46,750 nt of DNA from Thiothrix sp. UBA5583. Lineage in GTDB: Bacteria; Pseudomonadota; Gammaproteobacteria; Thiotrichales; Thiotrichaceae. A program made the position numbers and the translations under genes. Positions within the stretch are counted from its first letter, which is position 1; the number at the start of each line of letters is the position of its first letter. Shown piece after piece: positions 1-46,750 of the stretch. The notes beneath the pieces were generated by a model. It made no database searches. It saw only the letters and a list, made by a program, of their open reading frames with translations, and was not told the DNA's origin. The stretch lies in assembly GCA_002425225.1 (NCBI GenBank), contig DILV01000025.1:1-46750 (forward strand). The letters are read 5' to 3'.

Positions 1-4
1 ATTT

Positions 5-1450
5 TTAATGCGATTGCCCTAAGCGTGTATGCTGAACAATGAATCCCTTGATGGCCTCTGCATCGGCTTCCATGACTTCAAAACGTTGTGGCAGGCTTTC
101 CAACGCTTCCATGCCTGCCGGACGTACCGGGTCACGCCCCAGGGCTTCACGGATGGAATCCTCAAACTTGGCTGGCAACGCGGTTTCTAGCACCAGCATC
201 GGCACACCGGCTTCGCGGTATTCCAATGCAACTTTCACCCCATCTGCCGTGTGGGTGTCGATCATCACACCGTAAGTTTCCCAGACGTTGCGGATAGTCT
301 GCATCCGGTTGGCATGTGAACTTGCACCCGACTGGAAACCAAATTCTGTCACGTTGGCAAATGAACCACCAACATTCAGGTTGAATGCACCGCCATTATC
401 CACTTCGCCCCACAGCTCGCGCACTTGGTCAGCATCGCGCCCCACCAGATCGAACACGAAACGCTCAAAGTTGGAAGCCTTGGAAATATCCATTGACGGG
501 CTACTGGTATGCCAGGTATTAGCAGCACCACGCGGACGATACACACCTGTGCGGAAAAACTCATCCAGCACATCATTTTCGTTGGTCGCCACCACCAGAT
601 GCCTGATCGGCAACCCCATCATCCGTGCAATATGCCCGGCACACACGTTACCAAAATTGCCAGAAGGCACAGTAAAACTGACCTGTTGGCTGTTATCGGT
701 AGTCGCTGCAAAATAGCCTTTGAAATAGTAAACAATTTGCGCAGCAACACGCGCCCAGTTGATCGAATTGACCGCACCAATACGGTTGGCTTGCTTGAAA
801 GCATGATCGTTGGAAACCGCTTTCACGATGTCCTGACAATCATCAAATACACCTTTGACTGCAATATTGTAAATATTTGGGTCTTGCAGGCTGAACATTT
901 GCGCGGTTTGAAAACGGCTCATCTTGCCATGTGGCGACAACATGAACACATTCACACCCTGCTTGCCACGCATGGCATATTCGGCGGAAGAGCCTGTATC
1001 ACCGGAAGTTGCACCAAGAATATTGATGCCCTGCCCTGCTTTCGCCAGCACATACTCAAACAGATTGCCAAGCAGTTGCATCGCCATATCCTTGAATGCC
1101 AGCGTCGGTCCATTGGACAGGCACAACAACGCCAAGCCTGGCTCCAGTGTATGCAACGGCGTTATATCCTGTGCATCCTCACCAGCCCGCACGTTGCAAT
1201 ACACTTCTGCCGTGTAGGTTTTGTCAATAATCGCTTTGAGATCATCTGCCGGAATATCGGTAGCAAAACGTGACAACACGGCAAAAGCCAGCTCAGGGTA
1301 AGTCATGCCACGCATCTGCGCCAGTTCCGCATCACTGAAATGCGGATAGGTTTCCGGCAAATACAGACCACCATCCGGGGCTAACCCGCCCAGCAGAATC
1401 TCACAAAAGGATTGCGCAGGCGATTGCCCACGAGTTGAAATGTATTTCAT
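5..1450 (-). CDS. thrC: Threonine synthase
   Basis: Converts O-phosphohomoserine to threonine and phosphate in the cytoplasm, the last step of threonine synthesis. The 481-residue product has the family's N-terminal start (MKYISTRGQSP) and the PLP-lysine motif NGPTLAFKD with Lys120, followed by the glycine/serine-rich phosphate-binding loop GATSGDTGSSA. Length matches the long (E. coli-like) threonine synthases. The ATG lies 4 bp after the hom stop, so translation is probably coupled. It is the last gene seen of alaC-hom-thrC; the window ends 4 bp past the stop, so no terminator can be judged. Identification by motif and operon context is secure. Confidence 0.97.
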   Translation of the reverse strand: MKYISTRGQSPAQSFCEILLGGLAPDGGLYLPETYPHFSDAELAQMRGMTYPELAFAVLSRFATDIPADDLKAIIDKTYTAEVYCNVRAGEDAQDITPLHTLEPGLALLCLSNGPTLAFKDMAMQLLGNLFEYVLAKAGQGINILGATSGDTGSSAEYAMRGKQGVNVFMLSPHGKMSRFQTAQMFSLQDPNIYNIAVKGVFDDCQDIVKAVSNDHAFKQANRIGAVNSINWARVAAQIVYYFKGYFAATTDNSQQVSFTVPSGNFGNVCAGHIARMMGLPIRHLVVATNENDVLDEFFRTGVYRPRGAANTWHTSSPSMDISKASNFERFVFDLVGRDADQVRELWGEVDNGGAFNLNVGGSFANVTEFGFQSGASSHANRMQTIRNVWETYGVMIDTHTADGVKVALEYREAGVPMLVLETALPAKFEDSIREALGRDPVRPAGMEALESLPQRFEVMEADAEAIKGFIVQHTRLGQSH

Positions 1451-1454
1451 TGGT

Positions 1455-2765
1455 TTAGCCCAAACTTTCTACACGGATGCGGGTGACATCACTACAAATG
1501 CTATCCAGCGCTTCGATGGCAGCAATGGCTTCGTTCATGTTGCCTTCGCGTACACGCTGGGTCAGCATGATAATGCTCACCTTGTTTTCACCACTTTTCG
1601 GCTCTTTCTGGATAAAGGCTTCAATACTGATCTGACGGTCGCCCAAAATGCGGGTCACTTCTGCCAGCACACCGGGGCGGTCAACCGCACACATGCGCAA
1701 ATAGAAGGCTGTTTCCACTTCCTCAATCGGCAAAATCGCCGTATCCGCCAGACTGGATGGCTGGAAAGCCAGATGTGGCACACGGTTTTCCGGGTCAGAA
1801 GTGAGCGCACGGGTAATGTCCACCAAATCTGCCACCACAGCCGAAGCCGTCGGTTCCGCACCCGCACCAGCCCCGTAATACAGGGTTGAGCCAACCGCAT
1901 CACCTTTGACCAACACAGCATTCATGACTCCATCCACACTTGCAATCAGGCGGCTTTGCGGAATCAATGTCGGGTGCACCCGCTGCTCAATACCTTTGCT
2001 GGTACGGCGAGCAATGCCCAGCAGTTTGATCCGGTAGCCCAGCTCAGCAGCGTAACTGACATCTTCCGCCGTGATGCTGGAAATGCCTGCGGTATAGGTT
2101 TGTTTGAACTGCAAGGGGATGCCGAATGCAATGGATGACAGGATGGTCAGCTTGTGACCTGCATCAATCCCTTCCACATCGAAAGTCGGATCAGCTTCGG
2201 CATAACCCAGTGCCTGCGCCTCTGCCAGAACATCAGCGAAACTGCGCCCCTTGTCACGCATTTCGGTCAGGATAAAGTTGCTGGTTCCATTGATGATGCC
2301 AGCCAGCCACTCAATACGATTCGCCGCCAAACCTTCGCGCACAGCCTTGATGACCGGAATGCCACCGGCAACAGCGGCTTCAAACGCCACCATCACGCCT
2401 TTTTCCTGGGCAGCGGCAAAAATCTCATTGCCGTGCAGGGCAATCAGTGCCTTGTTGGCAGTCACGACATGCTTGCCATTGCGGATTGCCTGCAACACCA
2501 GATCGCGTGCTACGGTATAACCACCGATCAACTCCACCACAATCTGGATGTCAGGATCGTTGACCACTTCAAAAGCATCGCTGGTCAAACGCACTTCACC
2601 CAGCCCCAGTTCGACAGCACGGCTCAGATCAAGGTTTGCAGCGTAATCAATCACAATGCCACGCCCAGCACGACGGGTGATTTCTTCTGCATTACGCTTC
2701 AAAACTGTTGCAGTACCGCCACCGACTGTTCCCAGCCCCAGCAGGCCAACCTTGACAGGTTCCAT
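1455..2765 (-). CDS. hom: Homoserine dehydrogenase
   Basis: Reduces aspartate semialdehyde to homoserine, the branch point to threonine and methionine. The 436-residue protein opens with a Rossmann NAD(P) loop (GLGTVGGGT, residues about 10-18), contains the family's central signature region around GTSNFILTEM and ADPTFDVEGIDAGHK, and ends with an ACT domain (about residues 350-430, starting FYLRMCAVDRPGVLAEV) that normally mediates allosteric feedback by threonine. It is the monofunctional type, not fused to aspartokinase. It starts 2 bp after the alaC stop and is followed 4 bp later by thrC, so the three form one transcription unit. Start ATG at 2765. Confidence 0.97.
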   Translation of the reverse strand: MEPVKVGLLGLGTVGGGTATVLKRNAEEITRRAGRGIVIDYAANLDLSRAVELGLGEVRLTSDAFEVVNDPDIQIVVELIGGYTVARDLVLQAIRNGKHVVTANKALIALHGNEIFAAAQEKGVMVAFEAAVAGGIPVIKAVREGLAANRIEWLAGIINGTSNFILTEMRDKGRSFADVLAEAQALGYAEADPTFDVEGIDAGHKLTILSSIAFGIPLQFKQTYTAGISSITAEDVSYAAELGYRIKLLGIARRTSKGIEQRVHPTLIPQSRLIASVDGVMNAVLVKGDAVGSTLYYGAGAGAEPTASAVVADLVDITRALTSDPENRVPHLAFQPSSLADTAILPIEEVETAFYLRMCAVDRPGVLAEVTRILGDRQISIEAFIQKEPKSGENKVSIIMLTQRVREGNMNEAIAAIEALDSICSDVTRIRVESLG

Positions 2766-2767
2766 GC

Positions 2768-3961
2768 TTACTCCTTAATACCTTGATCTTTACGGAACAT
2801 TTGTTTGATGTTGCGGATTGCCTGACGGGTTCTGTGTTCATTTTCAATCAGGCTGAAGCGCACATGGTCGTCACCGTATTCACCGAAACCAATACCCGGT
2901 GATACAGCCACCTGTGCGTCACGCAACAGTTTTTTGGCGAATTCCAGCGACCCCATTGCCGCATACTGGTCAGGGATTTTTGCCCACACGAACATACTGG
3001 CTTTAGGTCGCTCGACCGTCCAGCCTGCCGCATTCAGACCATCGCACAACACATTGCGGCGGCTTTCGTACATGCTGCGAATTTCCTCCACACAATCCTG
3101 CGGGCCATCCAGCGCGGCAATCGCTGCCACCTGAATGGGGGTGAACGTACCGTAGTCCAGATAAGACTTGATCCGTTCCAGTGCCTTGACCAGCGTCGGG
3201 TTGCCACACATGAAGCCTACCCGCCAGCCCGGCATGTTATAGGTTTTGGACAGGGAATAGAATTCCACCGCGATGTCTTTCGCCCCTGGCACTTGCAAAA
3301 TGGAAGGCGCTTGGTAGCCGTCAAAGCAGATTTCCCCGTAAGCAATATCGTGGATAACCCACACATCATGCTCTTTGGCAACCTTGATGACGCGCTCGAA
3401 GAAATCCAGTTCCACACACTGCCCAGTCGGATTGCCAGGGAAGTTGATGATCAGCATCTTGGGCTTGGGCCAGGAGTTTTTGATGGCTGCTTCCAGCTCT
3501 TCAAAGAAATCCTTGCCCGGAACCAGCGGTACATGGCGAATATCGGCATCAGCAATAATGCTGCCATAGGGATGAATTGGGTAAGCGGGGTTGGGAACTA
3601 GCACAGTATCGCCCCGGCTCAGGGTTGCCAGTGCCAGATGCGCCAGCCCCTCCTTGGAACCGATGGTGGTAATCGCCTCAGTTTCCGGGTCAATATCCAC
3701 GTCAAACTTGCGCTTGTACCAGTTGCTGATAGCCTTGCGCAGACGCGGGATACCGCGTGACATGGAATAGCGGTGCGTATCAAGCCGTTGGGCTGTTTCC
3801 ACCAACTTATCTACAATGTGTTTAGGTGTTGGCTGGTCAGGATTACCCATGCCGAAATCAATGATGTCCTCACCTTTGGCACGGGCTTCGCGCTTGAGGG
3901 CATCAGTGATTTTGAAAACATACGTTGGAAGCCTGTTTATTCTTTGAAAATCGTCCTGCAC
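2768..3961 (-). CDS. alaC: AlaC-type glutamate-pyruvate aminotransferase
   Basis: Fold-type I PLP aminotransferase of 397 residues, most like AlaC, which makes alanine from pyruvate and glutamate. Visible motifs are NFPGNPTG (substrate/PLP loop, about 173-180), the PLP lysine in [12 protein letters not shown] (Lys239) and the C-terminal RFSLIEN with the carboxylate-binding arginine. The start is GTG at 3961: an in-frame TGA lies two codons upstream, and the N-terminus [12 protein letters not shown] fits the family. No strong Shine-Dalgarno is visible. It leads the operon with hom and thrC, an arrangement common in gammaproteobacteria. Substrate specificity (alanine versus another 2-oxo acid) is inferred from family resemblance. 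Confidence 0.9.
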
Positions 3962-4069
3962 GGTTCAAATCCATCGAAGAAAACAACCCATCACTGGGGC
4001 CACAGATAAGCCAGCCACATTACAATCCACCATGCAGGCTGTCAATTGAGAAAGGACAAGGGAATCAGA

Positions 4070-4438
4070 ATGAAATTCAGCGAAGACACAGGCAACGCCA
4101 CCAACCGCATCACGGGTTACGGCAAAGACTGGATAAGGGTCAATCAGGAAACACTGACAAACAGCTTTATTTTGGGAGCCAACACCCTGATGACAGAATG
4201 GCGGCCTACCCGCATGGAAGATCTGACTGTGGATGACTTGCAAGCACTATTTGCCCTACAGTCTGAAGTTATCATTATTGGTAGCGGGGCTGTTCAAACT
4301 CTGCCAACCGCAGCTATCTGGAAAGCGTTGGTACAAAACGGCATCGGCTTTGAAATCATGAGCACCGATGCCGCTTGCCGTACTTATAATGTATTGTTGT
4401 CGGAAGCCCGTCGCGTGGCTGCGGCTTTCTTCCTGTAG
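4070..4438 (+). CDS. Mth938-like domain protein (DUF498 family)
   Basis: A 122-residue protein matching the Mth938/Xcc1710-like fold family: the conserved pattern VIIIGSGAVQ followed by a short helix and a second motif (GFEIMSTDAACRTYNVLLSE) is typical. The biochemical role is not established for bacterial members; eukaryotic relatives (NDUFAF3) assist complex I assembly. The ATG at 4070 is preferred over the in-frame TTG at 4046 because a purine-rich AAAGGACAAGGGAA stretch precedes it. It is a single gene, convergent with rpoS, with only 18 bp between the stops, and divergent from alaC. Confidence 0.82.
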   Translation: MKFSEDTGNATNRITGYGKDWIRVNQETLTNSFILGANTLMTEWRPTRMEDLTVDDLQALFALQSEVIIIGSGAVQTLPTAAIWKALVQNGIGFEIMSTDAACRTYNVLLSEARRVAAAFFL

Positions 4439-4456
4439 CAAGCCCGAAACAGGGAA

Positions 4457-5458
4457 TTACACCATACCCAGCAGGCTTTCCCCGGAAAGCCCCTTGTTTT
4501 CAAGAATACGGCGCAGGCGCTTGAGGGCATCCATCTGGATTTGACGTACCCGCTCACGGGTCAGACCCAAAGCAGCACCCACTTCTTCCAGTGTAGCACG
4601 CTCGTGACCATGCAGGCCGAAACGGCGCACAATCACCTCCTTCTGCTTGAACTCCAACTGGTTCAACCAGTTATCAACCGACTGGGTAATGTCTTCATCT
4701 TCCAGCTTGCTGGCAGGCTCGTCACTTTCATCGCTACTGACAAAATCCACCAGTGGGCTATCACCTTCCTTGCCCACCGGAATATCCAGCGACGTGATGC
4801 GCTCATTGAAATCCAGCAACTTGCGCAGGGAATCAACCGGCTTGCCCATGGCTGCCGCCACCTCCTGCACGGATGGCTCATAACCCAGCTTCTGGGTCAT
4901 TTCACGCACCTTGCGCATGTAGGCATTCAGTTCCTTGTTGACATGAATGGGCAGACGGATGGTGCGGGTCTGATTCATCAACGCCCGCTCAATGTTCTGA
5001 CGAATCCACCAGGTAGCATAAGTAGAAAAACGGAAACCACGCTCAGGATCGAATTTTTCTACCGCATGGATCAGGCCAAGGTTGCCTTCCTCAATCAGGT
5101 CTGGCAGCGGCAGACCCCGCCCCATATAACGACGGGCAATTTTGACAACCAGACGCAAATTGCAGGTAATCATTTTTTTGCGCCCCAACTCATCACCATT
5201 ACGGGCAAGCCGCCCATAGATAATTTCTTCCTCAGGGGTCAGTAAGGGAGAAAACTCGATTTCACGCAGATACAATTGGGTGGCATCCATATCATGCGTA
5301 GCAACCGACGAGGACACGACAGGAAAAGCCAGCTCCTCACTGTCACAATCATCATCGATATCCGCATCCAGCTCAGGCACATCGTCATCTTCTTCGGTGG
5401 TAGAAAATGCAACGAACTCTTCCTCTTCGTTGCCAGCGCGAGTCTGTGGTCTTGGCAT
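4457..5458 (-). CDS. rpoS: RNA polymerase sigma factor RpoS
   Basis: Group 2 sigma-70 factor for stationary phase/general stress. The 333-residue product shows region 1.2 (DATQLYLREIEFSPLLTPEEE), region 2 with the -10 recognition helix (FDPERGFRFSTYATWWIRQ), region 3 (TIRLPIHVNKELN) and region 4 with the helix-turn-helix ATLEEVGAALGLTRERVRQI. The QLYLREIEFSPLL and IYGRLARNGD sequences are RpoS-like rather than RpoD-like, and there is no long region 1.1 insert. The start at 5458 is chosen over an in-frame one at 5521 because AAGGAG lies 10 bp upstream. The N-terminal 60 residues are strikingly acidic (runs of E and D). Unlike in enterics and pseudomonads, nlpD is not upstream. Confidence 0.93.
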   Translation of the reverse strand: MPRPQTRAGNEEEEFVAFSTTEEDDDVPELDADIDDDCDSEELAFPVVSSSVATHDMDATQLYLREIEFSPLLTPEEEIIYGRLARNGDELGRKKMITCNLRLVVKIARRYMGRGLPLPDLIEEGNLGLIHAVEKFDPERGFRFSTYATWWIRQNIERALMNQTRTIRLPIHVNKELNAYMRKVREMTQKLGYEPSVQEVAAAMGKPVDSLRKLLDFNERITSLDIPVGKEGDSPLVDFVSSDESDEPASKLEDEDITQSVDNWLNQLEFKQKEVIVRRFGLHGHERATLEEVGAALGLTRERVRQIQMDALKRLRRILENKGLSGESLLGMV

Positions 5459-5985
5459 TGTTAAGACTCCTTTGTTTTTGAAAGGGCTTGGAACAAACAA
5501 GGCATTCAGCATTGCCTCCACCCTACCTGCACTTCACCGTGCAGCAAGGGTCGTTTACATCCCCAAATCGACACTCATCATTAATTTCGGAGCAAGTTAG
5601 CACAAAAGTTTGCTATCGGAAAGAGCTTAACGAAAACTTAACGCCATATCTAAGTGACTGATTATCAAGCAACACATCAAAGGCAGGAAAAAACAGATGA
5701 AAATCAAAGCTGAATGAAACCTGAATGCAATCCAGCAATAAGCTACCGTTCATCGGATTATTGCAACACATCAAGAACGATTATCGTATTTTAGAGGGCA
5801 TCAAAAGATTTCCTGGACTTTCTCCAGGACGACACAACTCTTGCTAGTGCTTGTAAAATGAACAAGGCACACATCCCAGCAACAAACTAAAGCTGGAAGG
5901 TGCGCCTTCTGTCTTGATTTTTGCCCATTTCCACCTGGTGCAAACCCTGGCAACAACCTGTGTAATAACGGGGCGAAAAGCCAGA
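5459..5985. other. 527 bp non-coding stretch upstream of rpoS
   Basis: No convincing gene on either strand. It must contain the rpoS promoter and 5' leader (minus strand) and the 3' end of the DUF3106 operon. Two short inverted repeats are visible: TCCTGG/CCAGGA at 5811-5829, followed on the minus strand by AATCTTTT (a weak terminator candidate for the upstream operon), and CTTGT/ACAAG at about 5850-5866. The rest is AT-richer than flanking genes with nothing recognisable. Confidence 0.5.
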
Positions 5986-6453
5986 TTACCGATTGCCGTA
6001 TTTTTGCTGCAACTGCTGCACGTAAGCTTTACGCTCGGCATCGTTCATGCTAGACCATACCTGTTTGAGCTTTTGCTGCTCGGCAACCGGCAAACTTTTG
6101 ACCCACTGATGCCACGCTTTCAACTTGGCTTTCTTGCTGGCAGGCATTTGCTTGAAACGGGTAAGCTGCTTGGAAACTGTCTGTTTCTGGCTGGCTGACA
6201 GATTGTTCCAGTCCTTGTAGCGCTGCCTGATACGCTCACGCTCTTCCGGCGACTTGGCAGCCCAGCGGCGCAAGGTCTTTTGCTTACTCTCCGAAAAGCT
6301 GTCCCATTTGTTGGCAAACGGTTGCAACACTGATTGCTCGTTACCGTTCAGATCTGACCATTTGACCTGATCCGCCGCCACCTGACCGCTAAACAGCATG
6401 GCAGCAACACCGAGAAGGGAATAGACAAAACGTCCTTGCTTGCTGGATTTCAT
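5986..6453 (-). CDS. DUF3106 domain protein, periplasmic
   Basis: A 155-residue exported protein with a signal peptide (MKSSKQGRFVYSLLGVAAML ending near GQVAA/DQ) and a mature part of short repeated amphipathic units built around W, E and K/R (SDLNGNEQSVLQPF, DSFSESKQKTLRRW, NNLSASQKQTVSKQL, KSLPVAEQQKLKQVW, SSMNDAERKAY). This repeat pattern is characteristic of DUF3106. Function is unknown. It overlaps the preceding small gene by 4 bp (ATGA) and is the last gene of an ECF sigma operon. The order sigma factor, DUF3619, DUF3106 is a recurring arrangement in beta- and gammaproteobacteria, hinting at an envelope-stress role. Confidence 0.8.
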   Translation of the reverse strand: MKSSKQGRFVYSLLGVAAMLFSGQVAADQVKWSDLNGNEQSVLQPFANKWDSFSESKQKTLRRWAAKSPEERERIRQRYKDWNNLSASQKQTVSKQLTRFKQMPASKKAKLKAWHQWVKSLPVAEQQKLKQVWSSMNDAERKAYVQQLQQKYGNR

Positions 6454-6671
6454 TCCGAAGTCTCCACTGTATTATCCGCCAGCAAATAAATCGGTTCATC
6501 ACTGGCAAATTCAATCAAACCTTCGGCCTCATCCCAATAGCTACCATATTCATCCCACCATTCCATCATGCTTGTGATTTCTTCAACCGTTTCATCGGCT
6601 GCTGCCGGAACCAGCCACAGCAACAAAACGAAAAAAACGCACAAACTATTACGGAGTCCTTTCCTGTCCAT
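6450..6671 (-). CDS. Small exported or membrane-anchored acidic protein
   Basis: A 73-residue protein not recognised from any family. It has a hydrophobic N-terminal segment (about residues 7-25, LCVFFVLLLWLVPAAA) that looks like a signal peptide with cleavage after AAA, and a very acidic mature part rich in E, D and W (EEITSMMEWWDEYGSYWDE). The ATG at 6671 is preferred over an in-frame GTG at 6680 because AGGTGA lies about 6 bp before it. It sits between the DUF3619-like gene and the DUF3106 gene, overlapping the latter by 4 bp, so it is very likely translated. The acidic peptide could pair with the basic DUF3106 protein, which is inference. Confidence 0.65.
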   Translation of the reverse strand: MDRKGLRNSLCVFFVLLLWLVPAAADETVEEITSMMEWWDEYGSYWDEAEGLIEFASDEPIYLLADNTVETSE

Positions 6672-6689
6672 GAGTATCACCTGTCATCG

Positions 6690-7103
6690 TTAGCCGTATT
6701 CGGCTTCCAACCATTCGTAAATTTCCAGATTTTCGAGGAAATCCATCTCCTCGTGGGACATCAGTATGTCCATTTCGTTCCCATCCAACACGCTTGCCGA
6801 AGCAGAAGCTTCCGTCTCTGGCATCACCAAGGTCGAAACGGGTGGAACAGATTGTGGGGACAACATTTGGTCAGCATTGGGCAAGACCCATAACGCTACA
6901 AAGAGTGTGACCACAGCAGCGGCTGCAAATCCGTGCGCAAACGACGGAACGTGAAAAAATGACGACGAACGGTTATTTTGTTCGATCGCCTGCAATCTGA
7001 TACGGGTCAATCGCACCCGTGTATGCATATCCAGATTGTCAGCAGAATAATCCAGCCCCTGTTTGACTGATTCAATCAATATGTTTTCTGTTAATTTTTC
7101 CAT
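6690..7103 (-). CDS. DUF3619-like membrane protein, likely anti-sigma partner
   Basis: A 137-residue protein with a cytoplasmic N-terminal half (about 55 residues; LDYSADNLDMHTRVRLTRIR resembles DUF3619), one transmembrane segment (about residues 60-78, FAAAAVVTLFVALWVLP) and a periplasmic acidic C-terminal tail. Its start is the ATG at 7103 overlapping the sigma factor stop (TGATG) with GGGAG upstream; an in-frame upstream extension would overlap the sigma gene much more. The topology and position directly after an ECF sigma gene are those of a membrane anti-sigma factor. The role is inferred, since DUF3619 is not experimentally defined to my knowledge. Confidence 0.7.
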   Translation of the reverse strand: MEKLTENILIESVKQGLDYSADNLDMHTRVRLTRIRLQAIEQNNRSSSFFHVPSFAHGFAAAAVVTLFVALWVLPNADQMLSPQSVPPVSTLVMPETEASASASVLDGNEMDILMSHEEMDFLENLEIYEWLEAEYG

Positions 7104-7738
7104 CACTGATACTCTCCCAGTTTTTCTCGCAAACTGTGGATGGCGCGGGAATAATGTGTTTTCACACTCCCTTCCGAACACTTCATTATTTTAGCAGTTT
7201 CTGCAATGTCATAGCCCTCCCATGCCCGCAACAGAAGTGCCTGCTGTTGGCGCAATGGCAACGTTCCGACTGCATTCAGCATGGTTTTACTCATTTCAGC
7301 CTGCAACACCTGCTCCTCCGGCTCGGGAAACTGTGTCTGGGCGATATTCTCTTCCGGGCTGAAATCATCTTCGTCATCATCCGAGCGGAAAAAGAATACC
7401 CGCCAGCGGTTACGCACTTTCTGCCGACGATGCCAGTCATTGATACGACTATGCAGGATGGCATGAAACAACGCCCCCCACTCCCCATCCGAGTGGGATG
7501 AATACTTCTGCACCAACTTGAACATCGCGTCCTGCACAATATCCAGAGCTTCTTCATCATCCTGGGTTGCCAAACGCGCAATCACAAACGCCCGATGCTC
7601 AACACCGCGCAAAAAGCTGTTCATCCTTGCCATTGACGCCAAAGCATTACGCCCTGGCGAATCCTGTTTGAGCGGGTCGTTGTGACCGGTTATCAGCGCC
7701 GTTGTATCCATCATCTCTCTTTCAGTTCGCCAGACCAT
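7103..7738 (-). CDS. ECF-type RNA polymerase sigma factor
   Basis: A 211-residue sigma-70 family protein with only regions 2 and 4. Region 2 is visible around DEEALDIVQDAMFKLVQKY and the following WGALFHAILHSRINDWHRRQ. Region 4 carries the helix-turn-helix LLLRAWEGYDIAETAKIMKCSEGSVKTHYSRA. An acidic linker (DDDEDD) with a basic/aromatic patch joins them. The ATG at 7738 is chosen because a strong AAGGAGGGAG precedes it; in-frame alternatives are at 7774, 7714 and 7711. It heads a four-gene operon with DUF3619-like, small acidic and DUF3106 proteins. ECF sigmas with membrane partners usually respond to envelope signals and often drive their own operon. Confidence 0.85.
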   Translation of the reverse strand: MVWRTEREMMDTTALITGHNDPLKQDSPGRNALASMARMNSFLRGVEHRAFVIARLATQDDEEALDIVQDAMFKLVQKYSSHSDGEWGALFHAILHSRINDWHRRQKVRNRWRVFFFRSDDDEDDFSPEENIAQTQFPEPEEQVLQAEMSKTMLNAVGTLPLRQQQALLLRAWEGYDIAETAKIMKCSEGSVKTHYSRAIHSLREKLGEYQ

Positions 7739-7859
7739 TGCCGCGAACTCCCTCCTTAATAACGATTCAACCATTTAGAAGTTGACATATACCCCCCATT
7801 TAGTTTTAGTTCTGTGAAATAGTTCCCTTTTGCCCACCAAAGAGTTTGGAGAACAAAAA

Positions 7860-8732
7860 ATGCGCTGGAAAACAGGAAGGCAGAGCAGCAATGTTGAAGA
7901 CCGCCGAGGCATTGGTGGCGGTGGCGGTGGTGGTTTCCGTATCGGTTTGCTGGGAACCGTGGCAATTGTGCTGATTGGCTGGTTCATGGGCGCGAACCCG
8001 TTGCAACTGCTAGGTATGGTCGGCGGGGCAAATGCCATTCTGGGCAACATGGGTGGTGGAAGTAGCAGCAACTCCACCCAAGTAGCAGGTGGTGCTCCCA
8101 ATGATGAGGCTGGACAATTTGCTTCTGCGGTTCTCGCCAGTACAGAAGATGTCTGGAATCCGATTTTCCGGCAGCTCGGAAGCCGTTACCAGGAACCCAA
8201 ACTGGTTTTGTTTACAGACAGTACCGATTCGGCCTGTGGCTACTCTTCGGCCGCAACCGGCCCCTTCTACTGTCCTGGCGACCACAAGGTTTACATTGAT
8301 CTGGGCTTTTTCCGCGAACTGAAAAGTCTGGGCGGCTCAGGCGATTTTGCACAAGCATACGTTTTAGGACATGAAATCGGGCATCATGTGCAAAACCTGA
8401 TGGGCACAACCGACGAAGTTACCCGCTTGCAAGCCCGTATGGGCGAACGTGACAGCAACGCCCTGTCAGTTGCCTTGGAATTGCAGGCCGACTGTTTTGC
8501 CGGAGTCTGGGCGCACAAAGCCCATCAGCAGTTCAATGTGCTGGAAGAAGGCGATATTGAGGAAGCCATTTCTGCGGCTGGTGCAATCGGGGATGACCGC
8601 CTACAACGCATGTCCGGGCGGCGTATCAACCCGGACTCGTTCACCCACGGTTCCTCACGCCAGCGCATGGAATGGTTCCAGCGTGGCCTGCGCTCCGGCG
8701 ATCTGCGGGATTGCAATACTTTCGGCAAGTAG
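7860..8732 (+). CDS. ypfJ: YpfJ-family neutral zinc metallopeptidase
   Basis: A 290-residue membrane-anchored zinc protease of the YpfJ/KPN_02809 family. The short N-terminus starts MRWKTGRQSSNVEDRRG with a poly-glycine run, then one transmembrane helix (about residues 27-44), then a soluble domain with the zincin motif HEIGHH (171-176), a downstream ELQADCFAG third-ligand motif, and a C-terminal region ending GDLRDCNTF typical of the family. The ATG at 7860 has GGAG 8 bp upstream. It is divergent from the ECF sigma gene; the 121 bp between contains a TTGACA at 7782-7787. The substrate is unknown. The start and family call are well supported. Confidence 0.9.
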   Translation: MRWKTGRQSSNVEDRRGIGGGGGGGFRIGLLGTVAIVLIGWFMGANPLQLLGMVGGANAILGNMGGGSSSNSTQVAGGAPNDEAGQFASAVLASTEDVWNPIFRQLGSRYQEPKLVLFTDSTDSACGYSSAATGPFYCPGDHKVYIDLGFFRELKSLGGSGDFAQAYVLGHEIGHHVQNLMGTTDEVTRLQARMGERDSNALSVALELQADCFAGVWAHKAHQQFNVLEEGDIEEAISAAGAIGDDRLQRMSGRRINPDSFTHGSSRQRMEWFQRGLRSGDLRDCNTFGK

Positions 8733-9905
8733 TCAGCGGGGTAAATGGCGAGCCAGCCGTTCCATCGCTTCTGCCAGCCTGTCAATACTGGTGGTGTAAG
8801 CGAAACGCACATGTGTCGCTGCCTGATGGCTACCGAAATCAATACCGGGGGTAAATACCACCCCGGTTTTATCCAGCATCTCCAGACATAACTGCTGGGC
8901 ATCATTACCAAAGCGCTCCATACCTGTGTAAACGTAAAACGCGCCTTGCGGTTCCACTTGCACATCAAAACCCAGTTCACGCAAGGCGGGCAGCAGGAAA
9001 TCCCGCCGACGTTGCAGCTCCTGCCGTTGCATTTCCATAACGTCCAGTGCTTCAGGGGTGAAAGCAGCCAGTGCCGCATATTGTGCCGGGGTTGGGGCAG
9101 CAAGAAATACATTTTGTGCCAGACGATCCAGTGTTTCCACCCAATATTCCGGGGCAACCACCCAACCCAGCCGCCAGCCGGTCATGCCAAAATATTTGGA
9201 AAAGCTGTTGATGACCCAAATGTTGTCCGGGTCAACCGACAAGGCGGTCACATCATCCACACCGTAAGTCAGACCTTGATAAATTTCATCGACGATCAGA
9301 TGACCGCCCAATTGTTGGGTGACTGCGTACATGGTTGCCAATGCTGGCAAATCCAGCACCGTGCCTGTTGGGTTAGCCGGACTTGCCAGCATGACTGCCC
9401 GCGTTGCCGCATTCCAGTACTGACGGATGTGCTGCGTTGTCAGTTGGTATTGACTGTTTGCCCCTACCGGAATCCCAACCGCCTTGCCCTCAAACAGACG
9501 AACAAAATGGCGATTACACGGATACCCTGGATCAGTCATCAACACTTCATCCCCCGGATTCAGCATGGCTCCAAGCACCAGTTGCAAAGCACCGGATGCA
9601 CCGGGCGTGACCACAATGCGTTGCGGGGAAATGTTCACGCCAAAGCGCTGCGCATAATAGCCCGCAATAGCCTCACGTAGCTGCGGCAACCCTTTGGCCG
9701 CTGTGTATTTGGTATGCCCTGCCTGCAAAGCCTGGATACCGGCTGCCACAATGGGATAAGGCGTAGGAAAATCCGGTTCGCCGACTTCCATGTGGATAAT
9801 GTCCTGCCCTAGCGCTTCTCGTCGCCGTGCCTCTGCCAGCAAGGCCATGACATGGAAAGGCTGGATTTCCCGCATCCGCGCAGCAGCTATGTTATGCTCA
9901 GCCAT
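8733..9905 (-). CDS. PLP-dependent aminotransferase, class I/II
   Basis: Aspartate-aminotransferase-superfamily enzyme of about 390 residues. Motifs are EVGEPDFPTP near the N-terminus, SPANPTGT (substrate loop), DEIYQGLTYG, the PLP lysine in NSFSKYFGMTGWRLGW, and the C-terminal arginine in HVRFAYTTS. It resembles the broad AspC/AlaA-like 'aminotransferase I' group; the amino donor and acceptor cannot be told from sequence. The ATG at 9905 (MAEHNIAAARMREIQPF) is preferred because it keeps 36 bp from the divergent M23 gene, but an ATG at 9929 in frame is possible and neither has a clear Shine-Dalgarno. It is convergent with and directly abuts ypfJ. Confidence 0.85.
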   Translation of the reverse strand: MAEHNIAAARMREIQPFHVMALLAEARRREALGQDIIHMEVGEPDFPTPYPIVAAGIQALQAGHTKYTAAKGLPQLREAIAGYYAQRFGVNISPQRIVVTPGASGALQLVLGAMLNPGDEVLMTDPGYPCNRHFVRLFEGKAVGIPVGANSQYQLTTQHIRQYWNAATRAVMLASPANPTGTVLDLPALATMYAVTQQLGGHLIVDEIYQGLTYGVDDVTALSVDPDNIWVINSFSKYFGMTGWRLGWVVAPEYWVETLDRLAQNVFLAAPTPAQYAALAAFTPEALDVMEMQRQELQRRRDFLLPALRELGFDVQVEPQGAFYVYTGMERFGNDAQQLCLEMLDKTGVVFTPGIDFGSHQAATHVRFAYTTSIDRLAEAMERLARHLPR

Positions 9906-9941
9906 AAAATTGTTTTGCACCAATTCCATCAGGTAGTAAAA

Positions 9942-10733
9942 ATGAAAAAATGGCTATTTCTCGGAATCGCACTGTATTCCACCCAGCTTGCAGCATTTCC
10001 CCGTGCAAACCCTGTTCCGGGGGGAATTGCGGTGCTGCCGGTTGCACCTTTGTCAGACAAGCTGCCCATTGTACAGTATGCAGGCAAGCGCGTAACAGTT
10101 GTTCCCCAAGGCGATCAATGGCAGGCATTGATTGGGCTTCCACTTGATGCCGAACCCGGCACACAACGCTTGCTAGTTTCAGGAAAACCCCTTGAATTTG
10201 AAATAAAAAACAAACAATATCGTACTCAGCGCATCAGGATCACTGACCCTAACAAAGTCACCCCGGATGAAGAATCTTCCGAACGTATTGTGCGGGAACT
10301 GAATATCCAGAAACAGGTAAGAAGCCGTTTTTCCGCCACTACCCAACCTGACCTGAACTTCATCAGACCCGTACCAGGGCGCGATACCGGAAGTTTTGGC
10401 CTGCGCCGCATCATCAACGAGTTACCCCGCAATCCCCACAGCGGTATGGACATTGCCGCTCCTACCGGCACACCTGTCAAGGCAACGGCTGCTGGGCGGG
10501 TTATTCATGTCGGTGATTTCTTTTTCAGCGGCAACTCGGTGTATGTAGATCATGGTTCAGGTGTCATCAGTCTGTATGCGCACCTGAGTCAAACACGGGT
10601 AAAGCCGGGTGACACCTTGCTACAAGGCGATGTATTGGGGGAAGTGGGTCGTACCGGGCGTGCCACCGGACCACACCTGCATTGGTCTATCTACCTGAAT
10701 GGTGAAGCGGTTGACCCAGCCCTGCTCCTATAG
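9942..10733 (+). CDS. M23 family (LytM-type) metallopeptidase, exported
   Basis: A 263-residue protein with a signal peptide (MKKWLFLGIALYSTQLAAFP, cleavage after LAA), an N-terminal beta-rich domain and a C-terminal M23 domain. All metal and catalytic positions of an active LytM fold are present: His166 and Asp170 (HSGMD), His214 (LYAHLS), and His245/His247 (HLH). It should therefore cleave peptidoglycan cross-bridges in the periplasm rather than act as a degenerate regulator like NlpD. AGG lies just before the ATG. Its 5' end is close to the divergent aminotransferase, so the promoters must overlap. Confidence 0.9.
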   Translation: MKKWLFLGIALYSTQLAAFPRANPVPGGIAVLPVAPLSDKLPIVQYAGKRVTVVPQGDQWQALIGLPLDAEPGTQRLLVSGKPLEFEIKNKQYRTQRIRITDPNKVTPDEESSERIVRELNIQKQVRSRFSATTQPDLNFIRPVPGRDTGSFGLRRIINELPRNPHSGMDIAAPTGTPVKATAAGRVIHVGDFFFSGNSVYVDHGSGVISLYAHLSQTRVKPGDTLLQGDVLGEVGRTGRATGPHLHWSIYLNGEAVDPALLL

Positions 10734-10736
10734 CGC

Positions 10737-10766
10737 AAAAATTAATCCAAAGATTCAGTTTGGATT
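10737..10766 (-). terminator. Rho-independent terminator, minus strand
   Basis: A perfect 8 bp stem AATCCAAA/TTTGGATT (10744-10766) with a 7 nt loop is followed on the minus strand by AATTTTT. The T run exists only in the minus orientation, so it ends a transcript coming from about 11.2 kb, not the M23 gene. Confidence 0.55.
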
Positions 10767-11145
10767 CAGTGACTCCGGCTTAACATGGCTTCAACTTCAG
10801 CAGAGATCGTGAACTTGGGGTTTGTGGTAGCGGTTTCGTCGTCAGAGGTTTCTGAAATACAAAAAATAAGCTGTTCCGCCGTTCTGACACTCAATGGCAT
10901 AAGAGATTCGGAATGACGGCAAGCTGAGGTTAACAACCTGAACATCTTTCCTGACCGGCCATTCATTGGGGAGCTGGTTACAGGGCTGATGTTCAGGGGT
11001 AACAGACCGGCATTCCTACTTGGTAAACACTGGGAGTTGACCACGTAGTTTCGCCAGCCTGCCAAGCAAAAGGCAGCAAACAGGGGGTTTGCTTTCGCTT
11101 GGAACCGGATATTCACTGATTCCGGTGTTCTTGAGTCACCTTCAC

Positions 11146-11180
11146 AAAGGGCGGGAATTTCATAACCCGCCTTTTTTTTA
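11146..11180 (+). terminator. Rho-independent terminator, plus strand
   Basis: Stem GGCGGG (11150-11155) with CCCGCC (11166-11171) and a 10 nt loop, followed by eight T. It should stop plus-strand transcription that enters from the M23 gene or from any RNA made between 10734 and 11146. Confidence 0.75.
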
Positions 11181-11296
11181 CATTCCCGCATTATACAGCT
11201 TCCGTTCATAAATAAAATCTTTTTCTGGCGCAATCACTTGAATGAGATAGGCTATTTCCCCATATACGGTTACACTAACCCAAAAAAGGAGGACAT

Positions 11297-11401
11297 ATGG
11301 CCTATACACTAAAAAAGACGGTCGGCTTCATTCTTCTGGTTGTCACAATCGGTGGCGTCAGCGTGATGTCCATCTTTCATATGTTTCCACCCCTGTTCTG
11401 A
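11297..11401 (+). CDS. 34-residue single-pass membrane peptide
   Basis: A short reading frame with an excellent ribosome site, AAGGAGGACAT immediately before the ATG, encoding 34 residues. After a basic start (MAYTLKKTV) a hydrophobic stretch of about 20 residues (GFILLVVTIGGVSVMSIF) predicts one transmembrane helix. The stop lies 9 bp before the XpaC start and the two are probably co-transcribed. A possible promoter upstream is TTGAAT (11238-11243) with TATACG (11263-11268). No family recognised. The strong translation signal and operon position are the support; expression is inferred. Possibly a small regulator or assembly factor for the membrane complex encoded downstream. Confidence 0.6.
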   Translation: MAYTLKKTVGFILLVVTIGGVSVMSIFHMFPPLF

Positions 11402-11410
11402 AACGGAGCA

Positions 11411-12265
11411 ATGATGAGTGCTGCCAAACGCTACGAACCCACCCTGCATAATGTCCGCTACGGAATCAAAGGCATCTTGCTGTACCTGTTGCCCTTACCT
11501 GTCCTGATTACTGCCATTGGTTCGCTGATGCGGGGGGCAGTCATGGATACACTAGTGACTGGAGGGGTATTTGCTGCTCTGATGCTGGGAGCTAGCATTG
11601 CCCGCCACGGATTCCGCCTGCAAGGGGAATATGAACGGCGTAAAATTGCCCGTGCTCCATCAACCCCTTTCAAAACGGTAGCAGCCATTATCATCAGTCT
11701 CGCGATTGGCGTGCTGGACTGGTGGAATTCCAGCTTTGCTATGGGTTCCATCCTGCCATCCACCCTAGTTGGTGCGGTCACGTTCCTCGGTTTTGCCCTG
11801 TATTACGGGTTAGACCCGCGCAGGGACAAAGCTACCGGTATTTCCATTGGTGTCACCATTGACGAGGTACTGGATGCGCTGGATGCTGCCAATGTCAAGA
11901 TTGACGCCATCGAACAGGCACGCCGCAAAATCAACAACCCGGAATTCAATGCCCGTCTGCAACGCATCACCAGCAAGGCACGTGAAGTCCTCACCAGCAT
12001 TGAAGATGACCCTACCCGCCTGTCACGCGCCCGCAAGTTCCTCAAGGTGTATTTGGATGGAACTCAGCGCGTGACTGAAGGTTATGCTCGCGCTCATCAG
12101 GATAACAAACCGGTGGCGCTGGAAACCAATTTCAGCCGCGTGCTGGATTCGATAGAACAAACCTTCGCTGAACAGCACACCAAACTACTGGAAGACAATC
12201 ATTTCGATCTGGACGTACAAATAGAAGTGCTGGAAACCCAGCTCAAACGCGAAGGCGTCCTCTAA
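11411..12265 (+). CDS. xpaC: XpaC-family membrane protein
   Basis: A 284-residue protein resembling XpaC (5-bromo-4-chloroindolyl phosphate hydrolysis protein family). Four predicted transmembrane segments lie in the N-terminal half (about residues 18-40, 43-66, 88-106, 113-135), followed by a cytoplasmic alpha-helical domain typical of XpaC (VTIDEVLDALDAANVKIDAIEQARRKI). Despite the family name, no hydrolase motif is visible. The ATG at 11411 is followed by another at 11414; GGAG at 11405-11408 would suit the second better. In Bacillus, xpaC is paired with a telA homologue, as here, supporting a joint function at the membrane. Confidence 0.82.
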   Translation: MMSAAKRYEPTLHNVRYGIKGILLYLLPLPVLITAIGSLMRGAVMDTLVTGGVFAALMLGASIARHGFRLQGEYERRKIARAPSTPFKTVAAIIISLAIGVLDWWNSSFAMGSILPSTLVGAVTFLGFALYYGLDPRRDKATGISIGVTIDEVLDALDAANVKIDAIEQARRKINNPEFNARLQRITSKAREVLTSIEDDPTRLSRARKFLKVYLDGTQRVTEGYARAHQDNKPVALETNFSRVLDSIEQTFAEQHTKLLEDNHFDLDVQIEVLETQLKREGVL

Positions 12266-12296
12266 GCCAATAATGATACCCAAGGAGATGACCACC

Positions 12297-13466
12297 ATGA
12301 ATGAAACCCAAACCACCACCACAGTCCAGACAGCCCCAGCCATCATTCCCGGTACTGAACTGGCTCCCCTGCCGGAAATGACTACAGAACTGGTAGCCTA
12401 CAGCCAGGCTCCTACCCAGCTTCAGCAGGAAATGGAAAGCATTATTGCCGAAATCAACATGACTGACCGCAGCAGCATCATGTTCTTCGGTACCAAGACC
12501 CAGGAGCAGATGACCACCATTTCTGAAAAAATGCTCAATGGCGTCAAAAACAAAGATATTGGCTCGGCGGGCAAATCCCTCACCAACATGATTACTGCCA
12601 TCAAGGGTTTCGACATTGATTCCCTCAACCCGGATGACGAGCCAAGCTGGTGGGAAAAACTGATCGGCAAGACCAAGCCGGTAGTCGAGTTCCTCAGCAA
12701 ATACGAAGACGTGCGCAAGCAGATCGACACCATCACCGATGAAATGGAAGGCCATAAAACCCAGTTGCTGACTGACGTGGTAACACTCGACAAGCTGTAC
12801 GAAGCCAACCTGGATTTCTTCCACAAGCTGGAAGCCTATATTTCTGCGGGCGATGAAAAATTGAAACGTCTGGACAGCAACGACATCCCCAAACTGGTTG
12901 CTGAAGTCCAGGCCAAGACTGAAGATCTGGTACTGGCACAAAACCTGCGTGACCTGCGTTCCGCGCGTGACGACTTGGAACGCCGCGTACACGACCTGCG
13001 CCTGACCCGTCAGGTAGCCATGCAAAGCCTGCCCAGCATCCGTCTGGTGCAGGAAAATGACAAAACCCTGATTAACAAGATCAATTCCACCCTGATCAAC
13101 ACCGTTCCGCTGTGGAAAAACCAGTTGGCACAAGCCGTGACCATTTTCCGCATGAGTGACGCTGCCAAGGTGGTAAAAGAAGCCTCTGACCTGACCAACG
13201 AATTGCTGGAAAAGAACGCTGAGACCCTGCGTCTGGGCAACGAGGAAACCCGCAAACAGATGGAACGCGGCGTGTTCGACATCGAATCGGTCAAGAAAGC
13301 CAATCAGACCTTGATTGATACCATCAACGATTCCCTGCGGATTGCTGATGAAGGCAAGACCATGCGTGCCAAAGCCGAAGAAGAACTCAAGGTCATGGAG
13401 GGCGAACTGCGACAGGCCCTCATTTCTGCCAAAGCCAAATCTGACAGCCCACGCCAAGGAGCATAA
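12297..13466 (+). CDS. telA: TelA family protein (toxic anion resistance)
   Basis: A 389-residue, almost entirely alpha-helical protein of the TelA/YaaN family, linked to tellurite and other toxic-anion or envelope-antibiotic tolerance. Recognisable family stretches are SSIMFFGTKTQEQMTTISEKML, DEPSWWEKLIGK, and the long coiled region with LRDLRSARDDLERRVHDLRLTRQVA and QSLPSIRLVQENDKTLINKI. There is no membrane segment or signal, so it is cytoplasmic and perhaps binds the XpaC membrane protein. The ATG at 12297 is 9 bp after AAGGAG; an ATG at 12288 abuts that site and is less likely. It is followed 2 bp later by the SPFH gene. Confidence 0.92.
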   Translation: MNETQTTTTVQTAPAIIPGTELAPLPEMTTELVAYSQAPTQLQQEMESIIAEINMTDRSSIMFFGTKTQEQMTTISEKMLNGVKNKDIGSAGKSLTNMITAIKGFDIDSLNPDDEPSWWEKLIGKTKPVVEFLSKYEDVRKQIDTITDEMEGHKTQLLTDVVTLDKLYEANLDFFHKLEAYISAGDEKLKRLDSNDIPKLVAEVQAKTEDLVLAQNLRDLRSARDDLERRVHDLRLTRQVAMQSLPSIRLVQENDKTLINKINSTLINTVPLWKNQLAQAVTIFRMSDAAKVVKEASDLTNELLEKNAETLRLGNEETRKQMERGVFDIESVKKANQTLIDTINDSLRIADEGKTMRAKAEEELKVMEGELRQALISAKAKSDSPRQGA

Positions 13467-13468
13467 CC

Positions 13469-14563
13469 ATGGGACTCTGGGACAAACTGATGGGTGAATT
13501 TGTCGATGTCATCGAATGGACAGACGACAGCAGCGATACGATGGTCTACCGTTTCGAGCGGCACGGCAATGAAATCAAGTATGGTGCGAAACTGACCGTG
13601 CGCGAATCGCAGGTCGCTATTTTCGTCAACGAAGGCGAAGTTGCTGATGTACTCAGCCCTGGCCTGTATGTACTGGAAACCCAGAACCTGCCGCTGCTTT
13701 CCACCCTGCAACACTGGGATCACGGTTTCCAAAGCCCGTTCAAGGCTGAAGTCTATTTCTTCAATACCAAACAGTTCACCAACCTGAAATGGGGAACCAG
13801 TAACCCGGTCATCGTGCGTGACAGCGAGTTTGGGGCAGTACGCTTGCGGGCATTCGGGACTTATGCCATCCGCATTGATGATGCCCGCAAGTTCATGCAG
13901 GAAATCATGGGGACAGATGGCAATTTCACCGTTGACCAGATCAGCAACCAGTTGCGCAGCATGATCGTGACCCGTTTCAGCAGCGTGGTGGCGGGAGCCA
14001 ATATCCCGGTACTGGATCTGGCTGCCAACTATGAGCAGTTGGGGCAGTTTGTTACCCAACGGATTGCACCGGAATTTGCTGCTTACGGCATCAAGCTGAC
14101 ATCCATCATGCTGGAAAACATTTCCCTGCCCACTGAAGTGGAAGATGCGCTCGACAAACGTACCAGCATGGGCGTGATCGGCAACCTCGACAAATACCTG
14201 CAATTCCAGACCGCTGAGGGTATCGGCAACGGCACATCCAATAGTGCGCTGGATATGGGCATGGGTTTTGCCGTTGCCAACAAAATGGCGGAAGTGCTCA
14301 ACAAGCCAGCCGCTGCTGTCCCGCCCCCCATCCCGGACAGCAGTTGGCATGTAGCAGTTGGTCAGGAAGCCAGCGGCCCGTTTGGTTTGCCGCAATTGCA
14401 ACACATGGTGCAAAGTGGTCAACTGACTGCCACCACGCTGGTATGGCAAACCGGCATGGCTAGCTGGCAGGCAGCCGGGGAAATGGCAGCCTTGCAAGGT
14501 TTGTTCAGCAAGCAGACCCCTCCCCCGATTCCACCAGCGGTTCCTTCCCAAAGCGCGGAATAA
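13469..14563 (+). CDS. SPFH domain protein with C-terminal GYF_2 domain
   Basis: A 364-residue protein. Residues about 1-240 form an SPFH/Band 7-like domain of the YdjI ('virion core protein-like') group: LWDKLMGEFVDVIEW, a beta-rich middle (VREsQVAIFVNEGE) and an alpha-helical end (YGIKLTSIMLENISLP). A proline-rich linker (PAAAVPPPIP) leads to a GYF_2-type domain (about 288-340; WHVAVGQEASGPFGLPQLQ...WQTGMASWQ), which binds proline-rich peptides in related proteins. The C-terminal tail is itself proline-rich. No transmembrane helix; SPFH proteins assemble on membranes. GGAG precedes the ATG, 2 bp after the telA stop. Confidence 0.88.
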   Translation: MGLWDKLMGEFVDVIEWTDDSSDTMVYRFERHGNEIKYGAKLTVRESQVAIFVNEGEVADVLSPGLYVLETQNLPLLSTLQHWDHGFQSPFKAEVYFFNTKQFTNLKWGTSNPVIVRDSEFGAVRLRAFGTYAIRIDDARKFMQEIMGTDGNFTVDQISNQLRSMIVTRFSSVVAGANIPVLDLAANYEQLGQFVTQRIAPEFAAYGIKLTSIMLENISLPTEVEDALDKRTSMGVIGNLDKYLQFQTAEGIGNGTSNSALDMGMGFAVANKMAEVLNKPAAAVPPPIPDSSWHVAVGQEASGPFGLPQLQHMVQSGQLTATTLVWQTGMASWQAAGEMAALQGLFSKQTPPPIPPAVPSQSAE

Positions 14564-14575
14564 GCACGGCACAGC

Positions 14576-15802
14576 ATGGCTGACAACAATACCAAACAAC
14601 AGCACTTTCCTTGCGAAGAGTGCGGAGCCGATCTCGTTTACCAGCCGGGGAGCGAATCTCTGGCCTGCACTTACTGCGGGCATCAGAACGCGATCAAAAC
14701 CAGTACTGAAACCATCCGCGAATACAGTTTCGAGCAGGCACTACGGGCGCTGGAGCAATCCCGCCTGCGCCCGCTGGATAATACGCAGGTAATCAAGTGC
14801 CCCAATTGTGCAGCCACGTTCGAGCTTAAACCCAACTACCATGCCGGGGACTGCCCGTTTTGTGGCACGCCGGTCGTCACGGGTACGGAACAGGCTCGCC
14901 TGTTCCAACCCAAATCCCTGCTGCCCTTCCTGATTACCGAGAAGGAAGCCCGTGAATCCTTCGACAAATGGATTGGCGGCTTGTGGTTTGCCCCGTCTGC
15001 CCTCAAGAACAAAGCCAAACGCGATGAAAAACTGCTGGGCATTTACATCCCCTACTGGACTTACGACAGCCATACCGACACGTTCTACCGGGGGGAGCGC
15101 GGCGTCATTTACTACGAACAGCAGGTTGTCACGGTCACGGTGGACGGGCGTCCCCGCCAGCAGGTGCAAAACGTCCCGCGAGTCCGCTGGACACCCGTCA
15201 GCGGTCGGGTGAGACTGTTTTTTGATGATGTACTAGTAGGCGCAACCCGCACCCTGCCCCGCGCCATTCTCGACCGGCTGGAACCGTGGGATTTGCACCA
15301 GCTCGTGCCCTACAACGAGAGCTACCTGAGTGGTTTCCAAAGCGAAATCTACCAGATTGACCTGAACGAAGGCTTTGAAATGGCACGTGGCATCATGGAC
15401 AACCGCATCCATAATGCCGTACTCAGCGACATCGGCGGCGACCAGCAACGGGTACACAACCTGCAAACCCAGCACCATGCCACCACCTTCAAGCACCTGT
15501 TATTGCCGGTCTGGTCGGCAGCCTTCCGCTATAACGATGAAACCTACCGCTTCGTCATCAATGGCCGAAACGGCAAAACTCAGGGTGAACGCCCTTACAG
15601 TGTCATCAAGATTGTACTTACAGCCTTGCTGGCACTCAGTGTACTGGCAGGCGTGGGTTACTATCTGGAAAAGGCGGGCGTGTTTGAACAGGCACTGGAG
15701 CAAGGCATTGAGCATTACCAGTATCAACAGCCTTACCAACGCTTGCCCAGCAACCCTTACCAATACGACCCATACCGTTACAACCCCAGCTACGGTCGCT
15801 GA
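14576..15802 (+). CDS. Double zinc-ribbon membrane protein (YdjG-like)
   Basis: A 408-residue protein starting with two four-cysteine zinc ribbons: Cys13/16 with Cys31/34, and Cys75/78 with Cys93/96. A central region (about 105-335) contains the aromatic IPYWTYD motif seen in 'primosomal N-prime-like' zinc-ribbon proteins related to B. subtilis YdjG. One transmembrane helix follows near residues 345-365, then a tyrosine/proline-rich tail with repeated YQY/NPY/DPY units. That tail is a plausible partner for the GYF_2 domain encoded just upstream. It is the last gene of the operon and convergent with the DUF72-like gene. No enzymatic motif seen. Confidence 0.8.
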   Translation: MADNNTKQQHFPCEECGADLVYQPGSESLACTYCGHQNAIKTSTETIREYSFEQALRALEQSRLRPLDNTQVIKCPNCAATFELKPNYHAGDCPFCGTPVVTGTEQARLFQPKSLLPFLITEKEARESFDKWIGGLWFAPSALKNKAKRDEKLLGIYIPYWTYDSHTDTFYRGERGVIYYEQQVVTVTVDGRPRQQVQNVPRVRWTPVSGRVRLFFDDVLVGATRTLPRAILDRLEPWDLHQLVPYNESYLSGFQSEIYQIDLNEGFEMARGIMDNRIHNAVLSDIGGDQQRVHNLQTQHHATTFKHLLLPVWSAAFRYNDETYRFVINGRNGKTQGERPYSVIKIVLTALLALSVLAGVGYYLEKAGVFEQALEQGIEHYQYQQPYQRLPSNPYQYDPYRYNPSYGR

Positions 15803-15819
15803 TAGCCTGATGCCATGGC

Positions 15820-16425
15820 TCAGATGCCATACAATTGTTGCATGATGCGGATTTGTTCCACTGTCCGCCAGGGTGTCTCCAGAAACAGCAACATATCCGG
15901 GCAAGCAGCCGTTGTTTTCAATTGCTCAAACACCTGACGCAAGATCTGTGGCGACAAGGGTTCGGTAGTACGTAACAAGCCACAGTGTACACCAGCAGAA
16001 ACTGACGGTACTGCCAGCAGTTCTCCGGCTTGCTGCACATGCAAGGCAAATTGTTCCTGCCATTCATTGGGTAACGCGGTCACTGCATCCACCGTCACCC
16101 ATAAACCCTGCACTTGTTGGAACAAGTGTTTTCCAATGGCCTCCTGTACCTGCGACCAATGGTCAGCCCGCAGTAATGCCGGGGTGATTTCCACAAAGAA
16201 ACGGAACTCGGGGCGTACTTCTGCCATCCATAAAACCGCTTGCCGGGCTGGCAATTCATCCCAAACCGAGACTGGCAACAGCACGCTAGCAAACTCGTTG
16301 GCGTAATAGGAAATCTGCCACTCTTGCGGCAGATCTTCCGGGTAAAACAGCCGTTGCCAGTCAGCAGGCGACCAGCCATAAGCTGCCAGTTCCAGACTTC
16401 TCAGTTGGCTTGCAAAACCAGTCAT
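15820..16425 (-). CDS. DUF72-like protein, short
   Basis: A 201-residue protein with an N-terminal pattern (ELAAYGWSPADWQRLFYPEDLP...ISYYANEFASVLLP) that matches the start of DUF72/YecE TIM-barrel-like proteins, where W-x-FYP and YY-x-x-F-x-x-V are conserved. At 201 residues it is shorter than usual family members (about 240-300), so the barrel may be reduced. The ATG at 16425 is preferred because GGGGGAAA precedes it; an ATG at 16458 is in frame. Function of the family is unknown. It is divergent from the DsrC-like gene, with 209 bp between. Confidence 0.65.
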   Translation of the reverse strand: MTGFASQLRSLELAAYGWSPADWQRLFYPEDLPQEWQISYYANEFASVLLPVSVWDELPARQAVLWMAEVRPEFRFFVEITPALLRADHWSQVQEAIGKHLFQQVQGLWVTVDAVTALPNEWQEQFALHVQQAGELLAVPSVSAGVHCGLLRTTEPLSPQILRQVFEQLKTTAACPDMLLFLETPWRTVEQIRIMQQLYGI

Positions 16426-16515
16426 TGTCTTGTTTCCCCCTCTACGCCAGACAGTCATAGCATAACTTACCCCTCACAACCTTGCTGCCTCCTTGTAACA
16501 AAAAACCGCCCGCTA

Positions 16516-16554
16516 CTTGACAAAAACACTCAGGAATATTACTTTGGTAATATT
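16516..16554 (+). promoter_or_regulatory. Promoter with overlapping inverted-repeat operator
   Basis: A TTGACA at 16516-16521 is followed 17 bp later by a TACTTT (16539-16544). A perfect inverted repeat, GAATATTAC (16533-16541), 4 bp spacer, GTAATATTC (16546-16554), covers the -10. That layout fits repression of the DsrC-like gene 80 bp downstream, or of the divergent gene. The regulator is not identifiable from the site. Confidence 0.5.
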
Positions 16555-16634
16555 CAAACAAATTACACCCTTACCATCAGAGATATAAAGAGTCCACATC
16601 ACCACATTAGAGCCACAATCAGGAGGGTCAGATT

Positions 16635-17006
16635 ATGATGTTTAGCGATGTATCCCTGGATGAAATGTTCCCTCGCGCCATTCCGGTCATGCGTGCCCCA
16701 TTGCCAGTACTAAAAACCGATAATGTCTACAAGCACATTGAGCGGCGTGCTGCTGCATTAGGTATGACACTGACCGGTGAACACATGGATGTCATTGATT
16801 TTGTCCTTGAATTTTACGAGCACTGTGATGATTGCCAGAATGCCCGAATGCTGGCTGATCTTGTGCAGGATGAATTTGCAGGTAAAGGCGGGCGCAAGTA
16901 CCTGTATCAACTGTTCCCCAACGGCCCTCTTAGCACTATTCATGATCTGGCAGATTTGCCTAAACTGGGCAATGAAACTGACAGAAGTTTTGGCACCAAC
17001 TGGTAG
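16635..17006 (+). CDS. DsrC/TusE-family protein lacking the C-terminal cysteines
   Basis: A 123-residue member of the DsrC/TusE/DsvC family, recognised by GMTLTGEHMDVIDFVLEFYE and GGRKYLYQLFPNGPL. DsrC carries sulfur on two C-terminal cysteines and TusE on one; here the C-terminal arm (about 100-123) has neither. It thus matches the cysteine-less RspA-type relatives thought to be regulatory. Unusually, a CxxC pair (Cys64, Cys67) occurs in the middle of the fold. The start is ATG 16635, 7 bp after AGGAGGG; a second ATG follows at 16638. It is a single gene with its own operator upstream and terminator downstream. Confidence 0.85.
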   Translation: MMFSDVSLDEMFPRAIPVMRAPLPVLKTDNVYKHIERRAAALGMTLTGEHMDVIDFVLEFYEHCDDCQNARMLADLVQDEFAGKGGRKYLYQLFPNGPLSTIHDLADLPKLGNETDRSFGTNW

Positions 17007-17028
17007 ATTATCAGGAATCTTCTCTCGA

Positions 17029-17064
17029 AACCCGGTCGGATATTATTTTCGATCGGGTTTTTTG
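17029..17064 (+). terminator. Rho-independent terminator after DsrC-like gene
   Basis: A 10 bp stem with one G-T mismatch, AACCCGGTCG (17029-17038) with CGATCGGGTT (17050-17059), and a T6 run at 17058-17063. It lies 23 bp after the stop. Confidence 0.85.
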
Positions 17065-17136
17065 TTTATGTTCAGTTTAGAACTTATAGAATGAAGCCCT
17101 GTCATAATCCATAACAAAAAACAGGGGTTTGATCAA

Positions 17137-17745
17137 ATGGGGAAATTTCAGGCTGCGTTGTGGCTGGGCGCTACAACGGCATTACTGGGTGGCTGTGCGC
17201 CAACCTTACCTTATCCAACTTACAGCATGTACGCTTATGCACCAATGCCGGAAGGGGGATCCCAATACGGATTCTATGATGATGGTGTCCGACCTTATTT
17301 GGCTTCTTATAATCGACCTTATCCATCACGACCACTATTTTCCCAACAATACGAACCGGATGACGCACCCGCACGGCGAGCCTTGCTGGCACAGGCACAT
17401 CAGGCATTGGGGACACGTTACAAGTTTGGTGGCGAAACACCGCGTGAAGGCTTTGATTGCAGTGGTTTGACCCAGTATGTCTACCGAAATGCCAATGGCA
17501 TCAACCTACCACGCACCGCAGCCGAACAAAGTCACGCCAGCCGCACCATCAGTTTCAATGAGATGCGCCCCGGCGACCTGATTTTCTTCCGTACCAGCGG
17601 CAGTACAGTCAACCATGTGGGCATTTATATAGGACGCGGACAATTCATCCATGCCGCTTCCGGTGGAGCCAAAGTCACTGTAGACAACCTGAGCCGACCC
17701 TACTGGCAACAACGTCTGGTCAAGTTTGGCAGTTTTCTCGCGTAA
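17137..17745 (+). CDS. NlpC/P60 family lipoprotein, peptidoglycan endopeptidase
   Basis: A 202-residue lipoprotein: signal peptide with lipobox LGGC (Cys20), a tyrosine/proline-rich spacer (about 25-75) and a C-terminal NlpC/P60 domain. The catalytic triad is complete: Cys108 in FDCSG, His160 in NHVGIYIG, and His172 in FIHAAS. It should cleave peptide stems in the cell wall from the outer membrane, as MepS/Spr does. The spacer could span part of the periplasm. Start ATG at 17137 with AGGGG about 10 bp upstream. It is a single gene. Confidence 0.92.
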   Translation: MGKFQAALWLGATTALLGGCAPTLPYPTYSMYAYAPMPEGGSQYGFYDDGVRPYLASYNRPYPSRPLFSQQYEPDDAPARRALLAQAHQALGTRYKFGGETPREGFDCSGLTQYVYRNANGINLPRTAAEQSHASRTISFNEMRPGDLIFFRTSGSTVNHVGIYIGRGQFIHAASGGAKVTVDNLSRPYWQQRLVKFGSFLA

Positions 17746-17817
17746 TACAATGCTTTGAACCATCCCATCCTGTTTCTCGACCAATAGTCCGGTCAGTGTT
17801 TCTTTGAAACAAAACGA

Positions 17818-17824
17818 CTATACT
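17818..17824 (+). promoter_or_regulatory. CTATACT -10 element, RpoS-type
   Basis: The heptamer CTATACT, 44 bp before the LysM-protein start, matches the extended -10 favoured by RpoS; no good -35 sits 17 bp upstream, which RpoS tolerates. The E. coli homologue of the downstream gene is under RpoS control, and rpoS is encoded in this window. Prediction only. Confidence 0.4.
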
Positions 17825-17867
17825 ATGTGGCGGAGATTATTCCACTTCAATACAAAGGAGAAACGAG

Positions 17868-18311
17868 ATGGGACTGTTCGATTTTGCCCGTGATATTGGC
17901 AAAAAACTTTTCGGCAAAGAAGAAGAAGCACCAGCAGCCCTGGAGCAGCACATCAATGAAGACAACCCCGGCGTAAGTGGTTTGCAGGTACAGGTGCAGG
18001 ATGGTGTAGCTACCATTTCCGGTCAGGCAGAATCCGCCGAAGCACTGGAAAAAGCTGTACTGATGGCAGGCAACGCAATGGGCATACAGGAGGTCAAGGC
18101 CGATGGCATGACCATTGCTGATGGTAGCCAGATCGGTGGCGATGATGAATTCTACATCATCAAGAAAGGCGACACCCTGTGGAAAATCGCTGAACACGCC
18201 TACGGCAACGGTGCGAAATACACCAAGATCGTGGAAGTTAATCGCGAAGTCATCAAAAATGCTGACCTGATCTTCCCAGGCCAGAAAATTCGTATTCCGA
18301 AAAACGTCTAA
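17868..18311 (+). CDS. kbp: BON and LysM domain protein (Kbp/YgaU-like)
   Basis: A 147-residue protein starting MGLFDFARDIGKKLFGK, a family hallmark, followed by a BON domain (about 25-88; VSGLQVQVQDGVATISGQAES) and a C-terminal LysM domain (about 94-145; FYIIKKGDTLWKIAEHAYG...IFPGQKIRIP). No signal peptide. The E. coli homologue YgaU/Kbp is a cytoplasmic potassium-binding protein induced by osmotic stress and RpoS. AGGAGAAACGAG precedes the ATG. It is followed 17 bp later by the YidB-like gene, suggesting one transcript. Confidence 0.93.
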   Translation: MGLFDFARDIGKKLFGKEEEAPAALEQHINEDNPGVSGLQVQVQDGVATISGQAESAEALEKAVLMAGNAMGIQEVKADGMTIADGSQIGGDDEFYIIKKGDTLWKIAEHAYGNGAKYTKIVEVNREVIKNADLIFPGQKIRIPKNV

Positions 18312-18328
18312 CCAAAGGAAACACCTAC

Positions 18329-18808
18329 ATGGATATGGGAAACCTCATGCAACTGGGTGCCCAGTTGTTTCAGAGCCAACTGGATAAAGACCGTGACGGT
18401 CAACTGGAAATCACTGAAATCGCTTCTGCCATGATGGGGCTTATGGGCAATAGCCAAGGTCAGTCACAAGCTGGCGGCCTCGGCGGGCTAGTTTCCATGA
18501 TTGCCGGAATGCAGGGCGGTAATGATTCAGGTCTGGCTTCACTGGCTGCTTCATGGCTAGGTCAGGGAGCCAATGAGCAACCATCTGCGGGTCAACTGTC
18601 TCAAATGTTTGGTCAGGACAAAATCGCCGCATTTGCACAGCAACTGGGTATCAGCCAAGAATCGGCACTGAGCGGCTTGCAAGCTGCCGTACCGAATGTT
18701 GTAGACAAGGCATCACCTAACGGTTCCCTGGATCTGGGCAGTATGCTGGACGCAGTGGGTGGCGTACAAGGTGCGATCGGGCTGGCAAGCAAGCTGTTCG
18801 GGCGTTAA
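18329..18808 (+). CDS. YidB/DUF937 family protein with EF-hand loop
   Basis: A 159-residue protein with the DUF937/YidB fold in its C-terminal half (SAGQLSQMFGQDKIAAFAQQLGIS...GLQAAVPNVVDKASPNG). Near the N-terminus it has a canonical EF-hand loop, DKDRDGQLEITE (about residues 20-31), with acidic residues at loop positions 1, 3, 5 and 12. The middle is Gly/Gln/Ser-rich and low complexity. No signal peptide is seen. AAAGGAA precedes the ATG. The cation link is notable beside a potassium-binding Kbp homologue. YidB function is unknown. Confidence 0.82.
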   Translation: MDMGNLMQLGAQLFQSQLDKDRDGQLEITEIASAMMGLMGNSQGQSQAGGLGGLVSMIAGMQGGNDSGLASLAASWLGQGANEQPSAGQLSQMFGQDKIAAFAQQLGISQESALSGLQAAVPNVVDKASPNGSLDLGSMLDAVGGVQGAIGLASKLFGR

Positions 18809-18850
18809 GACTAACCGCTCATCCGATCACATAAAAACCGCCGAAAGGCT

Positions 18851-18882
18851 AATGCCAATCAGTTAAGCTGGTTGGCATTTTT
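18851..18882 (+). terminator. Rho-independent terminator after yidB-like gene
   Basis: Stem AATGCCAA (18851-18858) with TTGGCATT (18872-18879), 12-13 nt loop containing a further CAG/CTG pairing, then a T run to 18882. It ends the kbp-yidB unit 42 bp after the stop. Confidence 0.8.
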
Positions 18883-19110
18883 GTTAGTAGCGTTTGGGTA
18901 TGTAAAGTCACCGCCGCCTTGTCCTGCTGTAGCAGCCACCACTGACTACCACTGACTTGCGTACACTGCCATTTTCCGACGACCAGCATCCATCCTTTAC
19001 TACTTTCATGGCATACTTGCAGCATTGGACGCAAACGTCATGCAGCCGCAAGTCTCGACACAGGTTTTCCCTGTACGGCTTGCCATATAACAAAACAAGG
19101 TGGCACACCA
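18883..19110. other. Non-coding stretch before the DUF4124 gene
   Basis: Between the terminator and the DUF4124 gene (302 bp in all from the previous stop) nothing is recognised. Two overlapping minus-strand frames of 61 and 83 codons have no start signals and no family resemblance. The plus-strand promoter for the DUF4124 gene must lie here. Confidence 0.4.
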
Positions 19111-19740
19111 ATGAAACCAGCAGTTTATGTATCCATAGCCATGCTTGGCATCCTGGCAAACATGAATGTTGTCAACGCTGAAATGTACAAGTGGACAGAC
19201 AAAAACGGTAAAACCCACTACACGGCGACACCGCCTCCTGCTGATGCCCAAGGCAAGAATATTGAAGATGACATCAAGCTATCCACTGGCAAGCTGGGCA
19301 ACGTCATCCCTAAAAACACCACTAGCGCTGCTGAACCCAAAAGCGACATGGACAAAGCAGCAGAAGAAGGCAAGAAAAGCGAGGAAAAACACCGCGATTT
19401 CTGCCAGCAACAATCTGCTGCCCTCAAGCAGATGACCGCCAATGCCCTGATCAAATGGAAAGACGATCAAGGAGAACGCTTCCTTACAGCGGAAGAGAAA
19501 ACCCAGAAAATGAAAGAGATGGAAAAAAACATCAACAGCATGTGTCGCCCTGAAATGTTCAAGGATTCGCCCGACCGCCAAACCAGTGCTACCGAAAAAG
19601 CCATGGATGAACGCCTGTCAGGAGAAAAGGACGAAGGCATCAATGCGGCAAGCACTACCGGTACGGCTAGCAGCGATGCAGGTACAGGCAGCGCCGCTCA
19701 GGAAGGAGCAGCCACCAAGTCCATACCCGCTGCCAACTGA
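19111..19740 (+). CDS. DUF4124 domain-containing exported protein
   Basis: A 209-residue protein with a signal peptide (MKPAVYVSIAMLGILANMNVVNA) followed at once by a DUF4124 motif (EMYKWTDKNGKTHYTATPP), a small beta unit common in proteobacterial periplasmic proteins. The rest is highly charged and helical, with two cysteines (in RDFCQQQ and SMCRPEM) that could form a disulfide, and ends in a low-complexity Ala/Ser/Thr/Gly tail. AAGGTGG precedes the ATG. Function unknown. Confidence 0.8.
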   Translation: MKPAVYVSIAMLGILANMNVVNAEMYKWTDKNGKTHYTATPPPADAQGKNIEDDIKLSTGKLGNVIPKNTTSAAEPKSDMDKAAEEGKKSEEKHRDFCQQQSAALKQMTANALIKWKDDQGERFLTAEEKTQKMKEMEKNINSMCRPEMFKDSPDRQTSATEKAMDERLSGEKDEGINAASTTGTASSDAGTGSAAQEGAATKSIPAAN

Positions 19741-19852
19741 GCTGAGGGTTTGCCTATTGATGTGTAGCAGACAACCATAAACCGGCTGAATTTGCGCCTT
19801 GTTTGCATTAATATGGATACCTTCTCCAGCATGGTAAAAGGCAGGTGTACCC

Positions 19853-20593
19853 ATGACCCTATGCAGACATCCCGTTTTATGCAGCGTTTTGCTTGGCATG
19901 TCCCTGTTGTTGTCTGCCTGCACCTCCTTACCGCTTACCCGAAATGATGCAGAACTCAAACAAGCCTACCTCGCTGCCGTCAAGGATGCGGAGCAAACCG
20001 AACCGCATGAAATTTCAACCAAACTGACCGCCATTACCCCCAGTAATCCACGCCTGGTCTGGAAAGGGCAAGACACTCGCAACCCGCAGGTTCGGGTTGC
20101 CACCTGGACAAATTACAACGGCTATGATGACAAGATACACCAAACCATGCGCCTTTCCCGCGAGGTATGGGTGACTGCCGTACCTGAATTCAAGGATTTT
20201 TGTACTCGCATCCGTGGCGACAAAACCCTGCGGCTGGAACAGTTACTGGGGTTGCCGCCTGCTTCCGGCAAAACCAAAGTCGTGGAAATGTGGGTGAATC
20301 CCGCTGACCTGTTCCGCCCCAGTCCCGACCCTGAAATCAGCGACCATGAAGCGGGAGTGGATTTCCCCCAGTCCAGCCGTCTTGCCATCAGTGACAGCCA
20401 CAAAGCCTGGATCAACCAGCTCAAAAGCGGGTCTTACGGGGAAAAAGGCTATCCGTGGACACGGTTGGGCTACACCTATGACTGGGGGCAACAATCCGGT
20501 CACGTCGGCCTGAGCGAATTTGTCATTACCAAGGGCGCTGCTGTCGAAATTGCGGAAGTTGCACCCACAGCCCAATACTGCCAGCCACACTGA
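19853..20593 (+). CDS. Conserved hypothetical lipoprotein
   Basis: A 246-residue protein with a lipoprotein signal (hydrophobic VLCSVLLGMSLLLS then lipobox LSAC, Cys23). The mature part has no domain I can name. It is rich in aromatic residues and has a conserved-looking C-terminal part with FRPSPDPEI, KAWINQLKSGSYGEKGYPWT, and LGYTYDWG. AGGCAGGTG lies before the ATG. It is convergent with dgt, with only 3 bp between the stop codons. Function unknown; I have not recognised homologues with known roles. Confidence 0.7.
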   Translation: MTLCRHPVLCSVLLGMSLLLSACTSLPLTRNDAELKQAYLAAVKDAEQTEPHEISTKLTAITPSNPRLVWKGQDTRNPQVRVATWTNYNGYDDKIHQTMRLSREVWVTAVPEFKDFCTRIRGDKTLRLEQLLGLPPASGKTKVVEMWVNPADLFRPSPDPEISDHEAGVDFPQSSRLAISDSHKAWINQLKSGSYGEKGYPWTRLGYTYDWGQQSGHVGLSEFVITKGAAVEIAEVAPTAQYCQPH

Positions 20594-20596
20594 GGT

Positions 20597-21751
20597 TCAG
20601 CGCAAGCCTGCCAGATCAAACAACTGCCCGTATTCGCGCATGGCGTAACGATCAGTCATGCCCGCAATGAAATCGGCAATCGCCCGCGCCCTGCCCGCTT
20701 CGCCAGTCTCGGCTTCATAACGTTTGGCAAACGCCTGATACTTGGGTGTGAGCAAACGCACATCCTGCATGTAAGCGGCAAACAGCGCCCGTACCACTTG
20801 CCGAGCCCGCCAGGTCATGCGGTAGACGGTCGGGTGGAAATACAGGTTTTCGCGCAAAAACTTCTTCAGCACGTTTTTCTGGCTGCGCATGGTCTCACTG
20901 TAACGTATCAGCGCGGCAGACTGGGCACGCACCTCTGCCAGTGTTTGCACCCCGGAAGCCAGAATGGCGGCCTGGCTGCTTTCGGTCAGGTCAACCACCA
21001 TGCGCCCGATCATGCGGCGCAAGGTTTCGCGGATCAGACGCCGCCCTTGCAGATCAGGGTAAGCCTTCAACACAGCCTCGTATTCGGCAGCAAACACCGG
21101 CACTTCCTGCAACTGCGCCAGCGTGATCAGACCGGAACGCAAACCGTCCTCAATGTCATGGTTATTGTAGGCAATTTCATCTGCCAGATTGGTAAGCTGC
21201 GCCTCCAGCGACGGCTGGGTTTTGTTGAGGAAACGCTCTCCCACATCGCCCAAAGCGGCGGCGTGTTTGACTGCGCAATGCTTGAGGATGCCTTCGCGGG
21301 TTTCAAAGGTCAGGTTAATGCCGGGAAAATCAGCATAGCTATCTTCCAGCACATCCACTACCCGCAGCGATTGCAGGTTGTGTTCAAAACCACCGAACGC
21401 CTTCATGCAGTCGTTGAGTTCGTCCTGCCCGGCATGACCGAACGGGGTGTGGCCGAGATCGTGGGAAAGGGCAATGGCTTCCGTCAGGTCTTCATTCAGA
21501 CCCATGCTGCGGGCAACGGAACGGGCAATCTGTGCCACTTCCAGCGAATGGGTCAGGCGGGTACGGTACAGGTCGCCTTCGTGATTGACGAATACCTGGG
21601 TCTTGTATTCCAGCCGCCGGAATGCCTTGGAATGGATGATACGGTCGCGGTCACGCTGGAACTCACTGCGGTACTGCGGTGCGGCCTCCGGGTAGCGGCG
21701 GCCTTGGCTATGTGCCGGGTCGGCAGCGTAAGGGGCAACGGAATACTGCAT
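20597..21751 (-). CDS. dgt: Deoxyguanosinetriphosphate triphosphohydrolase (dGTPase)
   Basis: HD-superfamily phosphohydrolase of 384 residues that removes triphosphate from dGTP or other dNTPs. Family motifs are RTRLTHSLEVAQIAR (first metal His), ALSHDLGHTPFGH (HD pair at about 97-98) and the N-terminal RDRIIHSKAFRRLEYKTQVF. The length matches type 2 dGTPases rather than the 505-residue E. coli Dgt. The ATG at 21751 overlaps the glycosyltransferase stop by one base (TGATG); a GTG just before it is possible. It is the last gene of the glycosylation operon, which is probably linkage rather than function. Confidence 0.93.
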   Translation of the reverse strand: MQYSVAPYAADPAHSQGRRYPEAAPQYRSEFQRDRDRIIHSKAFRRLEYKTQVFVNHEGDLYRTRLTHSLEVAQIARSVARSMGLNEDLTEAIALSHDLGHTPFGHAGQDELNDCMKAFGGFEHNLQSLRVVDVLEDSYADFPGINLTFETREGILKHCAVKHAAALGDVGERFLNKTQPSLEAQLTNLADEIAYNNHDIEDGLRSGLITLAQLQEVPVFAAEYEAVLKAYPDLQGRRLIRETLRRMIGRMVVDLTESSQAAILASGVQTLAEVRAQSAALIRYSETMRSQKNVLKKFLRENLYFHPTVYRMTWRARQVVRALFAAYMQDVRLLTPKYQAFAKRYEAETGEAGRARAIADFIAGMTDRYAMREYGQLFDLAGLR

Positions 21752-22491
21752 CACATCGCCCGGTGCAGCCAGCGGATTTTCAACAAATCAGTAAACATAC
21801 GGATAGAATCCTTGATCGGGTCTACTTTGGAACCGTCCATGTGTTCCCACTTTACCGCCACTTCCTTGATTTTGAAACCCTGCTTGCGGGCGATGTACAA
21901 ATGCTCCACATCAAAACCGAAGCCGTAAATGCGTTGTAACAGGGCAATACGCTGGGCTGCCTCGCGCCGGTATGCCTTGAAACCGCACTGGGTATCCTTG
22001 ATGCCGGGAACCGACAGGGTGCGTACCGCCATATTGAAGATCAGGCTCATTGCATCCCGATACCACGGTTTCTTTTCCACCTCGGAATCTGTCAGCTTGC
22101 GTGAACCGATCACCACGTCATAACCCTGGGCAAAATACGGCAGCAGCTTTTCGATTTCCTCAATCGGAGTGGAAAGGTCGGCATCGCTGAACAACACGAT
22201 CTCGCCGGAAGCCTTGATCATGCCGCGAGCAATGGAAAAGCCCTTGCCGACGTTCTTGATGTTTTCCATCAACTGGCCTTCGTCCTGCTCCTTGGTTTCC
22301 TTGCCGTAGATGTCGATGAATTTCACCACCTCGGTCGTCAGGTCGCGGCTGCCATCATCTACCACAATGATTTCGCTGCGATACGGCTGGGCAGACAGGT
22401 AATCCTTGACCTTGTAGAGCGAGTCGGCAATGCGGTTTTGCTCGTTGTAGGCCGGGATAATGATGGAAAGGTAAGGTCGTTCGTTATTCAT
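21751..22491 (-). CDS. ALG5-like GT2 glycosyltransferase (polyprenyl-phosphate sugar synthase)
   Basis: A 246-residue GT-A fold family 2 enzyme. Motifs are LSIIIPAYNEQNRI at the N-terminus, VVDDGSRD (Asp45/46), the metal-binding DAD (103-105, SDADLSTPIEE), and the end GFGFDVEHLYIARKQGFKIKEV. The DADLSTP and DTQCGFKAY signatures are those of dolichyl-phosphate beta-glucosyltransferase (ALG5) and bacterial relatives that put a sugar from a nucleotide donor on a polyprenyl phosphate. There is no C-terminal membrane domain. The gene overlaps the SMR gene by 8 bp and dgt by 1 bp. Glucose as the sugar is inferred from ALG5 likeness. Confidence 0.88.
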   Translation of the reverse strand: MNNERPYLSIIIPAYNEQNRIADSLYKVKDYLSAQPYRSEIIVVDDGSRDLTTEVVKFIDIYGKETKEQDEGQLMENIKNVGKGFSIARGMIKASGEIVLFSDADLSTPIEEIEKLLPYFAQGYDVVIGSRKLTDSEVEKKPWYRDAMSLIFNMAVRTLSVPGIKDTQCGFKAYRREAAQRIALLQRIYGFGFDVEHLYIARKQGFKIKEVAVKWEHMDGSKVDPIKDSIRMFTDLLKIRWLHRAM

Positions 22492-22882
22492 GTTGTGTTG
22501 CCTCGGAAGGTTTTGCCACCAGCGCCACGCCCAGCATGATCAGCACAATCCCCGCCGTTTTGCCCAGCGTGAAAGATTCGCCAATCCGGGGCCATAGCAC
22601 CGCGCCCAGATAGACCAGAATGTACCCCAGGCTCAGCAAGGGGTACGCCACGCTCAGCTCAAAATGACCAAGCACATAAATCCACACCAGCATGGCAATG
22701 GCGTAACAGGCAATACCCGCCATCACCCACAGCAGGCCAAACCACTGTTCCACACTGGCATTGCCGTTTTGTAGCGCCGTGAAAAAAACCGTCAGTGCAC
22801 CCAGTGCCTGCATCCCTGCCTTCATGAACAGTTGCCCCAATGCACCGCATACAATCGAAGTCGCCAGCAATAGCCATTTCAT
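22484..22882 (-). CDS. SMR/EamA-like small membrane protein, ArnE/ArnF-like (second of pair)
   Basis: A 132-residue protein with four predicted transmembrane helices. It belongs to the small multidrug resistance fold but lacks the TM1 glutamate needed for drug export; instead TM1 has GALGQLFMKAG, like ArnE/ArnF, the heterodimer that flips undecaprenyl-phosphate-aminoarabinose. Its C-terminal half (ELSVAYPLLSLGYILVYLGAVLW) parallels the partner upstream. The ATG at 22882 overlaps the partner stop (ATGA). A longer in-frame extension upstream is an artefact of the overlap. Probably half of a lipid-sugar flippase; inference from paralogy and neighbours. Confidence 0.85.
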   Translation of the reverse strand: MKWLLLATSIVCGALGQLFMKAGMQALGALTVFFTALQNGNASVEQWFGLLWVMAGIACYAIAMLVWIYVLGHFELSVAYPLLSLGYILVYLGAVLWPRIGESFTLGKTAGIVLIMLGVALVAKPSEATQHE

Positions 22883-23247
22883 GCCACACCCCCTACCAGC
22901 AGCGAAATTCCCAGCATGATCAGGGCAGTACCTAGCCAGCGACGCGGTGGAATAGTTTCGTGGAACAACCAGCGAGCCGCCAGCATCACCACCACATACC
23001 CCAGACTGAGCATCGGGTAGGCAATGCTCAGTTCCAGCCTGCCCAGCACCACCAGCCACAGCAGCAAACCCGTACCAAGGAACAGCACACTCAACACAAT
23101 ATTGCGCCTGAACAATAATTGCAGTTTTGGGCCGGTATGGGTGGCAAAATCGTGGGCAGCCAGTTTCTGGAAAATCTGTGCGGCACTGCTGCACCCGATT
23201 GACACCAGCAGCAATACGACTACCCACAACGGAACATTCTGGATCAT
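22879..23247 (-). CDS. SMR/EamA-like small membrane protein, ArnE/ArnF-like (first of pair)
   Basis: A 122-residue, four-helix membrane protein paralogous to the next gene. TM1 (SIGCSSAAQIFQKLAA) resembles ArnE's AGQLCQKQA segment and has no acidic residue, so proton-coupled drug export is unlikely. The shared motif ELSIAYPMLSLGYVVVMLAA repeats in the partner. Start ATG at 23247 overlaps the GH31 stop by 4 bp, and its own stop overlaps the partner start by 4 bp, so the two are made together and could form a heterodimer. Proposed role: moving the sugar-loaded lipid carrier to the periplasmic face. Confidence 0.85.
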   Translation of the reverse strand: MIQNVPLWVVVLLLVSIGCSSAAQIFQKLAAHDFATHTGPKLQLLFRRNIVLSVLFLGTGLLLWLVVLGRLELSIAYPMLSLGYVVVMLAARWLFHETIPPRRWLGTALIMLGISLLVGGVA

Positions 23248-25766
23248 TGGGACTCCTTCGCCTGATAGCGGATGTCGATGTGATGTGCCTGTGCCGTTGC
23301 CAGTGCAGGCAGGCGCAGCATCAGGGTATTGGAATTGCTGCGTTGCCAGCCGAAACCGGTTTTGTCAGCCGCAGGCAGCGGTTTGCCATCCACCATCACA
23401 GCTTCCACCGTAGCGATTTCTGCCAACACCAATTGGATTTCACGTTGCTGGGGCGCATTGGCATAATCACCCTGGGCAGCTTCGATCCACACTTGCTGAC
23501 GGGCGGTGTCACGTTGCTGGCGGATGCGGGTGCTACGTACCTTGCCCTGCAAATAGGCGGTGGTTTCACCGTCATCTTCGTACAGGGTGAATTCAGTGGG
23601 CTGGCTATGTGGGAAAATCTTCAGTTTCAACAGGGAAGGTTTTTCCATGCTGCCTAGCTTGCGTCCAAAAGCATCGGCACTGTCATTGCCGACCTCCAGC
23701 AAGGGAATGATTGCCCCGGCACGGGCATACAGAGGCAAGCGGTAAACCTTGTGCTGGAACAACGGCACGTCTTCCAGCCATTCACCCTGGCTGCTGCGCC
23801 ATGTGTGGCTGTGGTAATCGAACCATTCACCTTTAGGCAGGTAAACCCGCAAGGTGCGGCTATCCGGGCGGGTTTCGAGTGCTGCCAGCAACTGATCACC
23901 AATCAGTTTCTGCCCACCCATACCGCGCAAATTCGGGTCATGCTCATCCGCCAACACGGCCGGGGCAATGATCGGGTCGCCAGTACGGTGGGCGCGGTGT
24001 GCCAGCGAATAGTAATACGGCAGCAATTCGTAACGCAGCCGTACATTGGCCAGATTGCTGGCAACATCACCCACTTTGTCTGGCGCGGTCTGGTAGCAAT
24101 TGCACACATTATCGGCATGTGGACGTAATGGCAGGTCAATCAGCGCAGCAACGGCAAACCAGCGGGTGTATAGCGTGTTGTAATCCTCCGGCTTGCCATC
24201 AAACGAGTTGCGGTAAAAACCACCCGCATCCGAACCGAAATAATCCACGCCCGACAAACTCATCTGCATTTGCGCATTCAAATGTGACGCCAGGTTTGAC
24301 AGCCGTGCCGGAATATCACCTGACCACATACCAGCACCGTAACGCTGCATTCCTGGCCCGCCCGCCCGTGACAGCATGAAAGGGCGTTGCTGGTTGCCAT
24401 GACGCTGATAGCCATCAAAAATTGAACGATGCCACAACAGGTTATACAGGTTATGCACATCAGCATGACTGGTTTTGCCGGGGGAATAACCGTGGTAAAC
24501 GCCGTCAGCCGCATAATCCATTGGCTCACCCAAATCCGTCCAATGTCCAAGAATGCCCATCTCCACCAGTGGCTGGCGTTTCCAGTCATGCCAAAATGCC
24601 CCGGTTGCCGGGTTGCTCCAGTCGATCATGCCGCCCTTGCCCCACCAGGGTTTTTTCGCCAGATACACCGGCTGCCCATCAGGCTGTTTGACCAGCAAAC
24701 CCTGCTCATGCAGTCTCTGATGCTCCGGCAACCCTTTGCTGATGTAGGATTCCTCAATCAGCATCAAACCCAGATGCTGTTGCTGAGCCAGGGTTTTGAT
24801 CTTGTCGGCGGGGTTGGGGAAATGGCTTTCATCCCAGCTTAGCGCCCCCATGCGGCTGTCGTCTGAATCTTCACGGATACCACCGAACCACTGCAAATCC
24901 AGCACCATGCCATCCAGCGGGAAACCATTTTTCTGCAAGGACTGGCTAACCCCATCCAGTTCCGCCCAGTCATCATAACCGTATTCGGATACCCACAAAC
25001 CAAACAGCTTGCGGTTGGGAACCAGTGGCGTACCCACCAGTTGCATGTAACTACGCCGCAAATCGGCTAGTGAATCCCCAAGGCGCACATAGAAACGCAG
25101 GTCATCACCACCTTTCACCCCCACCTTGAACGGGTCATCATGAAAATCCCAGTTGTGCGGGTAAGGGTTGTCCAGAAACAGCGCCCACGGGGTCATGTCC
25201 TTGCCCAGGGCATACAGGATCGGAAACTGGGTATTACCAACCAGACCGCCTTGCGCATCCACCATCTGGTTGCCGTATTTGCTGCCAGCAACCCGTTTGC
25301 CCCGTTGTAACCAGTCACCATCCAGTTTACCGGGGGCGGGATGCGCCTGCCCCAGACCGTAAAGCTGTTCGGTGTTACCCCTGTCCATAGTCAGGGTTAG
25401 CCAGCCTTGCTCACCTGTACCGGGGCAAACGCGCGTGACAGCACGTTGCTTACCCTTATCGTACACATCCAGACAGAGTGACGTACTATCCAACGTTAGC
25501 TGTACTCGTCCGCTACTGGCGTTTTGTTTGCCTTCCGCCTCCCGCAACTCCATCTGTGCCGGTTTGGTGGCACTGTCCAGCACATAAGGGCTGGCAGGAA
25601 ACGCTGGCTGGTTGCAGGCATCACCCGTGCGGTAACTGGCTCGCAGCCAACCGGATTCCAGCAACTCTGCATCCAGACATTCCTGCCCGTGGCGGGCACT
25701 GAGCATCCCTGCGACAGAGCATTCCGACCACAACAGTAATACAGGCAACAGGTAACAGAGTTTCAT
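23244..25766 (-). CDS. Exported GH31 family glycoside hydrolase
   Basis: An 840-residue protein with a signal peptide (MKLCYLLPVLLLWSECSVAG) and GH31 architecture: N-terminal beta-sandwich (about 30-250), catalytic barrel (about 255-600) and C-terminal beta domains. The catalytic nucleophile is Asp411 in GHWTDLGEP (family signature W-x-D-L/M-x-E) and the acid/base is Asp484 in MWSGD. GH31 enzymes are alpha-glucosidases, alpha-xylosidases, sulfoquinovosidases or transglycosylases; I cannot tell which. It sits inside a glycosyltransferase operon (6 bp after the GT-C gene, 4 bp overlap with the SMR pair), which points to glycan trimming rather than nutrient use. Confidence 0.92.
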   Translation of the reverse strand: MKLCYLLPVLLLWSECSVAGMLSARHGQECLDAELLESGWLRASYRTGDACNQPAFPASPYVLDSATKPAQMELREAEGKQNASSGRVQLTLDSTSLCLDVYDKGKQRAVTRVCPGTGEQGWLTLTMDRGNTEQLYGLGQAHPAPGKLDGDWLQRGKRVAGSKYGNQMVDAQGGLVGNTQFPILYALGKDMTPWALFLDNPYPHNWDFHDDPFKVGVKGGDDLRFYVRLGDSLADLRRSYMQLVGTPLVPNRKLFGLWVSEYGYDDWAELDGVSQSLQKNGFPLDGMVLDLQWFGGIREDSDDSRMGALSWDESHFPNPADKIKTLAQQQHLGLMLIEESYISKGLPEHQRLHEQGLLVKQPDGQPVYLAKKPWWGKGGMIDWSNPATGAFWHDWKRQPLVEMGILGHWTDLGEPMDYAADGVYHGYSPGKTSHADVHNLYNLLWHRSIFDGYQRHGNQQRPFMLSRAGGPGMQRYGAGMWSGDIPARLSNLASHLNAQMQMSLSGVDYFGSDAGGFYRNSFDGKPEDYNTLYTRWFAVAALIDLPLRPHADNVCNCYQTAPDKVGDVASNLANVRLRYELLPYYYSLAHRAHRTGDPIIAPAVLADEHDPNLRGMGGQKLIGDQLLAALETRPDSRTLRVYLPKGEWFDYHSHTWRSSQGEWLEDVPLFQHKVYRLPLYARAGAIIPLLEVGNDSADAFGRKLGSMEKPSLLKLKIFPHSQPTEFTLYEDDGETTAYLQGKVRSTRIRQQRDTARQQVWIEAAQGDYANAPQQREIQLVLAEIATVEAVMVDGKPLPAADKTGFGWQRSNSNTLMLRLPALATAQAHHIDIRYQAKESQ

Positions 25767-25772
25767 GTGGCT

Positions 25773-27302
25773 TTACCTGAACATGGCATCTTCACTGACA
25801 GGAATACGGGGCGGCTGGGTGCTTTTGTACAATTCCAGCACGCCGCTTTTCTGGCGGCTCATCACTTCACTGGTTTGCCAGGGAATTTCGAGTATTTTCT
25901 GGTAGCCACGGCTTTGCATCACGCCGCGCAAGTCGTTGTTGGTTTTGGGTTGAATCAGGTTATTAAGGAAAACGTAAGTGAATTTTTTATCCCACAAGGC
26001 TTCGACGACATCCTTTTTCTCGAATTTGCCATCCATGTTGTTATCCATCCAGCCCAGTTCCTTGATACGATTTTGTGACAATCTGCCGAAAGCGGCATAG
26101 CGCATCAGGTAAGGATCTTCGCTGGCAATAGTCGTGCTCTCGGTCAGTGGCTCAGCTTGGATGGCGTCGATAACCGGGCGGGCATCCGGGTAGCCGTTTT
26201 CCATATCACGCAGGAAAGCGTAATTCAGCCCCACCATACCCAGTACCAACATGGTCGCGACAGCTTGCGCCCCCCAACGAAACTGGTATTGCTGCAATAC
26301 CTGCCACAACAACCATGCCATTGCCGGAATCAGGAACAGCAATGCATATACCAGATGTTTATACAGCGAAATCATGTTCTTGCCCTGCAAGTGATACGCC
26401 GCCAGTGGCAGGGCAAATACCAGCAAAGCGAGTAGGATCCCTATGGTACGATCACGCAGGATGCCTCCCTGATGCTGTCGCCACTGCCAACCCAGTGCTG
26501 CCATCCATAGCAATAGCGGCAAAGCCAGATACAGGGTTTCAACCCACAAGATGTACGCATGATTGGAATTTGCCCCGTGAGTACCCTTGATCTGGATGTT
26601 GTACAAGCCCTGCAACTCCTGCCAGTGCCAGCCGACATAAGTCCCCAGCACCAGTGCCATGCCCAGACCGAACAGCAGCCCCACCAGCGGTGACAACCAC
26701 ACAGCAACCAGTGTCAGCAAGGGCACATACGCCACCACCACGTACTTACTGGTGACAGCCAGTGAACACAGGATGATGGCCGCCAGCAAGGCAAGATAAC
26801 GCGCCTTGCCCACGTGCTGGCAGGCCAGCAGCAACGGAGCCAGTGACAAACTGAAAAACGCCAGGGCAATGATGTCGTAAGTGGCAAACTTGCTGATGAA
26901 AATATGTGCTGCCTGCATCGCCAGCAGTGCCACACCCAGCCAGGCAATTGCAACCGACTGGAACAATTGGCGCACGAAAAAATACACCCCAACCAGCGAC
27001 AACAGGCCAAACAAACCTGCCACTGCCCGCGCCCCCGGCAAACCAGCGACAGCCTCCCCCAGCCCAAGGATGTACCAGTTCAAATTGGAACCAAAAATAT
27101 AGCCATAGGTTGACCATTCCTTGCCTGCCAGCAATTGCTTGCCGACAAACAGGTAATCGTATTCGTCGATATGTCCGCCATTGAAATGCAACAAGAGACG
27201 CATCAAGGCAGAAAACAGCAGACCACCGGCAATGGCGGCGAGAAACAGGTACGGTATCGCAGCAGATCTGGCTGGGGTTGCCACAGGCGTTCTCCCTTGC
27301 AT
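25773..27302 (-). CDS. GT-C membrane glycosyltransferase (GT39/ArnT-like)
   Basis: A 509-residue polytopic membrane protein with about ten or eleven transmembrane helices. The first large periplasmic loop has acidic residues right after TM1 (HFNGGHIDEYDYLFVGKQLL), the position of the catalytic Asp/Glu in GT-C enzymes of the PMT/ArnT group that use polyprenyl-phosphate sugars. A soluble C-terminal part (about 390-509) lies outside the membrane. It is the first gene of the operon; the start codon is ATG at 27302. Donor would be the product of the ALG5-like enzyme; the acceptor (lipid A, O-antigen, glucan or protein) is not apparent. Confidence 0.82.
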   Translation of the reverse strand: MQGRTPVATPARSAAIPYLFLAAIAGGLLFSALMRLLLHFNGGHIDEYDYLFVGKQLLAGKEWSTYGYIFGSNLNWYILGLGEAVAGLPGARAVAGLFGLLSLVGVYFFVRQLFQSVAIAWLGVALLAMQAAHIFISKFATYDIIALAFFSLSLAPLLLACQHVGKARYLALLAAIILCSLAVTSKYVVVAYVPLLTLVAVWLSPLVGLLFGLGMALVLGTYVGWHWQELQGLYNIQIKGTHGANSNHAYILWVETLYLALPLLLWMAALGWQWRQHQGGILRDRTIGILLALLVFALPLAAYHLQGKNMISLYKHLVYALLFLIPAMAWLLWQVLQQYQFRWGAQAVATMLVLGMVGLNYAFLRDMENGYPDARPVIDAIQAEPLTESTTIASEDPYLMRYAAFGRLSQNRIKELGWMDNNMDGKFEKKDVVEALWDKKFTYVFLNNLIQPKTNNDLRGVMQSRGYQKILEIPWQTSEVMSRQKSGVLELYKSTQPPRIPVSEDAMFR

Positions 27303-27421
27303 TATTGTTGTATGCGTAACGGGTTCAGGCAGTACCGTATGGCGGTACGCTCTTGCTTACAGTCATACTAATCAATAGCATTGATGAACGCGATATAAAA
27401 ACTGATAAATGGCGGTACTCC
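27303..27421. promoter_or_regulatory. Divergent promoter region with repeats
   Basis: The 119 bp between the GT-C operon and opgC carry an inverted repeat GTACCG/CGGTAC (27332-27348) and two direct copies of ATGGCGGTAC (27339-27348 and 27409-27418, 70 bp apart). This is a sensible place for a shared regulator of the two divergent units; no regulator can be named. Confidence 0.35.
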
Positions 27422-28651
27422 ATGAGAACAGAAACCCTGCAAGCCCCTCCTTCATTCGCCAGCAGCATCCCCGCAAGCTGGGCATACCCGGAAACTGGTG
27501 CAACACGTGACCTGCGCCTAGACTTTATGCGTGGCTTTGTGATTCCACTATTGTTTGCCAGCCACTTCGAGTTTTTTTCCCTGCTGATGTTTATTGGCTG
27601 GGAACGGATTGGGATGGTGTCAACCGCCGAGATTTTCGTCATCCTGTCCGGCATTGTGGTCGGGATGGTGTACGGCAAGAAAGTCAAACGCGATGGCTTA
27701 TCCGCGACCATGCCGGGGCTGATACAACGTTCGGTGGATTTGTACCGCATCAGTGTGGTGATGATCTTGCTGGTGGCGGCAATCCGCTATGTACCGTGGA
27801 TCGACAGCACAGTCATTACCACTTTTTACGATGCGCCCATCAACCAGACCTACCAGCTTTATCCGCCCCTGGATACCAATTTGTCGACCCTGATCAGCAA
27901 GGCGTTGCTGCTACAAATCGGCCCGCATCAGTTTCAGGTGATTGGCATGTATGTGGTGATGTTCATCCTGATTACACCCTTGGTGTTTTTCATGTTGAGC
28001 AAACAACGGGTGGGACTGCTGCTAGGGATTAGTTGGGTGGTGTATGCCATCCATTATGGTGCGCCATTCCAGTCCTTGCGTCCAACCGGTGCGCAATTTG
28101 AATACGCTTTCCCGATCATGGCCTGGCAGTTGATCTACGTACACGGTATTGTGGTCGGGTATTACAAACAGGAAGTTGTGGCCTTTTTCCGCACTGCGTG
28201 GGGCAAATGGTTGATTATGGCGAGTGTATTGCTATCGTTAGGGTTTATCTTTCTGACATGGAATCATCCATTACCCCACATTTCTCAGTGGATTACCTTG
28301 AACATGATTCCGGCGGAAACATTCAATTACCTTAATAGCGAGTATTTTGCCAAAAACAAGATTGGTATTGGGCGCTTGTTGAATGTAGTGGTGTTGTTCA
28401 TCAGCATTTATGCACTGCTAACCGTGTGCTGGCGACCACTTAACCGTGCTTTGGGGTGGTTTTTCATTCCGTTGGGGCAGGCATCGCTGTATGTGTTTTT
28501 CATCCACGTGTTCCTGCTGCTGGCGATCATGAATACACCACTACCGGGGTACAACGATTTTGGGGTAAACACCGCTGTTCATGCCGGGTTATTGGCACTG
28601 GTGTGGGTAATGGTGAAAAAGGAGTTTTTGTTCCGGTGGATTCCGCATTGA
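27422..28651 (+). CDS. opgC: OpgC-family membrane acyltransferase
   Basis: A 409-residue polytopic protein (about ten transmembrane helices) matching OpgC, which succinylates osmoregulated periplasmic glucans. The family start is visible: RDLRLDFMRGFVIPLLFASHFEF, then ERIGMVSTAEIFVILSGIVVGMVYG, with FIPLGQASLYVFFIHVF near the C-terminus. OpgG and OpgH, which make the glucan backbone, are not in this window. The ATG at 27422 has only a weak GGCGGT upstream; a TTG at 27353 is in frame. It is divergent from the GT-C/GH31 operon, so the acceptor may be the glycan made there. Symbol given for family resemblance. Confidence 0.82.
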   Translation: MRTETLQAPPSFASSIPASWAYPETGATRDLRLDFMRGFVIPLLFASHFEFFSLLMFIGWERIGMVSTAEIFVILSGIVVGMVYGKKVKRDGLSATMPGLIQRSVDLYRISVVMILLVAAIRYVPWIDSTVITTFYDAPINQTYQLYPPLDTNLSTLISKALLLQIGPHQFQVIGMYVVMFILITPLVFFMLSKQRVGLLLGISWVVYAIHYGAPFQSLRPTGAQFEYAFPIMAWQLIYVHGIVVGYYKQEVVAFFRTAWGKWLIMASVLLSLGFIFLTWNHPLPHISQWITLNMIPAETFNYLNSEYFAKNKIGIGRLLNVVVLFISIYALLTVCWRPLNRALGWFFIPLGQASLYVFFIHVFLLLAIMNTPLPGYNDFGVNTAVHAGLLALVWVMVKKEFLFRWIPH

Positions 28652-28673
28652 GGAATTTGTTGGGGCGGGACTG

Positions 28674-28709
28674 AAAAAATCGTGCGGGGGATGTGGGCGC
28701 ACCCCCCGC
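28674..28709 (-). terminator. Rho-independent terminator, minus strand
   Basis: Stem GCGGGGG (28684-28690) with CCCCCGC (28703-28709), followed on the minus strand by ACGATTTTTT. It is orientated to end a transcript from the minus strand, although no minus-strand protein gene lies between here and 28.9 kb. Confidence 0.65.
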
Positions 28710-28790
28710 AAACCCCATCCTTGGGATATTAGCGACATCCTGTCACTCAACTTGGGGTGCTTGTATTCTCACACAACCTTAACGAAAAAT
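28674..28790 (-). ncRNA. Candidate small RNA with GGA hairpin loops
   Basis: Upstream of the minus-strand terminator, the minus strand can form two small hairpins whose loops show GGA: GAC-AGGAT-GTC and CCC-AAGGAT-GGG. A GGA in a hairpin loop is the CsrA/RsmA binding signature, and RsmY/RsmX-like RNAs are about 100 nt and end in a strong terminator. Only two such motifs are seen, fewer than in known family members, and no GacA box is evident. The 5' end at about 28790 is a guess. No protein gene explains the terminator. Confidence 0.3.
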
Positions 28791-28926
28791 GAATAGAAAA
28801 ATGAATGCAAACTGAACTTGTTTTAACCAATCCACTCAAATTCAAAGCAAATTCTCTGTTTACAGTTCGCCTGTGTTTGCGTAATGTCAGCATAAAACAC
28901 CCTAACCACCGACACAGGAAGCAATA

Positions 28927-29796
28927 ATGAAAACACCTACCAAACTCGTCTTGCTTGCGACCATACTTCTGCTCCCCCTGCAATCAGCCTCCGCTGCCAG
29001 CTTCGATTGTAGCAAAGCCAAAAGCTGGTCAGAAAAGACCATCTGCAATACCAAACAACTGTCCAGCCTGGATGATTTGCTGGCTGTTTCCTACAAAAAA
29101 GCCCTAACTGCCGCTTCAGAAACCACTGCATTGAAAGCCTCCCAAAAAGAATGGCTAGCGGAGCGTGATACCTGCACAGATGTTGACTGCCTCAAGGAAA
29201 CCTACACCTCACGCATTGCCGAGCTGAACGACATCATCGCCAACGCAACCGATACCAGCAGCGACAACAACGGCTGGTACAAATCCAGTGCCCAACCCAG
29301 TCTGGTAGTGCGTGATTCCCCCGATGTCACAGGCAAAAAGCTGGGTAATGTTCCCCCCGGCGGCAAAGTCAAGGTACTAGCTAACACTGGCAAAAACGAT
29401 TCCATTGGTGGGCGCAGTGGCACCTGGGTCAAAATCGAATGGCAGGGTAAGAGCGCTTATGCTTTCGATGCCTTTCTGGAAAAACTTGCCAGTCAGGATG
29501 CACAGCCAGCCCAACCCAAACAGTCAAGTGGCAACACCCGCACTATCGAAGGCGTCATCAGTAGCTATGAATGCGGTGACAACTGCTATCTGACTATTAC
29601 AGACAAACGTGGCGAAGACCACTCCGGCTTGTGTGCCGCCGATTTGTGTACCCCGTGGAACGATGTAGCAGCAATGCCTGGTAGCTTTAAAAACCGCAAG
29701 GTCAAAGCGAGCATTGGTACTGGTACTCAGTACGACGGAGCGGGCAATGTCATGGGCGAAATGGATGCTTTTGAAAGCATCACTTTGCTGAACTAA
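28927..29796 (+). CDS. LprI-like (DUF1311) and SH3 domain exported protein
   Basis: A 289-residue protein with a signal peptide (MKTPTKLVLLATILLLPLQSASA), an LprI/DUF1311 module (about 24-100; SFDCSKAKSWSEKTICNTKQLSSLDD, with four cysteines) known from lysozyme-inhibitor-like proteins, a bacterial SH3-like domain (about 115-190; VVRDSPDVTGKKLGNVPPGGKVKVLA) and a C-terminal unclassified domain with a second cysteine set (YECGDNCYL, GLCAADLC). It probably works in the periplasm near the cell wall. AGGAAG precedes the ATG. It is a stand-alone gene. Confidence 0.82.
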   Translation: MKTPTKLVLLATILLLPLQSASAASFDCSKAKSWSEKTICNTKQLSSLDDLLAVSYKKALTAASETTALKASQKEWLAERDTCTDVDCLKETYTSRIAELNDIIANATDTSSDNNGWYKSSAQPSLVVRDSPDVTGKKLGNVPPGGKVKVLANTGKNDSIGGRSGTWVKIEWQGKSAYAFDAFLEKLASQDAQPAQPKQSSGNTRTIEGVISSYECGDNCYLTITDKRGEDHSGLCAADLCTPWNDVAAMPGSFKNRKVKASIGTGTQYDGAGNVMGEMDAFESITLLN

Positions 29797-29836
29797 TATC
29801 ACCACAGTTAACGTCAAAAATGAGAGAGGAGAGACC

Positions 29837-30943
29837 ATGGAACGCCGTTCATTTTTCAAGAAAGCTGCGGTCAGCGCCGCAGCTCTGACCGTAGCCACCC
29901 CTGCCCTGCTGGTTGCTGAAGAACAGGCAAAATCTGCCGATCTGCCCGCCGTTAGCTGGCGTCTGACTTCCAGTTTCCCCAAATCGCTCGACACCATTTT
30001 TGGTGCATCAGATGTCCTCGCCGCTGCACTCGCCAAAATTACGCAAGGTAAATTCACCGTCAAAGTATTCGCCGCAGGTGAAATCGTCCCCGGCCTGCAA
30101 GTGCTGGATGCAGTGCAAAATGGTACGGTGGAAGCGGGTCATACTGCATCCTATTACTACTTCGGCAAAAATGCTGCGCTGGCGTTTGATTGCGCAGTCC
30201 CCTTCGGTCTCACCTCCCGCCAGCAAACGGCGTGGATGCTGCATGGCAACGGCATGAAACTGATGCGCGAACTGTTCGCCGAATACAACGTGGTCAACTT
30301 CATGGGCGGCAATACCGGCGTGCAGATGGGCGGCTGGTTCAACAAGGAAATCAACACAGTCAAAGATCTGGAAGGTTTGAAATTCCGTGTCGGTGGCTTC
30401 GCTGGCAAAGTCCTGAGCAAACTCGGTGTTGTCCCGCAGCAATTGCCAGGCGGCGAAATCTACCCTGCGATGGAAAAAGGCACGATTGACGCTGCCGAGT
30501 GGGTTGGCCCTTACGACGACGAAAAACTGGGTTTCGCCAAGATCGTCAAGAATTACTACACCCCCGGCTGGTGGGAAGCAGGCCCGCAGCTTTCCTTCTA
30601 CGTCAACAAGGAACAATGGGAAAAACTGCCGGATGCTTACAAAGCGGCATGGGAAGCGGCTTGCCAACTGGCACACAACGACATGCAAGCCAAGTACGAC
30701 GCACTCAACCCGCAGGCACTCGCCAATCTGGTGGGCAGCGGGGTGAAATTGCGCTCCTTCAACGAGGAAATCATGGAAGCCTGCTTCAAGGCTACGCTGG
30801 AAACCTTCGAGGAAGAAGCCAAGGCCAACGAAAAATTCAAGAAAATCTATGAAGACTGGAAAGTATTCCGCAACAACCAAGCGCAATGGTTTGGGGTAGC
30901 GGAACAGTCTTACGCCAAGTTTGCGTTTGGCAAGAAGTTGTAA
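29837..30943 (+). CDS. dctP: TRAP transporter substrate-binding protein, TakP-like
   Basis: A 368-residue periplasmic solute-binding protein. The N-terminus (MERRSFFKKAAVSAAALT) has a twin-arginine motif, so export may be by Tat. The mature part has the DctP fold, with GGEIYPAMEKGTIDAAEWVGPYDDEKLGF and YYTPGWWEAGPQLSFYVN, sequences closest to TakP, which binds 2-oxo acids such as pyruvate with a cation. AGGAGAG precedes the ATG. The permease genes follow after a 127 bp repeat element. The 2-oxo acid substrate is inferred from TakP likeness and from aceA, rraA and mqo downstream. Confidence 0.92.
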   Translation: MERRSFFKKAAVSAAALTVATPALLVAEEQAKSADLPAVSWRLTSSFPKSLDTIFGASDVLAAALAKITQGKFTVKVFAAGEIVPGLQVLDAVQNGTVEAGHTASYYYFGKNAALAFDCAVPFGLTSRQQTAWMLHGNGMKLMRELFAEYNVVNFMGGNTGVQMGGWFNKEINTVKDLEGLKFRVGGFAGKVLSKLGVVPQQLPGGEIYPAMEKGTIDAAEWVGPYDDEKLGFAKIVKNYYTPGWWEAGPQLSFYVNKEQWEKLPDAYKAAWEAACQLAHNDMQAKYDALNPQALANLVGSGVKLRSFNEEIMEACFKATLETFEEEAKANEKFKKIYEDWKVFRNNQAQWFGVAEQSYAKFAFGKKL

Positions 30944-30969
30944 GTTTATGGGAATGCCTACCTTCGCCC

Positions 30970-31096
30970 TACCCCTCACCCCCCAACCCCCTCTCCCTCA
31001 AGGGGCGAGGGGGAGCAAGAAACCTATTCTCTTAGCCCCTCTCCCCTTGAGGGACGCCCCCTCAGGGGGCTGGGTGCGGGGTTGGGGTGAGGGGTA
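30970..31096. repeat. Inverted-repeat element, copy 1
   Basis: A 127 bp element with complementary ends: TACCCCTCACCCC...AACCCC at 30970-30990 pairs with GGGGTTGGGGTGAGGGGTA at 31078-31096. Inside are further self-complementary CTCCCTCAAGGGG and CCCTTGAGGG units. A related copy lies at 33734-33855. It sits between dctP and dctQ and its last bases provide the purine-rich stretch (GAGGGG) 8-9 bp before the dctQ start. MITE- or REP-like; no transposase in the window. Confidence 0.8.
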
Positions 31097-31102
31097 CTCT
31101 TC

Positions 31103-31639
31103 ATGCTACTAAAATTCTCCCACGCCATTGACACCCTCAATGGCTGGTTCGGGCGGCTGGCCAACGTGCTGATCCTGCTGGCCTGCGTGGTCAGTGCGGG
31201 CAATGCCCTGTTGCGCTATGGCCTTGATCTCAGCGATAACTGGCCACTGGAGTTGCAGTGGTATCTGTTCGGCGCGGCAGTCATGCTGGGCACGTCTTAC
31301 ACGCTGGCGCAGAACGGGCATGTGAGGGTGGACATTGTTTACGGCAATGTTTCCGAGCGCACCCGGTTGTGGATCGACATCATCGGCCTGCTGCTGTTCC
31401 TGTTGCCTGCCTGTACGCTGTTTGCGTGGCTGTCGTGGAAGACGCTGTTCCTGCCATCGTGGGAAATCCTGGAACATTCCAGCAACGCCGGGGGGCTACC
31501 GCGTTACCCGATCAAGTTCATTTTGCCGCTGGGCTTTTTCCTGCTGGTGCTGCAAGGCTTGTCGGAACTGATTAAACGCCTTGCCGCCCTGCATGGCGAC
31601 ATCCAGCTTGACACCCATTACGAGAGGCCGGAGCAATGA
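31103..31639 (+). CDS. dctQ: TRAP transporter small permease DctQ
   Basis: A 178-residue four-helix membrane protein of the TRAP small subunit family: AIDTLNGWFGRLANVLILLACVVSAGNALLRY, ELQWYLFGAAVMLGTSYTL and GHVRVDIVYG are typical. It works with DctM to import the ligand delivered by DctP using the sodium gradient. Its stop overlaps the DctM start by 4 bp. Only 6 bp separate its ATG from the repeat element, which probably supplies its ribosome-binding site and may lower its expression relative to dctP. Confidence 0.92.
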   Translation: MLLKFSHAIDTLNGWFGRLANVLILLACVVSAGNALLRYGLDLSDNWPLELQWYLFGAAVMLGTSYTLAQNGHVRVDIVYGNVSERTRLWIDIIGLLLFLLPACTLFAWLSWKTLFLPSWEILEHSSNAGGLPRYPIKFILPLGFFLLVLQGLSELIKRLAALHGDIQLDTHYERPEQ

Positions 31640-33222
31640 TAACCCTGGACATAATGCCGCCGCTGATGTTCGCAGGGCTGGTGCTGTTCATGCTGTTCGG
31701 CTTCCCGGTGGCGTTTTCACTGATGGCGGTGGGGCTGTTCTTTGGCTTCATTTCGATTGAAATGGGCTTTTTTACGCTGGAGTTTTTGCAGGCCATCCCG
31801 CAGCGGATTTTTGGTAGCGTGATCGCCAATGAATTGTTGCTGGCGATACCGTTTTTCACCTTCATGGGTGCAGTACTGGAACGTAGCCGTCTGGCAGAGG
31901 ATATGCTCGATTCGATGGGGCAGTTGTTCGGGCGGATGCGTGGGGGCTTGGGCTATTCGGTGATTCTGGTCAGCTTTGTGCTAGGGGCAATTACCGGCAC
32001 GGTGGCAGCGCAGGTGATTGCAATGGCGATGATTTCGCTCCCCGTTATGATGCGTTATGGCTATAACATGCGCTACACCACCGGGGTACTGGCTGCTTCC
32101 GGGACGATTGCGCAGATTGTGCCGCCCTCCTTGGTACTGATCATCCTCGCCGACCAGTTGAAAACGCCGACGGCTAGCGCGGATGTGGGCACGATGTATC
32201 TGGCGGCATGGATTCCCGCCGCCCTCCAGATCAGCCTGTTCCTGTTGTACACCTTTTTCCTGACCCGCATCCGCCCGGACTGGCTGCCGGGGATACCGGA
32301 AGACAAGATCGAACTGAAAGGCGCGGCCTTGTGGAAGAAAGCCTTGCGCGGAATTATCCCTACCGCCGTGCTGATTTTTCTGGTGCTGGGGACGATCATG
32401 CTGGGGATTGCCACCCCGACTGAATCGGGTGCAATGGGCGCGATGGGTGCAGTGTTGCTGGCATTCCTGCGCCGCCAACAACTGGGCGGTACAGCAGAAT
32501 GGGCAAGCCTGATCAAGCAGGCGTACAAGAATACGGCGCGTATCACCTCGATGGTGGTGTTCATCCTGATTGGGGCGACCACGTTTTCGGTGGTGTTCCA
32601 GGGCGTGGATGGCGGGCATTGGGTGGAAAGCCTGTTTAGTGACTTGCCCGGTGGCTGGGTCAGCTTCCTGATCATCGTCAACCTGTTCATTTTCTTTTTG
32701 GCGTTTTTCCTCGATTTCTTTGAGATCGTGTTCATCCTCGTACCGTTACTGGCTCCGGTGGCGCAGAAAATCCTCACCCCGGAACTGGAAGCGATGGGCT
32801 TTAGTGGTGCGGATGCTGCGACCGCCGCGCTGGTGTGGTTTGGCATTACCTTGAGCATCAATATCCAGACCTCGTTCATGCACCCGCCGTTCGGGTTTGC
32901 GCTGTTCTATTTGCGCGGGGTTGCGCCGAAAGAGGTGAAAAGCAGCGACATTTACTGGGGAGCAGTGCCCTGGGTGGTGTTGCAGATGATCATGACGGTG
33001 ATCGTGATGTTCTCGCCGGGGCTGGTGACGGCCTTGCTGGACAAGGGTCATGCACAGGTGCAACAGGGGCAGGAGTTGAACTTCACTATTGAAAACGGCA
33101 AACCGGCAACAAGTCCGGGCAGTGGGGACATTCCGTTCCAACTGGATGGGCAGGCTCCCGCCAAACCGCAGGAACCTGCCAAATCACCAAGTGGCGAAAT
33201 CCAGTTTCAACTGGACAAGTGA
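31636..33222 (+). CDS. dctM: TRAP transporter large permease DctM
   Basis: A 528-residue polytopic membrane protein of the TRAP large subunit family (about 12-13 helices). Family features include GAITGTVAAQVIAMAMISLPVMMRYGY, the hairpin IAQIVPPSLVLIILADQL, and ATPTESGAMGAMGAVLLAF. The C-terminus carries an unusual soluble tail of about 60 residues after the last helix, rich in Pro, Gln and Lys, with the near-repeat SGDIPFQLDG / SGEIQFQLDK. The tail's role is unknown. It is convergent with rraA, whose stop abuts its own. Confidence 0.93.
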   Translation: MITLDIMPPLMFAGLVLFMLFGFPVAFSLMAVGLFFGFISIEMGFFTLEFLQAIPQRIFGSVIANELLLAIPFFTFMGAVLERSRLAEDMLDSMGQLFGRMRGGLGYSVILVSFVLGAITGTVAAQVIAMAMISLPVMMRYGYNMRYTTGVLAASGTIAQIVPPSLVLIILADQLKTPTASADVGTMYLAAWIPAALQISLFLLYTFFLTRIRPDWLPGIPEDKIELKGAALWKKALRGIIPTAVLIFLVLGTIMLGIATPTESGAMGAMGAVLLAFLRRQQLGGTAEWASLIKQAYKNTARITSMVVFILIGATTFSVVFQGVDGGHWVESLFSDLPGGWVSFLIIVNLFIFFLAFFLDFFEIVFILVPLLAPVAQKILTPELEAMGFSGADAATAALVWFGITLSINIQTSFMHPPFGFALFYLRGVAPKEVKSSDIYWGAVPWVVLQMIMTVIVMFSPGLVTALLDKGHAQVQQGQELNFTIENGKPATSPGSGDIPFQLDGQAPAKPQEPAKSPSGEIQFQLDK

Positions 33223-33714
33223 TTACTCACCAAGCAAGGGGACGGGAGACACGATCATCCCGTCCTCATCCGAATACAGATACTGCCCCGGTGTAAACGT
33301 GACATCATGGAAACGTACCACTTCATTGCGCAAACCCACGCCACGCTTGACGCTCTTCAGCGGCAAAGTGCCGAGGGCTTTTACGCCAATATCCATCAGG
33401 CCGATGTCCACGGAATCGCGGATCAGACCGTAAACGACGATGCCATTCCAGCCGTTTTTCACCGCTTTTTCGGCGAGCATATCGCCCAGCAGGGCGCAAC
33501 GGGTAGAACCACCGCCATCCACCACCAGCACTTTGCCCTTGCCATCTTCGGCAACCAGTTCGCGTACCAGTGAGTTGTCTTCGTAAATCTTGATGGTAAC
33601 GATTTCGCCAGAAAATTTGCTGCGACCACCGTAGTTGTTGAAACCCGGCTGTACCACTTGCAGTGGCTTGTCTTCGTTGGCGTCGAGCAGGTCGGCTGTT
33701 TTGAAATCTGTCAT
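33223..33714 (-). CDS. rraA: RraA family protein
   Basis: A 163-residue protein of the RraA family: [38 protein letters not shown] carries the conserved loop, and Arg/Asp of the GLIRDS motif match the metal/substrate site of relatives that act as 4-hydroxy-4-methyl-2-oxoglutarate aldolase or oxaloacetate decarboxylase. In enterics RraA inhibits RNase E instead. The ATG at 33714 is preceded by AAGGAG; an upstream GTG/ATG start at 33762 would read into the repeat. It lies between the TRAP genes and aceA, which favours, but does not prove, a 2-oxo acid role. Confidence 0.9.
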
Positions 33715-33733
33715 GAGGAATGCTCCTTCGGAG

Positions 33734-33855
33734 TACCCCTCACCCCAACCCCTCTCCCTCAAGGGGAGAGGGGCTAAGAAAGAAGAGGGGTAAGAAAATA
33801 GATTTCCTGTCCCCCCTCTCCCCTTGAGGGAGAGGGGGTTAGGGGGTGAGGGGGT
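33734..33855. repeat. Inverted-repeat element, copy 2
   Basis: A 122 bp relative of the element at 30970-31096. It begins TACCCCTCACCCCAACCCC (33734) and ends with the complementary GGGGTTAGGGGGTGAGGGGG (near 33836-33855); the inner CTCTCCCTCAAGGGGAGAGG units match copy 1. It fills the space between the aceA stop and the rraA start. Read towards rraA, its near end (GTTGGGGTGAGGGGTACTC) is the same sequence that faces dctQ in copy 1. Confidence 0.8.
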
Positions 33856-33857
33856 TC

Positions 33858-35171
33858 TTAGTGGAACTGCTCTTCTTCAGTAGAACCGGTCAGTGCAGTT
33901 ACGGAAGAAGCGCCACCCTGGATGACCGTGGTAACGTCGTCGAAGTAACCAACGCCAACTTCCTGCTGGTGAGAGACGAAGGTGTAACCTTTGTCACGCG
34001 CAGCGAATTCTGGCTCTTGTACCATTTCGACGTAGTGCTTCATGCCTTCGCCGCGAGCGTAAGCGTGCGCGAACTGGAAGGTGTTGTACCAGTTGACGTG
34101 GATACCTGCCAGGGTGATGAACTGGTACTTGTAGCCCAGTGCGGACAGCTCTTCTTGGAAGGAAGCGATCTGGCTGTCAGACAGGTTCTTCTTCCAGTTG
34201 AAGGAAGGTGAGCAGTTGTAAGACAGCAACTGACCAGGGCACGCCGCTTGTACTGCCTGAGCGAATTCACGCGCGAAGCCGATGTCAGGTGTGCCGGTTT
34301 CACACCAAACCAGATCTGCGTAAGGCGCGTAAGCGATACCACGGCTGATGGCCTGTTCCAGACCGTTCTTGACGCGGTAGAAACCTTCAGCAGTACGCTC
34401 GCCAGTCAGGAATGCCTTGTCGTTGGCGTCGTGGTCGGAAGTCAGCAGGTTGGCTGCTTCAGCGTCAGTACGTGCCAGAACGATGGTAGGAACGCCCATC
34501 ACGTCAGCAGCGAAACGTGCTGCAATCAGCTTCTCAACCGCTTCGTTGGTTGGAACCAGCACTTTACCGCCCATGTGACCGCACTTTTTCACCGCAGCCA
34601 ACTGGTCTTCAAAGTGAACGCCCGCAGCACCAGCAACGATCATGCTTTTCATCAGTTCAAAAGCGTTCAGGACGCCACCGAAACCGGCTTCAGCATCCGC
34701 CACGATTGGCAGGAAGTAGTCGATGAAGTTTTCGTCGCCTGGATTAATGCCTTTAGCCCACTGAATTTCATCCGCACGCTGGAAAGTGTTATTGATGCGA
34801 CGCACCATAGTAGGTACGGAGTTATACGCATACAGGGACTGGTCAGGGTACATGGTTTCAGAGGTGTTGCCGTCAGCAGCAACCTGCCAGCCGGACAGGT
34901 AAACCGCTTCCAAGCCCGCTTTGGCTTGCTGCATGGCTTGACCCGCAGTGATAGCACCAAAAGCATTGACGTAGCCTTTTTTAGCACCGCCATTAACTTT
35001 TTCCCACAGTTTTTCTGCACCACGCTTAGCCAGAGTATATTCAGGCTGGAGAGAGCCGCGCAGACGCACGACGTCTTCTGCGGTGTAGCCGCGCTTGACG
35101 TTTGCCCAACGTGGGTTTTCTGCCCAGTCTTTTTTCAGTGCTGCAATTTGCGCTTCACGAGTCATAGTCAT
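33858..35171 (-). CDS. aceA: Isocitrate lyase
   Basis: Splits isocitrate into glyoxylate and succinate in the glyoxylate shunt, allowing growth on acetate or fatty acids. The 437-residue sequence has the catalytic motif KKCGHMGGK (Cys197), the Mg-binding ADAEAGFGG, and [17 protein letters not shown]. Its length and sequence match the E. coli-type enzyme. The ATG at 35171 has AGGAG 8 bp upstream; another ATG at 35165 is less well placed. A 180 bp leader contains a GTGTCGACAAT site related to palindromes upstream of mqo. Malate synthase is not in the window. Confidence 0.97.
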
Positions 35172-35299
35172 GTAAAAGTCTCCTCAGAGTCTGATGAAGT
35201 GAACGAAACCGGTAAAAATTTTCCAGGCTAACACCTGCGGGCAGTACAATTGCACTACCCTTCCTCCTCGTGTCCGCTTTTGCGAATCTCTCAATTATG

Positions 35300-35361
35300 T
35301 GTCAACAATTCTTGCGATTGATGGTCGCCCGATGTTATGTGACAGTTAAAGTGTCGACAAT
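35300..35361 (-). promoter_or_regulatory. aceA upstream region with two TGTCGACAAT-like sites
   Basis: GTGTCGACAAT at 35351-35361 differs by one base from the ATTGTCGACAAT palindromes upstream of mqo, and a weaker copy, GTGTCAACAAT, lies at about 35299-35309. They are 130-190 bp before the aceA start. A possible mqo terminator, CCTGA/TCAGG (35376-35392), lies just before. Shared control of mqo and aceA is inferred. Confidence 0.45.
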
Positions 35362-35410
35362 AAAATTAATTCAATCCTGACCATTGATCAGGCCAATAAT
35401 GCGACCCGTT

Positions 35411-36925
35411 TCAAGCTGCCGCTTCAGCCTGTTCCTCTGCCTCGACCAGTTTAAGCGTCGATAGAGTATGAGCGCGGATATGCTGTAACAACTCCACGTC
35501 TTTGATTAATGATTGACCATAAGATGGAATCATCTGCTTGAGTTTTGCTTGCCACGCAGGGGAAGCCATGTCAGCAACAAAGCATTTTTCCAACACCTGC
35601 AACATGGCTGTCACCGTAACAGAAGCCCCCGGTGAAGCACCCAGCAGCGCCGCAATAGTGCCATCTTTTGCAGCCAGTACTTCAGTACCGAATTCCAGCT
35701 TGCCACCTTTTTGCGGGTCTTTCTTGATGATCTGCACGCGCTGACCAGCCGTTGCCAGTGTCCAGTCGTCATTATTGGCATTGGGGAAATATTCACGCAA
35801 GGCATTCATGCGTGACGTGTGGGTTTGCAGTACCTCGGTGATCAGGTAACGGATCAAATCCATGCTGCCCATACCCACTTTCAACATCGGCCACAAGTTA
35901 TTCAGCCGGATGCTACCAAACAGGTCTGTAAAAGAACCCTGTTTGAGGAATTTGGTAGTAAAACCGGCAAACGGCCCAAACAGCAGGGCATTTTCACCAT
36001 CAATGACGCGCGTATCCAGATGCGGCACCGACATGGGCGGAGCACCGATAGAGGCTTTGCCGTAAACCTTGGCGAAATGCTGGCGCACAATCTCGGGCTT
36101 TTTGCATACCAGCCACTGACCACTGACCGGAAAACCGCCATAGCCTTTGCCTTCAGGAATTCCTGACATCTGCAACAGGGGCAACGCACCGCCACCCGCA
36201 CCCAGAAAAACAAACCGGGCAGAGAAACTGACAGAATCAAAAATACTGTTTGTACTGGTAGCACGGACATACCAGCGTCCATCAGGCTGTTTCTTGATGG
36301 CGCTAACATCGTGACCAGCCAGCAATTCAAAGTCACTAAAGGCTTGCAGGCTGCCAACCATACTGCGGGTCAGGGAACCAAAGTTAATGTCGGAACCATG
36401 CATTACCCGTGTTCCAGCAACCTTTTGCGCAGGATCACGCCCATCCATAACCAAAGGCATCCATTCACGCAAAACTGCCGGATCTTCGCTGTATTCCATC
36501 CCGTCGAACATGTGATGTTGCCCGATGGCTGCAAAGCGTTTGCGCAAGAATTCAACGTTTTTGTCGCCCCAGACAAAACTTAGGTGAGGTGTCGGGTTAA
36601 TAAAGGAAGAGGGTTCAGGCAATGCGCCCTGCTCGACAAGGTAAGACCAGAATTGCAGGGTACGCTCAAAGGATTCATTGATTGCAAACGCCTTGCTGGC
36701 ATCAACGGTTCCGTCCGGTTTTTCCGGGGTATAGTTCAGTTCGCAATAGGCAGCATGACCAGTACCGGCATTATTCCAGCCACTGGTACTTTCCATGGCA
36801 ACGTCCTCCAGACGCTCAACCATTACCATCGACAGGGAAGGATTCAACTGTTTGAGCAACACACCCAAGGTTGCACTCATTGTCCCCGCGCCCACCAGCA
36901 AAACATCAACCTGCTTCGTAGCCAT
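35411..36925 (-). CDS. mqo: Malate:quinone oxidoreductase
   Basis: A 504-residue FAD-dependent, membrane-associated enzyme that oxidises malate to oxaloacetate and passes electrons to quinone. The N-terminal dinucleotide fold is DVLLVGAGTMSATLGVLLKQL; family stretches include STSGWNNAGTGHAAYCELNYTP, VWGDKNVEFLRKRF and LLGASPGASVTVTAMLQVL. The ATG at 36925 is preferred over an in-frame start at 36991 because GAAGG lies upstream and the glycine motif begins soon after. It is upstream of aceA on the same strand. It likely replaces or supplements NAD-malate dehydrogenase during growth on C2/C4 acids. Confidence 0.96.
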   Translation of the reverse strand: MATKQVDVLLVGAGTMSATLGVLLKQLNPSLSMVMVERLEDVAMESTSGWNNAGTGHAAYCELNYTPEKPDGTVDASKAFAINESFERTLQFWSYLVEQGALPEPSSFINPTPHLSFVWGDKNVEFLRKRFAAIGQHHMFDGMEYSEDPAVLREWMPLVMDGRDPAQKVAGTRVMHGSDINFGSLTRSMVGSLQAFSDFELLAGHDVSAIKKQPDGRWYVRATSTNSIFDSVSFSARFVFLGAGGGALPLLQMSGIPEGKGYGGFPVSGQWLVCKKPEIVRQHFAKVYGKASIGAPPMSVPHLDTRVIDGENALLFGPFAGFTTKFLKQGSFTDLFGSIRLNNLWPMLKVGMGSMDLIRYLITEVLQTHTSRMNALREYFPNANNDDWTLATAGQRVQIIKKDPQKGGKLEFGTEVLAAKDGTIAALLGASPGASVTVTAMLQVLEKCFVADMASPAWQAKLKQMIPSYGQSLIKDVELLQHIRAHTLSTLKLVEAEEQAEAAA

Positions 36926-37016
36926 ACTTACCTTCAACACCCAAGATGACGGAGACACAGATGATAAAACGGGAAAGCAGCTAATTTCCACTCAAAAAAT
37001 GATTATTTTTTGCACA

Positions 37017-37193
37017 ATTGTCGACAATGCTGCAACGCAAACAGGCTCCAAGCCTTATAAAATGCGGCATTGCAGCATTTTTGGCAAATGGAAATTTTCT
37101 TTCCAGCTCGCACAAGTAGGCACACAATCAGTAGCTGAACAAGCTAGCCAGGCATTGATAGAATACTGATCCACAATGGGTATTGTCGACAAT
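37017..37193 (-). promoter_or_regulatory. mqo control region: two perfect ATTGTCGACAAT palindromes
   Basis: The 12 bp palindrome ATTGTCGACAAT occurs at 37017-37028 and again at 37182-37193, 165 bp apart. A TATAAG (-10-like, minus strand, 37054-37059) lies between them, so the first would be just downstream of the start of transcription, where a repressor would act. A GntR-type regulator is a reasonable guess for a site of this shape. The remaining intergenic DNA to fadL (351 bp in all) holds only the fadL terminator. Confidence 0.55.
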
Positions 37194-37223
37194 ATAAATT
37201 CTGTGTTGCGCTAGTGCAGGCAT

Positions 37224-37250
37224 AAAAAAAGCGGAGACTAGCCCCGCTTC
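37224..37250 (-). terminator. Rho-independent terminator after fadL
   Basis: On the minus strand, AAGCGGGG and CTCCGCTT form a stem with one G-T pair and a short loop, followed by a run of seven T (37224-37230). Confidence 0.85.
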
Positions 37251-37276
37251 ACTCTCCTCCTATCAAATTCTTTTGC

Positions 37277-38494
37277 TCAGAATTCTACGCTGTATGCAAC
37301 ACCGACAGCATTCTGATCCATACTCAAATCAAACAAGTCCGAGCCTTGAACCAAATCTTTATTGCTGCCTTTAACTGTATTATCAAAAGCATGAACATAA
37401 GATGCTATGAGTTTAGACTTAGATGATAGCTTCACTTCTGTACCAAGGGAAACATGATTTTCAACTACAGCAGGAGCCAAAACACCAGCAGTTGTATCTT
37501 CAGAGCCGACAGGAGATTTACCCCGATTTACACCTGCCATGATCGCAACTTTATCTGTAACTTTGTGCTTTACACCTAACTTATAAACGGTTTGATTATC
37601 CCAACCAAAAGCATCCTTGACAGCATCAATCTTAGCATAATCAATACGCTGAATATCAGCAGCCACCAATGTTTTAGGCGTAGCTTGCCATGCAACCCCT
37701 ACTGTAGTAGCGGCAGGAACATCAAGTGATTTATGCCCCCCAAAAGTATAAGTATCGAAATCCCCCATTGCCACCTTGGTTCTATGTGAAACACCTGCAG
37801 TAACACTAGGAGATATTTTACCTTGCCAACCTACAGTTGCACCTAAACCAGTAGAGTCCTCATAATTGTAAGCATGTCCCGGAAAAGTAAAACCTGGGTT
37901 AACTTTTATCTTATGTCTAACCAAGTTGGCAGATATACCGACTGCATTATTCTCATTGATCTTATAAGAAATTGTTGGAGATACAAATAATTGCTGATAG
38001 TCTACCCCTGCTTCAGAACCAATGCTTGCACCTGCGGGGAGCGCACCAGGAAATGTCAAGGGAATAGCGAAAGGATTAGCTTTTTCATAAGACGTATTCA
38101 TTCCACCATTGCCATAAACAACAACACCGGCGGAAACTTTTTCATTAATTTGTTTCTTATATCCAGCTTCAGGAATAAAAAAGGTATCTTTTCCATTTCC
38201 ATCATACTCAGTATCAGCGGGCATACCTACGGCTGTCCCATTAAACTCAGCTTTCCGGCTTGGCATAAATACCTCTACACCAACATCATATCCATCGCGG
38301 ATAAAGGCTCCTGACGCAGGGTTAGTTCCCATGCTCATCGTATTGGCAGCATAACCAGCACCTGCCCCACCCATTGCACGGTGTTCCATACCTACGCCAG
38401 TAGGTGCCAAACCATTGGTTGCAAAAGCAGCTTGAGAACCGAGAGCAAGCAAAATAGATGATGCCAGCAAGGTTTTGTTGATTGCGCGACGCAT
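37277..38494 (-). CDS. fadL: FadL/OmpP1/TodX-family outer membrane channel
   Basis: A 405-residue outer membrane beta-barrel for uptake of fatty acids or other hydrophobic compounds. It has a signal peptide (MRRAINKTLLASSILLALGSQAAFA), then the family's N-terminal plug NGLAPTGVGMEHRAMGGAGAGYAANTMSMGTNPASGAF, and ends in a barrel strand with terminal Phe (GVAYSVEF). The ATG at 38494 has GGAGGAG 6 bp upstream; in-frame codons up to 38563 are not needed. Base composition is clearly lower in GC than its neighbours (some 60 bp lines about 37%), possibly from transfer or expression-driven codon use. It fits with aceA next door: fatty acids need the glyoxylate shunt. Confidence 0.92.
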   Translation of the reverse strand: MRRAINKTLLASSILLALGSQAAFATNGLAPTGVGMEHRAMGGAGAGYAANTMSMGTNPASGAFIRDGYDVGVEVFMPSRKAEFNGTAVGMPADTEYDGNGKDTFFIPEAGYKKQINEKVSAGVVVYGNGGMNTSYEKANPFAIPLTFPGALPAGASIGSEAGVDYQQLFVSPTISYKINENNAVGISANLVRHKIKVNPGFTFPGHAYNYEDSTGLGATVGWQGKISPSVTAGVSHRTKVAMGDFDTYTFGGHKSLDVPAATTVGVAWQATPKTLVAADIQRIDYAKIDAVKDAFGWDNQTVYKLGVKHKVTDKVAIMAGVNRGKSPVGSEDTTAGVLAPAVVENHVSLGTEVKLSSKSKLIASYVHAFDNTVKGSNKDLVQGSDLFDLSMDQNAVGVAYSVEF

Positions 38495-38644
38495 GTAACT
38501 CCTCCAGAACGATTTTGTCGTAAATTTATCAATCTTTGTTGCAGAATAGTGACAGAGCATCATTGAGCTGTCAAATGGTTATTATTGACCTCCTCAATGA
38601 TCATTCAGAATATTCGGATATAATAAAATTAGCGATTCGTTATA

Positions 38645-39382
38645 TTACAGCAATAGCGCCTCAACTTTCAGCAGGTCTTCCTCCGTATCTACCCCAGCCC
38701 CTGGCACTTGCATTGCCATATCCACATGAATTTTGTAGCCATAGGATAGTGCCCGCAGTTGTTCCAGCTTTTCCAGTTGTTCCGGCAGCGTTGGTGTCAA
38801 TCCGGCAAATGCCTTAAGGAAACTTGCCCGATAGGCATACATGCCGATATGCCGCAAGGCATAGTCCCGCACTGCCATGCCCGCATCGCGCTGGAACGGA
38901 ATTAGGGCACGGCTGAAATACAACGCCATGCCCGTTTCATCCCGCACGACCTTGACGACATTCGGATTCACAAAATCAGCTTCATCCGCAATCGGTGTAG
39001 CCAACGTGGCAATACCCGCCTGCGGAAAACGAGCCAGATTACGCGCCAACTGATGCAAATTGGCAACTGGCGTCAGGGGCTCGTCACCTTGCAGGTTGAC
39101 CACAATGGTGTCATCTGCCCAGCCCTGTTGTTGCACCACTTCTGCCAGCCGGTCACTGCCGGTTTCATGGGTGGAAGCCGTCATCGCAACCTGCGCCCCG
39201 AAACCCGCACAGACAGCACGGATGCGTTCATCGTCTGTCGCCACCAGCACAGTGGCGAACCCCGCTTCCAGTGCCCGTTCATGCACATGCTGGATCAAGG
39301 GTTTGCCTGCCAGCAGACGCAAGGGTTTGCCCGGCAAACGGGAAGAACCGTAGCGGGCAGGAATCACCAGAACCGTATTCAT
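38645..39382 (-). CDS. kdsB: 3-deoxy-manno-octulosonate cytidylyltransferase
   Basis: Activates KDO with CTP to CMP-KDO for the inner core of lipopolysaccharide. The 245-residue sequence shows the family's start [31 protein letters not shown], and [10 protein letters not shown], with the C-terminal [12 protein letters not shown]. The start overlaps the Trm112 gene's stop by 4 bp (ATGA). It is the last gene of exbB-exbD-msbA-lpxK-Trm112-kdsB. No clear terminator is visible in the 80 bp before the fadL region. Confidence 0.97.
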
Positions 39383-39570
39383 TCAGCCAGTTGCTCCACC
39401 TCTTCCTGGGTCAAAGGGCGGGCTTCCTCTTCCAACATGACCGGAATGTTGTCGCGGATCGGATAAGCCAGACGTGCCGATTTAGAAATCAGTTCCTGTT
39501 TGGCCTTGTCATAAATCAGCGGCCCTTTGGTCACGGGGCAAGCCAGAATTTCCAGCAATTTCTTGTCCAT
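39379..39570 (-). CDS. Trm112 family protein (YcaR-like)
   Basis: A 63-residue Trm112/YcaR family protein: [29 protein letters not shown], then the second half [14 protein letters not shown]. The usual zinc-ribbon cysteine pair is reduced: one CPVTKGPL motif with a single cysteine, as in E. coli YcaR. Such proteins are often translationally linked to lpxK and kdsB; their role there is unknown. AAGGAT precedes the ATG. It overlaps the end of lpxK by 62 bp and kdsB by 4 bp. Confidence 0.92.
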
Positions 39571-40540
39571 GATGAAATCCTTGTAAATGTGTCAGCAATG
39601 TTTGGGTCAATTCGGCATCCAGCGCAGCCTCAACTGGCAAATACCAGCAATGGCGATTGGCGAATGGGCGGCATTTTACCGCATCTTTCTCTGTCATCAG
39701 GATAGGCCGGGTATCCCCGAAATGCAGCTCCTTGCCGGAAAAAGCATGATGATCTGGGTAAATACAGGGCTCAACCTGCAAACCAGCCTGTTCCAGAGTG
39801 TGGATGAAACGTTGTGGATTACCGATTCCCGTCACAACTCGCACACTTTGCCCTGTCAGAGTCTGTAATGGCTTGCGCTCACCCGTGGCGAGATTAACCA
39901 GCGTATCGCCCCGCATGTGCATGTTTTCACCATTGATCGCCACAACATCACAGGCTGACAGACGGCTGAGCGATTCACGTAATGGTCCGGCAGGCAGGCA
40001 CAAGCCATTGCCAAAACGCCGTTGCCCATCCACCACGCAGATTTCCAGATCACGCCCCATGCGGTAATGTTGCAAACCGTCATCAGCAACGATGATGTTG
40101 CAGGCATACTGGTCAAGAAGCCGGGAAATGGCTTGATTACGGTCTTTGCCAATTACCAAAGAGACATTGGTGCGTTGAACGATCAGCAAAGGTTCATCAC
40201 CAACTTCACTGGCGGAAGCATTGGCAGAAACATCGCGCCATCCCCCCTTGTCCAAGGTTACGCCATATCCCCGGCTTACCACCCCCGGTTTGAAACCCAT
40301 CGCCCGCAAGTGTTCCACCAACCAGATCACCAGCGGTGTCTTGCCAGTGCCACCGACGGAAATGTTGCCCACCACAATCACCGGAACAGCATGTTTAACC
40401 TGTTTACGTCGTTGCAACTGGCGGTTCAGAGCACTCAGCAGACAGAAAACGCCGGTCAATGGCAACAGCAGGTATTTGCCCAGCCAGCCATCGCCGTACC
40501 AGACATTCAGCAACCAGCGTTCAAGTGCTTGCTTCATCAT
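39509..40540 (-). CDS. lpxK: Tetraacyldisaccharide 4'-kinase
   Basis: Phosphorylates the 4'-position of the lipid A precursor at the inner membrane. The 343-residue product has an N-terminal membrane-associating helix ([20 protein letters not shown]), the P-loop [13 protein letters not shown], the RGYG motif, and [10 protein letters not shown]. The ATG at 40540 is followed by a second ATG, and both lie inside the end of msbA (20 bp overlap), suggesting translational coupling; no separate Shine-Dalgarno is seen. An in-frame start at 40657 would overlap msbA too far. The C-terminus extends 62 bp into the Trm112 gene. Confidence 0.95.
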
Positions 40541-42278
40541 GGAATTGTAGCGCGTGCAGTCGTGCGTACTGACCATTCTGCACCAACAGGTCGGCATGTT
40601 TGCCGGATTCGATGATTTCCCCATCCTGCATGACCAGAATCCGGTCAGCATTTTCAATGGTGGAAAGACGGTGGGCTATCATGAAGGTGGTACGATTTTC
40701 CAGCAAACGGTCAAGCGCCGCCTGAATATGACGTTCGGATTCAGTATCCAGTGCAGAGGTAGCCTCATCCAGAATCAGGATTTGCGCAGAAGAGAGGATG
40801 GCGCGGGCAATCGACAGGCGCTGGCGTTGCCCACCTGACAACATCACGCCGTTGTCACCAATCAGCGTATCAAACCCTTGTGGCAGTTTTTCGATGAATT
40901 CCAAGGCATGGGCAGCTTCAGCCGCAGCGCGGATACGTTCTTCCTGCATCCCGCGCATGTCACCATAGGCAATGTTGTTACGTACTGAATCATTGAACAG
41001 CACAATATCCTGCCCCACATAAGCGAGATGGCTGCGTAAATCACGCAGACGAATGTCCTGCAACAGCACACCATCCAGCCGGATTTCGCCAGTTTGCACA
41101 TCATGGAAACGTGGCAACAAGTTCACCAGCGTGGTCTTGCCACTGCCTGATTTGCCCACCAGCGCGATTTTCTCACCCGGCTTGACCTTCAGGTTGATGT
41201 TGCGTAGCACAGTCTTGTCGGTTTCCGGGTAAACGAATGCCACATCGCGGAATTCGACTTCACCCCGGCACTGTTGCAGTACTTGCGTCCCGTTGTCACG
41301 CTCGGTCTGGCTGTCCAGCAATTCAAAAATGCCTTCACCGGCAGCAATCGCGGTTTGCAATTGTGCATTCAGTTGTGTGAGGTTGCGGATCGGGGTCAGC
41401 ATCAGGATCATCGACATGATGAAAGACATGAACGTACCGGGAGACAGGGTTTCCAGTGTCGATTGACGGGTTGCAATATACACCATTGCCGCCAGTGCCA
41501 CTGCCACCATGAATTGCACCAACGGGGTACTGAGCAACTCCGTCACCATGCGTTTCATTTGCAGATTGATGTTGTCCTCATTGGCTGCCGAGAATCGCTG
41601 CGACTCGTACTGCTCGCCGTTGAAAATCCGCACCACTTTGTAACCACGGATCATTTCATTGGCAATCTGTGTCACCTGCCCCACTGAATCCTGTACCTTG
41701 TGGCTTAAACGGCGCAAACGGCGGGTGGCATACACCACAACCACGGTAATCAGTGGGGCAATCACCAGCGTTGCCAGCGTCAGTTGCCAACTCTGATAAA
41801 ACATCAGCGCCAGCAAACCGATAATGGTGACGGAATCCTGCACCAGAGACGTGATACCCCGAATACTGGCATTGGCGACCTGATCAATATAGTAACTGAC
41901 GTAAGCCAGCAACTTGCCAGAAGACGTATTCTCAAAAAACCGTACCGGCATCCGCAACAGGTGGGCAAACACCTGATCACGCAGGGTTTTGGTCACTTGT
42001 CTTCCCACCAGCCCGATGTAATAACCCGACACGAACATAGCAGCGCCACGCAACAGGAAAATCCCCAAAATGCCCAGCGGCAACCATGCAATCACCGCCT
42101 GATCACGTTGCAGGATCGCCTTATCCAGCAATGGCCCCAGAATCCACGCAAACAGCGGCTGGGTAATGGCACTGACAATCAGCCCTACGATAGCCAGCAA
42201 CAGGTAATGCCCATACGTCAGCGAATAACCAATCAGCCGTCGGTAAACCTGCAAGCCAGTCGTGCGGGGTATGTTCAT
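40521..42278 (-). CDS. msbA: Lipid A export ATP-binding/permease protein MsbA
   Basis: A 585-residue half-size ABC exporter that flips lipid A-core to the periplasmic face of the inner membrane. The N-terminal half has six transmembrane helices (about 20-310). The ATPase domain has Walker A GKSGSGKT (375-382), signature LSGGQ (480-484), Walker B ILILDEA (500-506) and the switch His in MIAHRLSTI. The start ATG at 42278 is 1 bp after the exbD stop. Its link to lpxK is the usual gammaproteobacterial order. Confidence 0.96.
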   Translation of the reverse strand: MNIPRTTGLQVYRRLIGYSLTYGHYLLLAIVGLIVSAITQPLFAWILGPLLDKAILQRDQAVIAWLPLGILGIFLLRGAAMFVSGYYIGLVGRQVTKTLRDQVFAHLLRMPVRFFENTSSGKLLAYVSYYIDQVANASIRGITSLVQDSVTIIGLLALMFYQSWQLTLATLVIAPLITVVVVYATRRLRRLSHKVQDSVGQVTQIANEMIRGYKVVRIFNGEQYESQRFSAANEDNINLQMKRMVTELLSTPLVQFMVAVALAAMVYIATRQSTLETLSPGTFMSFIMSMILMLTPIRNLTQLNAQLQTAIAAGEGIFELLDSQTERDNGTQVLQQCRGEVEFRDVAFVYPETDKTVLRNINLKVKPGEKIALVGKSGSGKTTLVNLLPRFHDVQTGEIRLDGVLLQDIRLRDLRSHLAYVGQDIVLFNDSVRNNIAYGDMRGMQEERIRAAAEAAHALEFIEKLPQGFDTLIGDNGVMLSGGQRQRLSIARAILSSAQILILDEATSALDTESERHIQAALDRLLENRTTFMIAHRLSTIENADRILVMQDGEIIESGKHADLLVQNGQYARLHALQFHDEAST

Positions 42279-42279
42279 C

Positions 42280-42714
42280 CTATTCCTGTGGTTTGCGGCT
42301 TGACTGTGATGTCGCCAGCGAGAAATTGGTCAGACCCAAGCGCCCGGCAATATCCATCGCCGTAACAACCGCCTGATAATCGACATTAGCATCAGCGGAA
42401 ATCACCAACGGTGGCGTATTGTTGCCCAAATCTTCCAGCGTCTGGCTCATGGCCTGAAACAGGGTTTCCGGTTGGTTGTTCAGCACTTCGCGCCCATTGA
42501 TGTAATAACGCCCCTGCCCGTCGATCAACAGTTCCAGCTTGTCCTGCACAGCCGTCGACGCTGTATTGCTGGCAGTCGGCAGTTCAATCTTGAGTTCGGC
42601 ATTTTTGTCAAAGGTGGTTGTTACCATGAAAAAAATTAGCAACATGAACACCACATCAATCAGTGATGTCAGGTCAACACCACTGTGGGTACGTTCGCGG
42701 GTACGGAATTTCAT
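42280..42714 (-). CDS. exbD: Biopolymer transport protein ExbD/TolR family
   Basis: A 144-residue inner membrane protein with one N-terminal helix (about residues 17-33) carrying the essential aspartate in DLTSLIDVVFMLLIFFM, and a periplasmic domain. It forms the proton-driven motor with ExbB, energising TonB- or Tol-type outer membrane processes. The start overlaps the exbB stop by 4 bp. No tonB is seen nearby, and in this lpxK-linked position ExbBD pairs often have no named partner. Confidence 0.92.
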   Translation of the reverse strand: MKFRTRERTHSGVDLTSLIDVVFMLLIFFMVTTTFDKNAELKIELPTASNTASTAVQDKLELLIDGQGRYYINGREVLNNQPETLFQAMSQTLEDLGNNTPPLVISADANVDYQAVVTAMDIAGRLGLTNFSLATSQSSRKPQE

Positions 42715-43442
42715 GCAGGCCGCCCTCCACGTGCAGGAGGTGTTCCCGCAGCCGGAGCAGGACGTTGCTGAGCTGTGCTAGCTGCCACAGCCGGGGCAGG
42801 ACGTGCCGCAGCACCCGCAGGCATGGCGGGCATGGTTTTACGGTTGGAATTAGCAATCTCGATCAGACGCAGGGCTTCACGTTCCATGGTTGCCACATAG
42901 CCATCCACCTTAGCCTTGAAATAGCGCTCAAACACCAGTGTGATGATGGCGATCAGCAAACCCGCCACGGTGGTAATCAGGGCTTCGGAAATCCCCCCAG
43001 CCATTTGCTGCGGGTTGCCGACTCCGGCGGCATTGATAGCACTGAAAACACCTATCATGCCCAACACGGTTCCCAACAGACCCATCATTGGTGCAATCGT
43101 CACCACCGTGCCCAACGCTGGCAGATAACGTTCCAGTTCCTGCACCGCGTGTCGCCCGGCTTCCTCGACATTTTCCTTCATGATGTGGCGCGGCAGTTCA
43201 CGGCTTTCCAGCCCGGTCGCCAACACCCGCCCCATCAGGGAACTGTTGCGCAATTCATCGACCTGTGCATCCTGCAACTTACTACTACCGGCCAGTTTGC
43301 GGGCGCGTTCAATATCTTCGGCGGGCACAACCTTGCCCACACGCAGCGACATGAAACGTTCGATGATAATAGCTACTGCAATGACCGAACTCAGGATCAG
43401 GGGAAACATCATGATCCCGCCAGACTTGATTAATTCAAACAT
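42711..43442 (-). CDS. exbB: MotA/TolQ/ExbB proton channel family protein
   Basis: A 243-residue inner membrane protein with three transmembrane helices and the ExbB/TolQ pattern (LGTVVTIAPMMGLLGTVLGMIGVF, EALITTVAGLLIAIITLVFERYF). After about residue 200 it has a low-complexity Ala/Pro/Arg tail of about 40 residues, unusual for ExbB. It leads the lipid A/KDO operon. A 122 bp gap separates it from the lytic transglycosylase downstream on the genome, which must contain the operon promoter. Confidence 0.92.
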   Translation of the reverse strand: MFELIKSGGIMMFPLILSSVIAVAIIIERFMSLRVGKVVPAEDIERARKLAGSSKLQDAQVDELRNSSLMGRVLATGLESRELPRHIMKENVEEAGRHAVQELERYLPALGTVVTIAPMMGLLGTVLGMIGVFSAINAAGVGNPQQMAGGISEALITTVAGLLIAIITLVFERYFKAKVDGYVATMEREALRLIEIANSNRKTMPAMPAGAAARPAPAVAASTAQQRPAPAAGTPPARGGRPA

Positions 43443-43564
43443 ACCTATTCATGCCTCATTTTTATATGATTTAGCCCGTGAGTGTATGATGGTGATTTAC
43501 CACAAGGAACAAACGCAGAAAAGCATAGCATCATACAATGATGCTTGCCCACAACAAAAAGACT

Positions 43565-44212
43565 TCAGCGTTTGTAGAGATGCGGTGCTTTGGCCTTGTT
43601 TGCCATCAGGCCGGAACGCCCCGGTTTGCCCGCAAAGGGCGACTGGTAAACCGCAGAAACCCGCCCGCCTGCTTTGGATACTTTACCGCCCGTTGTGGTC
43701 ACGGCAGGCAAGGCAACCGCCTGTCCACTCAAACGGTTATACACGGTCAGCACTCGCCGGACATAATGCTGGGTTTCATTGTAGGGGGGAATTCCCTGAT
43801 ACTTGTCGACAGCCCCTTCCCCAGCATTGTAAGCCGCAATCGCCTTATACAAGTCGCCGTTATAACGTTGCATCAACCAGCTCAGGTAGCGGGTTCCGGC
43901 ATGAATATTCTGGGTACTGTTGAAAGAATCCTCCACACCAAAGCGGGCCGCCGTTGCCGGGATCAATTGCATCAAGCCCTGCGCCCCCTTGGGTGACACG
44001 GCAGTGTTGTTGTAACAAGATTCAACCGCGATCACCGCCTTGATCATCGCGGTATCCACCCCGTATTGCCCGGAATACTTGCTGATGGTTTCCAGATGCG
44101 GGGTAGCCTTTTTCTCGATGCCATCGGCATTCATGCTGACACAAACCTGCGCCCCGGCACTGGATGCCATCCCCCACAGCAAACTTGTTGCAAGCAGCAA
44201 TGCATACTTCAT
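43565..44212 (-). CDS. Lytic transglycosylase domain protein (SLT)
   Basis: A 215-residue exported lytic transglycosylase. Signal peptide (MKYALLLATSLLWGMASSAGAQ), then an SLT domain with the catalytic glutamate Glu64 in AVESCYN, SPKGAQGLMQLIPATAARFGV, and AIAAYNAGEGAVDKYQGIPPYNETQHYV. It cleaves peptidoglycan glycan strands to anhydro products. The C-terminal 50 residues are basic and low complexity (Gly/Lys/Ala), perhaps for wall binding. The ATG at 44212 has GAGG 6 bp upstream; an ATG at 44224 and a GTG at 44230 are in frame. Confidence 0.9.
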   Translation of the reverse strand: MKYALLLATSLLWGMASSAGAQVCVSMNADGIEKKATPHLETISKYSGQYGVDTAMIKAVIAVESCYNNTAVSPKGAQGLMQLIPATAARFGVEDSFNSTQNIHAGTRYLSWLMQRYNGDLYKAIAAYNAGEGAVDKYQGIPPYNETQHYVRRVLTVYNRLSGQAVALPAVTTTGGKVSKAGGRVSAVYQSPFAGKPGRSGLMANKAKAPHLYKR

Positions 44213-44235
44213 CTCAGACCTCATACCCACGGGAA

Positions 44236-44267
44236 ACTAATATATTAGTATAGACTAATACATTAGT
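44236..44267 (-). promoter_or_regulatory. Dual-palindrome promoter of the transglycosylase gene
   Basis: Two 14 bp palindromes, ACTAATATATTAGT (44236-44249, perfect) and ACTAATACATTAGT (44254-44267, one mismatch), lie 18 bp centre to centre. Between them on the minus strand is TCTATACTAAT (-10 at 44247-44252), close to the RpoS extended -10. There is no -35 match. The start codon is 28-35 bp downstream of the likely transcription start. Confidence 0.55.
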
Positions 44268-44298
44268 CCCCATTTGGTGCGACAGGTTCAATGTAGCG

Positions 44299-45132
44299 TC
44301 AAATATCACGCAACAATTCGTTGATACCCACCTTGCCACGGGTTTTGGCATCCACTTTCTTCACAATAACCGCACAATACAGACTGTATTTACCATCGCT
44401 GGAAGGCAGGTTGCCGGAAACAACCACAGAACCCGCCGGGACACGCCCATACATGACTTCGCCAGTTTCACGGTCATAAATACGGGTACTTTGACCAATG
44501 TAAACGCCCATGGAAATGACGGAACCTTCTTCAACGATCACGCCTTCCACCACTTCGGAACGCGCACCGATGAAGCAGTTGTCTTCAATGATGGTCGGGC
44601 CTGCCTGTACCGGCTCCAGCACCCCACCGATGCCTACACCACCGGAAAGGTGAACGTTTTTGCCGATTTGCGCACAGGAACCGACGGTTGCCCAGGTATC
44701 CACCATCGTGCCACTATCCACATACGCGCCAATATTGACGTAGGAAGGCATCAGCACGCAGCCAGGAGCAATATAGGAACCACGGCGGGCAATCGCATTC
44801 GGCACAACACGCACACCACCTGCCGCAAACTCTTCCGCACTCAGCCCCGCAAATTTGGATGGAACCTTGTCGTAATACTGGGTGCAGCCGCCATCCATCA
44901 CTTCGTTGTCATTCAGGCGGAAAGACAGCAATACCGCCTTTTTCAGCCACTGGTTGACTTCCCACTGGCCTACCCCGTGCTGGGTGGCAACCCGCAGCTT
45001 GCCCTGATTCAGCAAATCCAGCGCTGCATTGACCGCATCGCGGGTTTTGGCGTCTGCATTACGCGGGTTGATGTCGGCGCGGCGTTCAAACGCTTCCTCG
45101 ATGACTGCTTGCAGTTCTGCAACTTGTGACAT
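44299..45132 (-). CDS. dapD: Tetrahydrodipicolinate N-succinyltransferase
   Basis: Transfers succinyl from succinyl-CoA to 2,3,4,5-tetrahydrodipicolinate in the lysine/diaminopimelate route. The 277-residue protein has an N-terminal helical domain and a left-handed beta-helix of hexapeptide repeats ([40 protein letters not shown]). Length matches the E. coli enzyme. GGAGAG precedes the ATG. It follows dapC by 16 bp, giving a dapC-dapD unit. Confidence 0.97.
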
Positions 45133-45148
45133 GTCTCTCTCCTGATTT

Positions 45149-46342
45149 TTAAAGGTTTTCGGTTACGCGCCGGATACGTTCCGCCGCTTCGGTACATTCT
45201 TCCAGCGAAGCCACCAAGGCCAGCCGTACCCGGTTACGCCCCGGATTCAGCCCATTCACATCCCGAGACAGATAACTGCCCGGCACAACATTGACATGGG
45301 CGCGTGCAAACAACTCACGGGTAAAAATTTCATCATCCACCGGGGTTACTGGCCACAGATAGAAACTGGCTTGTGGCAGTTTGACATCCAGCACCGGTGC
45401 AAGGATTTCCATCACTGTGGCAAATTTCTGCCGGTACAATGCCCGGTTGACCTGTACATGCGTTTCATCATTCCAGGCAGCGATACTGGCGACCTGAAAC
45501 GGCGGTGGCATCGCACAACCGTGATAGGTGCGGAACAACAGGAACTGTTTCAGTACCGCTGCATCCCCAGCCACAAAACCGGAACGCATCCCCGGCGCAT
45601 TCGATCGCTTGGAAAGACTATGGAATACCACACAACGCTTCCAAGCAGTATTCCCCATTTGGGCGGCAGCCTGTAGCAGCCCCGGTGGAGGCTGGTCTTC
45701 GTCAAAATACAGCTCGGAATAGCACTCGTCAGACGCGATGATGAAATCGTGTTTTTCTGCCAGCTCCAACACCTGCCTGAGAGTCTCCAGCGGCATGACT
45801 GCACCGGTCGGGTTGCCGGGGCTGCAAATGTACAGCAACTGGCAACGCTGCCACACCGCATCCGGTACGGCGGCAAAATCCGGGATAAAACCGTTGTCCT
45901 CAGTACAGGGCAGAAAAACCGGCTCAGCCCCCGCCAGCAATGCCGCTCCCTCGTAGATCTGGTAAAACGGGTTGGGCATGACCACCGCAGCATCTGCCCT
46001 GCGCTCCACCACGGTCTGGGCAAACGCGAACAAAGCCTCACGAGTTCCGTTGACTGGCAGCACATGCTGCTCCGCATCCACGGAACCCGGCGGCAACTGG
46101 AAACGCCGCGTCAGCCAGCCTGCAATCGCTTCCCGCAACGCTGGGATGCCTTTGGTCAACGGGTAGTTAGCAAACCCACCCATGTTGGCAACAACCGCCT
46201 GATGGATAAAATCCGGCGTGGGATGCTTTGGCTCCCCCATTGCCAACGAAACGGCAGGCAAATCAGCCGGAGCCACACCTTGCAGCAAAGTGCGGATTTT
46301 TTCAAACGGGTAAGGTTGCAGACGTGCAAGATCAGAATTCAT
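45149..46342 (-). CDS. dapC: Succinyldiaminopimelate transaminase
   Basis: A 397-residue fold-type I PLP aminotransferase that makes N-succinyl-diaminopimelate. Motifs: [51 protein letters not shown], and the PLP lysine Lys245 in [15 protein letters not shown]. The [10 protein letters not shown] form of the lysine motif and linkage to dapD distinguish it from the two other aminotransferases in this window. The start is ATG at 46342. Confidence 0.95.
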
Positions 46343-46393
46343 CAGCCGCTGGTTTCCTGATTTTCTCGAAAAAGGGGCAGTATACCGGAAAAA

Positions 46394-46420
46394 GAAAAAG
46401 CCCCGAAACGGGGCTTTTTC
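46394..46420. terminator. Bidirectional rho-independent terminator
   Basis: A perfect inverted repeat: GAAAAAGCCCCG (46394-46405), AAA loop, CGGGGCTTTTTC (46409-46420). T runs are present on both strands. It separates the cytochrome gene from dapC, and ends the cytochrome transcript on the minus strand. Confidence 0.92.
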
Positions 46421-46443
46421 AGGATCACGCTGAAACGTGTTGA

Positions 46444-46750
46444 TTACTTGGCTTTGGAAACCATGAAATCAACCGCGGCCTTGACTTCGGCATCAGACAG
46501 AGCAGGGTTGCCGCCTTTGGCTGGCATTGCATTCTTGCCCTTCAGGGAAGATGTGTAGAGAGCATCGTTGCCAGTTGCAATGCGCGGCGCCCAAGCAGCC
46601 TTGTCACCCAATTTTGGTGCGCCCGCAATGCCCATGTCGTGGCAGCTAAAGCACAGACCTTTATAGACTTTCTCGCCGTTAGCAGCACCACCAGCCATGC
46701 CGGACATGCCTTGCATTCCAGACATACCGCTCATGCCTGCCATGCCTTCC
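46444..46750 (-). CDS. Class I cytochrome c (c5-like), 5' end outside window
   Basis: C-terminal part of a c-type cytochrome. The haem motif is CFSCH (GLCFSCHDMG), and the axial methionine is in KNAMPAKGG; the sequence LGDKAAWAPRIATG and the ending AAVDFMVSKAK match cytochrome c5. Before the haem domain lies a Met-Gly/Ser repeat (GMSGMSGMQGMSGMAGG). Although an ATG occurs at 46743, the repeat continues in frame to the edge (codons for Glu-Gly precede it), so the gene and a signal peptide most likely extend beyond 46750. Confidence 0.88.
   Translation of the reverse strand, partial: EGMAGMSGMSGMQGMSGMAGGAANGEKVYKGLCFSCHDMGIAGAPKLGDKAAWAPRIATGNDALYTSSLKGKNAMPAKGGNPALSDAEVKAAVDFMVSKAK

Follow-up and report, generated by a model that had tools for sequence, protein, structure and literature searches.

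Does the compact operon on contig DILV01000025.1 of Thiothrix sp. UBA5583 (GCA_002425225.1; family Thiotrichaceae; filamentous sulfur bacteria) encode a system that charges a lipid with a sugar, flips it and transfers it, and what is the part of the glycoside hydrolase encoded among these genes? We analysed the whole stretch of 46,750 nt (hereafter, the window).

Operon layout and protein families

All genes were found where an earlier note, made from the sequence alone, had placed them, and its class calls agree with Pfam and NCBIfam (PMT, GH31, GT2, HD-type dGTPase and OpgC_C; Table 1). Its minus-strand run of six genes and its 6 bp gap, which separates the GH31 and GT-C genes, were recovered as well. 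The overlaps, given there as 1-8 bp, are actually 4-8 bp (dgt/GT2, 4 bp; GT2/ArnF-like, 8 bp; ArnF-like/ArnE-like, 4 bp; ArnE-like/GH31, 4 bp). The OpgC-type gene had been started at TTG 27353, but ATG 27422 is more likely since the homologues align from there and it is preceded by a conserved non-coding stretch. Some ORF lengths are overlong because the ORF lists begin at the first start codon.

Table 1. Genes of the operon and its neighbours in the window
Feature	Coordinates	Strand	Family
GT-C glycosyltransferase (PMT/ArnT superfamily), 509 aa, operon gene 1	25773..27302	-	PF02366
GH31 enzyme, 840 aa, optional module	23244..25766	-	PF01055
ArnE-like SMR flippase subunit, 122 aa, 4 TM	22879..23247	-	NCBIfam ArnE, below cut-off
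ArnF-like SMR flippase subunit, 132 aa, 4 TM	22484..22882	-	NCBIfam ArnF, below cut-off
GT2 polyprenyl-phosphate sugar synthase-type enzyme, 246 aa	21751..22491	-	PF00535
dgt, dGTP triphosphohydrolase, neighbour outside cassette	20597..21754	-	NF002326
Second OpgC-type acyltransferase (OpgC2), divergent	27422..28651	+	PF10129

The GT-C protein matches the Pfam PMT family (E 3.7e-10) and has nine hydrophobic segments, the first of which is followed by the motif H[IM]DEYDYLF in all 11 aligned GT-C sequences. Using hhalign, residues 44-201 were aligned to an ArnT profile with the DE motif in register (probability 94, E 1.8e-7, 157 columns), and BLASTP against E. coli ArnT gave E 0.054. A PDB sequence search returned no match at E up to 1. 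The AlphaFold model is poor (five sequences, mean pLDDT 53.9), and Foldseek comparison of this weak model lent weak support, with oligosaccharyltransferase chains at 2.5e-4 to 1.2e-3 and ArnT at 5.4e-3. The window protein also has an RYA at 401 that is unrelated to the ArnT motif of the same letters. Its predicted role is transfer of the flipped, lipid-borne sugar to an acceptor.

The two small membrane proteins show weak EamA matches in Pfam. Their NCBIfam matches are ArnE (5.5e-22; 78.1 bits, just under the curated cut-off of 92) and ArnF (8.3e-27; 94.0 bits, just under 99), and they match the E. coli ArnE (42%, E 6e-16) and ArnF (E 4.5e-8) proteins, respectively. TM1 lacks an acidic residue in each. 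Charge bias is clear in the ArnE-like protein (1 versus 7) but not in the ArnF-like one (2 versus 1), which makes an antiparallel arrangement of the two only a possibility. A GtrA-type flippase was rejected, as none of nine window proteins matched E. coli YfdG/GtrA at E 10.

No TM helices are predicted in the GT2 enzyme by a simple hydropathy count. Its nearest solved relatives are dolichol monophosphate mannose synthase (6.5e-19), ArnC (1.6e-14) and sll0501 (7.3e-14), the last of which we take to be GtrB; ALG5 is not among the matches of the PDB sequence search. In NCBIfam, GT2 stays under the cut-off of every named family (for ArnC, 70.5 bits against 529). The GH31 protein (Pfam E 1.9e-73; poor AlphaFold model from four sequences, mean pLDDT 46.3) has a signal-like hydrophobic segment at its N-terminus and is probably secreted.

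Conservation of the cassette in the Thiotrichaceae

The core of the cassette consists of GT-C, the ArnE-like and ArnF-like flippase subunits and GT2. GT-C and GT2 are carried by the identical 11 of 57 genomes, including that of UBA5583 itself (hypergeometric 5e-12, kinship ignored), and all 12 carriers in a set of 63 genomes of the family have both. Scattered homologues, named beforehand as the outcome that would speak against a joint system, were not seen for these two genes. The SMR pair is present at the locus in 11 of the 12 carriers, the exception being a 64% complete genome (G797) with GT-C and GT2 but without the pair at the locus.

Outside the family, this GT-C was not found among the genomes sampled (12 of 63 within it), in class and phylum searches that were a quick first look and may overlook distant relatives and in a contig scan that covers close relatives only. 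Two distant GT2 matches (44% and 40%) among 369 genomes of the class had no matches to the window's or E. coli-type SMR, GT-C or GH31 proteins in the adjoining stretches read. Since the four genes recur jointly in three genera, their arrangement is not due to chance. They are divided between two convergent blocks in one carrier (G023), in the seven Thiothrix carriers the cassette sits at four different places in the genome, and the cassette tree conflicts with the dgt tree, itself the tree of a single gene. Within the family, the cassette probably moves or is lost as one piece. We rejected dgt (606 bits against a cut-off of 390; HD-type dGTPase) as a cassette gene because it is sited elsewhere in the genome in all seven carrier relatives covered by the search.

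GH31 is an accessory of the cassette, dedicated to it but not obligatory. It is present at the locus in just six of the 12 carriers, and the proposal that all five genes form one fixed system is therefore not supported in that form. Many enzymes of the large GH31 family are catabolic, and the closest solved relative of this one acts on alpha-1,4-glucans, as would be expected of an ordinary periplasmic alpha-glucan feeding enzyme that shares the operon by chance. However, the orthologues were detected in six of 57 genomes, all of them carriers and all with GH31 directly beside GT-C, and in none of 46 non-carriers at E <= 1e-60, and we consider a feeding role unlikely.

Comparison with known lipid-linked systems

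Multi-component transmembrane glycosylation is described, in the portion of the source available, as the work of a GT-A charging enzyme, a membrane flippase and a GT-C transferase (PMC8035078). Judged by homology, the cassette encodes these three parts together.

The Arn pathway of E. coli K-12 likewise has a GT2 charger, a two-gene SMR flippase and a GT-C whose first outer loop carries the DE motif. One reading is that the cassette is an Arn pathway, incomplete or in disguise, for placing aminoarabinose on lipid A. The ArnEF-type flippase, the relationship of GT-C residues 44-201 to ArnT and the distant one of GT2 to ArnC agree with this. So do the neighbourhoods of ArnF-like matches outside the family, where an ArnT and/or ArnC homologue is found nearby in 20 of 20 cases, taken from the top of the ranking among 48 other genomes with a match (G641 and G692 skipped; in L114, L123, L125 and L126 the SMR gene itself is absent from the ORF list). 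However, full-length ArnA is missing from the UBA5583 genome (estimated 100% complete, 42 contigs), in which only the formyltransferase part was matched at E <= 1e-20 (residues 12-291, 29%); such a match is, in some form, common to 38 of 40 genomes searched. ArnA, ArnB and ArnD are absent at the locus. ArnT carries the motifs RYA and YFEKP, according to the part of the source consulted (PMC5377068), and has them at 34 and 58 in E. coli, whereas in all 11 GT-C sequences YFEKP is absent and RYA is absent from the first loop. The GT2 scores far under the ArnC cut-off and has no predicted TM helix, and GH31 accompanies the cassette in half of the carriers. On the ArnA, ArnT-motif and ArnC-score evidence we rejected the aminoarabinose pathway, which we regard as highly improbable here, and the sugar of the cassette presumably differs from that of Arn.

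Gtr systems (GtrA, GtrB and a serotype GT-C; YfdG-YfdH-YfdI in E. coli K-12) share the three-step logic. In serotype-specific Gtr, GT2 is strongly conserved and GT-C variable. The cassette is alike: among Thiothrix carriers GT2, its most conserved gene, is 93-96% identical and GT-C 72-75%, a contrast that points to a donor that stays the same and acceptors that vary. Unlike Gtr, the cassette has an SMR/ArnEF-type flippase and a GT2 without the C-terminal TM helices of GtrB, and no prophage genes were detected among the window neighbours scanned.

An ArnE-like flippase outside Arn is an idea already in print. The three-component pentofuranose system of Citrobacter youngae, as far as the accessible text of that report describes it, combines a GT-C with the small flippase ORF14, which has 48% similarity to ArnE at 46% coverage and functions outside the Arn pathway (PMC11127046). 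It differs from the cassette in its single flippase gene, classed as MATE, and its phosphoribosyl transferase charger, and the same text mentions no GH31 (PMC11127046). Searches of the open-licence PMC literature on the gene set, its context and the GH31 relative found no published description of the set.

Sugar, acceptor and a possible pathway

The ER enzymes ALG5, GT-C transferases and glucosidase II charge the lipid, transfer alpha-glucose and remove it, to which the cassette bears a formal analogy. It differs in that its GH31 scores higher with CjAgd31B, an oligosaccharide 4-alpha-glucosyltransferase and the nearest solved relative (2.1e-58), than with ER glucosidase II (1.4e-46). The catalytic region and the glucose-subsite motifs are common to GH31 and CjAgd31B, although we know of no lipid-linked glycosylation operon that contains the latter. 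D411 aligns to CjAgd31B D412 and D484 lies within WSGD; these are presumably the catalytic Asp pair of the family. W409 (W-x-D) and H550 (RPH motif; equated with the glucosidase II His by motif position, without direct alignment) are invariant in four aligned GH31 proteins. In glucosidase II the Trp blocks galactose, and a Trp two residues before the nucleophile together with the His is a glucosidase mark, in the excerpt seen of PMC9491548. W409 and H550 would accordingly fit a glucosyl subsite -1, of the alpha-glucosidase rather than the alpha-galactosidase type. Trimming, as proposed in the earlier note, is one option only, since the nearest solved relative acts as a 4-alpha-glucosyltransferase on alpha-1,4-glucans (PMC9061262, seen in part) and glucosidase II stands lower in the list.

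The charge-flip-transfer set with an ArnEF-type flippase, also proposed in the earlier note, held up: ArnE and ArnF are the best family matches, the SMR relatives outside the family neighbour ArnT and/or ArnC homologues in the 20 cases read, and GT-C and GT2 were inseparable in the genomes searched. From these comparisons, the core is probably a periplasmic (multi-component) glycosylation cassette, likely for glucose, with GH31 acting on the product in about half of the carriers. Drawing on a nucleotide sugar, the soluble GT2 would charge undecaprenyl phosphate with one hexose (glucose is the likeliest) to form a beta-linked monophosphate. The ArnE-like/ArnF-like pair, whose flippase subtype is indicated by family matches just under the cut-offs, would turn the sugar-lipid over, and the GT-C, assigned to its superfamily by sequence, would transfer the sugar with inversion to give an alpha-glycoside on a periplasmic acceptor, most likely a surface glycan (e.g. 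O-antigen) or a secreted protein. Where present, the probably secreted GH31 may trim the alpha-glucosyl product or pass the sugar on.

The case for glucose comes chiefly from GH31, a gene missing in half of the carriers. It is possible, if less expected, that such a cassette transfers mannose, galactose or an amino sugar while GH31 acts elsewhere. The nearest solved relative of GT2 is after all a mannose synthase, GT2 reaches no named NCBIfam cut-off, six of the 12 carriers have no GH31 at the locus, and the GH31 relative MYORG is an alpha-galactosidase, as stated in the same excerpt (PMC9491548). Against this, GH31 occurs only beside this GT-C in the 57 genomes and has the galactose-blocking W409.

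OpgC2 (Pfam OpgC_C, E 3.8e-49) adjoins the cassette in four of 12 carriers, and OpgG is present in all 16 Thiothrix genomes, which would suit a role of the cassette in modifying osmoregulated periplasmic glucans, the divergent OpgC being their succinyltransferase. We give this very little credence. OpgC2 falls in a clade apart from the OpgC adjoining opgG (26-27% identity between them), and its orthologues (61-63%) are found in three carriers without opgG, a gene that UBA5583 itself has; in these OpgC counts, G003, G006, G010 and G011 were assigned OpgC2 by position away from opgG, not by tree, and G014, with a fragment only, was scored absent. Moreover, OpgG is absent from all four searched carriers outside Thiothrix, so we ruled out osmoregulated glucan as an acceptor common to all carriers. 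OpgC2 is a possible associated decorator of the glycosylation cassette and may acylate the same product. A full extracytoplasmic add-and-remove or add-and-move glucose cycle, in which the ArnEF-type flippase and GT-C write, GH31 removes or passes on and OpgC2 caps by acylation, is a speculative extension that we think improbable.

ArnEF-type flippases are known mainly from aminoarabinose transfer. The cassette keeps such a flippase and seems to have dropped aminoarabinose, and it would show what the flippase recognises, the lipid phosphate or the sugar. Its dedicated GH31 gives easy access to the nature of the linkage, and our results suggest that OpgC-like enzymes may have roles away from periplasmic glucans.

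Gene content and co-occurrence of the cassette

The source genome is 3.55 Mb in 42 contigs, of which C11 is the window. All six minus-strand genes lie where the earlier note had placed them, as does the divergent OpgC gene. The minus-strand junctions consist of overlaps of 4, 8, 4 and 4 bp and a single 6 bp gap. The other window genes scanned around this operon are mostly ordinary.

Features of the window operon and of loci in related genomes (G, genome; L, fetched locus; g7, another genus of the same family)
Feature	Locus	Position	Domain or family match
GT-C	window		PF02366
GH31	window		PF01055
Two small SMR-type proteins	window		EamA (weak)
GT2	window		PF00535
dgt product	window		HD-type dGTPase
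Divergent acyltransferase	window	27422-28651	OpgC_C
Palindrome GTACCG-5 bases-CGGTAC	window	27332-27348	
OpgC2-like remnant, internal stop	G014:C4 (L069)	~1283048-1283227	
DUF3131 protein	L034 (G023)	6676-8169	DUF3131
GT-C and GT2, side by side	L140 (G797)	6497-8795	
~700 aa g7 protein	L035	5382-7496	
~700 aa g7 protein	L036	7035-9215	
~700 aa g7 protein	L037	11460-13568	
~700 aa g7 protein	L140	8908-11016	

GT-C orthologues were detected in 11 of 57 genomes, including the window's own, and GT2 orthologues in the identical 11 (E <= 1e-40). Across the family, GT-C is present in 12 of 63 genomes (hereafter carriers), and in 11 of these 12 the SMR pair is also at the locus. In G023 the pair is linked to GT2, convergent to GT-C and GH31; a DUF3131 protein is encoded immediately upstream of the latter two. 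The pair is not at the locus in G797, a 64% complete genome. Among 369 genomes sampled from the class, the GT-C profile matched the own genome alone, and it found nothing outside the family. A scan of named genome contigs, which detects close relatives, gave four loci with GT-C, in a Thiothrix MAG, T. lacustris DSM 21227 and T. fructosivorans ATCC 49748 (72-75%) and in one Thiotrichaceae MAG (51%).

The earlier note had grouped GH31 with these genes as a five-gene system. GT-C, GT2 and the SMR pair do occur together, and GH31 is not a fixed member (6/57 genomes; E <= 1e-60). Since all six GH31 orthologues adjoin GT-C in carriers, we consider GH31 dedicated but optional. Of the cultivated carriers, T. 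lacustris is one that naturally has no GH31. The dGTP triphosphohydrolase gene dgt is distant or on a different contig in all seven carrier relatives searched.

Genomic sites and the OpgC2 lineage

The window OpgC shares 26-27% identity with OpgC proteins at the opgG loci compared, versus 61-63% with orthologues in three carriers without opgG. Judged by these identities, it is a member of a second OpgC lineage, here OpgC2. OpgC2 was identified in 10 of 11 carriers versus 6 of 46 non-carriers; because the contrast within the genus is only 7/7 versus 6/9 (P 0.15, kinship ignored), its link with the cassette is suggestive.

The seven Thiothrix carriers show four cassette contexts (the window's genome; G001 and G010; G002; and G008, G012 and G015). 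In the non-carrier G013, OpgC2 and dgt are divergent with ~90 bp between them, which is the window layout without the cassette, and in G007 and G002 the two genes are in tandem. The region directly upstream of OpgC2 is common to the window, G013, G008, G012 and G001 and thus goes with OpgC2, not with the cassette. It contains a palindrome whose counterpart is partly conserved in the same four genomes, regardless of cassette presence, and which is possibly a regulator site. Immediately upstream of dgt in G014 is a decayed OpgC2-like copy, hence at the same neighbour gene. G008 is grouped with G001/G010 in the four-gene cassette tree (0.997), whereas in the dgt single-gene tree G001/G010 lie among G013, G004 and G006, which are all non-carriers (0.998). 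Transfer and repeated loss both fit the distribution of the cassette.

Homology of GT2, GT-C and the SMR pair

GT2 is the most conserved part of the cassette, with 93-96% identity among Thiothrix (dgt, 88-90%; GT-C, 72-75%). Its nearest solved proteins are dolichol monophosphate mannose synthase, ArnC and sll0501 (GtrB), and no TM helix was predicted. GT-C matches the ArnT profile over residues 44-201 (probability 94, E 1.8e-7), with an E-value of only 0.054 against E. coli ArnT by plain BLASTP. An invariant DEYDYLF follows its first hydrophobic segment, and ArnT motifs were not found in the first loop of any of 11 sequences. A weak AlphaFold model (pLDDT 53.9) has oligosaccharyltransferase chains as top predicted structural matches, followed by ArnT.

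In NCBIfam the two small proteins come nearest to ArnE, at 78.1 bits against a cut-off of 92, and to ArnF, at 94.0 bits against a cut-off of 99; in a comparison with E. coli K-12 they match ArnE (42%, 6e-16) and ArnF (30%, 4.5e-8), respectively. E. coli K-12 GtrA had no match among the window proteins compared. Neither of the two has an acidic residue in TM1; this fits lipid-type SMR proteins, where the central glutamate is often missing according to a review (PMC9574504). Of 398 genomes from the phylum, 49 match the ArnF-like profile, the own genome among them. Neighbourhoods were fetched for 20 of the 48 others, and every one has an ArnT and/or ArnC homologue close by; some show a single SMR gene, and in four the SMR gene is absent from the ORF list. 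An aminoarabinose (Arn) identity of the cassette was rejected as very unlikely; full-length ArnA was not found in the own genome.

GH31, a candidate acceptor and relation to known systems

GT2 enzymes of this type produce a beta-linked lipid sugar and inverting GT-C enzymes an alpha-glycoside, the anomer acted on by GH31. The best solved relative of the window GH31 is CjAgd31B, an oligosaccharide 4-alpha-glucosyltransferase (2.1e-58), ahead of ER glucosidase II (1.4e-46). D411 aligns with the nucleophile and D484 with the acid/base; both are invariant in four aligned GH31 proteins, as are W409, two residues ahead of the nucleophile, and H550. The protein fits glucose because this Trp is kept, versus Lys in MYORG, which accepts galactose according to PMC9491548. 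It is less likely that GH31 frees the lipid carrier, as UshA is described to do in Bacillus (PMC11898649); this would require an alpha-linked donor.

OpgG is present in all 16 Thiothrix genomes versus none of the four carriers searched outside the genus, and osmoregulated glucan was therefore rejected as general acceptor. In three g7 genomes without opgG (L141, L142 and L143), OpgC2 adjoins a 1024-1059 aa protein with no Pfam match. All four g7 carriers encode two proteins downstream of GT2, one of ~700 aa, which had GEVED, DUF6923 and DUF4842 matches in the copy scanned, and a small one whose start resembles that of a lipoprotein; the two offer a candidate acceptor.

For a pentofuranose system, PMC11127046 has already proposed an ArnE-like flippase that does not belong to the Arn pathway, and names it a MATE transporter. 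In the open-licence PMC literature we found no published description of a set that combines a DPM/GtrB-like GT2 and a distinct GT-C with an ArnE/ArnF pair and its own dedicated GH31. We infer the sugar, the acceptor and the GH31 step of the proposed cassette, and its core is, at the sequence level, well supported by co-occurrence and homology.
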